Assembly (NCBI RefSeq): GCF_000375365.1
Contig: NZ_AQXB01000007.1
Coordinates: 124,001-188,000, forward strand
Direction of reading: 5' to 3'
DNA length: 64,000 nt
Source of the DNA: Corynebacterium mastitidis DSM 44356
GTDB lineage: Bacteria; Actinomycetota; Actinomycetes; Mycobacteriales; Mycobacteriaceae
A program made the position numbers and the translations under genes. This document shows, one piece after another, positions 1 through 64,000 of this stretch (within the stretch, counting starts at the first letter, position 1; the number at the start of each line of letters is the position of its first letter). The notes under the pieces are model-generated. The model was not told where the DNA came from. It was given only the letters and a program-made list of their open reading frames with translations, and made no database searches.

Positions 1-1
1 C

Positions 2-1525
2 CTGTTCATCGCCTCGCGCTTCCGCAACGAGATGATCGCGCTCATCAAGGCCAAGGACGGCCGGGGCGAGGACCACGACCCCAAGGACCTCGCCCGGCGC
101 ATCCGAGACCTCTCCCCCGCCGAGCGCGCGCACGCGATGGGCATGGCCACCGGCACCGCCGGGTCCTCGGTGGTCTTTGCCGGGCTGACCGTGCTCATCG
201 CCCTGGCGGCGCTGTCCATCATCAACATCCCCTTCCTCACCTGGATGGCCCTCGCCGCCTCGCTCACCGTGGCCATCGCCGTGCTCGTCTCCCTGTCCTT
301 CCTCCCCGCGCTGCTGAGCCTGCTGGGCACCCGGGTCTTTGCCGGGCGCGTCCCCGGCCCCACCGTGCCGGACCCGGACGGCACCACACCCACCCTCGGG
401 CGCCGGTGGGCGCGCCGGGTGGGCCGCCACCCCTGGCTCTCCCTGGTCGGCGGCGTGCTCGCGCTGGGCCTGCTGGCGCTGCCCATGCTGAACATGCGCC
501 TGGCCATGCCCACCGACGGCTCCTCGGCCCCCGGCACCCCGCAGCGCGAGGCCTACGACACGATGGCGGAGTCCTTCGGCCCCGGCCGCAACGCCCCGAT
601 GATCGCCCTGGTGGAGGCGGGCGACCTCCCCGAGCAGGACCGCCTGCCCGCCTTCGCCCGCGCGGTGGAGGACTTCTCCGCCACCGAGGGCGTGGTCAAC
701 GCGCAGATCGCGGGCACGAGCCCGGACGGCACCGCCGCGCAGGTGCTCATCACCCCCGAGGGCGGGGCCACCGACGAGTCCACCTCCCGGACGCTGGTGT
801 CCCTGCGCGAGCACGCCGACGCCTTCCACGAGGAGACCGGGGCGAGCTACGGCATCACCGGCTCCACCCCCATCTTCGACGACATGTCCGACCGCCTCTC
901 CGAGGTGCTGCTGCCGTACGTCGCCATCGTGCTCGCCCTGGCGTTCCTCGTGCTGATGGTGGTGTTCCGCTCCGTGTGGGTGCCGCTCATCGCGGCCCTG
1001 GGCTTCGGCCTGTCCGTGGCCGCCACCTTCGGCGTGACGGTGGCCCTGTTCCAGGAGGGCTGGCTGGGCCTGGTGGGCGACCCCCAGCCGCTGCTGAGCT
1101 TCCTGCCCATCATGCTCATCGGGCTCGTCTTTGGCCTCGCCATGGACTACCAGGTGTTCCTGGTCACCCGCATGCGCGAGGACTACCACCACGGGCTCGG
1201 CGCCGCGCGGGCCACGGAGAGCGGGTTTGCCCACGGCGCCCGCGTGGTCACCGCCGCCGCCCTCATCATGATGTCCGTGTTTGCGGCGTTCATCCTGCAG
1301 GACGCCCCCTTCATCAAGACGATGGGCTTTGCCCTGGCCACCGCGGTGTTCTTCGACGCCTTCGTGGTGCGCATGATGATCATCCCCGCCACCATGTACC
1401 TGCTGGGCGACCGAGCCTGGGCGATCCCCGGATGGTTGGACCGCATCCTGCCTAATGTGGACGTGGAGGGCACCGCCCTCGCGGAGATGTCCGCCGCCAA
1501 CCACCAGCAGCACCACGACAAGTAG
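2..1525 (+). CDS. MMPL/RND family membrane transporter, 5'-truncated by window edge
   Basis: This is the last 507 residues of an MMPL exporter; the gene starts before the window, because an open frame runs through its first bases (LFIASRFRNEM). That peptide normally follows the Asp-Tyr pair of the first MMPL repeat. The second repeat is complete, with the charged motif GLAMDYQVFLVTRM in a membrane helix, an extracytoplasmic domain between about residues 165 and 300, and hydrophobic segments on both sides. Such proteins use the proton gradient to export lipids or drugs; the substrate cannot be read here. A TetR gene follows after 11 bases and probably controls it. The family is clear, the role inferred. 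Confidence 0.9.
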   Translation: MFIASRFRNEMIALIKAKDGRGEDHDPKDLARRIRDLSPAERAHAMGMATGTAGSSVVFAGLTVLIALAALSIINIPFLTWMALAASLTVAIAVLVSLSFLPALLSLLGTRVFAGRVPGPTVPDPDGTTPTLGRRWARRVGRHPWLSLVGGVLALGLLALPMLNMRLAMPTDGSSAPGTPQREAYDTMAESFGPGRNAPMIALVEAGDLPEQDRLPAFARAVEDFSATEGVVNAQIAGTSPDGTAAQVLITPEGGATDESTSRTLVSLREHADAFHEETGASYGITGSTPIFDDMSDRLSEVLLPYVAIVLALAFLVLMVVFRSVWVPLIAALGFGLSVAATFGVTVALFQEGWLGLVGDPQPLLSFLPIMLIGLVFGLAMDYQVFLVTRMREDYHHGLGAARATESGFAHGARVVTAAALIMMSVFAAFILQDAPFIKTMGFALATAVFFDAFVVRMMIIPATMYLLGDRAWAIPGWLDRILPNVDVEGTALAEMSAANHQQHHDK

Positions 1526-1536
1526 AAGGCATCGTC

Positions 1537-2121
1537 ATGACCAACCTGCGGGAAACCAAGAAGGCCGCCACCCGCGCGGCCCTCGCCGAGGCCGCCACCC
1601 ACATCGCCCTGACCCAGGGCGTGGAGGGGCTGACCGTCGCCGCCGTGGCGGAGGCCGCCGGGGTTTCCCCCCGCACCTTCCACAACTACTTCTCCTCCCG
1701 CGAGGAGGCGCTGTTTTACTCCATCACGCGGCGCGTGGAGTCCCTCCTCGAGGAGGTGCACAACGTCCCCGAGGGGCTCTCCCTGCTGAGCACCCTGGAG
1801 GAGGTGGTGGTGCGCGGGCTGCACCGCACCACCTCACACTCCGCCTCGCTGTACGTGCTCACCCGCCTGGGCGAGGTGGCCGAGGCCCTGGGTAAGAAGG
1901 ACATCAAGCAGTCCCTGGACGAGCAGCTCCAGGGGCTCGTGGAGCAGATGCACGCCTGCTACCCGGAGATGAGCGTGTTCGAGGTCAAGATCACCCTGGG
2001 GGCCGCCACCCAGGCCGCCTCCGTGGCCCTGCTGGACTTCTACCGGCAGCCACACCAGCCCCTCGCAGAGGGGGAGCGGCTGCTGCGCCGCGCCTTCGAC
2101 GTGCTGCGCCGCCTCGCCTGA
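1537..2121 (+). CDS. TetR family transcriptional regulator
   Basis: A 194-residue regulator with an N-terminal TetR helix-turn-helix (about residues 24-60, including AAGVSPRTFHNYF) and an all-helical ligand domain behind it. It starts 11 bases after the MMPL stop codon, so the two are probably co-transcribed. TetR genes placed this way usually repress the adjacent exporter and are released by its substrate; here that is inference from position. The ATG is preceded by a weak AAGG element. No palindromic operator is visible because the exporter promoter lies outside the window. Confidence 0.88.
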   Translation: MTNLRETKKAATRAALAEAATHIALTQGVEGLTVAAVAEAAGVSPRTFHNYFSSREEALFYSITRRVESLLEEVHNVPEGLSLLSTLEEVVVRGLHRTTSHSASLYVLTRLGEVAEALGKKDIKQSLDEQLQGLVEQMHACYPEMSVFEVKITLGAATQAASVALLDFYRQPHQPLAEGERLLRRAFDVLRRLA

Positions 2122-2141
2122 GGCGCGGGCGGGCCGCCACG

Positions 2142-2147
2142 TATCAT
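2142..2147 (+). promoter_or_regulatory. Leaderless-type -10 element (TATCAT)
   Basis: TATCAT is followed by exactly 7 bases and then the ATG at 2155, so transcription should begin at the start codon. The gene has no Shine-Dalgarno sequence. Confidence 0.6.
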
Positions 2148-2154
2148 CGCGGGC

Positions 2155-3204
2155 ATGAGTAACCTCATCGCCCGCGCCCAGGGGCTCGCCGCCCTCCACC
2201 GGCTCCCCGGCCCGCTCGAGTTCAGCGGCCCCTCCGCCGAGGACCCCACCCCGGACGCCCCGGTGGAGGTGCTCGCGGGCACGCGGCGGCTGCGCGGCAC
2301 CCGCGTGGCCGAGATTCAGGGCAACGCCTGGCGGTGGCTCACCCTACGGCACCCCTCCGCAGACGAGGCCGAGCCCGCGCGCGAGGACCTCGTGGCCCTG
2401 GCCGGGGAGCTCTTCGACGCCTCCCCCGCCGTGCTCGCCCCGCGCGCGCAGGGCGGGGCGATGGTGGTGGCCCTCCACCTGGACGCCGCCGACGTTGCGC
2501 TGCGCGGCTGCCTCATCGAGGGCCTGCGGCAGGGCCCCTCGGACCCCCGGGCCCAACTCCGCGACTTCGCCGCCGCGCGCGGCCTGCCCCTGCGCGGGGA
2601 GGGCGACCGGCTCGTCCTGGGCGAGCAGCCCGTGCTCTTCGACGGCGAGGCCGCCCTCCAGGTGCCCGACCACGGCTCCCCCACCCTCGCGGACGTGTTC
2701 TCGGACGCCGCCTACCTCTCCATCGAACACCAGATGTTCTTCGAGTCCCAGCACCCCGCGCAGCAGGTGGTCCTCGACCTCGCCTCCGGCACCGCCGAGG
2801 GCATGGCGGCGCGCGTGGTAGGCACCTTCGACCGCCACGCCTTCACCTGGGGGTGGGCGGACGCCCGCCTCCCGCAGCCGGCGCAGGCGGCCAGCCGCCC
2901 CCTGTACGCCTTCGGGCTGCGCCACGGCCTCCTCCCGCTGATCTCCCCGCGCCTGCCGCTGGATCGGGCCACCCGGTGGGACGCCGCCGTGATCGCCAAG
3001 CCGCTGCTGGGCGCCTGGACGCACGCGGTGGCGGGCGTGGCGCCCGGCGTCACGGCGCTCGTGCTGCTAGACGCCCCGCACCTGCGCCTGCCGCCGCTGC
3101 GCCCCGAGGTGCGCGAGGCGGTGACCTCGCGGGCGCTGCCCGACTTTGCCGATCCCCGGCGCGCCCTGGCCGCCTACGAGCGGGCGCGAGGGCGCACCTC
3201 ATGA
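2155..3204 (+). CDS. Uncharacterised protein, possibly DUF6882-like
   Basis: A 349-residue soluble protein with no signal peptide or membrane helix. The tract FTWGWAD near residue 225 followed by a RPLYAFGLRHG segment resembles the Trp-rich DUF6882 family; I hold that loosely. No catalytic motif is recognisable. It has its own leaderless-type promoter, and its stop overlaps the next start in an ATGA (3201-3204), so the broken AlkZ-like gene downstream was translationally coupled to it. Function unknown. Confidence 0.75.
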   Translation: MSNLIARAQGLAALHRLPGPLEFSGPSAEDPTPDAPVEVLAGTRRLRGTRVAEIQGNAWRWLTLRHPSADEAEPAREDLVALAGELFDASPAVLAPRAQGGAMVVALHLDAADVALRGCLIEGLRQGPSDPRAQLRDFAAARGLPLRGEGDRLVLGEQPVLFDGEAALQVPDHGSPTLADVFSDAAYLSIEHQMFFESQHPAQQVVLDLASGTAEGMAARVVGTFDRHAFTWGWADARLPQPAQAASRPLYAFGLRHGLLPLISPRLPLDRATRWDAAVIAKPLLGAWTHAVAGVAPGVTALVLLDAPHLRLPPLRPEVREAVTSRALPDFADPRRALAAYERARGRTS

Positions 3205-4183
3205 CGGAGATCTCCACGCGCGAGCTCCTCGCCCGCAGGCTCATCGCGCAGGGACTGGCAAGCTCAGCCGCGCGGCCCCGCTACCGCAGCGCCCTGGGGG
3301 TGGCCCGCGCACTGCTGGCCGTGCAGGGTCAGACCTACCCGGCGGGGATTCGCGCGCTGGCGCTGCGCAGCGGGCGCACCGACGAGGAGGTCCTGGGCGA
3401 GGTCGCCACCCTGAGCCTGGTGCGCTCCTGGCCGCAGCGCGGCACCCTGCACTTCCTGCCCGCCGAGGACGTGCGCTGGCTCAGCCGCCTGCTCTACCCC
3501 CGGGTGGCGGGCGGGCAGCGAGGGCACCGGCCCCGCCTGGGGCTCAGCGAGGCCGACGTAGAGGCGGCGCGGCGCGCCCTCCACGGGGTACTGCGGGAGC
3601 GTGGACCCCGGGGGCTCCCCCGGAAGGAGGCCTACGAGGTCTTTCGCCGCGCGGGCGTGGACCCAGAGCAGGGGCGCGGCTCGCACCTGTTGCGCGCCCT
3701 CGGCGGGGAGGGCGAGGTGGTGCAGGGCCCCGGCGCGGCGCGGACGAGACCTTCCTCCACGTGGAACACCTGCCCGTGGCCCAGCGCGAGCTCTCCGGGG
3801 CCGAGGCCCTGGCCGAGCTGGGCGCCCGCTACGCCGCGGGGCACGGGCCGGTGAGCGTGCCCGATCTCATGGCGTGGTCCAAGCTCCCCAAGACCCAGGC
3901 CGCCGCGGCGCTCGCCTCGGCGGGCGGCCTGCTGCCGGTGCGCTGCGGGGGCCAGGATTACTGGATGGCCCCGTGGCAGGAGGGGGTGACCCCGGCGGAG
4001 ATCGAGGCGGCCCTGAGCCTGCGCCTGGAGCTTCCGGCCTTTGACGAATACCTCCTGGGCTACTCCGCCAAGGACCTCGTGCTCCCCGAGGCTCTGCGCG
4101 GGGACGTGCTCACCCGCAACGGCCTGAGCTGGCCCTGGGTGATGGAGGGCGGGGTGGCGGTGGCCAGCCTGCGCGCTAGGTGA
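3201..4183 (+). pseudogene. Winged-helix (AlkZ/HTH_42-like) protein, frameshifted
   Basis: The reading frame from ATG 3201 encodes the N-terminal half of an AlkZ-like winged-helix protein, including the glutamine motif AVQGQTYPAG used by this DNA glycosylase superfamily. Homology-like sequence stops near 3730 and resumes one frame over (ADETFLHVEHLPVAQ) to a stop at 4183. One missing base in the GC-rich stretch 3728-3745 explains both halves; together they would give about 327 residues, near the usual family length. Known members unhook interstrand crosslinks or excise alkylated bases. The start overlaps the preceding stop (ATGA) and the end overlaps the convergent hydrolase by 8 bases. Either a real pseudogene or an assembly error. 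Confidence 0.75.
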
Positions 4184-5198
4184 GCAGCGCGGCGATGGCC
4201 TCCTCGTCCACGTCCTCGTAGCGCGCGGGGCTAAAGGCGGCGTCGTGGGTCTTGTCCACCAGGATCGCGCGCACGCCCTCGGCAAAGTTCGGGTCCTCGC
4301 GCAGGGCCTTGGCCAGGCGGGCCTCGTTGTCGATCCCCTCCTCCAGCCCCACGGAGGCGTTGGCGGCAAAGAGCGCGGCGGCGGCCACCACCGAGGAGGG
4401 GTTGGCCTCCGCCAGGGCCTTCTCCACGACCGCGCGCAGGTCCGCGTGCTCGTCCAGGGCGGCGGCGACGCGCGACCAGCGGGGCTCGGCAAAGGCGCGC
4501 TCGATGCCGGGCGCCAGGGCCAGCAGCCGGTTCTCCGCCTCCGGGGCGGCGTCGCAGCCGCGCAGCGCCGCCTCCACGCCGCCGTCGATGATCTCCCGGC
4601 GCAGCGCGCCGAGCCGATCGGAGGGCACGTAGTGGGTGGCCAGGCCCGTCCAGAGCATCTCGGCCGGGTTGAGGCGCCAGGCGGTGATCCCCAGGAAGGC
4701 CCCGAGCGCCTGGCCGCTACCGGGCAGGTGCTGGAGCACCCAGCTCATGCCCACGTCCGTGATGTAGCCGATCACCATCTCCGGCATGGAGGCAAAGGCC
4801 CTTTCCGTGACCACGCGGTGCGAGCCGTGGGCGCTGATCCCCAGTCCGCCGCCCATGACCACGCCGTCGATGAGCGCCACGTAGGGCTTGGGGTAGGCCG
4901 CCAGCGCCTTGTTCATGGCGTACTCCCGCGCAAAGAACTCGTCCACCTCCCCGGCGCGGCCCTCGAGGATGCGCTCGCGGGCGTAGCGCACGTCGCCGCC
5001 CGCGCAAAAGCCCTTCTCCCCGGCGGACTCGACGAGCACCTGGGTAATGGCGGGATCGTCGCGCCAGCGGTCGAGGGCCTCGGCGATGGCGCGCACCATC
5101 TCCGGGTTGAGGCTGTTGAGCGCGCGGGGGCGGTTCAGCCGGATGATTCCGGTAGTGTTTTCCACGAGGGTGAGCACGGGCGGCGTCGTTGTCGTCAT
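4176..5198 (-). CDS. Enoyl-CoA hydratase/isomerase family, 3-hydroxyisobutyryl-CoA hydrolase type
   Basis: A 340-residue crotonase-fold enzyme. The oxyanion-hole segments GFCAGGDVRYA (63-73) and GVVMGGGLGIS (112-122) are present, and MPEMVIGYITDVG (138-150) places Glu140 and Asp148 where 3-hydroxyisobutyryl-CoA hydrolases keep their catalytic acids, so thioester hydrolysis in valine breakdown is more likely than enoyl hydration. The ATG at 5198 was chosen because homology begins there (MTTTTPP); the open frame extends further upstream without support. It stands alone, divergent from the HAD phosphatase. No strong Shine-Dalgarno is seen. Confidence 0.82.
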   Translation of the reverse strand: MTTTTPPVLTLVENTTGIIRLNRPRALNSLNPEMVRAIAEALDRWRDDPAITQVLVESAGEKGFCAGGDVRYARERILEGRAGEVDEFFAREYAMNKALAAYPKPYVALIDGVVMGGGLGISAHGSHRVVTERAFASMPEMVIGYITDVGMSWVLQHLPGSGQALGAFLGITAWRLNPAEMLWTGLATHYVPSDRLGALRREIIDGGVEAALRGCDAAPEAENRLLALAPGIERAFAEPRWSRVAAALDEHADLRAVVEKALAEANPSSVVAAAALFAANASVGLEEGIDNEARLAKALREDPNFAEGVRAILVDKTHDAAFSPARYEDVDEEAIAALLT

Positions 5199-5253
5199 GC
5201 CCCCAGTGTTCCATATCACTAGGGCCCGCGCGGGAGCGCACGGAAAGGACGCG

Positions 5254-6039
5254 ATGAAGCACCGGCTGGTGGCGGCAGACATGGACGGCACGTTCCTGGA
5301 CGGCCGGGGCGAGATCCCCGAGGGATTCTGGGATCTCTACCCCCGCCTCGTACAGGCCGGGATCGTGTTCGTCCCCGCCTCGGGCCGCCAGCTGGCCACG
5401 CTTCAGGATCTCTTCGGCCCCCTCGGGCGGGACCTCAACCTCATCGCGGAGAACGGCACGGTGGTGTACTCCGGGGGCGAGGTGGTCTCCACCACCCCCA
5501 TGCGCGCCCGCTCCGCGCACGCCATTATCGACGCCGCCCAGGCCGCGCCCGGCCGCATGGAGATGGTGATCTGCACCCCCACCATGGGCTACGTGAACAG
5601 CCCCGACATCCTGGACGAGGTATCCAAGTACTACCACCGCGTGAGCACCGTGGCGGACCTGCACGAGGCGGTGGACGACTGCGTGATCAAGGTGGCCCTC
5701 TACTCCGCCGAGGACGCGGAGACGGTGGCCGCCCCGCTGCTGCGCGCCGCCGCCCCCGAGGAACGCGCGGTGGTCTCGGGCAAGCACTGGGTGGACGTGA
5801 TGAGCCCGGAGGCCAACAAGGGCCGCGCCCTGACCCAGCTCGCCCGCGCCCTGGGCGTGGAGCAGCGAAACACCGTGGCGTTTGGCGATTACCTCAACGA
5901 CCTCGAGATGCTGCGCTCAGCGGGCACCTCCTACGCCATGAGCAACGCCCACCCGCTGCTCAAGGAGGCCGCGGACCACATCGCCCCGCCCAACACCGAG
6001 GCCGGGGTGCTCACGGTGCTGGAGTCCATGCTGTCCTAG
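5254..6039 (+). CDS. HAD superfamily phosphatase, Cof/IIB type
   Basis: A 261-residue cytoplasmic phosphatase with all HAD motifs: nucleophile and general acid in AADMDGT (Asp9, Asp11), a Ser/Thr motif in the PASGR region, Lys189, and the magnesium-binding GDYLNDLEML (Asp212, Asp216). The large insert between motifs II and III is the IIB cap that sets substrate, usually sugar phosphates or related metabolites; the substrate cannot be deduced. The ATG at 5254 follows GGAAAGGA. The stop overlaps that of the convergent PTS EIIA gene through a shared CTAG, so it may dephosphorylate sugars taken up by that system, which is only a positional inference. Confidence 0.88.
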   Translation: MKHRLVAADMDGTFLDGRGEIPEGFWDLYPRLVQAGIVFVPASGRQLATLQDLFGPLGRDLNLIAENGTVVYSGGEVVSTTPMRARSAHAIIDAAQAAPGRMEMVICTPTMGYVNSPDILDEVSKYYHRVSTVADLHEAVDDCVIKVALYSAEDAETVAAPLLRAAAPEERAVVSGKHWVDVMSPEANKGRALTQLARALGVEQRNTVAFGDYLNDLEMLRSAGTSYAMSNAHPLLKEAADHIAPPNTEAGVLTVLESMLS

Positions 6040-6497
6040 CGCACCCGGTAGAGCGCCTGCCCGCGCTCCACCTCCCCGGCGGCCAGCAGCTCGCCCATCT
6101 CTCCCGCCATGGCCACCACGGGGCAGGTCAGGTCGTAGCCCTCGGCGGCGATCGCGGGGGCGTCGATGGTCACCACCGGCTCCCCGGCGCGCACCTCGTC
6201 CCCCTTGGCCTTGTGCACCTCAAAGCCCTTGCCGCCCAGCTCCACGGTGTCGATGCCCACGTGGACCAGGATGCCCGCCCCGGCCTTATCCATCACGATG
6301 AAGGCGTGCGGCAGCACCTGCTTGAGGGTGCCGCCCAGCGGGGCCACCACCTCGATGCGGCCCGTGGCCTGGGGCACCACGGCCACGCCCTTGCCCACCA
6401 TGCCGGAGGCAAAGACCTCGTCGTTGACCTCGCCCAGCGGGATCACCGCGCCCGCCAGCGGGGCACCCACCTCGCGTGCCTCTACCGACCCGGTCAC
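6036..6497 (-). CDS. PTS system glucose-type EIIA component
   Basis: A 153-residue stand-alone EIIA of the glucose (Crr) family. It relays phosphate from HPr to EIIB. The two active-site histidines are visible: His64 in VLPHAFIVM and the phosphoacceptor His79 in GILVHVGIDTV. The GTG start at 6497 overlaps the EIIB stop (GTGA), so EIIB and EIIA are translationally coupled. In many actinobacteria this domain is fused to EIIBC; here it is separate, and the partner EIIC is transcribed divergently from 6831. Confidence 0.9.
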   Translation of the reverse strand: MTGSVEAREVGAPLAGAVIPLGEVNDEVFASGMVGKGVAVVPQATGRIEVVAPLGGTLKQVLPHAFIVMDKAGAGILVHVGIDTVELGGKGFEVHKAKGDEVRAGEPVVTIDAPAIAAEGYDLTCPVVAMAGEMGELLAAGEVERGQALYRVR

Positions 6498-6730
6498 AGC
6501 AGGTCCTCGATGTCCTCGGCGATCATCTCCGCCTGCGGCCCCACCACCACCTGCACCACGGTGCCCGCGGCGACCACGCCGATGGCCCCGGCGGCGCGCA
6601 GCGCGGCCTCGTCCACGGCGGAGGCGTCCCCCACCACCGTGCGCAGGCGGGTGATGCAGCCCTCGATCTCCTCGATGTTCTCCGCGCCGCCCAGGCCTGC
6701 GATAATGCCCTCGGTGTTGATCTGTGCCAT
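6494..6730 (-). CDS. PTS system glucose/N-acetylglucosamine-type EIIB component
   Basis: A 78-residue EIIB domain protein. The phosphocysteine lies in the family motif EIEGCITRLR (Cys25), so the domain should be active. It accepts phosphate from the EIIA encoded immediately downstream and passes it to sugar bound to EIIC. The ATG at 6730 is followed after four codons by the conserved AGLGGAENIEEI helix. It reads away from the EIIC gene across a 100-bp shared intergenic region. Sugar specificity is not determined by this domain. Confidence 0.88.
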   Translation of the reverse strand: MAQINTEGIIAGLGGAENIEEIEGCITRLRTVVGDASAVDEAALRAAGAIGVVAAGTVVQVVVGPQAEMIAEDIEDLL

Positions 6731-6830
6731 GCCGCACACTCCTTTCCTCACGTCCCTAAGTAACGGGTACCAGCATATACACTGACCTTGTTTCTTTATT
6801 CCTTCCCTTTTCTCACACGAAGGAGCGGCG

Positions 6831-8081
6831 ATGTCTGCCAAGAAAAAAGGAAAGAGCATGCAGGTGCTGCAGCGGCTGGGGCGCTCGCTCATGCTGCCCA
6901 TCGCCACACTGCCGGTGGCCGCGCTCATGCTGCGCGCCGGGCAACCCGACCTGCTGGGCCGCTGGCCGGAGATCACCGCGCTCAACTGGCTAGCACACCT
7001 GCTCGCCGGGGCGGGCAACGCGATCATGACCAACCTCCCCATCCTGTTCGCGGTGGGCATCGCCGTGGGCTTCGTCAAGAAGACCGACGGCTCCACCGCC
7101 CTGGCCGCCGTGGTGGGCTACCTCATGCTCACCGGCACCTTCGAGGCGATGTCCCCGCTGGTGCTGGAGGGCGTCACGGACGCCAACGGGGAGCAGGCCG
7201 TGGTGAACTACAACGTCTTTGGCGGCGTGCTCATCGGGATCATCGCCGCCCTGGAGTGGCAGCGCTTTCACCGCACCCGGCTGCCGGACTGGCTGGGCTT
7301 CTTCAGCGGCAAGCGCCTGGTGCCCATGATCGTGGGCTTAAGCGCCGTGCTCGTTGCCATCCCCCTGCTGCTGGTCTACCCCTACTTCGACGCCGCCCTG
7401 ACCTGGGCGGGCGAGTCCGTGCAGCGCAACGACGTGGTGGGCGGCCTCCTCTACGGGCTGGCCAACCGCTCGCTGATCCCCCTGGGCCTGCACCACCTGC
7501 TCAACTTCGTGCCCTGGTTCGTGCTCGGCTCCTACACCAATCAGGCCGGGGACGTGGTGCACGGGGACATCGCCCGATTCCTGGCGGGCGACCCCTCGGC
7601 GGGCAGCTTCATGACCGGCTTCTTCCCCATCATGATGTTCGCGCTGCCCGCCGCCTGCCTGGCCTTTTACCACACCGCGCGGCCCGCGCAGAAGAAGATC
7701 GTGGGCGGGGCGATGCTCTCCCTGGCGCTCACGGCCTTCCTCACCGGCATCACGGAGCCCATCGAGTTCTCCTTCATGTTCGTGGCCATGCCGCTGTACG
7801 CGGTCCACGCGGTGCTCACGGGCACCGCGCTGGCGCTGATGAACTTCCTGGACGTGCGGATGGGCTTCGGCTTCTCCGCCGGGGCCACCGACCTGCTGCT
7901 CAACTGGGGCATCGGGACCCGCCCCTGGCTGATCCTGGCGGCGGGGCTGGCCTACGGGGCGCTGTACTACCTGCTGTTCCGGTTCATCATCGTCCGGTTT
8001 GACCTGATGACGCCGGGGCGCAACCCCGAGGAGGACCCCGCCCCGGAGGCCCCCTCGGACGCGGCGGCTACTTCTTCTTAG
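6831..8081 (+). CDS. PTS system glucose/GlcNAc-family EIIC permease
   Basis: A 416-residue membrane permease of the glucose superfamily. It has about ten hydrophobic segments, the HHLLN motif (221-225) and the signature GITEPIEFSF (306-315) that contributes the sugar-binding glutamate. A clear AAGGAG precedes the ATG. EIIB and EIIA are not fused but encoded divergently at 6036-6730, so one transporter is built from two transcripts sharing the 6731-6830 control region. Length fits a lone EIIC. The likely substrate is glucose, GlcNAc or a related sugar; the sequence alone does not decide. The 3' end overlaps the convergent ppk2 by 14 bases. Confidence 0.88.
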   Translation: MSAKKKGKSMQVLQRLGRSLMLPIATLPVAALMLRAGQPDLLGRWPEITALNWLAHLLAGAGNAIMTNLPILFAVGIAVGFVKKTDGSTALAAVVGYLMLTGTFEAMSPLVLEGVTDANGEQAVVNYNVFGGVLIGIIAALEWQRFHRTRLPDWLGFFSGKRLVPMIVGLSAVLVAIPLLLVYPYFDAALTWAGESVQRNDVVGGLLYGLANRSLIPLGLHHLLNFVPWFVLGSYTNQAGDVVHGDIARFLAGDPSAGSFMTGFFPIMMFALPAACLAFYHTARPAQKKIVGGAMLSLALTAFLTGITEPIEFSFMFVAMPLYAVHAVLTGTALALMNFLDVRMGFGFSAGATDLLLNWGIGTRPWLILAAGLAYGALYYLLFRFIIVRFDLMTPGRNPEEDPAPEAPSDAAATSS

Positions 8082-8949
8082 TCTTCTTGCCCTTCTTCCC
8101 GGCCTTATCGCCGCCCTTGGCCCCGGCCTCCAGCCGGGCCGCCACGTCCGGTACATAGCGGAAGTCCTCGCGGGGCGGGCGCTGATAGTCACGGTCCGAG
8201 GTGGGGCGATCCGGTATCTCCGGCAGGGGGCGCTCGATCTTCTCGTAGGGCACCGTGGAGAGCAGGTGCGAGATCACGTTGATCCGCGAGCGCTTCTTGT
8301 CCTCCGACTCCACCGTGTACCAGGGCGCGGCGGGGATGTCCGTGTGCACGAACATCTCGTCCTTGGCCCGGGAGTACTCCTCCCAGCGGGTGATGGACTG
8401 CAGGTCCATCGGGGAGAGCTTCCAGCGGCGCAGGGGGTCGTTGCGGCGGGACTGGAAGCGCGCGATCTGCTCCTCGTCGGAGACGGAGAACCAGTACTTG
8501 CGCAGCATGATGCCGTCCTCCACGAGCAGCCGCTCGAAGATGGGCGCCTGGTGGAGGAAGCGCCGGTACTCCTGCGAGGTGCAAAAGCCCATGACCCGCT
8601 CCACCCCGGCGCGGTTGTACCAGGAGCGGTCGAAGATCACGATCTCCCCGGCGGTGGGCAGCTTTTCCACGTAGCGCTGGAAGTACCACTGGCCCTGCTC
8701 CCGGGAGTTCGGGGCGGGCAGCGCCTCGATCCGGCAGGTGCGCGGGTTGAGGTACTGGGTGATGCGCTTGATCGCGGAGCCCTTGCCCGCGGCGTCGCGC
8801 CCCTCCATCACGATCACCAGGCGGGCGCCGGTCTCCACCACCCACTGCTGCATGTCCACCAACTCCGCCTGAAGGCGCTTGAGTTCCTTCTCGTAGGCCT
8901 TCTTGTTCAGCTTGGGCGGGTTGGTGCTGTGCGGTTCCTCATGGCTCAT
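8068..8949 (-). CDS. ppk2: Polyphosphate kinase 2
   Basis: A 293-residue PPK2 enzyme, which moves phosphate between polyphosphate and nucleoside di- or monophosphates. The Walker A loop EGRDAAGKGS (49-58) and the Walker B segment VIFDRSWYNR (Asp107) are intact, followed by the lid region. Length matches a single-domain PPK2. The C-terminus carries a lysine-rich tail (GKKGKKTKKK), which could help bind polyphosphate. ATG 8949 is preferred to a TTG two codons upstream; TAGACT lies 8 bases before it, suggesting a leaderless or near-leaderless transcript. Single gene, convergent with EIIC. Confidence 0.92.
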   Translation of the reverse strand: MSHEEPHSTNPPKLNKKAYEKELKRLQAELVDMQQWVVETGARLVIVMEGRDAAGKGSAIKRITQYLNPRTCRIEALPAPNSREQGQWYFQRYVEKLPTAGEIVIFDRSWYNRAGVERVMGFCTSQEYRRFLHQAPIFERLLVEDGIMLRKYWFSVSDEEQIARFQSRRNDPLRRWKLSPMDLQSITRWEEYSRAKDEMFVHTDIPAAPWYTVESEDKKRSRINVISHLLSTVPYEKIERPLPEIPDRPTSDRDYQRPPREDFRYVPDVAARLEAGAKGGDKAGKKGKKTKKK

Positions 8950-8970
8950 GAGCAACCAGTCTACCGGGGG

Positions 8971-9294
8971 CTAGTCCACGGCAAACTCGGCCATGCGGTC
9001 CCACTCGGTCTTGCCCGGGATGGTGGTGTTGATGATCTTGGGCGTCTCCAGCAGCAGCTCGGGGAACAGCTCGCAGGCGTCCTTGAAGTGCTGGGAGTTC
9101 ACATGGGCCTCGGCGGCGTCGTCCTGGAAGGCCTCCAGGAGCACGTACACGCCGGGGTCGTCCGTGCTGCGGTACCAGTCGAAGAAGATGTTGCCCTCCT
9201 CCGCGCGGGTGGCCTGGGTAAACTCCTCGACCTTCTCGCGGAAGTTCTCCACGTACTCGGGCTTGGGTCGGTACACCACGTTGATCAAAATCAT
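8971..9294 (-). CDS. Antibiotic-biosynthesis monooxygenase (ABM) family protein, putative quinol monooxygenase
   Basis: A 107-residue protein with the small ferredoxin-like ABM fold: beta strand MILINVVYRPKPEY, a helix, then VYVLLEAFQDDAAEAHVNS and a His-rich SQHFKD helix. Members act as dimers, either as cofactor-free quinol oxygenases like YgiN or as haem-binding proteins; nothing here distinguishes these. It has its own leaderless-type promoter on the minus strand (TACACT, 7-base gap) and sits 21 bp upstream of ppk2, so partial co-transcription with it is possible. Confidence 0.8.
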   Translation of the reverse strand: MILINVVYRPKPEYVENFREKVEEFTQATRAEEGNIFFDWYRSTDDPGVYVLLEAFQDDAAEAHVNSQHFKDACELFPELLLETPKIINTTIPGKTEWDRMAEFAVD

Positions 9295-9301
9295 GGCCGC
9301 C

Positions 9302-9307
9302 AGTGTA
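9302..9307 (-). promoter_or_regulatory. Leaderless-type -10 element (TACACT)
   Basis: On the minus strand TACACT is followed by 7 bases and the ATG at 9294. No Shine-Dalgarno is present. Confidence 0.55.
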
Positions 9308-9375
9308 CCGGCCCTACTCGAACCTCGCGTCCCCGCCGCCTGATGAAAGACGCCGCGCGGCAGCCACGAGGGCGC

Positions 9376-11178
9376 TTATCCCTCGAGTTCCTCGGCGGCC
9401 TCCAGCCAGGCGGCCTCGGCCTCCTCGTGCCGCTCGCGCAGGTCCCGCGCCCGGGCGTCCAGCTCCGCCAGGCGCTGGGTGTCCGGCGGGGTGGCCGCCG
9501 CCACCTCGGCCATCTCCGCCTCGCAGGCGGCGATCTTCTTCTCCAGGGCGGCCATCTCCTTGTCCAGCCTGTTCATCTTCTTGGAGAGCTGGCGGTACTC
9601 CTGGCTGCTCGGGCGCTCGGCCGCCGGGGCGGGGGTCTTGTCCCCGAGGTCCAGCGTGGCCGCCCCGGCCCCGGCGGCCTCCTCGGCGCGGCGGCGCAGG
9701 TACTGCTCTATGCCCCCGAGAAGGTTGGTCAGCCTCCCGTCGCCAAAGAGCGCCCAGGTGCTATCCGCGATGCGCTCGATGAGGTAGCGGTCGTGCGAGA
9801 TCACCACGAGCGTGCCGGGCCAGCCGTCGAGCAGGGACTCCAGCTCCTGCAACGTGTCGATGTCGAGGTCGTTGGTGGGCTCGTCGAGTAGCAGCACGTT
9901 GGGCTCCGCCATGAGCACGCGTGTTAGTTGCAGGCGGCGGCGCTCCCCGCCGGAGAGGTCGCCCACGGGGGTGCGCTGCCGCTTGGCGGAAAAGCCCAGG
10001 CGCTCGGCGAGCTGGGAGGCGGAGAGCTCCTTGGTGCCCAGGGTGACGTAGGTGGCCACGTCCTCCACGGCGTCGAGCAGCCTGCGGGTGGGGTCGAGGT
10101 CGTCAAGCTCCTGGCGCAGCCAGCCCAGGCGCACCGTGCGGCCCTCCGCGCGGCGCCCCGCGGCCAGCGGGTGCTCGCCCGCCAGGGTGCGCAGGAGGGT
10201 GGTCTTGCCGGAGCCGTTGACCCCCACCAGGCCGATGCGCTCGCCGGGCGCGAGCCGCCAGGTCAGGCCGTCCACCAGGACGCGGCCGTCGGGGGTCTCC
10301 ACGCGGGCGTCCTCCAGGTCGATCACCCGGTTGCCCAGGCGGCGCTTGGAAAAGGCCATGAGTTCCACGGAGTCGCGCGGGGCGGGCACGTCCGCGATGA
10401 GCGCCTCGGCGGCCTCGATGCGGTAGCGGGGCTTGGAGGTGCGGGCGGGCGCGCCCCGGCGCAGCCAGGCCAGCTCCTTGCGCGCGAGGTTGCGGCGGCG
10501 GGCCTCGGCGGCGTCGGCCTGGCGGGCGCGCTCGGCGCGGGCGAAGGTCCAGTCGTTGTACCCGCCCTCGTACACGTCCACCCGGCCGTCGTGCACCTCC
10601 CAGGTGCGGGTGGCCACCGTGTCGAGGAACCAGCGGTCGTGGGTGACCACCACCAGGGCGATCTTGCGGCCCAGCAGGTGGGAGGCCAGCCACTGCACCC
10701 CCTCCACGTCGAGGTGGTTGGTGGGCTCGTCGAGCACCACGAGGTCCAGCTCGCGCACCAGGGCGGCGGCGAGGTTGACGCGGCGGCGCTCCCCGCCGGA
10801 GAGTCTGCCCACCGGGGTGTCCAGCCCCAGGGCCGCCACCCCCAGGCCGCCGAGCACTGAGCGCACCTTGGCGTTGGAGGCCCACTCGAAGGTCTCCAGG
10901 CCCAGCGGGCCGAGCACCACCTGGGCCACGGTGGCCTCGGGGTCGAGGTCGGCGCGCTGCGTGACCACGGCCATGCGCAGGTCGTGGACGTGGGAGACGC
11001 GCCCGGAGTCCGGGGCGGCCAGGCCGGTGAGGACCTCGAGCAGGCTGGTCTTGCCGCCGCCGTTGAGTCCCACCACGCCGATGCGGTCGCCGCTTTGCAC
11101 CCCCAGGGAGACGCCGTCGAGCAGGGTTTTCAGGCCGTAGGAGAGGGAAACGGCCTCCATGTTGATGAGGTTTGCCAT
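9376..11178 (-). CDS. ABC-F family ATP-binding protein (Uup/Ettl-like)
   Basis: A 600-residue soluble protein with two ABC ATPase domains and no membrane part, as in ABC-F proteins that act on ribosomes. Domain 1 has GLNGGGKTS, LSGGERRR and VLDEPTNHLD; domain 2 has GVNGSGKTT, LSGGERRR and LLDEPTNDLD. A charged inter-domain linker (about 220-260) and a C-terminal coiled coil rich in Lys and Glu (about 530-600) are typical of the Uup branch. The ATG at 11178 (MANLINM) is the homologous start; the frame extends 4 codons further. A similar gene lies near ispE in other corynebacteria, so this is probably the inherited copy. Role in translation inferred from family. Confidence 0.9.
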   Translation of the reverse strand: MANLINMEAVSLSYGLKTLLDGVSLGVQSGDRIGVVGLNGGGKTSLLEVLTGLAAPDSGRVSHVHDLRMAVVTQRADLDPEATVAQVVLGPLGLETFEWASNAKVRSVLGGLGVAALGLDTPVGRLSGGERRRVNLAAALVRELDLVVLDEPTNHLDVEGVQWLASHLLGRKIALVVVTHDRWFLDTVATRTWEVHDGRVDVYEGGYNDWTFARAERARQADAAEARRRNLARKELAWLRRGAPARTSKPRYRIEAAEALIADVPAPRDSVELMAFSKRRLGNRVIDLEDARVETPDGRVLVDGLTWRLAPGERIGLVGVNGSGKTTLLRTLAGEHPLAAGRRAEGRTVRLGWLRQELDDLDPTRRLLDAVEDVATYVTLGTKELSASQLAERLGFSAKRQRTPVGDLSGGERRRLQLTRVLMAEPNVLLLDEPTNDLDIDTLQELESLLDGWPGTLVVISHDRYLIERIADSTWALFGDGRLTNLLGGIEQYLRRRAEEAAGAGAATLDLGDKTPAPAAERPSSQEYRQLSKKMNRLDKEMAALEKKIAACEAEMAEVAAATPPDTQRLAELDARARDLRERHEEAEAAWLEAAEELEG

Positions 11179-11222
11179 AACGCTGGTCAATTCTATGCCA
11201 CGCGCACCCCGCCCACACTATT

Positions 11223-11241
11223 GATAATGGTTTTCATTATC
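11223..11241. promoter_or_regulatory. Zur box (zinc uptake regulator operator)
   Basis: GATAATG and CATTATC form perfect 7-bp inverted arms around GTTTT. This AT-rich palindrome matches the actinobacterial Zur consensus (TGATAATnnTTTTCATTATC-like) and stands out in GC-rich DNA. It lies 3 bp before the TAGGCT -10 element, where a bound repressor would block RNA polymerase, so the downstream lipoprotein should be induced by zinc shortage. Confidence 0.75.
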
Positions 11242-11244
11242 TGC

Positions 11245-11250
11245 TAGGCT
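11245..11250 (+). promoter_or_regulatory. Leaderless-type -10 element (TAGGCT)
   Basis: TAGGCT is followed by 7 bases and the ATG at 11258. It abuts the Zur box, and no Shine-Dalgarno is present. Confidence 0.6.
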
Positions 11251-11257
11251 TCGCCGC

Positions 11258-12490
11258 ATGAAACGCACCGCGGCGTTCGCCGCCCTCCTCAGCACCGGCC
11301 TTACCCTCTGCGCCTGCACCAACCCCACCTCCCACACCGCCCGCACTGCCCACACCGGCCCCGCCGAACTCGCAGAACTCACCGAGCTCGCAGGGGTCTC
11401 CTCCCTCCACCCGCGCCTGACCTACACCCACGACGGCGGCATCACCACCCTCGACGCCGTCACCGGCGAGCCCCTGGCCACCACCGCGCGCGAGGGATTC
11501 CTACGCCTCAACCCCACCGGCGACGGTCGCACCCTGCTCGTCACCGCCGGGGACGAGTTCCTGCTCTACGACGCCGCCGCGCGTCGCGTGGATCACGGCG
11601 ACCACTCCCACGCCTACTCCGGCGATCCGGTGCTCACCTCCACCGCCTTCGACGCCCCGCGCGCCGGGCACGTGGTGGCCCACGGCGGCACCACCGCGCT
11701 CTTCTCCGACGGGGAGGGCAGCGCCACGCTGCTGCCCACCGACTCCTTCACACAGGCCTCCCCCGCCCCGGCCCGCCGCGTGGCCACCGGCTCCGCCCAC
11801 CACGGCGTGGCCGTGCCCCTCGGCGCGGGCCTGCTCGCCACCGCGGGCACCGAGGAGGAGCGCTCCACCGTGCGGCTCCTCGACGCCCAGGGGCACGCCT
11901 CGGCGGAGACCACCGACTGCCCCGGCGTGCATGGGGAGGCCGTGGCCGGGGAGCGCGTGGTGTTCGGCTGCGAGAACGGGCCGGTGGTCTTTGACGGCAC
12001 CGGCTTTGCCAAGGTGCCCGTGGACACCGCCTACCAGCGCTCCGGCAACCTCGCCGGGCACCCGGACTCCCCCTACGTGCTGGGCGATCACAAGACCGAC
12101 CCCCACGCCGAGCACGAGCGCCCCACCGCCGTGGCGATCATCGATGCCCGCGACGCCTCGCTGCGCACCGTGGACCTGGGCGCCTCCTACTGGTTCCGCT
12201 CCCTGGGCCGCGACGAGTCCGGGCGCGGGATCGTGCTGACCACCGACGGCGCGCTGAAGATCATCGACATGGAGCGCGGCGAGGTGCTGCGCAGCATACC
12301 GGTGATCGAGCCCTGGGAGGAAAAGGAGGACTGGCAGGAGCCCGGCCCGATCCTCAAGGTGGCGGGCTCCACCGCCTACGTCAGCGACGCCACAAGTGGG
12401 CTCGTTGTGGTGGACCTCGAGGCGGGCGAGGCGGTGGCGCGGCACGAGGTGGAGCACGCTCCGGTGGAGATGGAGGTGACTGGGGTGTAG
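11258..12490 (+). CDS. AztD-like zinc metallochaperone lipoprotein
   Basis: A 410-residue secreted lipoprotein: basic start, hydrophobic core and a lipobox ending LCAC with the lipidated Cys at about residue 20. The body consists of repeated beta-rich segments (for example TLLVTAGDEFLLYD, RGIVLTTDGALKIID, TAYVSDATSGLVVVD) that fit a beta-propeller. Two His/Asp-rich clusters, DHGDHSHAYS and GDHKTDPHAEHE, look like metal sites, as in AztD, the periplasmic chaperone handing zinc to an ABC importer. The perfect Zur box in the promoter supports a zinc role. No AztABC importer genes adjoin it, so it is an orphan here. Identification as AztD-like is inference from fold and regulation. Confidence 0.75.
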   Translation: MKRTAAFAALLSTGLTLCACTNPTSHTARTAHTGPAELAELTELAGVSSLHPRLTYTHDGGITTLDAVTGEPLATTAREGFLRLNPTGDGRTLLVTAGDEFLLYDAAARRVDHGDHSHAYSGDPVLTSTAFDAPRAGHVVAHGGTTALFSDGEGSATLLPTDSFTQASPAPARRVATGSAHHGVAVPLGAGLLATAGTEEERSTVRLLDAQGHASAETTDCPGVHGEAVAGERVVFGCENGPVVFDGTGFAKVPVDTAYQRSGNLAGHPDSPYVLGDHKTDPHAEHERPTAVAIIDARDASLRTVDLGASYWFRSLGRDESGRGIVLTTDGALKIIDMERGEVLRSIPVIEPWEEKEDWQEPGPILKVAGSTAYVSDATSGLVVVDLEAGEAVARHEVEHAPVEMEVTGV

Positions 12491-12561
12491 GCCGGGGCGG
12501 CCGCGCGGCTATCCTCAGATATACAACGCCACCACGCCCCGCAGAGGAAGGGAGGACGTCC

Positions 12562-12825
12562 GTGCGGCCACCGAAGACAGCCCTGATCCGGATCGGTGGG
12601 GAGATACGCGCCGCCCGCGCACGCAACGGTCTCAGCCAGGCGGCGCTGGCGGAAAAAGCAGGGATTCCTCACGACGTCCTCTCGCGCGTCGAACGCGGGG
12701 AGGGGCAGGCGCCGATGAGCACGCTTGCCGCGCTTGCCCGGGTGGTTGGGCCCATCGCAAGCTTCGTCGAGGAGCCCTCGACTCCTCCCGACCTCGCCCA
12801 GGCGCACCTCTGGACGGATGCATAG
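12562..12825 (+). CDS. Small XRE-family HTH regulator
   Basis: An 87-residue protein consisting almost only of a Cro/CI-type helix-turn-helix (IRAARARNGLSQAALAEKAG, then VLSRVERGE, residues 15-50) with a short tail. The GTG start at 12562 is supported by GGAAGGGAGG eight bases upstream. It sits alone between the zinc lipoprotein and the convergent ispE gene. No partner toxin gene adjoins it, so an antitoxin role is not supported; its target is unknown. Confidence 0.8.
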   Translation: MRPPKTALIRIGGEIRAARARNGLSQAALAEKAGIPHDVLSRVERGEGQAPMSTLAALARVVGPIASFVEEPSTPPDLAQAHLWTDA

Positions 12826-12837
12826 CCGCCCCGTCGG

Positions 12838-13809
12838 CTATCCCACCGCCCGCGCCCCCGGCATCGGGCCGTGGGCCACCACCGCGCGGCTGGCCAGGTT
12901 CTGGCCCACCAACTCCTCCGCCACCGCGGCCGCCGATTCCTCGTCCCGGCACAGGAAGGCCAGGGTGGGCCCCGAGCCCGAGACCACGCAGCGCACCGCC
13001 CCCAGCTCCACCGCCGCGCCGTGCGCCACGCGCAGGCCCGGCATGAGGCTCAGGGCCGCCGCCTCCAGGTCGTTGTGCATGTGCACCCCCACCGCCAGGG
13101 GGTCGCCGGTGGCCAGGGCCGCGTTGATCGCGTCCACGTCCATGCGCGGGCGCCGCTCGGGGCGGGCGTAGCGCAGCTCGTCGAGCGCCTTGAACACCTC
13201 GGGGGTGGACAGCCCCCGGGGGGACAGCGCAAAGACCCAGTGGTAGCGCCCCTTGCTCAGCACCGGGGTGAGGTCCTCGCCGCGCCCGCGCCCCCAGGCG
13301 GTGCCGCCCATGAGCGTGAAGGGCACGTCCGAGCCCAGCTCGGCGGCGATCTCGTGCAGCTCCCACTCCGCCAGGGCCGGGTGCTCGGGGTACTCGGCGG
13401 CGAGGATCTCGGCGGTGGCGCGCAGCGCGGCGGCGGCGTCCGCCGAGCCCCCGGCCATGCCCCCGGCCGTGGGGATGCCCTTGTGCAGGTGCAGGTAGAA
13501 GGCCGGGGCCCAGCCCAGCCCGTGCCACCGCCGGTAACGGCCTACCGCCGCCTCCACGGCGCGCACCGCGAGGTTCGTGGAGTCCGTAGGCACCTTGTGG
13601 GCGTCCAGGCCCGTGACCCGCACGCCCCGCACGTGGGGGCCGCGCGCGACCCGGCGGGAGGGCACGGCCTCCACCGCGAGGTCGTCGTGCAGGCTCACCG
13701 CCTGGAACACCGTGGAGAGGTCGTGGAAGCCGTCCGCGCGGGCCTCCCCCACCCCGAGGAACACGTTGACCTTGCCGTGGGCGCGGGCGCGCACCACCCG
13801 CCGCGTCAC
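12838..13809 (-). CDS. ispE: 4-diphosphocytidyl-2-C-methyl-D-erythritol kinase
   Basis: A 323-residue GHMP kinase of the non-mevalonate isoprenoid pathway, phosphorylating CDP-ME at the 2-hydroxyl. The ATP-binding loop [17 protein letters not shown] (113-129) is intact, the catalytic Lys13 is in AHGKVNVFL, and the acidic partner Asp124 lies in the loop. The C-terminal GHMP motif [13 protein letters not shown] is present. The GTG start at 13809 overlaps the rsmA stop (GTGA), coupling it to rsmA in the rpfB-rsmA-ispE order common in actinobacteria. Confidence 0.95.
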
Positions 13810-14675
13810 TGCGCGCCTCCCAGGCGCACGAAGTCCGCCACGCTCAGGCGCTCGCCGCGCGTCTGGGGGTCGATCCCGGCGGCCCGCAGCCGCTCCTCCG
13901 CCGCCGCCCCGGAGCCGTACACCCCGGACAGCGCGGCGCGCAGGGTCTTGCGGCGCTGGGCAAAGGCGGCGTCCACGAGGGGGAACACGGCGCGGCGGGT
14001 CTCCTCCGTGAGCGGCCAGGGGGCCCGGTCCGGCGGGTAGCAGTCGATGCGCACCAGGCCGGAGTCGATGCGCGGGGCGGGCCAAAAGACGTTCTTGCCG
14101 ATGGCCCCCGCGCGGCGCACCTGCCCGTACAAGCTCGCCTTGACCGAGGGCACCCCGTACACGCGGGAGCCGGGGTCCGCCGCGAGGCGGTCGGCCACCT
14201 CCGCCTGCACCATCACCAGCACCCGGCGCAGCGTGGGGAAGGTGGCCAGCAGGTGCAGCAGCACGGGCACGGAGACGTTGTAGGGGAGGTTGGCCACCAG
14301 GGCGGTGGGCGGCTGAGGCACGTCCCCCGTGCCCAGGCGCAGGGCGTCGCGGTTGACCACGGTGAGGCGGTCCGCGTAGTCCCCCGCGAACTCCCGCGCG
14401 GTGCTCGGCAGGCGGCGGGCCAGGCGGTCGTCGATCTCCACGGCGGTGACCTGCTCGGCGGTGTCGAGCAGCGCCAGGGTGAGCGAGCCGAGGCCCGGGC
14501 CCACCTCGATCACCCGATCCTGCGGGCTCAGCTCCGCGGCCGCGACGATGCGGCGCACGGTGTTGGGGTCGTGCACAAAGTTCTGCCCCAGCTTCTTGGT
14601 GGGGTTGACCCCAAGCTCCTCTGCAAGGCGACGGATCTCCACGGGCCCGAGCAGGCGGGCGGGCTGGCTTCCCAT
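13806..14675 (-). CDS. rsmA: 16S rRNA (adenine1518-N6/adenine1519-N6)-dimethyltransferase
   Basis: A 289-residue KsgA/RsmA enzyme that dimethylates two adjacent adenines in helix 45 of 16S rRNA during small-subunit assembly. SAM-binding motif I is [12 protein letters not shown], motif II ends VEIDDR, and the catalytic tetrad is in [10 protein letters not shown]. Length is normal for actinobacteria. It begins 3 bases after the rpfB stop and its stop overlaps the ispE start, so rpfB, rsmA and ispE form an operon. Confidence 0.96.
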
Positions 14676-14678
14676 GCC

Positions 14679-15914
<1,236 letters not shown>

Positions 15915-16024
15915 TCAACCCACATAACAGTACGGTAACGCGCCCCGCCGTGTCCAGCCTCGCGGCCCGCCGCCGCGCGCGAATCCCAGCAGGTCAGGCA
16001 CAGGAATCACGGTGGTCACACCAG

Positions 16025-16864
16025 TCACGCCAGCCCGTAGACGGCGTCGAAGGTGCGCGAGACCTCCAGCGCCAGCTCCTCCGGTTCCTGCCCGCGCACC
16101 CGAGCCACGCACCGGGCCGTGTGCCCCACCAAAAACGGCTCGTTCCGCGCGCCCCGGTAGGGCTCCGGGGTCATGTAGGGGGCGTCCGTCTCCACCAGAA
16201 GCTGCCCCGGGGGCACCAGGGCCGCCGCCTGGCGCAGCTCCTCGTTGCGCTTGAAGGTGACGTTGCCCGCGAAGCTCAGCACCCACCCCCGCTCGATGGC
16301 CTCCCGCGCCGTGGCAACCGGGGAGGAGAAGCAGTGCAGGATCACCGCCGGCGGGGCGGGAACCTCGTCCAGGATGCGCAGCAGGTGCTCGTCGCCCTCC
16401 CGGTTGTGGATCATCAGGGCCTTGCCCGAGCGCGCCGCCAGGTCCGCGTGCCAGCGCAGGGCCTCCTCCTGGACCTCCAGGGGGGCGGTAGACTCGGGGT
16501 CGTGCCGCAACCAGTAGGTGTCGACCCCCGTCTCACCGATCGCCACGCAGCGCGGATCGGCGGCCATCTCCGCCAGCCGCGCCCGGGCGGCCTCGTCTAG
16601 CTCCGCGGCGCGGGTGGGGTGAATCGCGCAGGCCGCGTACACGCGCTGATGGTGCCGCGCCGCCGCGAGCGCCTGCTCCGCCTCCTCCAGGCCGTCGCCC
16701 ACCGTGCAGATCCGCTCCACGCCCGCGTCCACCGCGCGCGCCACCACGGCGTCGATCTCCTCGGGGGTGCGCGCCCCGCAGGAGGCCAGGTGGGTGTGCG
16801 CGTCCACGAGGTGCGGGAGGAAGTCGGCGGGTTCGGGCGTGGGCCTGGGTTTCTTCTTAGCCAT
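16025..16864 (-). CDS. tatD: TatD family metal-dependent deoxyribonuclease
   Basis: A 279-residue TIM-barrel hydrolase. Metal-binding residues are in DAHTHL (His-x-His), IGETGVD (Glu), MIHNREGD, ILHCFSS and VETDAPY (Asp). Family members have 3'-5' exonuclease activity in DNA repair and RNA quality control. The TatD-metG adjacency seen in other bacteria is interrupted here by a secreted CAP-domain gene. The ATG at 16864 begins with a short Lys-rich extension (MAKKKPRP). Confidence 0.93.
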   Translation of the reverse strand: MAKKKPRPTPEPADFLPHLVDAHTHLASCGARTPEEIDAVVARAVDAGVERICTVGDGLEEAEQALAAARHHQRVYAACAIHPTRAAELDEAARARLAEMAADPRCVAIGETGVDTYWLRHDPESTAPLEVQEEALRWHADLAARSGKALMIHNREGDEHLLRILDEVPAPPAVILHCFSSPVATAREAIERGWVLSFAGNVTFKRNEELRQAAALVPPGQLLVETDAPYMTPEPYRGARNEPFLVGHTARCVARVRGQEPEELALEVSRTFDAVYGLA

Positions 16865-16873
16865 GCCCCCGTA

Positions 16874-17311
16874 TTACCAGAATCGCTGCACGCCGTAGGT
16901 GCCCTTGCCCTTCTCGTAGCTCCACCCGGCGCCCATATACTCGGCCTCCCGGTTCAGCATGTTGTTGCGGTGCCCCGGGGAGTCTATCCACGCCCGCACC
17001 AGCCGATCCGGCTGCGCCTCAGCCCCGATCCAGGCGACGTTCTCCGCGTAATACCCGGACTGGTGTTCCAGTTTGCCCTTTCGACGCATCGCGTCGGCCC
17101 AGGCCTGCGCCCCCTCCACCAGGTCATCATCGCACTTCAGCGACGCCAGCCCGTTCTCCTGCCGGTACTCGTTGGTAAGGCGGACAATGGTTGCCACGTG
17201 ATAATCCGCGCAATTATAGGCAAAGGCCGCCGCAGAGGAAGAAACAACGATGCCCGCCGCTATGGCAGAACTGGCCACGATTACCCCCATAACGGGACGA
17301 AAAGAAAACAC
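16874..17311 (-). CDS. Secreted CAP (SCP/PR1) domain protein
   Basis: A 145-residue small secreted protein. A signal peptide covers about residues 1-31 (hydrophobic core, then SSSAAAFAY). The CAP domain follows with its hallmark segments: RLTNEYRQENGL, AENVAW, and WIDSPGHRNNMLN with the conserved His. The domain is at the short end of the family. Two Cys (about residues 34 and 60) may pair. Function of bacterial CAP proteins is mostly unknown. It lies between tatD and metG and ends 9 bases before the tatD start. Confidence 0.87.
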   Translation of the reverse strand: MFSFRPVMGVIVASSAIAAGIVVSSSAAAFAYNCADYHVATIVRLTNEYRQENGLASLKCDDDLVEGAQAWADAMRRKGKLEHQSGYYAENVAWIGAEAQPDRLVRAWIDSPGHRNNMLNREAEYMGAGWSYEKGKGTYGVQRFW

Positions 17312-17636
17312 GACCGCCGCACCTTTCCGGTTTTTATTTTTATTTTCCTTACGCCACTCATAATACCGCCGGAAACCACCCCCGAAGAGGTATATCTAAT
17401 GGTCCGCAGGCCCCCGGGACGCGCCGCATAGGGATACCGTATAAAACCCCAAATGACCCATTGGCGGCCCCGCCCCGGGACCCCCACCGCGCCAGCGGAA
17501 ACACAACCGCCGCCCCCACCCCCGGATACGAAAGTATCTTTTTATAACGTTGCGCACAGCGCGCCCCCGCAGAAAACAAAGGACCTTTTATCCCCCGCCG
17601 CGCCTGACCCGACGCCCCACGGGCCGGGCTCCCCCG
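17312..17636. other. Non-coding region between the CAP gene and metG
   Basis: These 325 bases carry no credible gene. The part next to the CAP gene is unusually AT-rich for this genome and includes GGTATTATG on the minus strand (17358-17366), a possible extended -10 for the CAP gene. No Rho-independent terminator is obvious behind metG. Confidence 0.6.
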
Positions 17637-19466
17637 CTACTGCACCGGCGCCCAGGCGGGGCCGGTCTCCGCCAGCTCGGGGTCCAGCTTGTTGATCAGC
17701 GGCGTGGGCTTGGCCAGCGCCGTGCCCGGCACCACGTCCACGCGCTCCCACCGCGCCTGCTGGGCGGCGTAGTCCCCGGAGATGATCGGGTACCGCTGGC
17801 CCTCCTCCGGCAAGCCGGTGCCCACCAGCTCCACGGGGGCGTCGTCCGTCACCTCGCTCACCTCGGGCTGGGCGGCCCAGATCCCCTCGCGCCCCAGGGT
17901 CTCGTGCACGCGCTGGGCCGTGGCGGGCAGGTACGGGGTGAGCATGACGTTGCAGTCGCTGACCACCTGCAGGGCCGTCCACAGCACGGTGGCCAGGCGC
18001 TCGCGCTGGGCCTCGTCCTTGGCCAGCTTCCACGGCTCCTGGGCCGCGATGTAGGCGTTGGCCTCCCCCACCACGTGCATCGCGGCGGTAATGCCCGCCT
18101 TGAACTTGGACTGCTCCAGGCACTCGCCCACCGCGTCCAGGGACTCCCGGGCGAGGGTGAGGATCTCCTCGTCCTCGGGACGCAGGGCACCGGGGACGGG
18201 CACCTCCCCGAAGTTCTTGTGCGCCATGGACACCGTGCGGTTGACCAGGTTGCCCCAGCCGTTGGCCAGCTCGTTGTTGATGCGCCGCACGAACTCGTCC
18301 CAGGTGAAGTCCGTGTCCGTGTTCTCCGGGCCCGCCACGGCGATGAAGTAGCGCAGGGGGTCCGGGCCGAACTCCTCGAGGAAGTCTTTGACGTAGATCA
18401 CCACCCCCTTGGAGGAGGAGAACTTGGAGCCGGACATGGTGAGGAACTCCGAGGAGACCACCTCGGTGGGCAGGTTCAGCTCGCCGTAGGCGTGCAGGTC
18501 GCCGCCCTTGGCGCCCTTGCCCGCGTACCCCAGCAGCTCGGCGGGCCAGATCTGGGAGTGGAACGTGATGTTGTCCTTGCCCATGAAGTAATAGGCCTCG
18601 GCCTCGGGGTTGCGCCAGAACTTCTGCCAGGCGTCCGGGTCTCCCGAGCGCCAGGCCCACTCGATGGAGGCGGAGAGGTAGCCCACCACCGCGTCGAACC
18701 ACACGTAGAGCTTCTTGGCGTTGTTGTCCTGCCAGCCCTCCACCGGCACCGGGATGCCCCAGTCGATGTCCCGGGTCATGGCGCGGGGATGGAGGTCGCG
18801 CAGCAGGTTCAGGGAGAACTTGAGCACGTTGGGCCGCCAGGATTCCCGGGTGCTCAGCCACTCCTCCAGGGCCTGCGCGAGGGAGGGCAGATCCAGCAGG
18901 AAGTGCTCCGTCTCCACGAACTCCGGGGTCTCCCCGTCGATCTTGGACACCGGCTTGATAAGGTCCACCGGGTCGAGCTGGTTGCCGCAGTTATCGCACT
19001 GGTCGCCGCGCGCGCCGTCGGCACCGCAGATGGGGCAGGTGCCCTCGATGTAGCGGTCCGGCAGGGTGCGCCCGGTGCGCGGCGAGACCGCGCCCATGGT
19101 GGTCTGCTTAATCATGTAGCCGTTCTCGTAGAGGCCCTTGAACAGCTCCTGCACCACCGCGTAGTGGTTGCGGGTGGTGGTGCGGGTAAAGAGGTCGTAG
19201 GACAGCCCCAGGCCCGCAAGGTCCTGCACGATCTGCCGGTTGTAGCGATCCGCCAGCTCCTTGACGGACACCCCCTCCTTGTCTGCCTGCACCAGCAGCG
19301 GGGTTCCGTGCTCGTCCGTGCCGGAGACCATGAGCACCTCGGCGCCGCGCATTCGCTGATAGCGGGCAAAGACGTCCGAGGGAACGCCGAACCCCGCCAC
19401 ATGGCCGATGTGGCGGGGACCGTTGGCGTAAGGCCAGGCAACAGAAACGAGCACGGTTTTGGTCAT
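17637..19466 (-). CDS. metG: Methionine--tRNA ligase
   Basis: A 609-residue class I aminoacyl-tRNA synthetase that charges tRNA(Met). HIGH (residues 19-22) and the KMSKS-equivalent FSSSKG are present. The connective domain has a zinc knuckle, [18 protein letters not shown], so this is the zinc-binding form. The anticodon-binding helical domain fills the C-terminal third; the dimerising extension of E. coli MetG is absent. The minus-strand TAGGCT sits exactly 7 bases before the ATG, a leaderless arrangement. Confidence 0.97.
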
Positions 19467-19473
19467 GCGCTCT

Positions 19474-19479
19474 AGCCTA
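19474..19479 (-). promoter_or_regulatory. Leaderless-type -10 element (TAGGCT)
   Basis: Minus-strand TAGGCT, then 7 bases, then the metG ATG at 19466. No Shine-Dalgarno is visible. Confidence 0.6.
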
Positions 19480-19481
19480 AT

Positions 19482-21278
19482 TTATCTGTCTGCCGCGTGC
19501 CCACCCCCGGCCCGCTCGTGCCGCTTGGCCCGGCGCGCCAGGCGACGCGCGCGCTGCTGCTCGCGCTGCAGGTACTCGCGGTGAATGCGCCGCTCGCGGG
19601 CCAGGCTGCGGGCAAAGCGCTGCTGCTCGCGGTAGTCCAGGTAGATCACGTCGTTGCGCAGGTCCTTGACCAGCGCGAACATCAGGGCGATCACGATGAC
19701 CAGGAAGGGCGCGGCGGCCACGATGGTGACGTTCTGGAGGTTGCTCAGCACGTCGTCCCCGCCGGAGACCAGCAGCGTGAGCCCGATGAGCGCGGTCAGC
19801 AGGCCCCAGGACGCGGAGACCAGCGGGTGGGCGTCCGTGCGGCCGTACTGGGACATGGAGCCCATGACGGTGGAGGCGGAGTCCGCCGAGGTGATGAAGA
19901 AGGTGCCCAGCAAGAGCACCGCCACGATGCCCATGACCTGGCCGCCGGGCAGGTTGTGCAGGAGGTTAAAGAGCTGGTTCTCCGCCGAGCCGTCGCCCCA
20001 CACGGACTGCCCCTCGCGCTCCATGGTGATCGCCGTGCCGCCGAAGATGGCGAACCACACGGTGGACACGCCCGCCGGGATGAGCAGCACGCCCACGCAG
20101 AACTCGCGGATGGAGCGCCCGCGCGAGATGCGCGCGAGGAACATGCCCACGAAGGGCGACCAGGAGATCCACCAGGCCCAGTAGAAGATGGTCCAGCTCG
20201 AGAGCCACTCGCCGTCGGAGTTGGTGGCGGTGCGCGAGGCCATGGAGAAGAACTCCGAGAGGTAGCCGCCGATGGAGCCCGGGATGAGGTTGAGCACGGC
20301 CACGGTAGGGCCGAGCACAAAGACCACGATGGCCAGGATGGCCGCCAGGACCATGTTGGCGTTGGAGAGATACTGAATGCCCTTGCCCACGCCCGAGACG
20401 GCGGAGAGCAGGAAGGCCAGGGTGAGCACCGAGACGATGCCGATGATGGTCCACATCCCGGGGGACTCCACGATGCCCGCCGCGGACAGGCCCGCGCCGA
20501 TCTGGATGGCGCCCACGCCCAGGGAGCAGGCGGTGCCGAACACGGTGGCGAAGATCGCCAGGGTGTCGATGAGCTGCCCCAGCCACCCCTTGGCGCGCCG
20601 CTCCCCGATCAGCGGGGTAAACGCGGAGGAGATGAGCTGCCTGCGCCCGATCCTGAAGGTGGAGTACGCGATGGCCAGGCCCACGATGGCGTAGATCGCC
20701 CAGGGGTGCAGCGTCCAGTGGAACATCGCGGAGGCCATGGCGGAGTTGACGTCCTCCTCCGCGTGCCCGGGCACCCCCTGCCGGTAGAAGGTCAGCGGCT
20801 CCGACGCCCCGTAGAACATCAGGCCGATGCCCATGCCGGCGGCGAACATCATGGCGATCCAGGACACGGAGCTAAACTCCGGCTCCTCGTTGACCCGGCC
20901 CAGCCGGATGGAGCCGAACTTGCTCAGCGCGATCACCGCGACGAAGGCCACGAACACAGTGCCAAAAAGGACAAAGGCCCAGCCAAAGTTGGTCACCACG
21001 AAGTTCAGGGCGCTCTGCGCGAAGGAGGCGAAGGACTCGGAGCCCACGAGTCCCCAGACCACCATGGCCAGGGCCACGGCGCCGGCGGCGGAGACCACCG
21101 GCCAGTTCACCCCCTTGCCCTCATCCTCGGATTCCAGGGTGATATCCGCTTCGGTATATTGATCCAATCCGGCGCTAATGGCGGATTGCCCTTGGAGCAT
21201 GGCCGCCAACTGCTCGGTGGCAGAGGCCTGCTCCCCCTCTCTCTCATACTCATGCGGATGTGTCATACACTCCACCAT
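19482..21278 (-). CDS. betP: Glycine betaine transporter, BetP type (BCCT family)
   Basis: About 598 residues with the full BCCT layout: acidic N-terminal tail, twelve membrane helices, and a basic C-terminal tail ([19 protein letters not shown] onward). These features and near-identical core segments, including [18 protein letters not shown] and the Trp-rich [16 protein letters not shown] that forms the betaine site, match C. glutamicum BetP, a sodium-coupled trimer that also senses osmotic stress through that tail. ATG 21278 is preferred because GGGGG lies upstream; ATG 21266 and TTG 21302 are alternatives. An AAAGGTCAC direct repeat lies about 130 bp upstream. Confidence 0.92.
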
Positions 21279-21404
21279 TAAGCAGCCCCCGCGATATATC
21301 AAACCTACCGCGGCGATAGGAGCGCCGGAATAAACGCCGCCGCCAGGATCGTTACCCTCCCGTAATCACACATAAGCCCAGCGCACGGCGCACACCGCGG
21401 GCAA

Positions 21405-21424
21405 AAAGGTCACGGAAAGGTCAC
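21405..21424 (-). promoter_or_regulatory. Direct repeat upstream of betP, possible MtrA site
   Basis: AAAGGTCAC occurs twice, 11 bp apart (21405-21413 and 21416-21424), one helical turn. The region is the upstream side of betP, which the MtrAB system controls in C. glutamicum. The same 9-mer occurs once before the M23 peptidase (45995-46003). Assignment to MtrA is inference. Confidence 0.4.
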
Positions 21425-21456
21425 ATCTTGCTGAGAGTTTGTGTGAGGAGCCTGAC

Positions 21457-22323
21457 TTAGCCGCGCGCGGCCAGGGCGGCGTCGTACAGCTCCCTGGTGC
21501 GCACCCCGCTGGCGGCGGCGATCTCCTTGCACACAGCCTTAAGCCGCTCCCCCTCCGCCACCCGCGCCAGGACCTCCGGCACCAGCGAGGCCGCGTCCCG
21601 CTCCTCCTTCGCCGCCGCGTCGAGCACCACGGTCACCTCGCCGCGCACGCCCTCGGCCGCCCAGCGGGCCACCTCCCCCAGGGGTCCCCGGCGCACCTCC
21701 TCGTAGGTCTTGGTCAGCTCCCGGCACACCGCCACCCGGCGCCGCTCCCCCAGCACCTCGGCGGCCAGGGCCAGGGTCTCCGCCACCCGGTGCGGGGATT
21801 CGAAGAAGCACACCGCGCGCTGTTCCCCCCGCAGCGACTCCAACCAGGTGCGCCGGGCGCCGTCGCGGCGGGGGGCGAAGCCGTCGAAGATGAACCGCCC
21901 CACCTCCAGGCCGGACAGCGCCAGGGCGGTGGGCACCGCCGAGGGGCCGGGGGCGCAGCTCACCGGAACGCCCGCCTCGAGCGCCGCGTTGACCAGGCGC
22001 AGCCCCGGGTCGGAGACCACGGGCATCCCGGCGTCGGTGACCACCGCCACCGTGCCGGAGCGCGCGGCCGCCAGCAGCGCCTCCACGCGCTGCTCCTCGT
22101 TGTGGTCGAAGTTGGAGACCACCCGGCCGGTGATCTCCACGCCGAGGGCCTGGGCCAGCGCCCGGGTGCGGCGGGTATCCTCCGCGGCGATCACGTCCGC
22201 CTCCGCGAGCAGGCGGCACAGCCGGGGGGTGGCGTCTCCGACGTTGCCCAGGGGCGTGGCGGCGAGCACCACCCCGGTGGGCAGCGGGGCGCTCAGGGCG
22301 GCGTCGAGATGCGAGGAGTTCAT
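21457..22323 (-). CDS. rsmI: 16S rRNA (cytidine1402-2'-O)-methyltransferase
   Basis: A 288-residue SAM-dependent methyltransferase of the tetrapyrrole-methylase fold that modifies C1402 in the decoding centre. The motifs LAATPLGNVGD, AEDTRRT, VVTDAGMPVVSDPG and GPSAVPTALALSG, and the FFESPHR segment, are all characteristic. The ATG at 22323 (MNSSHLD) is used; an in-frame ATG 18 bases upstream is possible. It is divergent from pmt with only 55 bp between. Confidence 0.95.
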   Translation of the reverse strand: MNSSHLDAALSAPLPTGVVLAATPLGNVGDATPRLCRLLAEADVIAAEDTRRTRALAQALGVEITGRVVSNFDHNEEQRVEALLAAARSGTVAVVTDAGMPVVSDPGLRLVNAALEAGVPVSCAPGPSAVPTALALSGLEVGRFIFDGFAPRRDGARRTWLESLRGEQRAVCFFESPHRVAETLALAAEVLGERRRVAVCRELTKTYEEVRRGPLGEVARWAAEGVRGEVTVVLDAAAKEERDAASLVPEVLARVAEGERLKAVCKEIAAASGVRTRELYDAALAARG

Positions 22324-22365
22324 GGGTACAGCATGGCACATTTACCCGCAGCACCCCGAGGCCCC

Positions 22366-22371
22366 TAAAAT
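22366..22371 (+). promoter_or_regulatory. Leaderless-type -10 element (TAAAAT)
   Basis: TAAAAT, 7 bases, then the pmt GTG at 22379. There is no Shine-Dalgarno. Confidence 0.65.
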
Positions 22372-22378
22372 CTGACGG

Positions 22379-23950
22379 GTGAGCACGCCGAGCACCCTCC
22401 CCCGCTTTCGCAGGCCCGATCCCCCCGCCCCGCTGCGCTCCCCCTGGGGCCGCCCCGAGGCCTACTCTTTCGCCGTGATCGGCGTGCTGGCCCTGCTCAC
22501 GCGCTTCATCGGGCTCGGCTCCACCGCCGCCAAGGGCACGCCCGTGTTCGACGAGAAGCACTACGTGCCCCAGGCGTGGGACATGGTGCGCAGCACCATC
22601 AACCCGCTGATCGGGGGGATCGAGAACAATCCGGCCTACGGGCTGGTGGTCCACCCCCCGCTGGGCAAGCAGATCATCGCCCTGGGCGAGCGGCTGTTCG
22701 GCTACACGCCCCTGGGGTGGCGGTTCATGGCGGCGCTCTTCGGCTGCCTCGTGGTGCTGGCCCTCATGGGATTCGTGCGCTCGCTGAGCAACTCCTGGCA
22801 GATCGCCGCCTTCGCGGGCCTGCTGGCCACCTTCGACGGCGTGCTCCTGGTGACCTCCCGCTACGGAATGCTGGACATCTTCCAGGTGCTCTTCGTCCTG
22901 CTCGCCGCCTGGGCCCTGGTGGCCGACCGCCAGCAGATCCACCGACGCCTCCACCGCGCCTGGGCCGAGGGGAACCTGGGCAACTCCCCCTACGGCCCCC
23001 GCCTGGGGTACCGCTGGTGGCGCTTTGCCGCCGGGGTGTGCCTGGGCCTGGCGCTGGGGGTGAAGTGGTCCGGGCTGTACTACATCGCGTTCTTTGGGCT
23101 GCTCAGCGTGTTTGGCGACCTCGCCCTGCGCCGCCGCTACGGGGCCACCCGCCCCGTGCTCGGGGCGCTGCTGCGCGACACCCTCCCCGCCCTGACCTCC
23201 CTCGTGCTCCTGCCCGCCGCGCTGTACCTGTGGTCGTGGCGGGCCTGGTTCTCCTCGGAGACCTCGGTGTACCGCCATGCGGCGGCCGACGGCACCATCG
23301 CCTCCTCGGACCACTCCTGGCTCAGCGCGCTGCCCGATACCGCCGCGAGCTGGCTGTACTACCACCTCTCCGTCCTGGACTTTCACGCCCAGCTCACCTC
23401 CTCGGGCGGCCACCACCACCCCTGGGACTCCAAGCCCTGGGCCTGGCTCGTCTCCGGACGGCCCATCCTGTACTACTCGTCCACCGGCATCGAGTGCGGG
23501 GCGGGCACCTGCCGCCGCATGGTGTACCTCTTTGGCACCCCCGCGATCTGGTGGCTCACCATCCCCGTGCTGCTCTGGGCGCTGTGGAGTCTGTTCGTGC
23601 GCCGCGATCGCCGCTTCCTCGTGCCGCTGGTGGCCTTCAGCGCGGGCTTTATCCCCTGGCTGGCCTCCTTTGACCGGCAGATGTACTTCTTCTACGCCTC
23701 CCCGCTCGTGCCGTTTAGCATCGCCATGATCGCGCTGACCCTGGGCCAGCTCTGCGGGCGCGGCGGGCAGGTCAACCGGGGAATACTGCGCGACCTCGCG
23801 GGGGGCACGCTGCACCGGGGCACCCTGACCGTGGCCGCGTACCTGGCGGCGGTGGTGGCCATGTTCCTGTACTTCTCCCCGCTGTTCTACGGCTACGCCA
23901 TCCCCGACGGCTACTTCGACTCCATGATGTGGATGCCGAGCTGGCGCTAG
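22379..23950 (+). CDS. pmt: Polyprenyl-phosphate-mannose--protein mannosyltransferase
   Basis: A 523-residue GT39 enzyme with about ten membrane helices. The first extracytoplasmic loop carries the Asp-Glu pair of protein O-mannosyltransferases (PVFDEKHYVPQ, about residues 57-67), and HPPLGKQIIALGE and WRFMAALFG are also family signatures. It moves mannose from a polyprenyl carrier onto secreted proteins, which in corynebacteria include Rpf2 and other cell-wall proteins, so RpfB here is a plausible substrate. GTG start; promoter is leaderless-type. Confidence 0.94.
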   Translation: MSTPSTLPRFRRPDPPAPLRSPWGRPEAYSFAVIGVLALLTRFIGLGSTAAKGTPVFDEKHYVPQAWDMVRSTINPLIGGIENNPAYGLVVHPPLGKQIIALGERLFGYTPLGWRFMAALFGCLVVLALMGFVRSLSNSWQIAAFAGLLATFDGVLLVTSRYGMLDIFQVLFVLLAAWALVADRQQIHRRLHRAWAEGNLGNSPYGPRLGYRWWRFAAGVCLGLALGVKWSGLYYIAFFGLLSVFGDLALRRRYGATRPVLGALLRDTLPALTSLVLLPAALYLWSWRAWFSSETSVYRHAAADGTIASSDHSWLSALPDTAASWLYYHLSVLDFHAQLTSSGGHHHPWDSKPWAWLVSGRPILYYSSTGIECGAGTCRRMVYLFGTPAIWWLTIPVLLWALWSLFVRRDRRFLVPLVAFSAGFIPWLASFDRQMYFFYASPLVPFSIAMIALTLGQLCGRGGQVNRGILRDLAGGTLHRGTLTVAAYLAAVVAMFLYFSPLFYGYAIPDGYFDSMMWMPSWR

Positions 23951-24010
23951 GGGCGCGCCCTCAGTCCCGCCGGACGGCGGCCCTAGTCGGCGGCCTAGTT
24001 CAACAGCGCC

Positions 24011-24682
24011 CTAGCTCAGCAGCCCGGCGCGCCAGCGCGACCACCCGCCGCTGCTCACCCACGCCCAGGCGGCGGCCCCCGTGGTCAGCGCCAGCACCGC
24101 CAGCTCCATCGCCTGCCCCCGGCTGGTGCCGCCGAGCAGGAAGTCCCTCATGCCAAAGCCCAGGCTGAACATCGTCCACGCGCCCAGCAGCGGCAGCAGC
24201 CCCAGCAGCAGGCGCGGCAGCCACGCCCCCAGAAGCAGGGCGGCGGCCAGCGCGAGACGCACCGCGGCCCCCTGCGCCAGCAGGCGCGCCAGGGCGGGGT
24301 CGGCGGCGGGGCTGAGCACCCGGCCGCCGTCCACCGTCTCCAGCAGCCCGCCGGTATCGGCCAGCATCCGCACCGCCACCACCGCGTGCAGCACCGCCAG
24401 CAGCGCGAGGCTCAGGCGCGCGACGGTCAGGGAGGCCAGGCGGGCACCGGAGTGGCGCCGCCACTCCGGCTCCACCTCGGTGAGGATGGCCCTGGTCAGC
24501 TCCTCCCCCGGCTCCCGGCCCGCGGGGGCGGGCAGAGGCTGGAGGCGCGCCGCCCGGCGATAGAACGCCTGGCACTGCTCGCACTGGTCCAGGTGGGTCT
24601 CCACCACGTCGTCGTCCAGGCGGCCCGCCTCGCCGTCGAGCCGGGCGGAAAGCTCCGCCTGGATCACCTCGTGCGCGATCAT
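24011..24682 (-). CDS. Membrane protein with zinc-finger (zf-HC2, anti-sigma-like) N-terminus
   Basis: A 223-residue protein. Residues 1-45 form a zf-HC2 motif (ETHLDQCEQCQAF, a His-x3-Cys-x2-Cys pattern), as in ZAS anti-sigma factors. The rest holds about four or five hydrophobic segments instead of the usual single helix. Its ATG overlaps the DoxX stop (ATGA), so the two are translationally coupled. No sigma-factor gene adjoins it, so the anti-sigma label is only domain similarity. Function unknown; a redox- or zinc-dependent role is possible given DoxX. Confidence 0.78.
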   Translation of the reverse strand: MIAHEVIQAELSARLDGEAGRLDDDVVETHLDQCEQCQAFYRRAARLQPLPAPAGREPGEELTRAILTEVEPEWRRHSGARLASLTVARLSLALLAVLHAVVAVRMLADTGGLLETVDGGRVLSPAADPALARLLAQGAAVRLALAAALLLGAWLPRLLLGLLPLLGAWTMFSLGFGMRDFLLGGTSRGQAMELAVLALTTGAAAWAWVSSGGWSRWRAGLLS

Positions 24683-25071
24683 CGGGTGAGCACCCCGTCC
24701 ACGCTGGCGCGCCCGGAGCCGAACACCACGATCATCAGCAGGGATACCAGCATCACCACGGGGTATTCCAGGGTCTCCACGCTGGGGGTGAGGTGCACGA
24801 AGTAGATGGCGGCCACCATGAGCAGGGCCAGGGCCCCGGCCACCACGGTGGTGAGCAGGCCGATCACCAGCAGCGCGCCCCCGGCGAGCTGCGCGATGCC
24901 CGCGATCCACGCGGACAGGGCGGGCTGCGGGACCCCCCAGGCGCTGAATTGCCCGGTGGTCTCCGTGATGCCGTCCACCATGAGGATCTTCCACCCGTGG
25001 GCCACAAAGATCAGCCCCAGCACCGCCCGGAAAATCAGCAGCGCACCATCCCGTATCACCGGCCTGTCCAT
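24679..25071 (-). CDS. DoxX family membrane protein
   Basis: A 130-residue protein with four membrane helices and the DoxX pattern: LIFRAVLGLIFVAHGWKIL at the N-terminus and a Gly/Ala-rich GIAQLAGGALLVIGLLTT segment. DoxX proteins have been linked to sulfur or redox stress systems in actinobacteria; no such partners adjoin it. A minus-strand TAGCCT precedes the ATG by 7 bases and overlaps the stop of the upstream MFS gene, suggesting a separate leaderless start. It is coupled to the zf-HC2 protein. Confidence 0.85.
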   Translation of the reverse strand: MDRPVIRDGALLIFRAVLGLIFVAHGWKILMVDGITETTGQFSAWGVPQPALSAWIAGIAQLAGGALLVIGLLTTVVAGALALLMVAAIYFVHLTPSVETLEYPVVMLVSLLMIVVFGSGRASVDGVLTR

Positions 25072-25078
25072 GGCCTCT

Positions 25079-25084
25079 AGGCTA
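25079..25084 (-). promoter_or_regulatory. Leaderless-type -10 element (TAGCCT)
   Basis: TAGCCT overlaps the MFS stop codon and is followed by 7 bases and the DoxX ATG (25071). It could be chance, but the spacing matches the other cases. Confidence 0.45.
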
Positions 25085-26287
25085 CCTTGCCTGCCGGGCC
25101 AACTGCGCGTCCACGTTGCCCTCGCGCCCGGCGAACCAGCCCACTACTCCCATCAGCACGCTGCTGAGCAGCAGCACCCACAGGATCGGCCCCCAGCTCC
25201 CCAGCGCCTGGTGGGCCGCGCCCACCAGCAGCGGCCCACCGGCGGCCAGGAGGTAGCCGACGGACTGGACGAAGGCCGAGAGCCTGGCCGTGACCTCCGG
25301 GGCGCTGGTGCGCGCCGGCATGAGCGCGAGCGCCATGAGGAAGCAGAAGCCGCCGATGCCCAGCAGCGCGGACCACAGGTAGGGCGCGCTCATCGGGGCG
25401 TAGATCAGCCCCAGGTATCCGGCCGCCGTCGAGGCGGCGAAGCCCACGATCACCCAGTGCGCGTGCGCACTGCGGGCCGCGATGCGCGGGACGATCAGCC
25501 CGCCGACGATCCCGAGGCCGCCCACCAGCGCCAGGCCCACCGAGGCCACCCGGGGGCTGGCCCCCGCCTCCGCCAGGACGGTGGGTAGCCAGCCCATCTG
25601 GATGTAGGCGTTCATGGACTGCAGGCCGAAGAAGGCGGTGATGGCCACCGCCAGCGGCGAGCGCCACAGGCTGCCCCGGATGGGGTCCGGGGTGCGGGAG
25701 GGCGCGGCCTGCGTGCGCGCGGAAAGGATCAGCCGCCCCCACACCGGGAGCTGCAGCGCCGCCACCCCCGCCCAGATCCACAGCACCCCGCGCCAGGAGT
25801 CCGTGAGCATGGGAGACAGCGGGCCGAGGAACATGCCCACGCTGAGCACGGTGGTGTAGATCGTCATCAGCCGCACCGCCGCGAGCCCGCCCGCGCCCTT
25901 GATCCACGCGGGCAGCAGCACGTTGACCAGCGCGATGCCCATCACCACCAGGCCGGTAAGCGCTATGAACCCCCACATGCTGCCCATCACCGGCCGCAGC
26001 GCCTGGCCCAGGACCTCCAGCGCCATCGCCAGCAGCAGGGTTCCCGTGAGCCCCAGGCGGCGCGAGAGCGGCACCGCCGCCACCCCAAAGAGGGCGAAGC
26101 AGATGCCGGGCAGCGCGGTGAGCAGCCCGGACAGGGTGCCGGGGGCGTCGTACGCGGCGGAGATCCGATCCAGGACGGACCCCACGGCCACGATGGCCGG
26201 GCGCAGGTTCAGGGCGGCCAGGCCGACCGCCAGGGCGAGGATGAGGGCGTGGCGTCGTGGGGTGTGCTGCTGTGGGCGTGCGGTCAA
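25082..26287 (-). CDS. MFS transporter, CynX/NimT type
   Basis: A 401-residue transporter with twelve hydrophobic segments. LAALNLRPAIVAVGSVLDRI in helix 1 and the following loop typify the cyanate/2-nitroimidazole (CynX/NimT) subgroup, which exports small anions or drugs. The open frame extends upstream, but a TTG at 26287 preceded by GGAGG with 5-base spacing is the best start. The substrate is unknown. It reads toward DoxX and is divergent from tag. Confidence 0.85.
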   Translation of the reverse strand: MTARPQQHTPRRHALILALAVGLAALNLRPAIVAVGSVLDRISAAYDAPGTLSGLLTALPGICFALFGVAAVPLSRRLGLTGTLLLAMALEVLGQALRPVMGSMWGFIALTGLVVMGIALVNVLLPAWIKGAGGLAAVRLMTIYTTVLSVGMFLGPLSPMLTDSWRGVLWIWAGVAALQLPVWGRLILSARTQAAPSRTPDPIRGSLWRSPLAVAITAFFGLQSMNAYIQMGWLPTVLAEAGASPRVASVGLALVGGLGIVGGLIVPRIAARSAHAHWVIVGFAASTAAGYLGLIYAPMSAPYLWSALLGIGGFCFLMALALMPARTSAPEVTARLSAFVQSVGYLLAAGGPLLVGAAHQALGSWGPILWVLLLSSVLMGVVGWFAGREGNVDAQLARQAR

Positions 26288-26396
26288 GGTACCTCCATAT
26301 ACTTGTAGGGATCTTCTTCCCCGCACTCTAGACCTCCCCTCCCGCACGCCCCCACTGAGGGGAACCCGACAACGCCGCGAGGAGTCTAATAGCACC

Positions 26397-26993
26397 ATGA
26401 GCACCGACGGCACCATCCTCTGCGAGGACGGCCTGCGCCGCCCGCCCTGGGCCACCGCCTCCGCCCTCCTGCGCGAGTACTACGACACCGAATGGGGCAT
26501 GCCCGTGCGCGACGACCGCGGCATGTACGAGCGCCTCACCCTGGAGTCCTTCCAGTCCGGCCTGTCCTGGGCCACCATCCTGGCCAAGCGCCCCGCCTTC
26601 CGCCGCGCGTTCTGCGGCTTCGACCCCGAGGCGGTGGCCCGGTACGGGCCCGCCGAGGTGGAGGGGCTGCTTGCCGACGCCTCCATCGTGCGCAACCGCC
26701 GCAAGATCGAGGCCGCCATCGCCAACGCCCGCGCCACCTTAGACCTGGTTCCCGTGGGCGGGCTCGCGGAGCTGGTGTGGTCCTTCCGGCCCGAGACCAC
26801 CCCGGCACCGCGCACGATGGAGGAGGTGCCCACCCGCTCCCCCGAGTCCGCGGCGCTGGCGGCGGCGCTGAAGAAGGCGGGGTTCCGCTTCGTGGGGCCC
26901 ACCACCATGTACGCCCTCATGGAGGCGGTGGGGGTGGTGGACACGCACCTGGTGGGGTCGTGGCGGCGCGGCAGCTCGGGGGTGTGGGGGTAG
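26397..26993 (+). CDS. tag: DNA-3-methyladenine glycosylase I
   Basis: A 198-residue helix-hairpin-helix glycosylase that removes 3-methyladenine from DNA. YYDTEWGMPVRDDRGMYERL, ESFQSGLSWATIL and FVGPTTMYALMEAVGVVDTH are strong family signatures and include the conserved glutamate and tryptophan of the base pocket. The zinc snap of E. coli Tag is not conserved: the position of His17 is Tyr, and the Cys after the C-terminal His is missing. ATG 26397 lacks a good Shine-Dalgarno. It lies just before the small-gene patch. Confidence 0.92.
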   Translation: MSTDGTILCEDGLRRPPWATASALLREYYDTEWGMPVRDDRGMYERLTLESFQSGLSWATILAKRPAFRRAFCGFDPEAVARYGPAEVEGLLADASIVRNRRKIEAAIANARATLDLVPVGGLAELVWSFRPETTPAPRTMEEVPTRSPESAALAAALKKAGFRFVGPTTMYALMEAVGVVDTHLVGSWRRGSSGVWG

Positions 26994-27013
26994 GGTTCGG
27001 CGCTTGGCGGGGC

Positions 27014-27053
27014 GTCAACCCTACATTGACAGAAGTGTCAACGTAGGGTTGAC
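27014..27053. promoter_or_regulatory. 40-bp near-perfect palindrome at the start of an HTH gene
   Basis: Two 18-bp arms (27014-27031 and 27036-27053) match at 17 of 18 positions around a GAAG centre. The right arm contains TAGGGT, a possible -10, and ends one base before the ATG at 27055. A dimeric repressor bound here would block transcription, so it is probably the autoregulatory operator of the HTH protein. Confidence 0.7.
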
Positions 27054-27054
27054 T

Positions 27055-27627
27055 ATGGGCGTGGACAGCATACGCCAAGCACAACAAGCCATCGAGGCCG
27101 CCCAGCAGCAGCTCCACCGCGCCGTCCACGCCGCCCGCGCCCGGGGCTCCTCCTGGGCCGAGATCGGCGCGGCCCTCGGAGTCTCCCGGCAGGCCGCCTT
27201 CAAGAGATTCGGCGCTCCCATCGACCCCAGAACAGGAAAACCCATGCGCACCCGCCCCGTGACAATCCTCATCGACCTCACCGAACGGCTCTTCGCCCAC
27301 ATCGACGCCCAGCGATGGGACGAGGCCGCCGCCCTGCTCCACCCCGACGCCCGCAAGGAACTCACCCCCGAGGTGTTCCTTCAGGCATGGACCTCCACCA
27401 TCGGGGACTACGGCGACTTTGACGGCTGCCGCGACACCCTCGTCACCGCCGCCAGCCGCACCAACGCGCGAGAACCCCTCCACGGGAGCGTGGTGGGCAC
27501 CGCCGTGGGGGTGACCACCCTGCACTTCGAGGCCGGGGAATGCCTCGGACGGGTGTCCTTTACCCCCGACGACCTCATCGACGGCGTCTACCTCCTGCCC
27601 ACCGACGCAAAGGAGAGCCACTTCTAA
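27055..27627 (+). CDS. HTH domain fused to a DUF3887-like domain
   Basis: A 190-residue protein. Residues 4-53 form a helical DNA-binding module ending GSSWAEIGAALGVSRQAAFKRFG, a common actinobacterial HTH. Residues 72-182 resemble DUF3887: ERLFAHIDAQRWDEAAALL, then a strand-rich half ending ISFTPDDLIDG-like GRVSFTPDDLIDGVYLLP. DUF3887 is a small NTF2-like fold often joined to hydrolases; as a partner to an HTH it may sense a ligand. The 40-bp palindrome ends at the start codon, arguing for autoregulation. A frameshifted small membrane ORF follows at once. Confidence 0.75.
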   Translation: MGVDSIRQAQQAIEAAQQQLHRAVHAARARGSSWAEIGAALGVSRQAAFKRFGAPIDPRTGKPMRTRPVTILIDLTERLFAHIDAQRWDEAAALLHPDARKELTPEVFLQAWTSTIGDYGDFDGCRDTLVTAASRTNAREPLHGSVVGTAVGVTTLHFEAGECLGRVSFTPDDLIDGVYLLPTDAKESHF

Positions 27628-27629
27628 CC

Positions 27630-27783
27630 ATGTCCCCCCTACGTCCGCGCCCTCCTCGCCTTCAAGGTCCTCTTCGCCCTCGGCGGGCGGATCCTCTCCG
27701 ACTTAGCCAGCGGAATCATCCCCGCCTCCGCCGGGGCGATCATGGTGTATCTCCTTGCGCCCCGGAAGGAAAAAGAACGGTAG
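27630..27783 (+). pseudogene. Small membrane protein ORF disrupted at a C6 run
   Basis: Directly after the HTH gene an ATG opens, but the hydrophobic peptide lies in another frame: VRALLAFKVLFALGGRIL, then SAGAIMVYLLAPRKEKER, ending at TAG 27781-27783. Removing one C from the run 27634-27639 would join the ATG to this peptide and give a 50-residue protein with one or two membrane helices. So the gene is either frameshifted, switched by slippage in the C run, or misread. AAAGGAG lies 13 bases upstream. Confidence 0.5.
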
Positions 27784-27829
27784 CCTGGCCCGCAGGGGCA
27801 ACCGGCCCTGGAAAGCGAGGTGATTGAGC

Positions 27830-27961
27830 GTGACCGACTCCTCCAACAAGGAAGAGAAGAAGGACCACCGCAGCGCCATTACCGGGCGCTACGTCAAGGA
27901 GGCCACCGCCGAGCGTCACCCCAAGACCACGGTGTCCGAGACCCGCTCCGAGAACAAGTAG
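27830..27961 (+). CDS. Conserved small actinobacterial protein (43 aa)
   Basis: A GTG-started 43-residue hydrophilic protein with GAGGTGA six bases upstream. The core GRYVKEATAERHPKTTVSE is a pattern I associate with a widespread family of tiny actinobacterial proteins of unknown function. It is rich in charged residues, has no membrane segment, and is followed 11 bases later by a strong Rho-independent terminator, which supports it as a real gene. Confidence 0.7.
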   Translation: MTDSSNKEEKKDHRSAITGRYVKEATAERHPKTTVSETRSENK

Positions 27962-27972
27962 CGGACGCGGTT

Positions 27973-28001
27973 AACCCGGCGCGAGTGCGCGCCGGGTTTT
28001 T
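27973..28001 (+). terminator. Rho-independent terminator
   Basis: A 10-bp perfect GC-rich stem (27973-27982 with 27989-27998), loop GAGTGC, then a T run to 28001. It ends the small-protein transcript and separates it from the convergent gene. Confidence 0.85.
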
Positions 28002-28002
28002 G

Positions 28003-28287
28003 CTATTCGCCGGGCTCGGAGGCGGAGAAGGTATAGGAATACGTCCACTCGTTGTGCACGGTGAGTTCGTAGGAAATCCCCCGCTCGTGCGCCTCATCCA
28101 CAAGCTGATTGATCTCCTTGCGGTTAAAGTGGCCCTGCACCGCGATCAACAGCACGATCAATGCGAACACCCACGCGGCGAAGGCCCCGGCGATCATGGC
28201 GGTGCGCATCCTGCTTCTCCCCCTTCTCTTGCGGTTTAAGGCCAACTGCGCGCTGTCCCAGCGTGGGACGACGACCACCGGCCGCAT
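28003..28287 (-). CDS. Small single-pass membrane protein
   Basis: A 94-residue protein: basic N-terminal part (NRKRRGRSR), one membrane helix (about residues 29-50, FAAWVFALIVLLIAV), and a C-terminal soluble part with YELTVHNEWTYSYTFSASE. ATG 28287 is preceded by TTGGAGGAAGA, far better than the in-frame ATG at 28308. The family is not recognised. It is probably co-transcribed with the membrane gene upstream (28322-28684). Confidence 0.6.
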   Translation of the reverse strand: MRPVVVVPRWDSAQLALNRKRRGRSRMRTAMIAGAFAAWVFALIVLLIAVQGHFNRKEINQLVDEAHERGISYELTVHNEWTYSYTFSASEPGE

Positions 28288-28321
28288 TCTTCCTCCAACG
28301 ATACCCATCACATCGTTAGGG

Positions 28322-28684
28322 TCACCGCTCCTGGCGGTCCCCCAGCAGCGTGAATAACAAGGCCGCACAGAAAAAGGCGATGGTGTACTGGCTTATGCGC
28401 GACGGCTCCGTCTCCGCGAGGGCCATGGAAAAGGAGAAACACACGAGCGCCACCGCCCCGCACGTCACCGCCACGAGTTCGGGAAACCCCAGCCCCGCAG
28501 AGCTAAAGAGAATCTTTTTCCTTGCCGCGCGCACGATCACGCAGGAGATAATGGTGATGGCGGGAACCACGGCAAAGGAAATGAGATTGCCCCACACGAA
28601 CCCGGCCGCGAGCACCCCAGCGCTCACCGCGAGCATGAGGCAGGAAAGAACAAAGAATACCCTTCTCCATACGCGCGACCTCAT
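28322..28684 (-). CDS. Small multi-pass membrane protein
   Basis: A 120-residue protein with four predicted membrane helices (VFFVLSCLMLAVSAGVLAA, then FAVVPAITIISCVIV, VAVTCGAVALVCFSFSMA and a last helix near the C-terminus) and a basic loop ARKKIL. No family recognised. It ends 34 bases before the single-pass protein gene and reads the same way. Base composition is slightly less GC-rich than the flanking housekeeping genes. Confidence 0.6.
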   Translation of the reverse strand: MRSRVWRRVFFVLSCLMLAVSAGVLAAGFVWGNLISFAVVPAITIISCVIVRAARKKILFSSAGLGFPELVAVTCGAVALVCFSFSMALAETEPSRISQYTIAFFCAALLFTLLGDRQER

Positions 28685-28726
28685 GGCCGCGATTATGGCA
28701 TAGGAAGCGCACAGGCGCCTCCCACA

Positions 28727-29407
28727 TCACAACGGCTGCGCGGATTCCTCCAATACCGCGATGAGCGGCGCGGCGTCGTCCCGCATGAACAGCTCGGTGA
28801 GCGCCTGGTGCCACTCCAGTTGCTTGTTCCCGGACACGGTGAAGGGCATGTACCCGTGGGCCACCAGTTCCAGGCTGGCGGTCATCACCGCCGTGCGCTT
28901 GTTCCCGTCCCAGAAGAACTGCGCCCGGGCCATGAACGGCACCCGCAGGAGGGCGCGCCGCGCGGCCTCGGTGGGGGCGTTGCCCTCCCACCAGGCCCAT
29001 ACCTCGTCCAGTTCCTCCCGGGAGGGCGCCTGGTAGTCCCCCTCCGGGGTGCGGACGATCCCGCCGCGCCCGCCCAGGGAGGTTCGAGAGCGGGACACCG
29101 TCCCGTTGATCCGCTCCGCGATCTCCCGGGTCACGGGGGTGCGTTTTTTCGCCTCCCGGACCACCAGGCCCCACGCCTCCGCGATGGCCCGCACCTCGTC
29201 CAGATCGTGCAGCGGGTGGCCTCCCACCGTCATCCCGGACATGATGGTCTGCACCTCGGGAAAGGTGAAGTTCAGGCCCTCCAGGCGCGCGGTGGACCAG
29301 GTGGCAAAGGGGTGGTTCTTCAGCAGCGCGTGATATGCGGCGTCAAAGCCCACGCGGGGCAGATCCGGGAGAGGGCAAGGATGAGAAAAACCACCGAACA
29401 TAGCCAT
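28727..29407 (-). CDS. Fic-domain protein with catalytic His replaced by Gln
   Basis: A 226-residue Fic protein. The anion-binding half of the active-site motif is intact (WDGNKRTA, 166-173), but the histidine that activates the target hydroxyl is Gln163 (AQFFWDGNKRT). An N-terminal inhibitory helix with T-x3-E-G (Thr39, Glu43, Gly44) is present, the class II arrangement. Active Fic enzymes add AMP to proteins; without the His, ordinary AMPylation is unlikely, so it may be inactive or do different chemistry. ATG 29407 used; 29401 is possible. Neighbours are small membrane genes and tRNA-Ala. Confidence 0.82.
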   Translation of the reverse strand: MAMFGGFSHPCPLPDLPRVGFDAAYHALLKNHPFATWSTARLEGLNFTFPEVQTIMSGMTVGGHPLHDLDEVRAIAEAWGLVVREAKKRTPVTREIAERINGTVSRSRTSLGGRGGIVRTPEGDYQAPSREELDEVWAWWEGNAPTEAARRALLRVPFMARAQFFWDGNKRTAVMTASLELVAHGYMPFTVSGNKQLEWHQALTELFMRDDAAPLIAVLEESAQPL

Positions 29408-29464
29408 CACCTTATCCCCTCTCGCCGCGTTCTCACTTCGCCTTCATCCCCGCATGGATATAGC

Positions 29465-29502
29465 AAAACCCGCCTGCGCGATCTTCCGCGCAAGCGGGTT
29501 TT
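29465..29502 (-). terminator. Rho-independent terminator downstream of tRNA-Ala
   Basis: AAAACCCGC and GCGGGTTTT form the outer stem with an inner GCGCG/CGCGC-like extension. T runs exist on both strands, so it can act bidirectionally. It lies immediately past the tRNA 3' end. Confidence 0.8.
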
Positions 29503-29503
29503 A

Positions 29504-29579
29504 TGGTGGAGCTAAGGGGAATCGAACCCCTGACCTTTGCATTGCGAACGCAACGCTCTACCAACTGAGCTATAGCCCC
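29504..29579 (-). tRNA. tRNA-Ala (anticodon CGC)
   Basis: The cloverleaf folds fully: acceptor GGGGCTA/TAGCTCC, D-arm GCTC/GAGC, anticodon stem TTGCG/TGCAA with loop TTCGCAA (anticodon CGC, reading GCG), T-arm AGGGG/CCCCT with TTCGAAT, and an encoded CCA end. Confidence 0.96.
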
Positions 29580-29633
29580 AATGCCTGAGTACTTTACCCC
29601 CTCCCCCACGGATTCGACGAACCAGCAGGTCAA

Positions 29634-30656
29634 CTACACCGCGGCGCGCCTCTCGTAGGCCCCGCGCGCGTCCGCCACGCGCTCCCGGGTGGCCGCCGCG
29701 CGCGTCTCGAGGTGATAAAAGTCCGGGCTCTCGTCGTCCATCTCCACCACCACGGCGCCGGGGCGCAAAAGCTGGCGGGGGATGTGCAGCGCCTCGTCGT
29801 CACGGTGGCGCACGCCCATGCGGGCGCGGCGCAGTTGCCTGATCCGGCGACGGCGCAGCGCCTCCTCCTGGCGCACCTGGGAGCGCAGGGCGAGCAGGTA
29901 GATGAGCAGCAGGAGCGCGCAGGCGCCCGGCGCGGCCCACACCCAGCCGCCGAAGATCACGGCGAGGACGAGGGCCAGGGCGGTGATCCCGCCCAGCCCC
30001 ATGAGGGTGCGCTGGCGGCGCTGGTAGCGGTCGGCGGAGTTGGCGGCGTCGGTCTCCGGGTCCCAGCCCCCGCGCCCGCGGCGGCTGGCGGCGAACTCCA
30101 GCTCCTCCTCGCTGAGTTCCTCCTCCGCCTCGTCCTCGTCCGGGTCCTCGGCCCGCTCGCCGGGCTCCCCCTCGGCCTCCGGCTTCGCGGGGGCGTAGAG
30201 CAGGTCCTCCGGGGTGGTGTGCGTCTCGTCCACCTCGTAGGTGTCCCCCTGCTCCTCGGGGGCCACGGCCTCCTCTTGAGGTTCTTCCGCCCCGTCGGCC
30301 TCCGCGCTCTCGGAGCCCTCGGCGGCCTCCAGCTCGTGCACCACGTCCCCCTCCAGATACACCTCGGGCACGTCCTCCTCCTCGGGGGTGGCGCGCTCGC
30401 TCACCGCCACCTCCTCGGGGGCCACCACCTCGTAGTCCTCGGCGGGTTTTTCCTCGGTGTAGTGGATGTCCTCGGCCTTGATCCTGGGCTTGCGGCGCAT
30501 GGTGCCGGTGGGCGTGGTGCCGCCCTCGTAGACCACGCGGGTCTCCTCCAGGGCCTCCCCGGTCTTGCGGATGGGCTTGTTATCCCTTTGCAAAAGCGGG
30601 ATCAGCACAAAGAGCCAGAGCACGATGATGAGGAGTATCAGCAGGCCACCGGTCAC
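29634..30656 (-). CDS. glpR: Divisome membrane protein SepX/GlpR (receptor of gephyrin-like Glp)
   Basis: A 340-residue membrane protein. One helix lies at the N-terminus (residues 2-22), a long acidic linker at about 60-195, and two helices near 213-255, followed by a basic region and a C-terminal domain. This layout, plus linkage to the MoeA-like Glp gene, matches corynebacterial GlpR, which recruits Glp to the FtsZ ring, and Streptomyces SepX. The start is GTG 30656 with GGAAGGTG upstream. The acidic linker is mostly Glu and likely disordered. Role inferred from C. glutamicum. Confidence 0.88.
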   Translation of the reverse strand: MTGGLLILLIIVLWLFVLIPLLQRDNKPIRKTGEALEETRVVYEGGTTPTGTMRRKPRIKAEDIHYTEEKPAEDYEVVAPEEVAVSERATPEEEDVPEVYLEGDVVHELEAAEGSESAEADGAEEPQEEAVAPEEQGDTYEVDETHTTPEDLLYAPAKPEAEGEPGERAEDPDEDEAEEELSEEELEFAASRRGRGGWDPETDAANSADRYQRRQRTLMGLGGITALALVLAVIFGGWVWAAPGACALLLLIYLLALRSQVRQEEALRRRRIRQLRRARMGVRHRDDEALHIPRQLLRPGAVVVEMDDESPDFYHLETRAAATRERVADARGAYERRAAV

Positions 30657-30734
30657 GAGATTGCACCTTCCAGGGTAGGGGAAAACGTTTGTAGGATAAC
30701 CGGCGCCTCCCCCGGCAAAGCCGAGGCGCGCCGA

Positions 30735-31334
30735 TCAGCGGATCAGCCCGGCGCGCCGCAGCCTGCCCAGGCAGGTGCCCGGCGGGTCCCCGGCCACCAG
30801 CGCCACAAAGTGATGGTCGCGCCAGGCGCCGTCGATGTGCAAGTTGGCGCGCAGGTAGCCCTCCTCGCGGTAGCCGTTGCGCCCCAGCACGGTCCCCGAG
30901 GCGGGGTTGCTGGGCAGGTAGGTGGCGGTGACCCGGTGCAGCCCCAGGGTGGCCAGGGCGTAGTCGGTGCCCAGGGCGCAGGCGGCGGTGGCCACTCCCC
31001 TGCCGGTGCGCGCGGCGTCCACCCAGTAGCCGATCCAGCACTCGGAGGCGGTGCCGCGCTGGATGCCGCCCAGGGTAAGCTGCCCGGCGAACTCACCGTC
31101 CACCTCGATGGCCAGGGGCACGGTGGTGCCCTCCTTGGCGCAGCGGCGCAGGTGCTTGTAGTAGCGCCGCCACTGCGCCGGGGTGTGGTTCTCCTCCCAG
31201 CCGCCGCGCAGCGTGGGCTCCACGGGGCGCAGAAAGGGCTCGTTGAGGATGCGGATCTGGCACCACGCGGCGCCGTCGCCGCGCCGCAGGGGGCGCAGGC
31301 GCACGGTGGCGCCGTCGAGGAGCACCGCCCTCAT
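30735..31334 (-). CDS. GNAT N-acetyltransferase, RimJ/RimL type
   Basis: A 199-residue GNAT enzyme with the RimJ/RimL layout: TVRLRPLRRGDGAAW at the start, the acetyl-CoA loop around ARTGRGVATAACALG, and the SNPASGTVLGRNGYREEGYLR segment typical of ribosomal-protein or peptide N-terminal acetylation. Its start overlaps the glp stop (ATGA), so translation is coupled. It lies between glp and glpR as in related species; whether it modifies a division protein is unknown. Confidence 0.9.
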   Translation of the reverse strand: MRAVLLDGATVRLRPLRRGDGAAWCQIRILNEPFLRPVEPTLRGGWEENHTPAQWRRYYKHLRRCAKEGTTVPLAIEVDGEFAGQLTLGGIQRGTASECWIGYWVDAARTGRGVATAACALGTDYALATLGLHRVTATYLPSNPASGTVLGRNGYREEGYLRANLHIDGAWRDHHFVALVAGDPPGTCLGRLRRAGLIR

Positions 31335-32593
31335 GAGCCCTGGGCGAGGAACAGGACCTCCACGATGTCCCCGGGGCGGATCTCCGCCGCGGCGTCGGGA
31401 ATGCGGATCATGGCGTTAGCGGCGGACAGCCCCGCCAGCAGGTGCGCTGGCGCGCCGGTGGCTCCCCCGAGGCCCTCCACCAGGTAGTCGTGCGTCTCGG
31501 CGTCGCGCATGAGGCGGGCGCGCACGAAGCCGCGCCGCCCCGGGATGGAGGTGACGTGGTTGAGCGCGCGGGCGCGCACCACGCGGCGCTGGGAGTTGCG
31601 CTTGCCCAGGCACAGCCGCACCAGGGGGCGCACGAAGACCTCGAAGGTCACCAGGGCCGAGACCGGGTTGGAGGGCAGCAGGAACACCGGCACGCGATCC
31701 TCGCCCAGCAGACCGAATCCCTGCACGGAGCCGGGGTGCATGGCCACGCGGGTGGTGTCGATGTCCCCCAGCTCCTCGAGCACCGCGCGCACCCGCTGCG
31801 AGCCGGTGCCGCCCACGGCCCCGGAGATGACCAGGATCTCGCTGCGCATCATCTGCCCCTCGATGATCTCGCGCAGGCGGCGGCTCTCGCCCTCCGCGAT
31901 GCCCACCCGGTGCACGTCCGCGCCGGCCTCCTTGGCGGCGGCGGACAGGGAGTAGGAGTTGACGTCGTAGACCTGCCCCAGGCCCGGGTCGCGGTGGATG
32001 TCCACCAGCTCCGCGCCCACGGAGATCAGGGAGATGCGCGGGCGCGGGTACACCAGCACCTTGGAGCGCCCCACCGCCGCGAGCAGGCCGATCTGCGCCG
32101 GGCCCAGCACCGCGCCGGAGGAGACCGCCACGTCGCCCTTGTTCACGTCGTCGCCCACGCGGCGCACGAAGTCCCCGGAGCGCACCGCCCTGTTGGCGGA
32201 GACGCGCTTGCGCCCGCGATCGCTCCAGTCCAGGGGCAGCACGGCGTCGGCCAGGGTGGGCAGCGGGGCGCCCGTGTGCACGCGCACCGCCTGCTTGGGC
32301 TGCAGGCGCAGCGGCTGCTGGGACCCGGCGGCCACCTCCCCCACCACGGGCAGGGACTTCTCCACAGGCACCAGCGGCCCCACGGAGGAGCTCAGGCCCC
32401 GCTCGCCGCCCACGTCCACGGCGCGCACGGCGTAGCCGTCGATGGCCGCCTGGGCAAAGCCGGGCAGCGGATCGCTGGCCTGCACCTCCTCGGCGCACAT
32501 GAGGCCGAGCGCGTCCGCAATGGAAATGCGCACGGGCTCGGGCGTCACGGCAGCGTCCGCCACCAGGGCTAGCTGCTCGTCCACGGACCGCAC
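31331..32593 (-). CDS. glp: Gephyrin-like Glp / MoeA-family protein
   Basis: A 420-residue protein with the MoeA/gephyrin-E domain order: SDPLPGFAQAAIDGYAVRA (domain with the QSAMDGYA-like motif), VRVHTGAPLP, then the molybdopterin-binding subdomain with SVGAELVD and VISGAVGGTGSQRVR, and a C-terminal beta barrel. Position beside glpR and galU identifies it as Glp, which in C. glutamicum binds the FtsZ tail and joins division to elongation; residual MoeA activity cannot be excluded. The start is GTG with AAGGAGG 7 bases upstream. It could be annotated as molybdopterin molybdotransferase. Confidence 0.88.
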   Translation of the reverse strand: MRSVDEQLALVADAAVTPEPVRISIADALGLMCAEEVQASDPLPGFAQAAIDGYAVRAVDVGGERGLSSSVGPLVPVEKSLPVVGEVAAGSQQPLRLQPKQAVRVHTGAPLPTLADAVLPLDWSDRGRKRVSANRAVRSGDFVRRVGDDVNKGDVAVSSGAVLGPAQIGLLAAVGRSKVLVYPRPRISLISVGAELVDIHRDPGLGQVYDVNSYSLSAAAKEAGADVHRVGIAEGESRRLREIIEGQMMRSEILVISGAVGGTGSQRVRAVLEELGDIDTTRVAMHPGSVQGFGLLGEDRVPVFLLPSNPVSALVTFEVFVRPLVRLCLGKRNSQRRVVRARALNHVTSIPGRRGFVRARLMRDAETHDYLVEGLGGATGAPAHLLAGLSAANAMIRIPDAAAEIRPGDIVEVLFLAQGS

Positions 32594-32630
32594 TCGCAGC
32601 CTCCTTATCCTCGATTGCTCCCCAAATACC

Positions 32631-33542
32631 CTAGCCCTCGTGGCGGGCCAGGATCTCCGCGATGGCCTTCTTCAGCCCCGGGCCGTACACGGGGTGGCTC
32701 AGCCCAAAGTCCACGCAGGCGGGGATGTAGCCGCCGGGGTTGCCCAGGTCGTGCCGGGTGCCCTCGTGGATCACCACGTGCACGGGGTGCCCCTCGGTGA
32801 TGAGCAGCTCGATGGCGTCGGTGAGCTGCAGCTCCCCGCCCTTGCCGGGGGTGATGCGCTGCAGGGCGTCGAAGATCGCGCGGTCCAGCAGGTAGCGGCC
32901 GGTGGCCACGAAGTTGGAGGGCGCCTGGGCGGGGTCCGGCTTTTCCACCATGCCCACCACGCGCTTGACGTCCTCGCGCCCGGTGTCCTCCACGTCAAAC
33001 ACACCGTAGTTGTACACCTCCTCGTGCGGCACCACGAAGGCGCACAGCACGGAGCCGCCGTACTCGGCGCGCACGGCGGCCATCTTTTCCATCACGCCCA
33101 CCGGAAGCACCAGGTCATCCGGGAGCATCACGGCCACCACGTCCTCGTCCGCGTCCAGCACGGTCTCCGCCAGTCCCACGGCGTGGCCCAGCCCGAGGGG
33201 GCGCTCCTGGGTCACCGGGACGGCGTCGATAATGCCGCTGGCGTGGCGCACCTTGCGCAGCTGCTCGTCCTTGCCGCGCGCGTGCAGGGTCTCCTCCAGG
33301 TCCGGGGCGGGGGCAAAGTGCGCCAGCACGCCCTCCTTGCGCGGGGCGGTGATCACCGCCAGCCGCGAGGCCCCCAGGGACGCGGCCTCGTCCGCGATCA
33401 GCTCGATGCCGGGGGTGTCCACCACCGGCAGCAGCTCCTTGGGAACCGTCTTGGTGGCGGGAAGGAAGCGGGTGCCCAGCCCGGCGGCGGGAACAACGAC
33501 CGTTTTGACCGCGTGCGGGTGTTCCGAAGTGGGTGCATTCAT
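32631..33542 (-). CDS. galU: UTP--glucose-1-phosphate uridylyltransferase
   Basis: A 303-residue nucleotidyltransferase making UDP-glucose for cell-wall arabinogalactan and glycolipids. VVPAAGLGTRFLPATKTVPK is the signature binding UTP, with PLGLGHAVG and MVEKPDP further on and the C-terminal HDLGNPGGYI. Length is normal. ATG 33542 has TAGGGT 8 bases upstream, so it may be leaderless. It precedes glp with a 37-bp gap and is divergent from the folate cyclo-ligase. Confidence 0.95.
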   Translation of the reverse strand: MNAPTSEHPHAVKTVVVPAAGLGTRFLPATKTVPKELLPVVDTPGIELIADEAASLGASRLAVITAPRKEGVLAHFAPAPDLEETLHARGKDEQLRKVRHASGIIDAVPVTQERPLGLGHAVGLAETVLDADEDVVAVMLPDDLVLPVGVMEKMAAVRAEYGGSVLCAFVVPHEEVYNYGVFDVEDTGREDVKRVVGMVEKPDPAQAPSNFVATGRYLLDRAIFDALQRITPGKGGELQLTDAIELLITEGHPVHVVIHEGTRHDLGNPGGYIPACVDFGLSHPVYGPGLKKAIAEILARHEG

Positions 33543-33591
33543 AAACCCTCACCCTACCCATGTATGCGCCTCCCGCCATGCAGCGCCACGG

Positions 33592-33597
33592 TAACCT
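33592..33597 (+). promoter_or_regulatory. Leaderless-type -10 element (TAACCT)
   Basis: TAACCT, 7 bases, then GTG 33605. This fixes the start of the downstream gene. Confidence 0.6.
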
Positions 33598-33604
33598 GGG
33601 GCAG

Positions 33605-34183
33605 GTGAGCAAAGAAGAGCTGCGCCGCGCCCTGACCCGCGCCCGGCGCGCCCGCCCCGCCAAGCGGGAGGAGGACGCCGCCCTGGCCGCGCAGTGCCTC
33701 CGGCTGCTGGGCCGCTGCTCCCCCGGTCCGGTGGCCGCCTACCATCCCCTGCCCTCCGAGCCCGGCCACGGTGCCCTGCTCCCAGCCCTGCGCGGCACGG
33801 GCAGGGACATCTACCTGCCGATCAGCCTCCCCGGCGGCCGCCTCGCCTGGGCGCTCGACGGCCCCTCCCGCCCCGGCCATCTGGGCATCCCCGAGCCCGC
33901 GGGCCCGCGGCGCGGCACCGAGGCCCTCGCCTCCTGCGCCCTCGTCCTGGTGCCCACCCTGGGGATCAGCCCGGAGGGATACCGGCTGGGCAAGGGCGGC
34001 GGCTACTACGACCGCGCCCTGGCAGACCTGGCGGCCCTGACGGCACTAGCCCCGCCGCGCCCGCCCATCGCGGCCCTGGCCTACCCCGAGGAGATCATCC
34101 CGGTGCCCGTGGAGCCCCACGATCAGGCGGTGGACTACATCGTGGAACCGGGAGGGTGGCGCGCCAAGTCCAAGGGGGTATGA
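33605..34183 (+). CDS. 5-formyltetrahydrofolate cyclo-ligase
   Basis: A 192-residue enzyme that uses ATP to convert 5-formyl-THF to 5,10-methenyl-THF. The substrate loop YRLGKGGGYYDRALA is characteristic, with PTLGISPEGYR before it and VPVEPHDQAVDYIV after it. The frame opens earlier, but GTG 33605 (VSKEELRRAL) is chosen because of the leaderless -10 and family N-terminus. The stop overlaps the SAF gene start in an ATGA. In actinobacteria this gene commonly precedes a SAF gene and mscL. Confidence 0.92.
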   Translation: MSKEELRRALTRARRARPAKREEDAALAAQCLRLLGRCSPGPVAAYHPLPSEPGHGALLPALRGTGRDIYLPISLPGGRLAWALDGPSRPGHLGIPEPAGPRRGTEALASCALVLVPTLGISPEGYRLGKGGGYYDRALADLAALTALAPPRPPIAALAYPEEIIPVPVEPHDQAVDYIVEPGGWRAKSKGV

Positions 34184-34764
34184 TCTCCCGACTCCTCGCC
34201 ACCCTGCGCACCCCCGGCTGGCGGCGGGTGGTGCTCCTGCGCCGCGCCGCCGCCGGCCTGATCCTGGCCCTGGCGGCGGCCCTCGCGCTGCGCCCCCAGG
34301 GCACGCCCGCGCTGTTCTTCCGCGCGGACGTGCCCACCGGCCGGGAGATCGCCGCCGGGGACGTGGAGGTGCGCCGGTCCGCCGACGCCCCCGCCTCGGT
34401 GTTGCGTGACCCGCAGGACGCCATAGGCAAGGTGCTCATCGCCCCCGCCGTCCCCGGGGAGCCGGTAACACCCACCCGGCTTCTCAGCCCGGCGGCGCTC
34501 GACGGCCAGGTGGCGGTGCCCGTGCCGCTTTCCGCCCCGGAGCACGTCCTGCACCACGGCGATGTGGTATCCGTGGTGGCCCAGGGCGAGCAGATCATCG
34601 CCACCGGGGCTAAGGTCTTATTGCCTCCCGACCCGGAGAACACCTCGGCACTGCTCGCCCTGCCGGAGGAGGCCGCGGCCCGCGTGGCCACGGCCGCCCT
34701 GTCCACCCCGCTCACGGTGCTTCTCACCACGGTGAGATACAGTTCACCCCACACCGTCCCCTAA
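34180..34764 (+). CDS. SAF domain-containing membrane-anchored protein
   Basis: A 194-residue protein with a basic N-terminus, one membrane helix (about residues 23-40) and a SAF domain (about 45-107, VPTGREIAAGDVEVRR through VTPTRLLSP). Such proteins resemble pilus-assembly CpaB and flagellar FlgA chaperones, but no pilus genes are nearby. The ATG overlaps the cyclo-ligase stop, so translation is coupled. Function unknown. Confidence 0.85.
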   Translation: MISRLLATLRTPGWRRVVLLRRAAAGLILALAAALALRPQGTPALFFRADVPTGREIAAGDVEVRRSADAPASVLRDPQDAIGKVLIAPAVPGEPVTPTRLLSPAALDGQVAVPVPLSAPEHVLHHGDVVSVVAQGEQIIATGAKVLLPPDPENTSALLALPEEAAARVATAALSTPLTVLLTTVRYSSPHTVP

Positions 34765-34783
34765 AATATCCCAGGAGGTTCCC

Positions 34784-35221
34784 TTGCTTAAGGGCTTTAA
34801 GGACTTCATTCTGCGCGGCAACGTCATCGAGCTGGCGGTCGCCGTGGTCATCGGCTCCGCCTTCACGGCCATCGTGACCGCCTTCACCGACAACATCATC
34901 AACCCGCTCATCGCGGCCCTGGGCACCAGCCCGGAGGTGGACGGCCTGGCCATCGAGCTGCGCGCCGGGGACGCCGCCACCCGCGTGGACTTCGGAGCCG
35001 TGATCACCTCGGGCCTGAACTTCCTCATCATCGCCGCCGTGGTGTACTTCATCCTGGTGGCCCCGATGAACAAGCTCAACGAGATGCAGGCGCGCCGCCA
35101 CGGCGTGGAAGAGGACGAGGAGGAGAAGGTCTCCATCGAGGCGGGCCTGCTCTCCGAGATCCGCGACCTGCTGAAGGACCAGGAAAGCCAGACCGGGGGC
35201 GGCGCTCACCGCGCCGAGTGA
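34784..35221 (+). CDS. mscL: Large-conductance mechanosensitive channel
   Basis: A 145-residue MscL. GFKDFILRGNVIELAVAVVIG (N-terminal helix and TM1), SAFTAIVTAFTDNIINPLI, TM2 near FLIIAAVVYFILVAPMNKL and the charged C-terminal helix with EEDEEEK are all recognisable. It forms a pentameric emergency valve for hypo-osmotic shock. The start is TTG 34784, fixed by AGGAGG 6 bases upstream. With BetP this window encodes both uptake and emergency release of osmolytes. Confidence 0.95.
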   Translation: MLKGFKDFILRGNVIELAVAVVIGSAFTAIVTAFTDNIINPLIAALGTSPEVDGLAIELRAGDAATRVDFGAVITSGLNFLIIAAVVYFILVAPMNKLNEMQARRHGVEEDEEEKVSIEAGLLSEIRDLLKDQESQTGGGAHRAE

Positions 35222-35342
35222 GGCGGGCGCTGCCGCCGAAAGAACTCCTCGCTGCGGGCCTCGAAGAAGGCCCGGTGCGGGGTATCGGCGCGGCGATCGA
35301 TGTGACGCGCCGGGCTCGGGCGCACCGCGCGGCGCTTGGGCC

Positions 35343-35900
35343 TCACGGCAGCTCGTCAATCACGTGGTGCACCAGGGGGGCCAGGGTGGCCATGCCGTCG
35401 CGGATGGCGGGGCGGGAGCCCGCCAGGTTCACGATCACGGTGGAGCCGGATACCCCGGCGATGCCCCGCGAGGTGGCCGCGTCCACCGCGCCGCACCCCA
35501 GCCCCGAGGAGCGCAGGGCCTGCGCGATGCCGGGCACGAGCTGATCCAGCACCGCCCGGGTGGCCTCGGGCGTCTTGTCCCGGGGCCCCACCCCGGTTCC
35601 GCCCACGGTGAGCACCAGGTCCACCCCGCCCACCACGGCCGTCTCGATGGCCTGGCGGATGCGGGACTTCTTGGCCTTGACCGCCACAATCCCGCCCACC
35701 GTGAACTCCGCCTCCGCGAGCAGCTCGGCCACCAGCGCGCCGGTCTCCTTGTCCTCGGCGTCGTTGACCAGCACCACCAGGGCGTTGTGGCGCGCCCGGG
35801 GCTGATCCTCCCGCTCCGAGGCCAAAAGATACCCGGGGTCCGGTTCGAGATCGGGCAGGGGGAAGGACGCGGCGGCCAGGCTATGTTCCATATCAAACAA
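35343..35900 (-). CDS. MoaB/Mog family molybdopterin-biosynthesis-like protein
   Basis: A 185-residue protein with the MoCF-binding fold: GVDLVLTVGGTGVGPRDKTP is the signature, with ALVVLVNDAEDKETG and the C-terminal SGSTVIVNLAGSRPAIRDG. Mog enzymes adenylylate molybdopterin; MoaB members can be inactive. The N-terminus has about 35 extra residues. A TTG at 35900 has GGAGGA 5-6 bases upstream, overlapping the htrA stop; an ATG at 35891 is the alternative. Co-transcribed with htrA, as in related genomes. Confidence 0.87.
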   Translation of the reverse strand: MFDMEHSLAAASFPLPDLEPDPGYLLASEREDQPRARHNALVVLVNDAEDKETGALVAELLAEAEFTVGGIVAVKAKKSRIRQAIETAVVGGVDLVLTVGGTGVGPRDKTPEATRAVLDQLVPGIAQALRSSGLGCGAVDAATSRGIAGVSGSTVIVNLAGSRPAIRDGMATLAPLVHHVIDELP

Positions 35901-35901
35901 C

Positions 35902-37086
<1,185 letters not shown>

Positions 37087-37181
37087 GGCACCCGATTATG
37101 CACCCCGGCGCTGGCCCTTCACTGCCACGGGGGTATCAGCTCCATGAGAGATTCTGCACGTTTGCTGTGCGCTTAGTGCAT

Positions 37182-37211
37182 AAAAAAATAACGCCCCGCG
37201 TCGCGGGGCGT
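37182..37211 (-). terminator. Rho-independent terminator after rpmF
   Basis: On the minus strand a nearly loopless GC palindrome (37191-37211) is followed by GTTATTTTTTT. It ends the L31-L32 transcript before htrA. Confidence 0.85.
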
Positions 37212-37225
37212 ACAGGTGGAGCGTC

Positions 37226-37399
37226 CTAGAACTGCTCCACGTCCACCAGGCCAAGCTGGGCGGCCTTGACCAGGCGGCGCGGGATGCGCACGGTCTGGCC
37301 GTCAATGGTCACGTCCTGGAGGGCAACGTTGTCGGCCTTCCACTGCGAGCGGCGCGAGTGGGTATTCGCGCGGGACTTGCGGAACTTAGGTACTGCCAT
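37226..37399 (-). CDS. rpmF: 50S ribosomal protein L32
   Basis: A 57-residue L32 ([20 protein letters not shown] at the start). The four zinc-ligand cysteines of the C+ form are absent, so this is the zinc-free version. GGAGGGAAGAGG precedes the ATG. It forms an operon with rpmE 20 bases upstream and ends at a strong terminator. Confidence 0.95.
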
Positions 37400-37419
37400 T
37401 TTCCTCTTCCCTCCTTACC

Positions 37420-37692
37420 TTAAGCCTGGGTCTTCTTCTTGCGGCGAGCCATGCCACCGAAGCGGCGCTGGAACTTCTCCACGCGGCCGGCGGTGTCCAT
37501 GACGCGCTGGGCGCCGGTCCAGAACGGGTGGGACTCGCTGGTCACGTCCACCACGATGAGGGGGTACTCGTTGCCGTCCTCCCACTCCACGGTGCGGCTG
37601 CTGGTGGCGGTGGAACGGGTCAGGAACTTCTGGCCGGTGCCAGCGTCCTGGAACACCACCGGGTGGTAATCCGGGTGGATATCCTTCTTCAT
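37420..37692 (-). CDS. rpmE2: 50S ribosomal protein L31 type B
   Basis: A 90-residue type B L31 ([20 protein letters not shown]), lacking the CxxC zinc motif, with the longer C-terminus typical of type B. Together with the zinc-free L32 it belongs to the set that spares zinc. In many actinobacteria such paralogues are Zur-repressed; no Zur palindrome is visible upstream of 37692, so here it may simply be the standard copy. Confidence 0.94.
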
Positions 37693-37768
37693 ATTTCTCG
37701 ATTCCTAAGGTTGTACACTAGGTCGGTTCCCCAGGGGGATCGTGCCTAGGTTGGCTCGGTCAAATCCT

Positions 37769-38578
37769 TTAGCACCCTACTATATGGGGCTTGCGTTGCG
37801 AAAATCCCCGCCTGCGCAGGATCACCGCCGCTGCCAGCGCCTGCAGCCCGCCCAGGAGCAGCACCCACGCGGCGTCGAAGCCGTGCGCCGCCACCAGCGG
37901 CGGCGTAAGACTGTTGACCATGTGCATGCCGCCGTGGGTGGCCACCCCGCCCCACACGGACCCCGTGGTCAGGCGCAGCGCACCCGCCAGCAGCCCCATC
38001 CCCAGGGGCAGCGCCAGGTAGACCACCCGATCCCCCAGCCCCTCCTGCCCGCCGGAGGAGACGAGGTGCACCACGGTAAACGCCGCCGTGGTCCAGGCCA
38101 GGGTGAGGCGGAGGCGATCCCGGGTGACGTCGGCCAGCCAGCCCCGGTAGATCAGCTCCTCCGGCAGCGCCTGGAGAATATAGGAACGCACGAAGGCAAA
38201 ACACACGCTGCCCGCCAGCACCCACCCGGTGGGGTACTGACCCAGGAACTCCGTGGTGGCCTCGCCGCACAGGTAGCCGATCCCGGCGTAAAGAAGGTGC
38301 GCCAGCAGGGTCAGCGGCACGACGATCGCGGTGCCCAGCCAGAAGGCCCCCGGCCGCGCCAGGAGCGCCCGCCACGATCTCCCCTCCACCCAGCGCACCC
38401 ACGCCGCCGTGCACGCGACGATCAGCAGGCAGCTCACCAGGTACCACCCCGCCACCGCCACGGGGTTGTCCTCGCCCCACGGGCGCGCAGCGTTGCCCGC
38501 GAGGAGAATCCCGAAGGCCACCGCCGCCCACAGCATAAGGCCCCACCAGTTCACCGGAATACGCGGAAAAGTTCTCAT
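37769..38578 (-). CDS. CPBP family intramembrane glutamic endopeptidase
   Basis: A 269-residue membrane protein with about eight helices and all CPBP (Rce1-like) motifs: EELIYRG (Glu140, Glu141, Arg145), FTVVH (His171) and HGGMHMVN (His215, His219, Asn222). The family cleaves in the membrane or modifies bacteriocin-type peptides. ATG 38578 is chosen because the upstream in-frame ATGs overlap the divergent promoter. It is divergent from a two-component system with 98 bp between; regulation by that system is plausible. Confidence 0.88.
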   Translation of the reverse strand: MRTFPRIPVNWWGLMLWAAVAFGILLAGNAARPWGEDNPVAVAGWYLVSCLLIVACTAAWVRWVEGRSWRALLARPGAFWLGTAIVVPLTLLAHLLYAGIGYLCGEATTEFLGQYPTGWVLAGSVCFAFVRSYILQALPEELIYRGWLADVTRDRLRLTLAWTTAAFTVVHLVSSGGQEGLGDRVVYLALPLGMGLLAGALRLTTGSVWGGVATHGGMHMVNSLTPPLVAAHGFDAAWVLLLGGLQALAAAVILRRRGFSQRKPHIVGC

Positions 38579-38663
38579 GCCCTTAAGCCAACCGCCGCCG
38601 CGGCCCCCGCGCCAGGCCCCGTGGTCACCCATAATCATGACCCCGGTCATGGGCGACCCCCGG

Positions 38664-38669
38664 TAGCGT
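38664..38669 (+). promoter_or_regulatory. Leaderless-type -10 element (TAGCGT)
   Basis: TAGCGT, 7 bases, then ATG 38677. The GTG at 38668 overlaps this hexamer and is therefore unlikely to be the start. Confidence 0.55.
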
Positions 38670-38676
38670 GAGGACC

Positions 38677-39714
38677 ATGCCCGCCGTCTCCCGCTTTTAC
38701 CTGCGCCTGCTCTTCGGCCTGGCGCTTGTCCTCTATATATTGGCCTTCCTTGGCTCGCCGCGCGCGCCGCTCGGGGCAGCCCTGGGCCTGTGTCTGTGCG
38801 CCCTGTGGGCGCTGTGGTCGCGCGGGGTCGCCCCGCTCCTCACCGGCCTCGCGTTCTCCCTGACGGCGCTGGCCTGCTACCTCACCGCCAACTGGGTCTC
38901 TAGCTCCCTCGTCCTCTTCCTCGCCATCCTCGTGCTCGTGCTCGGCATCCACCGGGCGGCGGGGCTCGCCTTCCTCGCGCTGGTCACGGCGCTGACCGGC
39001 GGCATCCATCTCCAGGCGGGCGAGCCTACCCGAGCGCTCACGGAGTCCCTCACCATCGGCGCGCTGCTGGGCGTGGGTTACGCCTTCGCCGCACAGATCC
39101 AGCAGCTCCAGCGCCAGTCCGCCATCGAGCGCGATCTCCTCCTCTCCCGCGAGCGCGAGCGCACGGCCCGCAGCCTCCACGACGGCCTGGGGCACCGCCT
39201 CACCGCCATCATCCTCGGCATCGACGCCGCGCTGCGGCTGCCCGCCGAGGAGGCCCACCGGGAGCTGACCAGGGCGCGCGGCACCGCCCGCGAGGCCCTC
39301 GACGAGATGCGCGCCACGGTGCGGGCCATGACGCCCCTCGAGCTGCGCGACGGCGACCTCCTGCGCGCCCTGAACTCCGTGGCGGAGTCCTTCTCCTCCA
39401 CCGCCCTGCGCGTGCGGGTGGTCGGCGGTGGCCAGCCGCCGGAGCCCCTGGCGCTGCTGGCCCTGCGCTTTACCCAGGAGGCCCTGACCAACGTGGTGCG
39501 CCACAGCGACGCCGGCGCCGTGCTCATCGAGGTAGAGGCCAGCCCGGCAGGGCTGCGAATCCGGGCCCAGGACGACGGCTCCCCCGCCGAGTTCTCCCCC
39601 GGCTACGGGATCTCCTCGCTGGACCGCCGCGCCCGCGAGCTGGGCGGGCGCGTCACGGCGTCGGCGGAGAAGGGCTTTAGCCTGCTCATGGAGGTGCCAT
39701 GCGCGTCATCCTGA
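38677..39714 (+). CDS. Two-component sensor histidine kinase (NarL-partner, HisKA_3)
   Basis: A 345-residue membrane kinase. Four to five hydrophobic segments in the first 140 residues form the input domain with no large sensor loop, so it probably detects membrane state. The HisKA_3 site is SLHDGLGHRL with phospho-His168. ATPase motifs follow: FTQEALTNVVRHSDA (N-box) and DDGSP, YGISSLDRRA. The response regulator begins 16 bases inside its end. Signal and targets unknown; the divergent CPBP protease is the natural candidate. Confidence 0.92.
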   Translation: MPAVSRFYLRLLFGLALVLYILAFLGSPRAPLGAALGLCLCALWALWSRGVAPLLTGLAFSLTALACYLTANWVSSSLVLFLAILVLVLGIHRAAGLAFLALVTALTGGIHLQAGEPTRALTESLTIGALLGVGYAFAAQIQQLQRQSAIERDLLLSRERERTARSLHDGLGHRLTAIILGIDAALRLPAEEAHRELTRARGTAREALDEMRATVRAMTPLELRDGDLLRALNSVAESFSSTALRVRVVGGGQPPEPLALLALRFTQEALTNVVRHSDAGAVLIEVEASPAGLRIRAQDDGSPAEFSPGYGISSLDRRARELGGRVTASAEKGFSLLMEVPCASS

Positions 39715-40301
39715 TCGACGATCACCGGGTGGTCCTCGACGGACTGCGCATGGTGCTCGAGACCTTCGCGGACGTGGAGGTGGTGGCCACCGCCACCGAC
39801 GGCTCCCTGGTCGGCGCCCTGATCCGCGCGCACCGGCCGGACATCGTGGTCACCGACGCCGCCATGCCCGGGTGCGGCGGGCTTGAGGTGCTGCGCGCGG
39901 CCCACCCCGTGCCGGTGCTGGTGCTTACCACCTTCGACCAGCCGGGGTTGGTCTCCTCCCTCATCGAGGCCGGCGCCGCCGGGTACATCCTCAAGGGGGT
40001 CTCCCCGGAGGAGCTGGTCGCCGCGATGCGCGCGGCGCTGGGCGGCGGCCTGGTGCTCGATCCCCGGGTGGCCTGCTACGCCCGCAGCGAGCTGGCGCTG
40101 CTGACCCGCACGGAGCGCGCCGTGGCGCGGCTGGTGGCCCGGGGGCTGAGCAACAGGGAGATCGCGGGGGAACTCGTGCTGGCGGAGGGCACCGTGAAGA
40201 ATCACGTCTCCGCCCTGCTGCGCAAGCTGCACGCCCGCGACCGCACCAACCTGGCCCTCCGGCTGGCCCGGCAATTAGGAGATTTGGGCCCGGGGCGCTA
40301 G
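39699..40301 (+). CDS. LuxR/NarL-family response regulator
   Basis: A 200-residue regulator overlapping the kinase gene by 16 bases. The receiver has the acidic pair Asp7-Asp8, phospho-acceptor Asp53 (VVTDAAMPG) and the Lys of YILKG. The C-terminal LuxR-type HTH includes LSNREIAGELVLAEGTVKNH. It is phosphorylated by the adjacent kinase and binds DNA as a dimer. Confidence 0.94.
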   Translation: MRVILIDDHRVVLDGLRMVLETFADVEVVATATDGSLVGALIRAHRPDIVVTDAAMPGCGGLEVLRAAHPVPVLVLTTFDQPGLVSSLIEAGAAGYILKGVSPEELVAAMRAALGGGLVLDPRVACYARSELALLTRTERAVARLVARGLSNREIAGELVLAEGTVKNHVSALLRKLHARDRTNLALRLARQLGDLGPGR

Positions 40302-40396
40302 GATTGCCTCTTGCTGTTGTCGAAAAACATTCGTCTTCGCCCCCGTCTGCTGACTTTTAGTGCTTTGACGTGGGCGGCTAGGAGAAAGTTACACCC

Positions 40397-40633
40397 ATGT
40401 CGGCTATTTGCCAGGTCACGGGACGCAAGCCGCAGTTCGGCAAGTCCGTCTCGCACTCGCACCGCCGTACGTCGCGCCGTTGGAACCCCAACATCCAGCG
40501 CCGTCGGTTCTACCTGCCCTCCGAGGGCCGTACCATCACCCTGAACGTTTCCACGAAGGGCCTGAAGGTCATCGATCGCGATGGCATTGAGGCCGTGGTC
40601 GCCAAGATTCGAGCTCGTGGGGAGAAGATCTAA
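40397..40633 (+). CDS. rpmB: 50S ribosomal protein L28
   Basis: A 78-residue L28 ([14 protein letters not shown], ending ARGEKI). The single Cys is not part of a zinc site. AGGAGAAAG precedes the ATG. First gene of the rpmB-rpmG-rpsN-rpsR operon, with intergenic gaps of 3-12 bases. Confidence 0.96.
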
Positions 40634-40636
40634 CAG

Positions 40637-40801
40637 ATGGCACGTAATGACATTCGTCCGATCATCAAGCTGAAGTCGACGGCTGGCACCGGTTACACCT
40701 ACGTCACCCGGAAGAACAAGCGCAACAACCCGGATCGCATCACGCTGAAGAAGTACGATCCGGTAGCCCGCAAGCACGTCGAGTTCCGCGAGGAGCGATA
40801 A
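40637..40801 (+). CDS. rpmG: 50S ribosomal protein L33
   Basis: A 54-residue L33 ([19 protein letters not shown], ending VEFREER). The CxxC pairs of zinc-binding L33 are missing, so it is the zinc-free form. It starts 3 bases after the rpmB stop. Confidence 0.95.
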
Positions 40802-40804
40802 TTC

Positions 40805-41110
40805 ATGGCTAAGAAGTCCAAGATTGCCAAGAATGAGCAGCGCAAGGAAATTGTCGCCCGTTACGCGGAGCGTCGCGCCGAGCTCAAGGCCATTATCAAG
40901 AACCCGAACTCTTCCGACGAGGAGCGCCTGGACGCGCAGTTCGAGCTGAACCGCCAGCCGCGCGACGCCTCCCCCGTTCGTGTTCGCAACCGTGACTCCC
41001 ACGACGGCCGTCCCCGCGGTTACCTCCGCAAGTTCGGCCTTTCCCGCGTGCGCATGCGCGAGATGGCTCACCGTGGTGAGCTGCCGGGTGTCCGTAAGTC
41101 CAGCTGGTAG
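40805..41110 (+). CDS. rpsN: 30S ribosomal protein S14
   Basis: A 101-residue S14 of the long, zinc-free type (no CxxC; contains [20 protein letters not shown] and the C-terminal VRKSSW). It starts 3 bases after rpmG and continues the operon. Confidence 0.96.
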
Positions 41111-41122
41111 GAGTTGCAGAAA

Positions 41123-41371
41123 ATGAAGCGTAACAACGCCAAGCGCGCTCGCGTGGAGCAGAGCCGCCGCCCCAAGAAGAATCCGCTGAAGGCAGCGGGC
41201 ATTGAAACGGTGGACTACAAGGACATCAACACCCTTCGTCAGTTCATCTCCGATCGCCACAAGATTCGCTCGCGTCGCGTGACGGGCCTGACCCCGAAGC
41301 AGCAGCGCGAGGTCGCCACCGCCGTGAAGAACGCGCGCGAGATGGCTCTCCTGCCGTTCACCAGTCGCTAA
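41123..41371 (+). CDS. rpsR: 30S ribosomal protein S18
   Basis: An 82-residue S18 ([14 protein letters not shown], ending LLPFTSR). ATG 41123 with GGAG upstream is preferred over an in-frame TTG at 41114. Last gene of the operon; a 13-bp stem terminator follows. Confidence 0.95.
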
Positions 41372-41396
41372 CTGGGAAGAATCACAACAGCGGGTT

Positions 41397-41425
41397 AACC
41401 CGCCCACTCTCCGAGTGGGCGGGTT
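41397..41425 (+). terminator. Hairpin terminator after rpsR
   Basis: A 13-bp perfect stem (41397-41409 with 41413-41425) with a TCC loop. The following sequence is only mildly T-rich. Confidence 0.75.
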
Positions 41426-41434
41426 ACTGCCGTT

Positions 41435-41440
41435 TATGCT
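41435..41440 (+). promoter_or_regulatory. Leaderless-type -10 element (TATGCT)
   Basis: TATGCT, 7 bases, then ATG 41448, just past the ribosomal operon terminator. Confidence 0.6.
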
Positions 41441-41447
41441 GGTATGC

Positions 41448-42125
41448 ATGCACCCCTCGCTGACCGACCTCGCCCGGCAGGCCCCCGCCTGCGCCACCCT
41501 CGCCCAGGCCCGCGGCATCATCGCGGAGTCCGAGGAGCTCGCCCGCAACGCGCTTAACCACGGGGAGACCGCCGTGGCGGTGGCCCGCTGGTACTCCGGC
41601 ATCGTCACCAGCCTGCTGGCCTCCCCCGCCCTGGCGGACCTCACCCCGGTCACCCCGGTGGGGGCGCTCGCGCGCGGCGAGGCCCTGCCCTCCACCCCGC
41701 TGCTGTGGGTCTGCGAGGGGCCCAGCGAGCAGTCCGCGCTCTGGGAGCAGGCGCGGGACCTTACCGCCCCGCCCGCCCCGCCCTCGCTCGATCGGGCCCT
41801 GGAGCAGCGCCCGCCCACCATGCGCACCATCGACGGCCTGCCGGACCTGGACTCCCCCGTGCACATCCAGGATCACCTCATCGCGCCCGCCGCCACGCTG
41901 CTCCAGTGCGAGATCACCGAGGAGGAGCGCGAGGCCCTGCTCCAGGCGTGGACCACCGGCATGGAGCTGGAGGCGCAGCGCTGGCGGGATCGCGTACCAT
42001 CCGCATTGAGGGCCCGCGAGCTGCCCGCCTTACAGCGCAGCGCGTTCGGCGCCGCGGCGCGATCGGTATCCCTGGTGATCCGCTCCGTGGCCGCACGCAA
42101 TAACATCAGCATGGACAACCGCTAA
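41448..42125 (+). CDS. Degenerate DUF294/GlnD-like nucleotidyltransferase protein
   Basis: A 225-residue protein. The helical N-terminus and VGALARGEALPSTPLL (71-86) resemble DUF294 nucleotidyltransferases, whose motif is GSxARxExxxxSDxD; here the metal-binding Asp pair is replaced by TPLL, so catalysis is unlikely. The C-terminal half is helical (ITEEEREALLQAWTTGMELE). It is followed by amtR after 13 bases. As AmtR is controlled by a nucleotidylylated PII protein, a regulatory role in nitrogen signalling is conceivable, but this is speculation. The family match is by motif only. Confidence 0.6.
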   Translation: MHPSLTDLARQAPACATLAQARGIIAESEELARNALNHGETAVAVARWYSGIVTSLLASPALADLTPVTPVGALARGEALPSTPLLWVCEGPSEQSALWEQARDLTAPPAPPSLDRALEQRPPTMRTIDGLPDLDSPVHIQDHLIAPAATLLQCEITEEEREALLQAWTTGMELEAQRWRDRVPSALRARELPALQRSAFGAAARSVSLVIRSVAARNNISMDNR

Positions 42126-42138
42126 AGGAGGCAGCGCA

Positions 42139-42810
42139 ATGGCAGGAGCCGTGGGACGCCCACGCAAGAATAGTCCGCGACGCCGCGGCAACACCGCGCG
42201 CGAGGAGATCCTGGACGCCGCCTCGGAGCTGTTTACCGTGCAGGGCTTTGCCACCACCTCCACGCACCAGATCGCCGACGCCGTGGGGATTCGCCAGGCC
42301 TCCCTGTACTACCACTTCCCCTCCAAGGCGGAGATCTTCCTCACCCTGCTCAAGTCCACGGTGGAGCCCTCCTCGGACCTGGCGGAGTACCTCAAGGCCA
42401 CGGAGGCCTCCGCGCCCCAGCGCCTGTGGTCCCTGGTGGCGGCGGAGTCCCGCCTGCTGCTGTCGAGCCGGTGGAACGTGGGGCGGCTCTACCAGCTCCC
42501 CATCGCCTCCTCGGAGGAGTTCGCGGAGTACCACGCCCAGCGCGAGGAGCTGCGCACCACCTTCGAGGGCCTCGCCGCGGACATCGTGGGGGCGGGGGAC
42601 CCCCGCTGCATGCTGCCCTTCCACATCGCCATGTCCGTGATCGAGATGCGCGATAACACCGGCACCGCCCCCCACCAGGGCGAGGGGCTGCCCCCCACCG
42701 CCGTCATGCTTGCCGACGCCGCCCTCGACGTCCTCCACACCCCCCTGCCCGAGGAGCGCGTTCCGCGCACCCTCGAGCTGCTTAGTGCGCGAAGTGCCGC
42801 GCGCCCGTGA
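42139..42810 (+). CDS. amtR: Nitrogen regulator AmtR (TetR family)
   Basis: A 223-residue TetR regulator. [20 protein letters not shown] and the following YYHFPSK form the DNA-binding domain and are almost identical to C. glutamicum AmtR, as are [11 protein letters not shown] and SVIEMR in the ligand domain. AmtR represses ammonium uptake and assimilation genes and is released by adenylylated GlnK. AAAGGAGG precedes the ATG. The gene overlaps the convergent purH end by 29 bases. Confidence 0.94.
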
Positions 42811-44311
42811 GGTACATCGTCACCCCGGCCTTCTTGGCCGCCTCGATGACCTCCTCGTCCCGGATGGAACCGCCGGGCTGCACCACGGCCTTGACCCCGG
42901 CCTGAGCCAGCACCTCGAAGCCGTCTGCGAAGGGGAAGAAGGCGTCCGAGGCCGCCACGGCGCCCTCGGTGCGGTTGCCCTCCCCCAGCATGTTGGCGCG
43001 CTCCACGGCCAGCTTTGCGGAGTCCACGCGGTTGACCTGCCCCATGCCCACGCCCACGGTGGCGCCGTCCTTGGCGATGAGGATCGCGTTGGACTTCACC
43101 GCGCGCACGGTGCGCCAGGCAAAGCGCAGCTCCCGCAGCAGCTCCTCGGAGCCCTCCCCGGCCACCAGGGTCCAGGCGGCGGGGTCGTCCCCGGGCGCGT
43201 CCAGGGCGTCGCGGCTTTGCACCAGCAGCCCGCCGGAGATCTGCTTGATCTCCTTGCCCGCCTCCGGAGCGGCAGCCTCCAGGATGCGCAGGTTCTTCTT
43301 GCCCTTGAGCAGCTCGAGAGCCGCCTCCTCGTAGGAGGGGGCGATGACCACCTCGGTGAAGATCGGCTTGATCTGCTCGGCCATCGCCAGGGTGACCTCG
43401 CGGTTGGCGGCGATGACCCCGCCGTAGGCGGACAGCGGATCACAGGCATGCGCCCCGGCATGGGCGGCGGCGATGTCCTTCGCCACCGCGATGCCGCACG
43501 GGTTGGCGTGCTTGATGATCGCCACGCACGGGTCCTCGTGGTCCCAGGCGGCGCGCCAGGCGGCGTCGGCGTCCTGGTAGTTGTTGTAGCTCATCTCCTT
43601 GCCGTGGTGCTGCGTGGCGCCCGCCAGCCCGCCGCCGGAGGTGTACAGCGCGGCCTGCTGGTGCGGGTTCTCGCCGTAGCGCAGCTCGTGGGCCAGGCGG
43701 TACGAGCCGCCCACCCACTGTCCCTCGGAGATCCAGGTGGCCACCGCGATGTCGTACTCGGCGGTGTGGCGGAATGCCTCGGCGGCGAGCGCGCGGCGCT
43801 CCTCCAGGGTGAAGCCCCCCTCCGCGGCGGCGCGGGCCACCTCGCCGTAGGAATCCGGGTTGACCACCACGGCCACGGAGGGATGGTTCTTCGCCGCCGC
43901 GCGCACCATGGAGGGCCCGCCGATGTCGATCTGCTCCACGCAGGCGTCAAAGTCCGCGCCGGAGGCCACCGTCTGGCTGAACGGGTAGAGGTTGACCACC
44001 ACGAGCTGGAAGGGGGCCACGCCCAGATCGTCGAGCTGCGCCAGGTGCTCCGGCTTGCGGGTGTCCGCCAGGATCCCGGCGTGAACGCGCGGGTGCAGGG
44101 TCTTGACCCTGCCCTCCAGGCACTCGGGGAAGCCCGTGAGATCCTCCACGCGGGTCACCGGCACCCCGGCCTCGGCCACGTGCGCGGCGGTGGAGCCGGT
44201 GGAGACGATCTCCACCCCGGCCTCGTGCAGGGCGGTGGCCAGCTCCACGAGCCCGGTCTTGTCATAGACGCTCAGCAAGGCACGCTTGATGCCCTTGCGG
44301 CTTTCACTCAT
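42782..44311 (-). CDS. purH: Bifunctional AICAR formyltransferase/IMP cyclohydrolase
   Basis: A 509-residue PurH doing the last two steps of IMP synthesis. The N-terminal IMP cyclohydrolase domain (about 1-195) contains [14 protein letters not shown]; the transformylase domain includes [13 protein letters not shown] and the catalytic Lys-His of IIKHANPCG, then AYGGVIA. The start overlaps the purN stop (ATGA). Length is normal. Confidence 0.97.
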
Positions 44312-44859
44312 CTGAGATTCTCCTGTTGCTGTGCGGTTAGCACCCGCACAATGAGTTGACGTTCCACTTTCTTGATGCGCTCGTGCAGCGCGGCCTCGTC
44401 GTCCCCCGGCTCCACCGGCACGGCCTCCTGCGCGATGATCGGGCCGGTGTCCACACCCTCGTCCACGTAGTGAACGGTGGAGCCGGTGACCTTGACCCCG
44501 TAGGCCAGGGCGTCGCGCACGGCGTGCGCGCCCGGGAAGGCGGGCAGCAGCGCGGGGTGGGTGTTGATGGTGCGCCCGCCGAAGCGCTCCAGGAAGGCGG
44601 GGCCCAGGATCTTCATGAACCCGGCGGAGACCACCATGTCCGGGGAACCCACGGCGCGAGCGAGCGTGACATTCCAGGCGTGGCGGTCCTCCTGCATGGG
44701 CACCACCTCGGTGGGCACGCCCGCCTTCTCCGCGCGCTCAAGGGCGGGGCAGGGCTGATCCGCGATGACCTTCTCCACCCGGTACCCGCCCTGATGATCC
44801 AGGATCGCCTGCAGCAGCGTCCCGCTGCCAGAAACCAAAACCACAATATTGAATGTCAC
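44308..44859 (-). CDS. purN: Phosphoribosylglycinamide formyltransferase
   Basis: A 183-residue GAR transformylase. The phosphate-binding [14 protein letters not shown] and the catalytic Asn, His and Asp of [14 protein letters not shown] and [10 protein letters not shown] are present. It starts within the perM stop and its stop overlaps purH, so perM-purN-purH is one coupled transcript. Confidence 0.96.
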
Positions 44860-45911
44860 GCGCTCAGCCTACCCGCCGCCTTGTGCACCAGCCCAGCCGC
44901 GACCCCGAGGCCCGCCACCCACACAAAGACCAGCAGGGCCGCCAGCCACTCCATGACGCCGGCCCGGCCATACACGCCCAGCTCCCCGCCCGCCAGGTAG
45001 GTGGCCACCAGGGTCAACCCCGCCGCGCAGCCGCCCGCGTACACGGCCTCGCGCCAGGAGGGCACCCGCTTCCACCACAGCGCCACCGAGGCCGCCGCCG
45101 GGATCAGCAGCAGCGCCACGGCCCAGTCCCCCGCGCTCCCCGGGACCGCGAACAGCGGCATCGGGGGCAGCGGCACCAGGTGCACGCTGAACAGGCTTAT
45201 CGACGCCTCCCCGGCGTGGAACTCCGAGCCCACCAGCACCGCCGCCGCCGAGATCACCGCGTTGGGCACGTAGAGCGCGCTGAGCAACGCGGCCTGCGGC
45301 GTGGTGTGCTCCCAGTTCCAGGCCACCGCAACCACCCACGCCACGGCCGCCGCCCCGAGCAGGAAGAGCAGGTAGCGCACCGCGTCGCGCGCCCACCGAG
45401 GCCGGGGCCTGCCGAGCAGCAGCGCGGCCCCGTGCACGAGAAGGGTATTAAGGAAGGCCCACGGCGGGGGAACATCGACCTCGTACACGGAGCGGGCGTC
45501 CAGCAGCATGAGCCAGGCGATGCCGGTCAGCGCCAGCGGCACCCCCAGGAGCAGCCCCACATCCAGCCTGCGGGAGGGCCGGGCGCGGCTGAGCAGCCAC
45601 ACCATGCCCGCGGACGGCAGCAGCGGGAGCAGCCCCAGGGTGATCCCGCCGAGCCGGATGGGGGACATGTTCAGGATCAGCCAGAGCTGCGCCACCGTGG
45701 CGGGCATCGCCGCCAGCGAGGTTGAGGTCACAAGAAGCCCCGTCATGGCCACCACCACGATGGTCAAAAGCACCACGACGTGCGGCAGCAACACCGTGGG
45801 AAGGTAGCGCTGTACTGCGCTTTCCCGGGGCGCAGCGGGCGGGGACACCTCGCGGCGGGCGCGGCGCCGGGAGTCTCCGGGACGTCGGTTGTTGATCGTC
45901 TTCTTGCTCAC
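44856..45911 (-). CDS. perM: DUF6350 membrane protein (PerM-like cell-division protein)
   Basis: A 351-residue membrane protein: a basic N-terminal tail (RRPGDSRRRARREV), then about eight to nine helices. The location directly upstream of purN, and the overall pattern, match actinobacterial DUF6350 proteins; the mycobacterial member PerM supports cell division under magnesium limitation and persistence. The start is GTG 45911 with TATGCT 6 bases upstream and no Shine-Dalgarno. The division role is transferred from the family. Confidence 0.82.
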   Translation of the reverse strand: MSKKTINNRRPGDSRRRARREVSPPAAPRESAVQRYLPTVLLPHVVVLLTIVVVAMTGLLVTSTSLAAMPATVAQLWLILNMSPIRLGGITLGLLPLLPSAGMVWLLSRARPSRRLDVGLLLGVPLALTGIAWLMLLDARSVYEVDVPPPWAFLNTLLVHGAALLLGRPRPRWARDAVRYLLFLLGAAAVAWVVAVAWNWEHTTPQAALLSALYVPNAVISAAAVLVGSEFHAGEASISLFSVHLVPLPPMPLFAVPGSAGDWAVALLLIPAAASVALWWKRVPSWREAVYAGGCAAGLTLVATYLAGGELGVYGRAGVMEWLAALLVFVWVAGLGVAAGLVHKAAGRLSA

Positions 45912-46032
45912 CGTGCCAGCATATAACCGAAATATTTCAAAACAGGTTGCCCCGCTCCCATCGAAACGCTATCGTTACACTTCGTAGATAACGAAAAGGT
46001 CACGATTCGCTAACGTGGCGTTACAACGACAG
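45912..46032 (+). promoter_or_regulatory. Control region upstream of the M23 peptidase
   Basis: Contains the GAAATATTTC palindrome (45929-45938), an inverted repeat CGTTA/TAACG (45973-45992) and one AAAGGTCAC (45995-46003), the same 9-mer that is doubled before betP. In C. glutamicum MtrA controls both kinds of gene; a shared regulator is therefore plausible. Confidence 0.4.
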
Positions 46033-46785
46033 ATGGAAGTGAACGAGTTGGGTAGGCACCACAAATTCAGTCCTTCGCACACCACCAAGGGGCGCATCGC
46101 CCTCTTGGCCGTCGCCACCGGCGCTGTCTCTACCGCCGGGGCGGGCGGAGCGGCCGCCGCCCAGCACTCCTCCTCCCACTCCGTGGACTACGCCCTCGCG
46201 AACGACTCCGAAGACCTCCCCTCCTCCCCGCAGATCCTGGCGATCTCCGAGTTCAAGCCCGCCACCGGCATCGAGGATCAGCTCGGCAAGGCCGTGAAGT
46301 ACGCCAGCGAGCGCGCCGAGGCCGCCAAGGCGGCCCTGGCCCCCGCCGAGCTTTCCTCCGCCCCCGTGGAGGAGGGCTCCACGGCCGTGGCCAACGCCCT
46401 GGGCGCGGTGAACCCCGCCATCGGCGCCTTCACCTCCGGCTACGAGCTGCGCTGGGGCACCTTCCACAAGGGCATCGACATCGCCAACGTGGAGGGCACC
46501 CCCATCAAGGCCGTCCTGGACGGCACCGTGATCGACTCCGGCCCCGCCTCCGGCTTCGGCCAGTGGATCCGCATCCGCCACGATGACGGCACCGTCACCG
46601 TCTACGGCCACATGTCTACCCTGGCCGTCGCGGTGGGCGAGCGCGTCACCGCCGGTCAGACCATCGCGGGCATGGGCAGCCTGGGCTTTTCCACCGGTTC
46701 CCACCTCCACTTCGAGGTGCACCCCGGCGGCGGCGACGCCATCGACCCCGTGCCGTGGCTCGCCGCGCACGGCATCACCCTATAG
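46033..46785 (+). CDS. Secreted M23 family metallopeptidase
   Basis: A 250-residue exported peptidase. The N-terminus has a basic stretch, a hydrophobic signal segment (LLAVATGAVSTAGAG) and an Ala-rich cleavage region. The C-terminal lysostaphin-type domain carries FHKGIDIA (His-x3-Asp) and SHLHFEVH (His-x-His), so the zinc site is complete. It probably cuts peptidoglycan cross-links during growth. ATG 46033 is used; GTG 46015 and 46039 are alternatives. Stop overlaps the convergent pcrA by 6 bases. Confidence 0.9.
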   Translation: MEVNELGRHHKFSPSHTTKGRIALLAVATGAVSTAGAGGAAAAQHSSSHSVDYALANDSEDLPSSPQILAISEFKPATGIEDQLGKAVKYASERAEAAKAALAPAELSSAPVEEGSTAVANALGAVNPAIGAFTSGYELRWGTFHKGIDIANVEGTPIKAVLDGTVIDSGPASGFGQWIRIRHDDGTVTVYGHMSTLAVAVGERVTAGQTIAGMGSLGFSTGSHLHFEVHPGGGDAIDPVPWLAAHGITL

Positions 46786-48888
46786 CTTTTCCATCGGCAG
46801 CCCGCCGATCAACATCAGGCGCACTGTCCCGGCCGACCCGAAATCGATGGTCACCGTGGCATGTGCGCCTATTCCGTCCGCCGCGATCACGGTGCCCAGC
46901 CCGTACTTGGCGTGGTTCACCCGATCCCCCACCACCAGGCTCAGGCTGGCGTTCTTGCGCCTCGGGGCCGCCGCCTTCCTGGGCTGCCCCCCGCTCCACT
47001 CCATCAGGTCAGAGGGGATCTCCTGGAGGAACCTACTCGGGGGGTTGTTCACGGGGTTTCCCCACGCGGAGCGCAGCGTGGCGCGGGTGAGGTACAGGCG
47101 CTCGCGGGCGCGCGTGATACCCACGTAGGCCAGGCGCCGCTCCTCCGCCAGCTCCTTGGGGTTGCCCAGGGACCGCAGGTGCGGGAACTGCCCGTCCTCC
47201 CAGCCGATGAGGAACACCGCCGGGAACTCCAGCCCCTTGGCCGTGTGCAGCGTCATCAGCGTGACCATGCCCTGCTCGCTGTCCGGGATCTGGTCGGCGT
47301 CCGCCACCAGCGACACCCGCTCCAAGAACGCCTGGAGGCTGCCGTCGAAGTCCTCGCGGTGCGCCGCCTCCGAGGAGAACTCGCGCCCCACCGAGACCAG
47401 CTCGTTGAGGTTATCCAGCCGGGCGCCGTCCTGCGGGTCGTTCGACCCCTCCAGCTCGTCGCGGTAGCCCGTCACGTCCAGGATCTCGCTCACCAGCTCG
47501 CCCACGTTCTCGGACATGTTCTCCCGCAGGCCGCGCATCATCTCCACGAACCGGCCCACCGCGTTGCGGCCCCGCGCCCCGAGCATGTCCACCTTGCCCG
47601 CCGCGGCGTCCTCCAGGGCGCGGCTGAAGGAGATGCCCTCCTGCTCCGCGTGCAGGGCGATGAAGGACTGCGCCCGCTCCCCGATGCCGCGCTTGGGGGT
47701 GTTCACGATGCGCCGCATGCTCACCGTGTCCTCCGGGTTGTCCAGCACCCGTAGGTAGCCCACCACGTCGCGGATCTCGCGCCGCTCGTAGAAGCGGGTG
47801 CCGCCCACCACCTTGTAGGGCACGCCCGTGCGGATGAACACGTCCTCCAGCGCCCGCGAGGAGTTATTGGTGCGGTACATCACCGCGATGTCGGAGTAGT
47901 TCATCCCGCCGTCCACAAGCTTGTCCACCTCGGCGGCGATGTAGCGCGCCTCGTCGTGCTCGTTGTCCGCCACGTACCCCAGGATCTTCTCGCCCTGCCC
48001 CAGGGCCGTCCAGAGCCTCTTGTCCCGGCGGTTCTCGTTCTGGGAGATCACCGCGTTGGCGGCGTCCAGAATCGTCTGCGTGGAGCGGTAGTTCTGCTCC
48101 AGCAGCACGGTGCGGGCGTCGGGAAAGTCCCGCTCGAACTCCTCGATGTTGCGGATCGTGGCCCCGCGGAAGGCGTAGATGGACTGATCGGAATCGCCCA
48201 CCACGCACAGCTCGCTCGCGCCCTCGCCCCTGCCCACCAGCGTGGCCACCAACTCGTACTGGGCGTGGTTGGTGTCCTGGTACTCGTCGATGAGCACGTG
48301 GCGGAAGCGGCGTCGATAGTAGTCCGCCACCTGCGGGTGCTCCTGGAATATCCGCACCACCTCCCCGATCAGGTCGTCAAAGTCCACGGCGTTGGCCTGC
48401 CGCAGGCGCGCCTGGTACTCCGAGTACACCTGGAGCACCGTGCCCTCCACGGGGTCGGTCAGCTCATTCTTGGCGTGCGAGATGGCCGCCGCCAGCGCCC
48501 GGGGGCTAAAGCGCTTGGGGTCCAGGCTCATCTCCTTGGCGATCATGCCCAACAAACGGCGGGAATCGTCCGAGTCGTAGATGGTGAAGTTGGTGTTCAG
48601 CCCCACCAACTGCGCCTGCTGGCGCAGGATGCGCACACACACCGAGTGGAACGTGGACACCCACATGCGCTCCGCGATGGGGCCCAGCCTGTCCCGCATC
48701 TCGGCGGCCGCCTTGTTGGTGAAGGTAATGGCCAGGATCTGCCCCGGCTGCACGCCGCGCTGGCTCATCAGGTAGTCGATGCGCCGGGTGAGCACGGCGG
48801 TCTTGCCGGAGCCCGCACCCGCCACGATGAGGAGGGGCGAGCCGATGTGCTCGACGGCGGCGCGTTGCTGATCGTTAAGAGTGTTCAT
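46780..48888 (-). CDS. pcrA: ATP-dependent DNA helicase PcrA/UvrD
   Basis: A 702-residue SF1A 3'-5' helicase acting in nucleotide excision repair and in removing RecA and stalled polymerase. Motif I is VAGAGSGKTAVL, motif Ia AITFTNKAAAEM, motif II DEYQDTNH, motif III GDSDQSIYAFRGA, and motif V TLHTAKGLEF. A C-terminal Tudor-like domain (VGDRVNHAKYGLGTV) binds RNA polymerase. ATG 48888 (MNTLND) is the family start; the frame runs further upstream without support. Confidence 0.96.
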   Translation of the reverse strand: MNTLNDQQRAAVEHIGSPLLIVAGAGSGKTAVLTRRIDYLMSQRGVQPGQILAITFTNKAAAEMRDRLGPIAERMWVSTFHSVCVRILRQQAQLVGLNTNFTIYDSDDSRRLLGMIAKEMSLDPKRFSPRALAAAISHAKNELTDPVEGTVLQVYSEYQARLRQANAVDFDDLIGEVVRIFQEHPQVADYYRRRFRHVLIDEYQDTNHAQYELVATLVGRGEGASELCVVGDSDQSIYAFRGATIRNIEEFERDFPDARTVLLEQNYRSTQTILDAANAVISQNENRRDKRLWTALGQGEKILGYVADNEHDEARYIAAEVDKLVDGGMNYSDIAVMYRTNNSSRALEDVFIRTGVPYKVVGGTRFYERREIRDVVGYLRVLDNPEDTVSMRRIVNTPKRGIGERAQSFIALHAEQEGISFSRALEDAAAGKVDMLGARGRNAVGRFVEMMRGLRENMSENVGELVSEILDVTGYRDELEGSNDPQDGARLDNLNELVSVGREFSSEAAHREDFDGSLQAFLERVSLVADADQIPDSEQGMVTLMTLHTAKGLEFPAVFLIGWEDGQFPHLRSLGNPKELAEERRLAYVGITRARERLYLTRATLRSAWGNPVNNPPSRFLQEIPSDLMEWSGGQPRKAAAPRRKNASLSLVVGDRVNHAKYGLGTVIAADGIGAHATVTIDFGSAGTVRLMLIGGLPMEKL

Positions 48889-48930
48889 GATGCCTACCAA
48901 CCTACCCGCCGCCCGTGGCACTATAGTTCC

Positions 48931-49182
48931 ATGAACACCGACGAGGAGATCCAGCGCTACCGCGAGGAGATTAACCGGCTCGACCAGGAGATTCTCGAGG
49001 CCGTCAAGCGCCGCACCGAGATATCCCGGATCATCGGCCGCACCCGCCGCGACTCCGGGGGCACGCGCCTGGTGCACGCCCGCGAGGTGGCCATCATCAA
49101 CCGGTTCCGCGAGGAGATCGGCGAGGAGGGACCCGCCCTGGCCGCCATCCTGCTGCGCATGGGCAGGGGCAGATTAGGCTAG
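48931..49182 (+). CDS. Chorismate mutase (AroQ type, short)
   Basis: An 83-residue all-helical chorismate mutase that makes prephenate for Phe and Tyr. [26 protein letters not shown] and [12 protein letters not shown] carry the conserved active-site Arg, Lys and Glu/Gln positions. Such short actinobacterial forms are weak alone and are activated by DAHP synthase. The ATG lies close to TATAGT. Divergent from pcrA. Confidence 0.92.
49175..49180 (+). promoter_or_regulatory. Leaderless-type -10 element (TAGGCT)
   Basis: TAGGCT at the end of the chorismate mutase gene, 7 bases, then the pgi ATG (49188). Confidence 0.6.
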
Positions 49183-49187
49183 GTGCC

Positions 49188-50744
49188 ATGGATACTTGGC
49201 AGACCCTCCAATCCCGCCCCACCGACCTCAATCTCCGGGAGCTGTTCACCGATCCACGCCGCGCCGCCGAGTTCACCTTCGACGCCGCGGGCCTGCACGT
49301 GGACCTCTCCAAGAACCTTATCGACGCCCCCACCCTCGCGGACCTCATCGCCCTCGCTCAGGAGTCGGGCGTGCGCGAGCAGATCGAGGCGATGTTCACC
49401 GGAGAGCACATCAACACCACCGAGGACCGCGCGGTGCTCCACACCGCGCTGCGGCTGCCCGCCTCCGCCGACCTCACCGTGGACGGGCAGGACGTGGCGG
49501 CCGACGTCCACGAGGTCCTCGGGCGCATGGGGGACTTCGCCACCGCCCTGCGCTCCGGGGCCTGGCTGGGGCACACCGGCCACACGATCAAGAAGATCGT
49601 CAACATCGGCATCGGCGGCTCCGACCTCGGCCCCGCGATGGTGACCACCGCCCTGCGCGCCTACGCCACGGCGGGCATCACCGCGGAGTTCGTCTCCAAC
49701 ATCGACCCCGCCGATATGTCCGCCACCCTCGACGGCCTCGATCCCGAGTCCACCCTCTTCATCGTGGCCTCCAAGACCTTCACCACCCAGGAGACCCTCG
49801 CCAACGCCCGGGTGGCCAAGCAGTGGATCCTGGACGCCTTCGGGGATAAGACCGCCGTGGCCAAGCACTTCGTGGCGGTGTCCACCAACGCGGAGAAGGT
49901 CGCGGAGTTTGGCATCGACCCCGCCAACATGTTCGGCTTCTGGGACTGGGTGGGTGGCCGGTACTCCGTGGACTCCGCCATCGGCCTGTCCATCATGGCC
50001 GTCATCGGCCCCCGGGACTTCATGCACTTCCTGGAGGGGTTCCGCGCCATGGACGAGCACTTCCGCTCCACGCCCTTCGAGCGCAACGTGCCGGTGCTCA
50101 TGGCCATGCTGAACGTCTGGTACTCCAACTTCCTCGGCGCGCAGACCCACGCCGTCCTCCCCTACTCCCAGGATCTCGCCCGCTTCCCCGCCTACCTGCA
50201 GCAGCTCACCATGGAGTCCAACGGCAAGTCCGTGGATCGCCACGGCAACCCCGTGCGGCACTCCACCGGCGAGATCTTCTGGGGCGAGCCCGGCACCAAC
50301 GGCCAGCACGCCTTCTTCCAGCTCATGCACCAGGGCACCCGCCTCATCCCGGCGGACTTCATCGGCTTCGTGCGCCCCAAGGACGGCGAGGAGGCCATGC
50401 ACGACCTGCTCATGGGCAACTTCTTCGCCCAGACCAAGGTGCTGGCCTTTGGCACGCAGGGCGACCTCCCCCCGCACCGCGTCATGCCGGGCAACCGCCC
50501 CTCCACCACGATCCTCGCGGAGGAGCTCACCCCGCACTCCCTGGGGGCGCTCATCGCGCTCTACGAGCACATCACCTTCGTGCAGGGCGCCGTGTGGGGC
50601 ATCAACTCCTTCGATCAGTGGGGCGTGGAGCTGGGCAAGAAGCAGGCCAACGAGCTGGCCCCGGCCGTCTCCGGGGAGGAAGAGCCGGATACGGGCGACT
50701 CCTCCACGGACGATCTCATCGCGTGGTACCGCCGCCGCAAGTAG
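49188..50744 (+). CDS. pgi: Glucose-6-phosphate isomerase
   Basis: A 518-residue phosphoglucose isomerase of glycolysis. [12 protein letters not shown], the signature [14 protein letters not shown] and [12 protein letters not shown] are present, along with [14 protein letters not shown] carrying the ring-opening His and the C-terminal Lys of [10 protein letters not shown]. Only 5 bases separate it from the chorismate mutase stop, but it has its own leaderless-type promoter. Its last 130 bases overlap the convergent HNH gene. Confidence 0.97.
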
Positions 50745-51841
50745 TCTCCCCAGGTATAGGACCACCGGGCGAACTGGGGCCGCGCCAGCGGCCCCTCCGG
50801 GAGGGTGGACACCGTGGTGCCGTCCCGGAAGGTCCACCGGCAGACCCCGGAGTGCGTCATGAACATCCTGGCCTCGTCGAAGGTCAGCATGTTGTGGTGC
50901 CTGCGGCACAGGGAGGCGAGGTTGGTCAGCGAGGTGGGGCCGCCCACCTCGTACTCGATCACGTGGTGGAGTTCCGTGCGGGTGGATGAACACCCCGGGT
51001 AGCGGCAGCCGCCGTCGCGCAGCCGCACCGCGGCGGCGAGGGCGGCGGAGGCGTCGTGACGCGGAACCTCGTTCCAGTTCAGGTCGCTGCGCTGGTTAAT
51101 CCGCCGCGCCCAGAAGCGCCCCTGCGCCTGGGTGAGGTCCCCCGCGCCCACCATGTGCACGGGGCGCCTGTCCCCGAGAAGGTGAAGGACCACGCGAAAG
51201 TCTCCGGCGTCCGTGGCCAGGTGGAAGAGCGCCTCCGCGAGGGTGCACCGCCTGCGCCGCGCGATGGCCCGCAGCGCCTCGCGCACCGCGTGCGCCCGAT
51301 CCGCGGGCAGCCTCATGTGGAAGTTCCTGGGCTCCGGCTCGTAAAAGCCGGGCAGGATCGTCTCCACGAAGGAGCGCAGCCTGCGCACCAGGGCGCGGCG
51401 CGTGGGAAGGGCCTGCATGGGGACGGACGGGGTGAGGTACTCGGCCAGGTGGGCGTCGATAGCCTCCCAGTATTTCTCCGGCACGCCGCGCAGGCTGAGC
51501 GCGATCCCCACCACCCGGTCCATGTCGAGGAGCCCCTCCCCCGCCGCCTTGGCGTAGAGGCGCGGGAGTTTGCGCAGCGCGAAGGCCGCGTAGATGCGGT
51601 TGCGCACGTACGCGGGGCTGCACCCCATGCGCGGTGCCAGGGCCTCCACGATCTGGCCGAACTCCGCCTCCTCCGAGTCCGGTATCTGGCTCTCCCAGAA
51701 GGCCAGCTCCTCCCTGTTCATCCGCACGCGCCGCCGCGCCACGGCGTCCTCCCCGCACGCGCACAGGTAGCACGGGCGATCGGGCACCAGGCGCTCCGCA
51801 GGCACGGCATCCAGCGCGGCGTCGGCAAAACTGATCGTCAT
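50615..51841 (-). CDS. HNH endonuclease domain protein (DUF222/13E12 type)
   Basis: A 408-residue protein with a helical DUF222-like body and a C-terminal HNH nuclease domain: [20 protein letters not shown], then [15 protein letters not shown] with two zinc-ligand pairs and the catalytic His. Members are abundant in actinobacteria, sometimes multi-copy, and often lie near mobile DNA. ATG 51841 follows GAGGGGGAAATC. The last about 43 codons run antisense through the end of pgi. Biological role unknown. Confidence 0.88.
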
Positions 51842-52076
51842 GATTTCCCCCTCACGAGCTTTCCCCTGCCCGCAAGGATACACCAATCCCGCCGTTCATG
51901 CGATCGTGTGTTCGACGTATGTCCGTGCCCACCCTCCGCGATGCTTCCGGCGAGACGTCCCCCGAGGTGCCCCCGTCCACAATCCGCGCGTTCGGATTGC
52001 GCTTATCTCACCGGACGCCCCTCGCGGTGCGTCCTCCCGCTGGGCATAGCGTAGAACACCGCTACGTGCGCGCGGG

Positions 52077-52102
52077 CAAAAATAACGCCCACTGTAGTGG
52101 GC
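52077..52102 (-). terminator. Rho-independent terminator of lhr
   Basis: GCCCACT and AGTGGGC form a 7-bp stem with a 2-base loop, followed on the minus strand by GTTATTTTTG, 5 bases past the lhr stop. Confidence 0.8.
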
Positions 52103-52106
52103 AAGC

Positions 52107-55100
52107 CTAAAGCCGCACGCCCCGGGGAGTAATCCGCGCCCCCGCCGCGCGCAGCTCCGCCAGCAACGGGTGCGTCAGCGCCGGGCGGCCGTCGATCTTG
52201 TCCACCGGCCCGCTGCCCGCCAGGGCGGCCACCACCTCGGCCGGGTCCCCGAGGAGCACCAGGGATTTTCCCCGGAGGTAGGCGAGCAGGAGGCCGTCGC
52301 GCAGCACCACCACCGCCCCCGAAGCGCGGGCCAGACCGCGCGGCCAGGGCAGGACGGCCCCGTAGGGGTTGGCGGGGTCGGTGGCGGCCAGCACGGTGGT
52401 GGGAGCGCCGGGGGCGTGACGCAGGGCGTCGATCACCGCGGGGGCGGCAAACTGCGCCGCGCCCAGCCCCTCCACGAACATCCCGCGCATCACCTTGCCC
52501 GCCTCCTCGTAGCGGGAGAGCACCTTGTAGGCGAGCGCGAAGTTATCCACCGTGCCGCGCAGCACCACCCCGTTGCGGCGCAGCCAGAGGTCCGGCCAGG
52601 GGAGGTCGCCCTCGCGGGTGAGGCTCCAGCGGCCCAGGGTATCGGCGGGGACGCGCCTGCGGACCTCGCCGGTGGCCCGGGCGCGAAGCCGCGCGAAGCT
52701 ATCGGGGCTGACCACCCCGGCGTCCACGAGGGACCACAGCGTGCCGCGCAGTTGTGTGCCGGTGAGGGACACCTTGCCCAGGAGCTCCTGGAACAGGTAG
52801 GCCCCGCCGTCGAATGCCTCCACCACCTCGCTCTGCTGCGGCGTCAGCTCCGGGGGCTCGGGGGCGTAGTCGCGGGGCAGCAGCATGACCGACGCCCCCG
52901 CCCCCACGATGCGGATCTCCCCGGAGGCCGTCAGCTCGTCGAGCATCGGCGCGGCGTAGTCCGCCACCCGGGCGGGCAGCACGCGCTCCTCCCATTCACG
53001 CGGGGTAAAGGCCGCGCCCTCGAGTTGCTCCAGGGCCTCGTAGACGCCGTCCACCCCGCGCAGCGCCCCCAACCGGTGCCAGTGTGCCAGGAAGTTCGCG
53101 TAGGCCCGCTGGGATACCGGCTCGGTTGCCCGGCGCGCGCGGGCCAGGCTCTGGCGGCGGATGCGGTCGAGCACGTCCGGGTCGCAATATTCCAGCTCGT
53201 CCACGCCGCGCCGGAAGCGCCCGCGCGCGAGGTTGAGGCCGTCCAGGACGCCGCGCTCCACGCCCAGCGCCTCGGCGGCCTCCGCCGCGGTGAAGGGGCC
53301 CCGGGAGCGCGCCCACCGGGCGGCGAGCTGCTCGGGGTGGTCGAGGAGCGGGGCGTCGGCGGCCTGGGCGACGTGGGGCCGCCCCGCGAGCTCGATGCGG
53401 ATGGCGCGGGGCCCGAGCGCGCGGGCCAGGGCCTCGTGCTCCGGGATGGCGGGCTGGGGTCCGGCCTCGCGGAGGAGGTCCGCGAACTCCTCCGCGGTGC
53501 GGGCCACGCGCGGCGGCGCCTCCACCAGGTCCGGGTCGAGGATCTCGCGCAGGTCCGTGGTGCCCATGAGGGAGGAGAAGAGCGCGGAGTCCAGGCGGCT
53601 CTCGGCCTGGGGGCGGTCCCCCTCGTACATGAAGGCGCCCGTGTAGGTGAAAAGCATGGAGGCGGCGAAGGGGCTGGCCGCCTTCGTGGTCACCTCCACC
53701 ACCCGCACCGCGCCCCGGGCGATGTCCCGGTGCAGCTCCTCTAGGGAGGGGAGGTCGTAGACGTCCCTCATGCACTCGCGGGCGGTCTCCAGGACGATGG
53801 GAAAGGAGGGGTAGCGCCGGGCGGCGTCAAGGAGCTTGGCCGCGCGGTGCCGCTGCTGCCACAGCGGGGAGCGGCGCCCCGGGAACCGGCGCGGGAGCAA
53901 GAGGGCGCGGGCCGCGCATTCCCGGAACCGCGCCGCAAAGAGCGCGGACTCGCTCACCTTGGCCGCCACCTGGGAGGCTGGGTCGTGGAGGGAGAAGAGG
54001 TCGAAGGTGGGGGCGGCCTCGGTGGAGGCGCGCATCACGATCCCCTCGTCCGTGGCGTATTCGGCCCCCACGGCCAGCGCCCACGCCGCGTTGACCCCGC
54101 GCCCGTAGGGACTGTGCAGCACGGCCCGCCAGTCCCCCAGCTCGTCGCGGAAGCGCTCGAGCACCAGGGTGCGCTCGTCGGGGATCACCCCCGTGGCCTC
54201 CTGCTGGTCGCGCAGGTACTTCTCGACGTCGCCGCGCGCGGCGGGGGTGAGATCCTCAAGGATGGGCGCGGGGTCGCGGCGCGCGGCCCCCACCGCCGCG
54301 CCCAGCTCCGCCGGGCGGCCGTCCTGGTCGCCCACCCAGAAGGGCAGCCGCCCGGTGTGCCCGGGGGCGGGGCTGACCAGCACCTGGTCCTTGGTGATCT
54401 CCTCGATCCGCCAGCTACTGGCCCCCAGGGTGAATACGTCGCCCACGCGGGACTCGTACACCATCTCCTCGTCCAACTCGCCCACGCGCCGCAGCCCGTC
54501 CTTGCCGCCCACGAGGAACACGCCGAACAGCCCCCGGTCTGGGATGGTGCCGCCCGAGGTCACCGCCACGCGCTGGGCGCCGGGGCGGGCGGTGAGCACG
54601 CCGTCCTCCAGCACCAGGTGGGGCCGCAGCTCCGCGAAGTCCGTGGAGGGATAGTACCCGGTGACCAGGTCGATCACGGAGTCGAACACCTCCCGGGGCA
54701 GGTCGCGGTACGGGTAGGCGCGGCGCACCGTCTGATACCACCGATCCACCGGGGTGGCGCGCTGGGAGACCTCCGCGATGGTCTGCTGCGTGAGCACGTC
54801 GAGGGGGTTGGCGGGCACGCGGATCTCCTCGATGAGGCCCCGGCGCATGCGCTGCACGATCACGGCCGTCTGGATGAGGTCGGCGGGGTGCTGGGGGTAG
54901 AAGTCCCCGGCGGATACCGCGCCCACCGCGTGCCCGGCGCGCCCCACGCGCTGCAGCCCAGAGGCCACGGAGAGCGGGGAGTCCACCTGGATCACCGCGT
55001 CCACCGCGCCCATGTCGATGCCCAGCTCCAGGGAGGAGGTGGCCACCACCGCGCGGATCGTTCCCTCCTTCAGCGCGGCCTCGATGTCCGCGCGCTCCTG

Positions 55101-56009
55101 GGTGGACACGGAGCCGTGGTGGGCGCGCGCGACGAAGGTGGGAGCGCTACCCGCGCGGTCCGTGGTCTTCATCAACTGGGCGGGGTCGCGCCGCAGGGGC
55201 GGCGCGAGGGCCTCCGGCTCGTGTTCCTGGGCGTAGAGCTCGTTGATCCGCGCGGTGAGCTTTTCCGCCGCGCGCCGCGAGTTCACGAACACCAGCGTGG
55301 AGCGCGCGCCCATGATCCGCCGGTACACGTTCTCCGCCAAGGCCTCCACGTCGATCCCGTGGACGGTGAGGTCCCACCGCTTGCGCCCTGGCGGGGCGAT
55401 GACGCGGGTGGATTCCCCGAGGAAGTCCGCCACGGTGCGCGTGGGCCGCACGGTGGCGGAGAGCCCGATGCGCTGAAACGAGGCCCGCAGCGCCAGGCGT
55501 TCCAGGCTCAGCGCCAGGTGCGCGCCGCGTTTGGTGCCCGCCAGGGCGTGCACCTCGTCCACGATCACGGTGTGCACCGTCTCCAGGACGCGGGCGGCCC
55601 GGGAGGTGAGCATGAGGTAGAGGGACTCCGGGGTGGTGATAAGGATGTCGGGCGGGGTGCGCACCAGCCTGCGCCGCTCGGACTGCGGGGTGTCCCCGGA
55701 GCGCACGCCCACCGTGATGTCCAGGCCCATCTCCTCGATCGGGCGGCGCAGGTTTTTCTCCACGTCCGCACCCAGCGCCTTGAGCGGTGAGACGTAGAGG
55801 ACCTTAACCCCGGGCGGGGCGTCGATCAGCCCGCTGATGGCGGTGAGGAAGGCCGCCAGCGTCTTGCCGGAGCCGGTGGGCGCCACCACCAGGGCGTTTT
55901 CTCCCCGACCGATGGCCTCCCACGCCTGCTCCTGCACCGGGGTGGGCGCGCCAAAGCGCCGCGTAAACCAGGCGGCAACGCGCGGGTGAAAGCGATCCTC
56001 AACGGCCAT
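52107..56009 (-). CDS. lhr: Lhr-family ATP-dependent helicase
   Basis: A 1300-residue SF2 helicase. Motif I is APTGSGKTLAAFL, motif II DEVH (in VIVDEVHALAG), with ITTPESLY, GLSATV and the motif VI region LQRVGRAGHAVG. The winged-helix and Lhr-specific beta-barrel core follow, and the C-terminal Lhr region includes a CxxDxP-like ending PRGVRL. It translocates 3'-5' along single-stranded DNA and unwinds RNA:DNA hybrids. It is shorter than the about 1500 residues of mycobacterial Lhr but reads complete. Divergent from cysQ. Confidence 0.94.
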   Translation of the reverse strand: MAVEDRFHPRVAAWFTRRFGAPTPVQEQAWEAIGRGENALVVAPTGSGKTLAAFLTAISGLIDAPPGVKVLYVSPLKALGADVEKNLRRPIEEMGLDITVGVRSGDTPQSERRRLVRTPPDILITTPESLYLMLTSRAARVLETVHTVIVDEVHALAGTKRGAHLALSLERLALRASFQRIGLSATVRPTRTVADFLGESTRVIAPPGRKRWDLTVHGIDVEALAENVYRRIMGARSTLVFVNSRRAAEKLTARINELYAQEHEPEALAPPLRRDPAQLMKTTDRAGSAPTFVARAHHGSVSTQERADIEAALKEGTIRAVVATSSLELGIDMGAVDAVIQVDSPLSVASGLQRVGRAGHAVGAVSAGDFYPQHPADLIQTAVIVQRMRRGLIEEIRVPANPLDVLTQQTIAEVSQRATPVDRWYQTVRRAYPYRDLPREVFDSVIDLVTGYYPSTDFAELRPHLVLEDGVLTARPGAQRVAVTSGGTIPDRGLFGVFLVGGKDGLRRVGELDEEMVYESRVGDVFTLGASSWRIEEITKDQVLVSPAPGHTGRLPFWVGDQDGRPAELGAAVGAARRDPAPILEDLTPAARGDVEKYLRDQQEATGVIPDERTLVLERFRDELGDWRAVLHSPYGRGVNAAWALAVGAEYATDEGIVMRASTEAAPTFDLFSLHDPASQVAAKVSESALFAARFRECAARALLLPRRFPGRRSPLWQQRHRAAKLLDAARRYPSFPIVLETARECMRDVYDLPSLEELHRDIARGAVRVVEVTTKAASPFAASMLFTYTGAFMYEGDRPQAESRLDSALFSSLMGTTDLREILDPDLVEAPPRVARTAEEFADLLREAGPQPAIPEHEALARALGPRAIRIELAGRPHVAQAADAPLLDHPEQLAARWARSRGPFTAAEAAEALGVERGVLDGLNLARGRFRRGVDELEYCDPDVLDRIRRQSLARARRATEPVSQRAYANFLAHWHRLGALRGVDGVYEALEQLEGAAFTPREWEERVLPARVADYAAPMLDELTASGEIRIVGAGASVMLLPRDYAPEPPELTPQQSEVVEAFDGGAYLFQELLGKVSLTGTQLRGTLWSLVDAGVVSPDSFARLRARATGEVRRRVPADTLGRWSLTREGDLPWPDLWLRRNGVVLRGTVDNFALAYKVLSRYEEAGKVMRGMFVEGLGAAQFAAPAVIDALRHAPGAPTTVLAATDPANPYGAVLPWPRGLARASGAVVVLRDGLLLAYLRGKSLVLLGDPAEVVAALAGSGPVDKIDGRPALTHPLLAELRAAGARITPRGVRL

Positions 56010-56031
56010 GCCTCGATCTAACCAAAAGAGA

Positions 56032-56037
56032 TACTAT
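56032..56037 (+). promoter_or_regulatory. Leaderless-type -10 element (TACTAT)
   Basis: TACTAT, 7 bases, then ATG 56045. The ATG at 56036 overlaps the hexamer, so 56045 is the better start. Confidence 0.6.
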
Positions 56038-56044
56038 GGCGAGC

Positions 56045-56782
56045 ATGACTCAGCTTTCCGACGCCCGCCTCACCCACCACCTCGCCCAAGGTGCCGCAGA
56101 GATCCTCAAGGGCATCCGCAACGTGGGGCTGCTGGGCGGGCGCAACCTCGGGGACGCGGGCGACGAGCTGGCGCAGAGCTGGATCTCCCGGGTGCTGGAG
56201 CAGCACCGCCCCGGCGACGGCTTCCTCTCCGAGGAGGCCTCGGACGACCTCGACCGCCTGGGCAAGGACCGCGTGTGGATCGTGGACCCCCTGGACGGCA
56301 CCAAGGAGTTTGCCACCGGGCGCCAGGACTGGGCCGTGCACATCGCCCTGGTGGAAAACGGGGTGCCCATCCACGCGGCCGTGGGCCTGCCGGACCTCGG
56401 CGTGGTGTTCGACTCCAGCGACGTGCGCGCCGTCACCGGGCCGTACTCCGGCAAGATCGCGGTGTCCCGGCGCCGCCCCCCGGCCGTGGCGGGCGCGGTG
56501 GCCCAGGCCCTCGACAGCGAGCTGCTTCCCCTGGGCTCCGCCGGCGCCAAGGCCATGCACGTGCTGCTCGGGGACTGCGACGCCTACGTGCACGCCGGGG
56601 GCCAGTACGAGTGGGATCAGGCGGCCCCCGTGGGGGTGGCCACGGCCGCGGGCCTGCACTGCTCCCGCCTGGACGGCAGTGAGCTTCGCTACAACAACAA
56701 GGACACCTACATCCCCGACCTGCTGATCTGCCGCCCCGAGCTGGCGGAGAAGATTTTGAGCGTGATAGCTCGGCAGGGTTAA
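56045..56782 (+). CDS. cysQ: 3'(2'),5'-bisphosphate nucleotidase CysQ
   Basis: A 245-residue member of the inositol-phosphatase superfamily. Metal-binding residues lie in LSEEASDD, IVDPLDGTKEF and GGQYEWDQAAP. CysQ removes phosphate from PAP and PAPS, relieving inhibition of sulfate assimilation and sulfotransferases. Inositol monophosphatase is the main alternative, but the TKEF segment and short length favour CysQ. The start is set by the leaderless promoter. Confidence 0.88.
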   Translation: MTQLSDARLTHHLAQGAAEILKGIRNVGLLGGRNLGDAGDELAQSWISRVLEQHRPGDGFLSEEASDDLDRLGKDRVWIVDPLDGTKEFATGRQDWAVHIALVENGVPIHAAVGLPDLGVVFDSSDVRAVTGPYSGKIAVSRRRPPAVAGAVAQALDSELLPLGSAGAKAMHVLLGDCDAYVHAGGQYEWDQAAPVGVATAAGLHCSRLDGSELRYNNKDTYIPDLLICRPELAEKILSVIARQG

Positions 56783-56791
56783 CTATCCCCC

Positions 56792-57400
56792 ATGAAGATC
56801 GCCCGCGTCCTGCTCGGCGCAGCCCTGTGCGCCACCATCGCCGCCCCCGCCCACGCCGCCACCACGCTGCACCAGGGCATGGCCATCTCCGCCACCGAGG
56901 GCTACCAGTGCACGCTGAGCATCGCGGACCGCGCCACCGCCTACACCGCGCTCCACTGCGGCGACGGCGCCTGGAGGGTGGGCGACACCGTCCGCACCCT
57001 CGACGGCCGGCCGGTGGGAAGGATCACGGCCCTGGGGTCCGAGACCTCCCCCGTCCTCGACGTGGTGGAGATCGCGCTCGACGCGGGCACCGTGGTCAGC
57101 GGCCACGTGGGCCGGGGCGATTCCGCCGCCATGCGCACCGGCGACCGGGTGCAGTTCCGCGCGCCCGGCAACTACGCCACCGGCACCATCACGGAGAGCA
57201 CGCCCCGGCGCTTCATCGTCCGCGACGGCCGCTTCCCCAGCATCATGATCAACTCCAACGTGCCCACCTACTACGGCAACTCCGGCGGGCCGCTCATGGA
57301 CCCGAAGGACAACCTGCTGGGTGTGCTCTCCGCCAGCAACCAGAAGGACGACTCCCTGTTTACCCCGCTGTACCTGATCGAGCGGGGCTTTGGCTCCTAG
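56792..57400 (+). CDS. Secreted trypsin-like (S1) serine protease
   Basis: A 202-residue exported protein. A classical signal peptide ends at about residue 23 (ATIAAPAHAA). The chymotrypsin-fold domain has His54 in TALHCG, an Asp in SPVLDVVEIA and the serine in YGNSGGPLMD. Cys residues near 40 and 55 may pair. It lies 9 bases after cysQ and could be co-transcribed; it has no visible anchor, so it is probably released or wall-associated. Substrate unknown. Confidence 0.87.
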   Translation: MKIARVLLGAALCATIAAPAHAATTLHQGMAISATEGYQCTLSIADRATAYTALHCGDGAWRVGDTVRTLDGRPVGRITALGSETSPVLDVVEIALDAGTVVSGHVGRGDSAAMRTGDRVQFRAPGNYATGTITESTPRRFIVRDGRFPSIMINSNVPTYYGNSGGPLMDPKDNLLGVLSASNQKDDSLFTPLYLIERGFGS

Positions 57401-57404
57401 GGGT

Positions 57405-61392
<3,988 letters not shown>

Positions 61393-61412
61393 GTTGGCGC
61401 TCCTTAAAACGC

Positions 61413-61450
61413 AAAAAAGACCCGAGACGCCACGAAGACGTCTCAGGTCT
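61413..61450 (-). terminator. Leader terminator (attenuator) of the bgl operon
   Basis: A 12-bp stem with one mismatch (61418-61429 with 61439-61450), then a T run (minus strand, 61413-61418). Its upstream arm is shared with the RAT. Without antiterminator it should stop transcription before bglF. Confidence 0.9.
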
Positions 61451-61476
61451 TGCCCCTGCGCACAGGGTAACAATCC
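61446..61476 (-). promoter_or_regulatory. Ribonucleic antiterminator (RAT) site
   Basis: On the minus strand the RNA begins GGATTGTTAC and ends GCAAGACC, with CCTGTGCGCAGGGG between, matching the LicT/BglG RAT consensus. Its 3' end overlaps the terminator stem by 5 bases, so the two structures exclude each other. Confidence 0.92.
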
Positions 61477-61527
61477 GTTGTGATTCATCCTATTCCGCGG
61501 CCTCCGGGTGAGGCAAGCGGGAAGGGG

Positions 61528-61600
61528 TGCCCCAGAGAGGATTCGAACCTCCGACACCCGCTTTAGGAGAGCGGTGCTCTATCCACTGAGCTACTGGGGC
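61528..61600 (-). tRNA. tRNA-Arg (anticodon CCT)
   Basis: Acceptor GCCCCAG/CTGGGGC, D-arm GCTC/GAGC, anticodon stem CCGCT/AGCGG with loop CTCCTAA (anticodon CCT, reading AGG) and T-loop TTCGAAT fold cleanly. CCA is not encoded (ACCC follows). It lies between dfrA and bglF. Confidence 0.94.
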
Positions 61601-61617
61601 CTGCTAGGCAGCCTACC

Positions 61618-62073
61618 CTACGGGCGCTCGAACCTCAGAAACCGGTAGCGCAATTGCGTTCCCAGCCACCCGGAGTCGCTCACCCGAACCATCTCCCCAG
61701 GAACAGCAGGCGCGTACACCGGGGTGTCCACCCGCGCCCGCGTGTCCACCAGCGTCATCTCCACCACATCCACGCCCCCGATGGTGGCGGCGTAGACCTC
61801 CCCGCCGCCGATGATCCAGCCCTCCCCCGGGATCGTGGCGGTCACCCGCGCCCCGCGCGACCACTCCCCCGCCGCCCGGCGGGAGAGCACCACGTTCTCG
61901 CGGCCCGGCAGGGGCCTGCGCGGCAGCGATTCCCAGGTGCGCCGGCCCATGATGACGGGCGCGCCCAGGGTCACCTCCTTGAAGTGCCGGAGGTCCTCCG
62001 GGAGGTGCCAGGGCATGCCGGAGCCGTCCCCGATCACCCCGTCCCGGTCCTGCGCCCAGATCGCCCCGAGCAT
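61618..62073 (-). CDS. dfrA: Dihydrofolate reductase
   Basis: A 151-residue DHFR that reduces dihydrofolate with NADPH. GVIGDGSGMPWHLPEDLRHF holds the catalytic acid, followed by VIMGRRTWESLP and IIGGGEVY. The ATG shares one base with the thyA stop (TAATG), so translation is coupled, pairing the enzyme with the source of dihydrofolate. Slightly shorter than the usual about 160 residues. Confidence 0.95.
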   Translation of the reverse strand: MLGAIWAQDRDGVIGDGSGMPWHLPEDLRHFKEVTLGAPVIMGRRTWESLPRRPLPGRENVVLSRRAAGEWSRGARVTATIPGEGWIIGGGEVYAATIGGVDVVEMTLVDTRARVDTPVYAPAVPGEMVRVSDSGWLGTQLRYRFLRFERP

Positions 62074-62873
62074 TACACGGACACCTGCGCGGGGATCGTG
62101 GGGTGGGGATCGTAGCCCACCAGCTCGACGTCGGAGAAGTCGTAGTCGAATAGGGAGTCCGCCTTGCGCAGTTGTAGTTGCGGGTAGGGGCGCGGCTCGC
62201 GCTCCAGTTGCTGCGTCACCTGCTCGCGGTGGTTGTCGTAGATGTGGCAGTCGCCCCCGGTCCAGATGAACTCCCCCACCTTCAGGCCCGCCTGCTGGGC
62301 GAGCATGTGGGTGAGCAGGGAGTAGGAGGCGATGTTGAAGGGCACACCCAGGAACATGTCCGCGGAGCGCTGGTAGAGCTGGCAGCTCAGCCTGCCGTCC
62401 GCCACGTAGAGCTGGAAGAGCAGGTGGCAGGGCGGCAGCGCCATGTTGTCCAGCTCCGCCACGTTCCAGGCGGAGACGATGTTGCGGCGGGAATCCGGGT
62501 TGGACTTCAGCGTCTCAAGCGCGCGGGAGATCTGGTCGATGTGGCGGCCGTCCGGGGTGGGCCAGCTACGCCACTGCACGCCGTACACGGGGCCGAGCTC
62601 GCCGTCCTCGTCGGCCCATTCGTTCCAGATGCGGATGCCGCGCTCCTGGAGCCAGCGCACGTTGGAGTCCCCCCGGAGGAACCACAGCAGCTCCCCCACC
62701 ACGGCCCTGAAGTACACCTTCTTGGTGGTCAGCAGCGGGAAGGACTCCGCCAGGTTGTAGCGCAGCTGCGCGCCGAACAGGCTGGTGGTGCCGGTTCCCG
62801 TGCGGTCCCCCTTGGGGCTGCCGTGCTCCAGGATGTGCCGCAGGAGGTCCTCGTACGGGGTGGAGATCGTCAT
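62073..62873 (-). CDS. thyA: Thymidylate synthase
   Basis: A 266-residue ThyA that methylates dUMP using methylene-THF. The nucleophile Cys is in [12 protein letters not shown], followed by [20 protein letters not shown] and the dUMP-binding Arg region. TAGGCT lies 8 bases before the ATG, probably leaderless. It shares an intergenic region of 41 bp with the divergent DUF1906 gene. Confidence 0.97.
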
Positions 62874-62901
62874 GGCGCTTAAGCCTACCGCCGTTCGGCG
62901 C

Positions 62902-62907
62902 TAGAAT
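62902..62907 (+). promoter_or_regulatory. Leaderless-type -10 element (TAGAAT)
   Basis: TAGAAT, 7 bases, then ATG 62915. Confidence 0.6.
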
Positions 62908-62914
62908 CTCCCCC

Positions 62915-63624
62915 ATGCAGTACCTTAACCGCCGTACCCTGCTCAAAGGCGCGGGCGTCGCCCTGGCCGGCGCCGGCGCCCTGGCCGCCACCCGCCCGCG
63001 CACCGTCGTGGACTTCTCCGCCGGGGTGCCCTCGGCGGAGGCGATCACGCGGGCCGGGCACGTGGGCGCGGTGCGCTACGTCTCGCGGCCGCGCGAGGCG
63101 TGGATGAAGGCCAAGCCGGTCACCCTGGCGGAGACGCTGCTGCTCGATACCACCAGCGTGTACCAGTACTGCTGCTCGATACCGCCAGCGTGTACCAGTA
63201 CGGCAAGGGGGACACCGCGGACTGGCGCCGGGGCGCCCTCGGGGCGCTGGAGCACGCCCCGCAGGCGATGGCGCTGCACGCGGCGGCGGGCGGGCCGCAG
63301 GGCCGCCCCATCTACATGGCTATCGACGACAACCCCTCCCGCGCCGAGTACGAGCAGCTCATCCTCCCCTACCTCGCCGCCTGCAAGAGCGCCCTAGAGG
63401 CGGGCGGCTACCGCCTAGGCGTGTACGCCAACCACCCCACCATCGAGTGGTGCCTCGCCGACGGCCTGGGCGAGTTCTTCTGGCAGCACGACTGGGGCTC
63501 TCAAGGAAAAATCCACCCCAGGGCCACCCTTCATCAGGTGGCGGGGTGGCAGTCCACGATCGACGGCGTGACCGTAGACGTCAACAACGTGTACGCCACC
63601 GACTGGGGTCAGTGGCGCGCCTAA
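62915..63624 (+). pseudogene. DUF1906 (glycoside hydrolase-like) secreted protein, frame-disrupted
   Basis: A Tat-like signal (NRRTLLKGAGVALAGAGALA) begins a DUF1906 protein: VVDFSAGVPSAEAITRAG and VGAVRYVSRPREAWMKAKPV are typical starts of the family's lysozyme-like barrel. After 63168 the frame is lost because a 32-bp segment is present twice in tandem; the second copy leads into another frame (YQYGKGDTADW, then IYMAIDDNPS) that runs to 63624. Deleting one copy restores an about 225-residue protein. Function of the family is unclear, probably wall-associated. It is either a real mutation or an assembly artefact. Confidence 0.8.
63137..63200. repeat. 32-bp tandem duplication in the DUF1906 gene
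   Basis: Two adjacent 32-bp copies (63137-63168 and 63169-63200) differ at one base (A versus G in ATACCaCC). Because 32 is not a multiple of 3, the second copy shifts the frame. Confidence 0.9.
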
Positions 63625-63625
63625 G

Positions 63626-63985
63626 TCACTCGGCCTTGAGCAGGTCGATCACAAAGACGAGGGTGCGGCCGGAGAGTGGGTGCCCCCCGCCCGCCGGGCC
63701 GTAGGCCTGCTCCGGGGGGCACACCAGCAGGCGACGGCCGCCCACCTTCATGCCCGGGATGCCCTCCTGCCAGCCGGCGATGAGCCGGTCCAGGGAGAAC
63801 TCGATGCTCTGCTTCCGGTCCCAGGAGGAATCGAACTCCTGTCCCGTCTCAAAGTCCACTCCCACGTAGTGGACCTCAACGGTGCCGCCGGGCTGTGCCT
63901 CCGCGCCGTCGCCCACCACCAGGTCCTCGATGTGGAGGGTTTCGGGGGCGGGGCCAGCAGGGACGTCGATCTGCGGCTTGTCCAT
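63626..63985 (-). CDS. FKBP-type peptidyl-prolyl cis-trans isomerase
   Basis: A 119-residue single-domain FKBP. EVHYVGVDFETGQEFDSSWD, EGIPGMKVGGRRLL and YGPAGGGHPLSGRTLVFVIDL carry the aromatic and acidic residues lining the active pocket. It has no signal peptide, so it is cytoplasmic, catalysing proline isomerisation. Its stop lies 1 base after the convergent DUF1906 stop. The upstream region lies at the window edge. Confidence 0.95.
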   Translation of the reverse strand: MDKPQIDVPAGPAPETLHIEDLVVGDGAEAQPGGTVEVHYVGVDFETGQEFDSSWDRKQSIEFSLDRLIAGWQEGIPGMKVGGRRLLVCPPEQAYGPAGGGHPLSGRTLVFVIDLLKAE

Positions 63986-64000
63986 AGGGTAAAAGTCTCC

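Follow-up and report, generated by a model that had tools for sequence, protein, structure and literature searches.

A predicted self-repressor of the ClpC2 kind with a DUF3887 domain and a twin operator in Corynebacterium mastitidis

Results

Features of the locus

The window analysed here is a stretch of 64,000 nucleotides from Corynebacterium mastitidis DSM 44356 (RefSeq assembly GCF_000375365.1, contig NZ_AQXB01000007.1, positions 124,001 to 188,000, forward strand), and all coordinates refer to it. It contains a gene for a protein that joins a helix-turn-helix (HTH) to a DUF3887 domain, directly preceded by two facing copies of a short palindrome. The features of the locus are listed below.

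26397-26993, DNA-3-methyladenine glycosylase gene (tag), directly upstream
27014-27053, no strand, composite dyad made up of a facing pair of operators (17/18 inverted repeat)
27014-27030, no strand, distal 17-bp operator (predicted), GTCAACCCTACATTGAC, kept in homologues
27026-27031, + strand, candidate -35-like TTGACA inside the distal operator (from sequence)
27037-27053, no strand, proximal 17-bp operator (predicted), GTCAACGTAGGGTTGAC, kept in homologues
27050-27055, + strand, weak hexamer TGACTA, 18 nt past TTGACA (from sequence)
27061-27627, + strand, HTH-DUF3887 protein, 188 aa from the likelier GTG start (190 aa from the alternative ATG 27055)
27064-27141, + strand, long N-terminal helix, residues 2-27 (AlphaFold model; aligned to the long helix of ClpC2)
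27154-27210, + strand, HTH, helices 32-39 and 43-50, recognition helix RQAAFKRF (model; matches to RelI and to the ClpC2 N-terminus)
27247-27600, + strand, DUF3887/NTF2-like domain, residues 63-180 (Pfam, AlphaFold model, Foldseek, realignment)
27631-27783, + strand, remnant frame of a 50-aa small membrane protein, without an in-frame start codon
27824-27961, 45-aa charged protein (KEEKKDHRSAITGRYVKEATAERHPKTTVSETRS)
28727-29410, - strand, frame with the motif FWDGNKRTA, which we take to be Fic-like

The inverted repeat ends one base before ATG 27055, which had been proposed as the start of the gene. The location of the repeat at the beginning of the gene stands, but the proposed start codon is doubtful. 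The closest homologues begin (MDSIR...) at the position of GTG 27061, 7 nt past the proximal site, and the other short Corynebacterium HTH-DUF3887 genes start 7-9 nt after theirs; by this alignment GTG 27061 is the likelier start, and ATG 27055 is probably not the true one.

The fusion of an HTH to a DUF3887-like domain, as put forward in the original prediction, is supported by Pfam, by the homologues and by structure. Pfam matches DUF3887 (PF13026) on the protein with an E-value of 6.8e-6 and 27.1 bits, below the gathering cut-off of 31.8; the family is matched at E <=0.01 by 56 of 59 aligned homologues, and a Streptantibioticus homologue (L159) reaches 39.7 bits, above the cut-off. The AlphaFold model (pLDDT 91.6, pTM 0.73) had no match at E <=0.001 in a Foldseek search of the PDB, in which the DUF3887 crystal structure 4HYZ ranked second (E 0.022, probability 1.00); on structural realignment 4HYZ came top (Z 12.7, rmsd 2.7, 104 residues), and by this realignment the C-terminal domain has the NTF2-like fold of DUF3887. 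The best sequence match of the HTH in the PDB is the RelI antitoxin (Rv2664, PDB 9SDC; E 2.2e-11). Residues 1-95 of ClpC2, used as a query, found the window gene at E 1.3e-5 along with its Corynebacterium orthologues, while Pfam found no Clp_N domain in the window protein. Its closest named relatives, among the best 80 of 248, are from Corynebacterium oculi (70%) and C. lowii (61%).

Neighbouring genes

A tiny membrane protein encoded downstream had been suggested as the output of the regulator. This suggestion is not upheld: the frame at 27631-27783 has no start codon here and was seen beside the gene in close relatives alone. C. oculi (L106, also L048) has an intact homologue 3' of its HTH-DUF3887 gene; the C. 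lowii locus (L107/L050) showed none. In other genera, unrelated small membrane proteins lead the operator-driven unit. The gene is flanked by tag upstream and by the 45-aa frame downstream, which has no Pfam match and also lies just downstream in L048 and L050; by eye, the same end of the glycosylase gene is found upstream in L050.

In the neighbourhoods of the best 80 of 248 loci, an ABC-ATPase-like cluster was seen by eye in 11, at scattered positions, a membrane protein of about 115 aa lay upstream in 10, and other genes recurred in at most 7. The gene for this protein of about 115 aa comes first in a unit that includes HTH-DUF3887 and is preceded by one operator only (L114, L120, L121, L124, L126, L131, L132, L133, L137 and L162); those of L131 and L124 gave no Pfam match. 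Three Streptomycetaceae loci (L159, L180, L184) carry a small membrane protein 3' of the gene, the one in L180 being PLDc_N (Pfam, E 1.1e-12). On the Curtobacterium plasmid pTCL (L186), the gene after HTH-DUF3887 encodes a CPBP-family protein, and SdpA/SdpB-type antimicrobial peptide genes lie close by.

The match to RelI brings up the alternative that the protein is a RelI-type antitoxin, the HTH of which neutralises a toxin, with DNA binding being secondary. RelI is the best PDB match, and the 2026 RelI paper describes RelI as similar to an HTH region of ClpC2 and groups DUF3887 and DUF2812 fusions with the RelI homologues (PMC13284704). However, the gene upstream of the window gene encodes a DNA-3-methyladenine glycosylase and not a toxin. 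The same paper reports that fused genes typically stand alone and that an inverted repeat upstream of relSI was not found, whereas a twin operator precedes the fused genes here. We regard an antitoxin as a very improbable explanation, and a repressor of its own gene as the preferred one.

The twin operator

The arms of the inverted repeat, 18 nt each, lie at 27014-27031 and 27036-27053 and pair at 17/18 positions (94% complementary) around a 4-nt loop. Each half of this 40-bp repeat is a 17-bp palindrome of its own, of the form GTCAA-N7-TTGAC, and the two start 23 bp apart. They are the only two sites of this form in the whole window, as against a mean of 0.01 in 100 dinucleotide-preserving shuffles of the window, which never contained two; the twin pair is therefore not due to chance, and the repeat originally described is confirmed in its coordinates. 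ClpC2 represses its own gene via CGTCAAC-n5-GTTGACG, located 1-2 nt before the ORF and often repeated upstream (PMC10030653), and the distal window site departs at 1 of 12 bases from GTCAAC-N5-GTTGAC, the strict form of that operator. A simple scan found neither a full sigma-70 promoter site nor a terminator-like site at the locus. In the window genome there is one further GTCAA-N7-TTGAC site, and the control pattern read backwards also occurs once; the additional site falls within a frame that Pfam identifies as ATP-synt_A (atpB), and a second regulon member in this genome was rejected for this reason.

Conservation of the operator within Corynebacterium

A profile of the HTH-DUF3887 protein was searched against 242 Corynebacterium genomes. 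Twin sites precede all 17 intact short HTH-DUF3887 genes that it found, each site having at most one mismatch to GTCAAC-N5-GTTGAC and the two lying 23-24 bp apart. When the same 242 genomes were searched with the pattern first, 12 twin sites were found in 12 genomes (reversed-pattern control, 0), 11 of which sit directly 5' of an HTH-DUF3887 gene; the twelfth (G111) precedes a gene with the same beginning, cut by the contig end, the rest of which is likely on another contig. In a second Corynebacterium group of eight loci (L053-L060) the N-terminus is longer and the sites are 2-3 bases off, and a site pair is visible in four of the eight, always 29 bp apart. Strict sites away from the HTH-DUF3887 gene numbered three across the 17 gene-bearing genomes, two of them being the same site word; the one in the window genome is the site within atpB. 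These counts cover the strict form in the 17 genomes, and looser sites in the window genome alone.

As the window sites are the ClpC2 operator, they could also serve another regulator, e.g. a ClpC2 encoded elsewhere, with the HTH-DUF3887 gene as a mere target. Against this, the ClpC2 N-terminus found only weak matches (<=34.6 bits), in 36 of the 242 Corynebacterium genomes. The best of these were HTH-DUF3887 proteins and short HTH proteins, and the one long frame among them that these do not explain (G020) is another fusion and not ClpC2; such weak matches indicate that nothing obvious competes with the window protein for its sites. The window genome itself contains just one match for the ClpC2/RelI-family HTH. 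Control by a separate regulator is thus, in our judgement, even less probable than an antitoxin role, and the HTH-DUF3887 protein remains the likelier reader of its own operators.

Conservation of the operator across actinobacterial homologues

From the best 80 of 248 relatives, nine were dropped as more than 85% identical, leaving 71 non-redundant homologues. The pattern GTMAA-N7-TTKAC, which was picked after inspection of the same loci, occurs in exact form at 63 of the 71 when the 650 nt ahead of the HTH codons are searched. Within 450 nt, the gap of 7 was found at 54 of the 71 homologues, and gaps of 4, 5, 6, 8, 9 and 10 at none; there was also no site in the 394,320 bases outside the 600 nt upstream. 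The strict form GTCAAC-N5-GTTGAC was present within 450 nt at 17 of the 71, and nine strict sites fell outside that stretch, as expected from nine loci (Nocardioides, Arthrobacter, Blastococcus, Tessaracoccus, Nakamurella) at which some 500 nt separate the operator from the HTH codons and the unit begins, just after the operator, with a gene for a small membrane protein. Four of the eight homologues that miss an exact site (L160, L167, L168, L170) have one-mismatch sites. The palindrome that the original prediction expected upstream of orthologues is thus found at these homologues as well as at the Corynebacterium genes. Short HTH-only relatives are often without a site of the GTMAA-N7-TTKAC type (e.g. 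L007, L010, L014, L015, L017, L026, L029, L030); a site pair is present at L025. Two stretches of viral contigs were matched, neither being a relative, and plasmids gave two records and phages one, the latter in the HTH part only.

A second site with at most two mismatches accompanies the first at 43 of the 63 loci, 22 times at 23-24 bp, 20 times at 27-30 bp and once at 34. Where the spacing is 23-24 bp the HTH begins no more than 143 nt from the site, and where it is wider the N-termini are longer, L148 being the one short exception. In a shuffle test that ignores the relatedness of the loci, the 22 pairs of the 23-24 bp type together with the window pair had 113 of their 161 inner positions matching the reverse complement, a score that none of 5000 shuffles reached (mean 93.1), and the 27-30 bp type did not exceed its shuffles (62 of 140, shuffle mean 57.5, p 0.19). 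This facing symmetry of the closely spaced pairs is the source of the 40-bp palindromic operator that had been proposed. The dyad does exist, but it is really a pair of 17-bp operators; the inner palindrome of 7 bases is perfect in only 7 of the 23 pairs of the 23-24 bp type.

These observations also bear on the possibility that the repeat acts as an RNA hairpin, i.e. as a terminator of the upstream gene or an attenuator, for which a stem of 18 nt (17/18 pairs) with a 4-nt loop could form. The 17-bp sites are kept even though the long palindrome is poorly kept in the one spacing type and not favoured in the other, no terminator-like site was found by the simple scan, and a start 7 nt past the site is in keeping with a leaderless mRNA, from which the repeat would be absent. 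The terminator or attenuator reading was rejected on the scan and on the poor conservation of the long palindrome, and a hairpin is to us the least probable of the alternatives, close to negligible; the preferred reading of the repeat is a pair of protein-binding sites.

The recognition helix and the operator also appear to vary together. In the DUF3887 set, a K recognition residue goes with base C at position 6 of the half-site in 33 of 33 loci, and Q with a different majority base in 26 of 30, a count that leaves out the 8 of 71 loci without an exact site. In the Clp_N set, C stands at base 6 in 171 of the 176 half-sites of proteins with K, as against 15 of 28 where the residue is Q. The switch between K and Q occurred once on the DUF3887 tree and twice on the Clp_N tree, and because the changes are so few the association is not independent proof; from these alignments, a link between this residue and operator base 6 may be offered as a suggestion only.

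Twin sites across the phylum

Among 396 sampled genomes of the phylum, 33 contained the twin pattern, at 36 places in all, and none the reversed pattern; with one overlapping triple counted once, there are 35 twin-site places. An HTH of the ClpC2/RelI family lies within 1 kb downstream at 32 of the 35 (the window, 27 of the 29 loci of one set and 4 of the 5 of another), compared with 4 of 467 control stretches, and the places without such an HTH nearby are L093, L102 and L224. At the 32 places the HTH carries Clp_N in 27 cases, DUF3887 in one (the window) and a third domain in two (L079, L098), and stands by itself in two (L078, L226). The third domain of L079 and L098 has no Pfam match, and their HTH genes form a unit behind a small membrane protein, the start of which is 2 nt past the twin site. 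By eye, a Corynebacterium locus (L229) also has a protein of the third kind behind a small membrane-protein gene; two GCAAG-N5-CTTGC palindromes about 29 bp apart, also seen by eye, lie directly before that membrane gene and do not fit GTMAA-N7-TTKAC. A ClpC2-type paired site at a gene with a different small-molecule-binding domain suggests that actinobacteria build self-silencing sensors by placing different sensor parts on one DNA-reading part.

The choice of C-terminal domains is also relevant to a simpler explanation, in which the protein is a plain autorepressor without a ligand, DUF3887 serves for oligomerisation alone and the circuit keeps the protein level low. The two HTH-only members with a twin site are consistent with this, as are the pure oligomerisation hubs among NTF2-like folds, with CaMKII hub chains appearing among the realignment matches. 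Nevertheless, the presence of several unrelated C-terminal domains on the same HTH and operator is a better fit to sensing than to shared assembly, and ClpC2 is reported to respond to a ligand (PMC10030653). We consider a ligand-free autorepressor unlikely, and prefer a self-repressor that senses a ligand.

Discussion

Proposed mechanism

The comparisons presented here place the HTH in the ClpC2/RelI family and equate the twin 17-bp sites with the ClpC2 operator directly before the start codon; the same comparisons lend good support to a model in which two dimers repress the promoter of their own gene. We consider it likely that the product of the window gene is a one-component self-repressor like ClpC2, in which a ClpC2-type HTH dimer would repress its own, probably leaderless, gene until a ligand bound by the NTF2-like DUF3887 domain lifts the repression. 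An autorepressor with an NTF2-like ligand domain, as originally proposed, thus remains the best-supported, although predicted, reading, with a conserved operator at the orthologues. The dimer would be joined by the long N-terminal helix and would place the RQAAFKRF recognition helix on each site, and two facing dimers would cover the promoter, with the -35-like TTGACA in the distal site, as well as the start of the leaderless mRNA. Binding of a small molecule or peptide in the DUF3887 cavity, as the fold and the example of ClpC2 suggest, would weaken DNA binding and induce the protein. The few other exact or strict sites in the genomes indicate that the protein itself is probably the output, most plausibly as a ligand binder or sponge, as ClpC2 is for cyclomarin A; both the sponge role and the ligand sensing are inferred by analogy. 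The HTH-DUF3887 proteins, a named but unexplained family in many actinobacterial genera, are in this way tied to a characterised mechanism, and the predicted operator could be tested in one gel shift and used as a reporter for a ligand hunt.

A wider proposal, to which we give somewhat less than even weight, is that ClpC2 is one case of a class of actinobacterial, single-target 'sponge-repressors'. In such a class, unrelated ligand-binding domains (Clp_N, DUF3887 and the third domain without a Pfam family) would have been grafted onto one HTH/operator module, each protein repressing only its own unit and being released by a ligand of its own, which it would then soak up and which might be an antibiotic or some other toxic metabolite, with the N-terminal HTH reading the DNA in all of them, ClpC2 included. 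Regulators of the TipA/AlbA type likewise combine regulator and antibiotic binder in one protein, their HTH being of the MerR type. The window protein can be likened to them in its working, with a different HTH and a different sensor.

Which part of ClpC2 probably reads DNA

DNA binding by ClpC2 has been assigned to its C-terminal Clp_N domain, partly since the R185A/R189A variant binds DNA less well, and the term helix-turn-helix is absent from the main text of that paper (PMC10030653). Its crystal fragments cover residues 4-72 and 94-252 (PMC10030653). Residues 73-93, with the predicted recognition helix, are left out by both fragments (PDB 8ADA and 8AD9), the chain of fragment 4-72 ending ...SWSDIGKSMGV, just short of that helix. 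In a model of a ClpC2 (L083) the recognition helix lies at 74-81, the whole HTH being shifted by a constant 31 residues relative to that of the window protein, and no ClpC2 chain among the PDB matches listed had its best match over the predicted recognition helix. Mutation of R57 derepressed clpC2 4.6-fold, against 2.0-fold for the C-terminal double mutant (PMC10030653); the window equivalent of Rv2667 R57 in the alignment is R26, which is nearly invariant among the homologues. DUF3887 proteins without Clp_N carry the same operator, and what they have in common with ClpC2 is the helix and the HTH, from which we infer that both recognise the operator through the HTH. As the predicted recognition helix is not covered by the ClpC2 chains found in the PDB, the published assignment probably gives DNA reading to the wrong ClpC2 domain. 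ClpC2 has been studied because it blunts an antitubercular compound, and the part suggested here to read its DNA is a helix missing from both published crystal fragments.

Comparison with known systems

The DUF3887 family (PF13026; 4HYZ) shares with the window domain an NTF2-like fold with a cavity (PMC3924330). The DUF3887 proteins described in that paper have secretory signals, lipoboxes or transmembrane regions, whereas the window DUF3887 is joined to an HTH and presumably cytoplasmic. RelI has in common with the window protein the HTH family, but is a short antitoxin beside its toxin (PMC13284704), while the window protein fuses the HTH to a predicted sensor, has an operator and has no toxin recognised beside its gene. 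The accessible text of PMC13284704 reports no operator for the DUF3887 or DUF2812 fusions, and a link between the ClpC2 operator and DUF3887 genes was not found in print in the open-access literature, some searches of which were limited to 2021 on or 2022 on. In that literature PMC13284704 alone contained both ClpC2 and helix-turn-helix, and it and PMC3924330 were the two papers that contained DUF3887.

The closest known system is ClpC2 (Rv2667 and its M. smegmatis orthologue). ClpC2 and the window protein share a homologous N-terminal helix and HTH, and their genes share the operator, its duplication, its position beside the start codon and a leaderless geometry (PMC10030653). The ClpC2 operator overlaps the -35 and -10 of a leaderless promoter, and cyclomarin A releases the repression by ClpC2 and is soaked up by it (PMC10030653). 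The two differ at the C-terminus, which is Clp_N in ClpC2 and DUF3887 in the window protein, in the shorter N-terminus of the latter and in the spacing of the sites, 28-29 bp for ClpC2 and 23-24 bp for the short HTH-DUF3887 genes; an N-terminal HTH of the ClpC2 family and operators directly before the start are thus present, and the C-terminal Clp_N is not. Self-repression is published for ClpC2 (PMC10030653) and predicted, from operator and HTH, for the window protein. The regulatory unit had been put forward as the strongest candidate in the window for an undescribed one, and this can no longer be maintained: a protein with the same HTH family, operator and self-repression is already known in ClpC2, and the HTH-DUF3887 fusion is mentioned in print (PMC10030653, PMC13284704).
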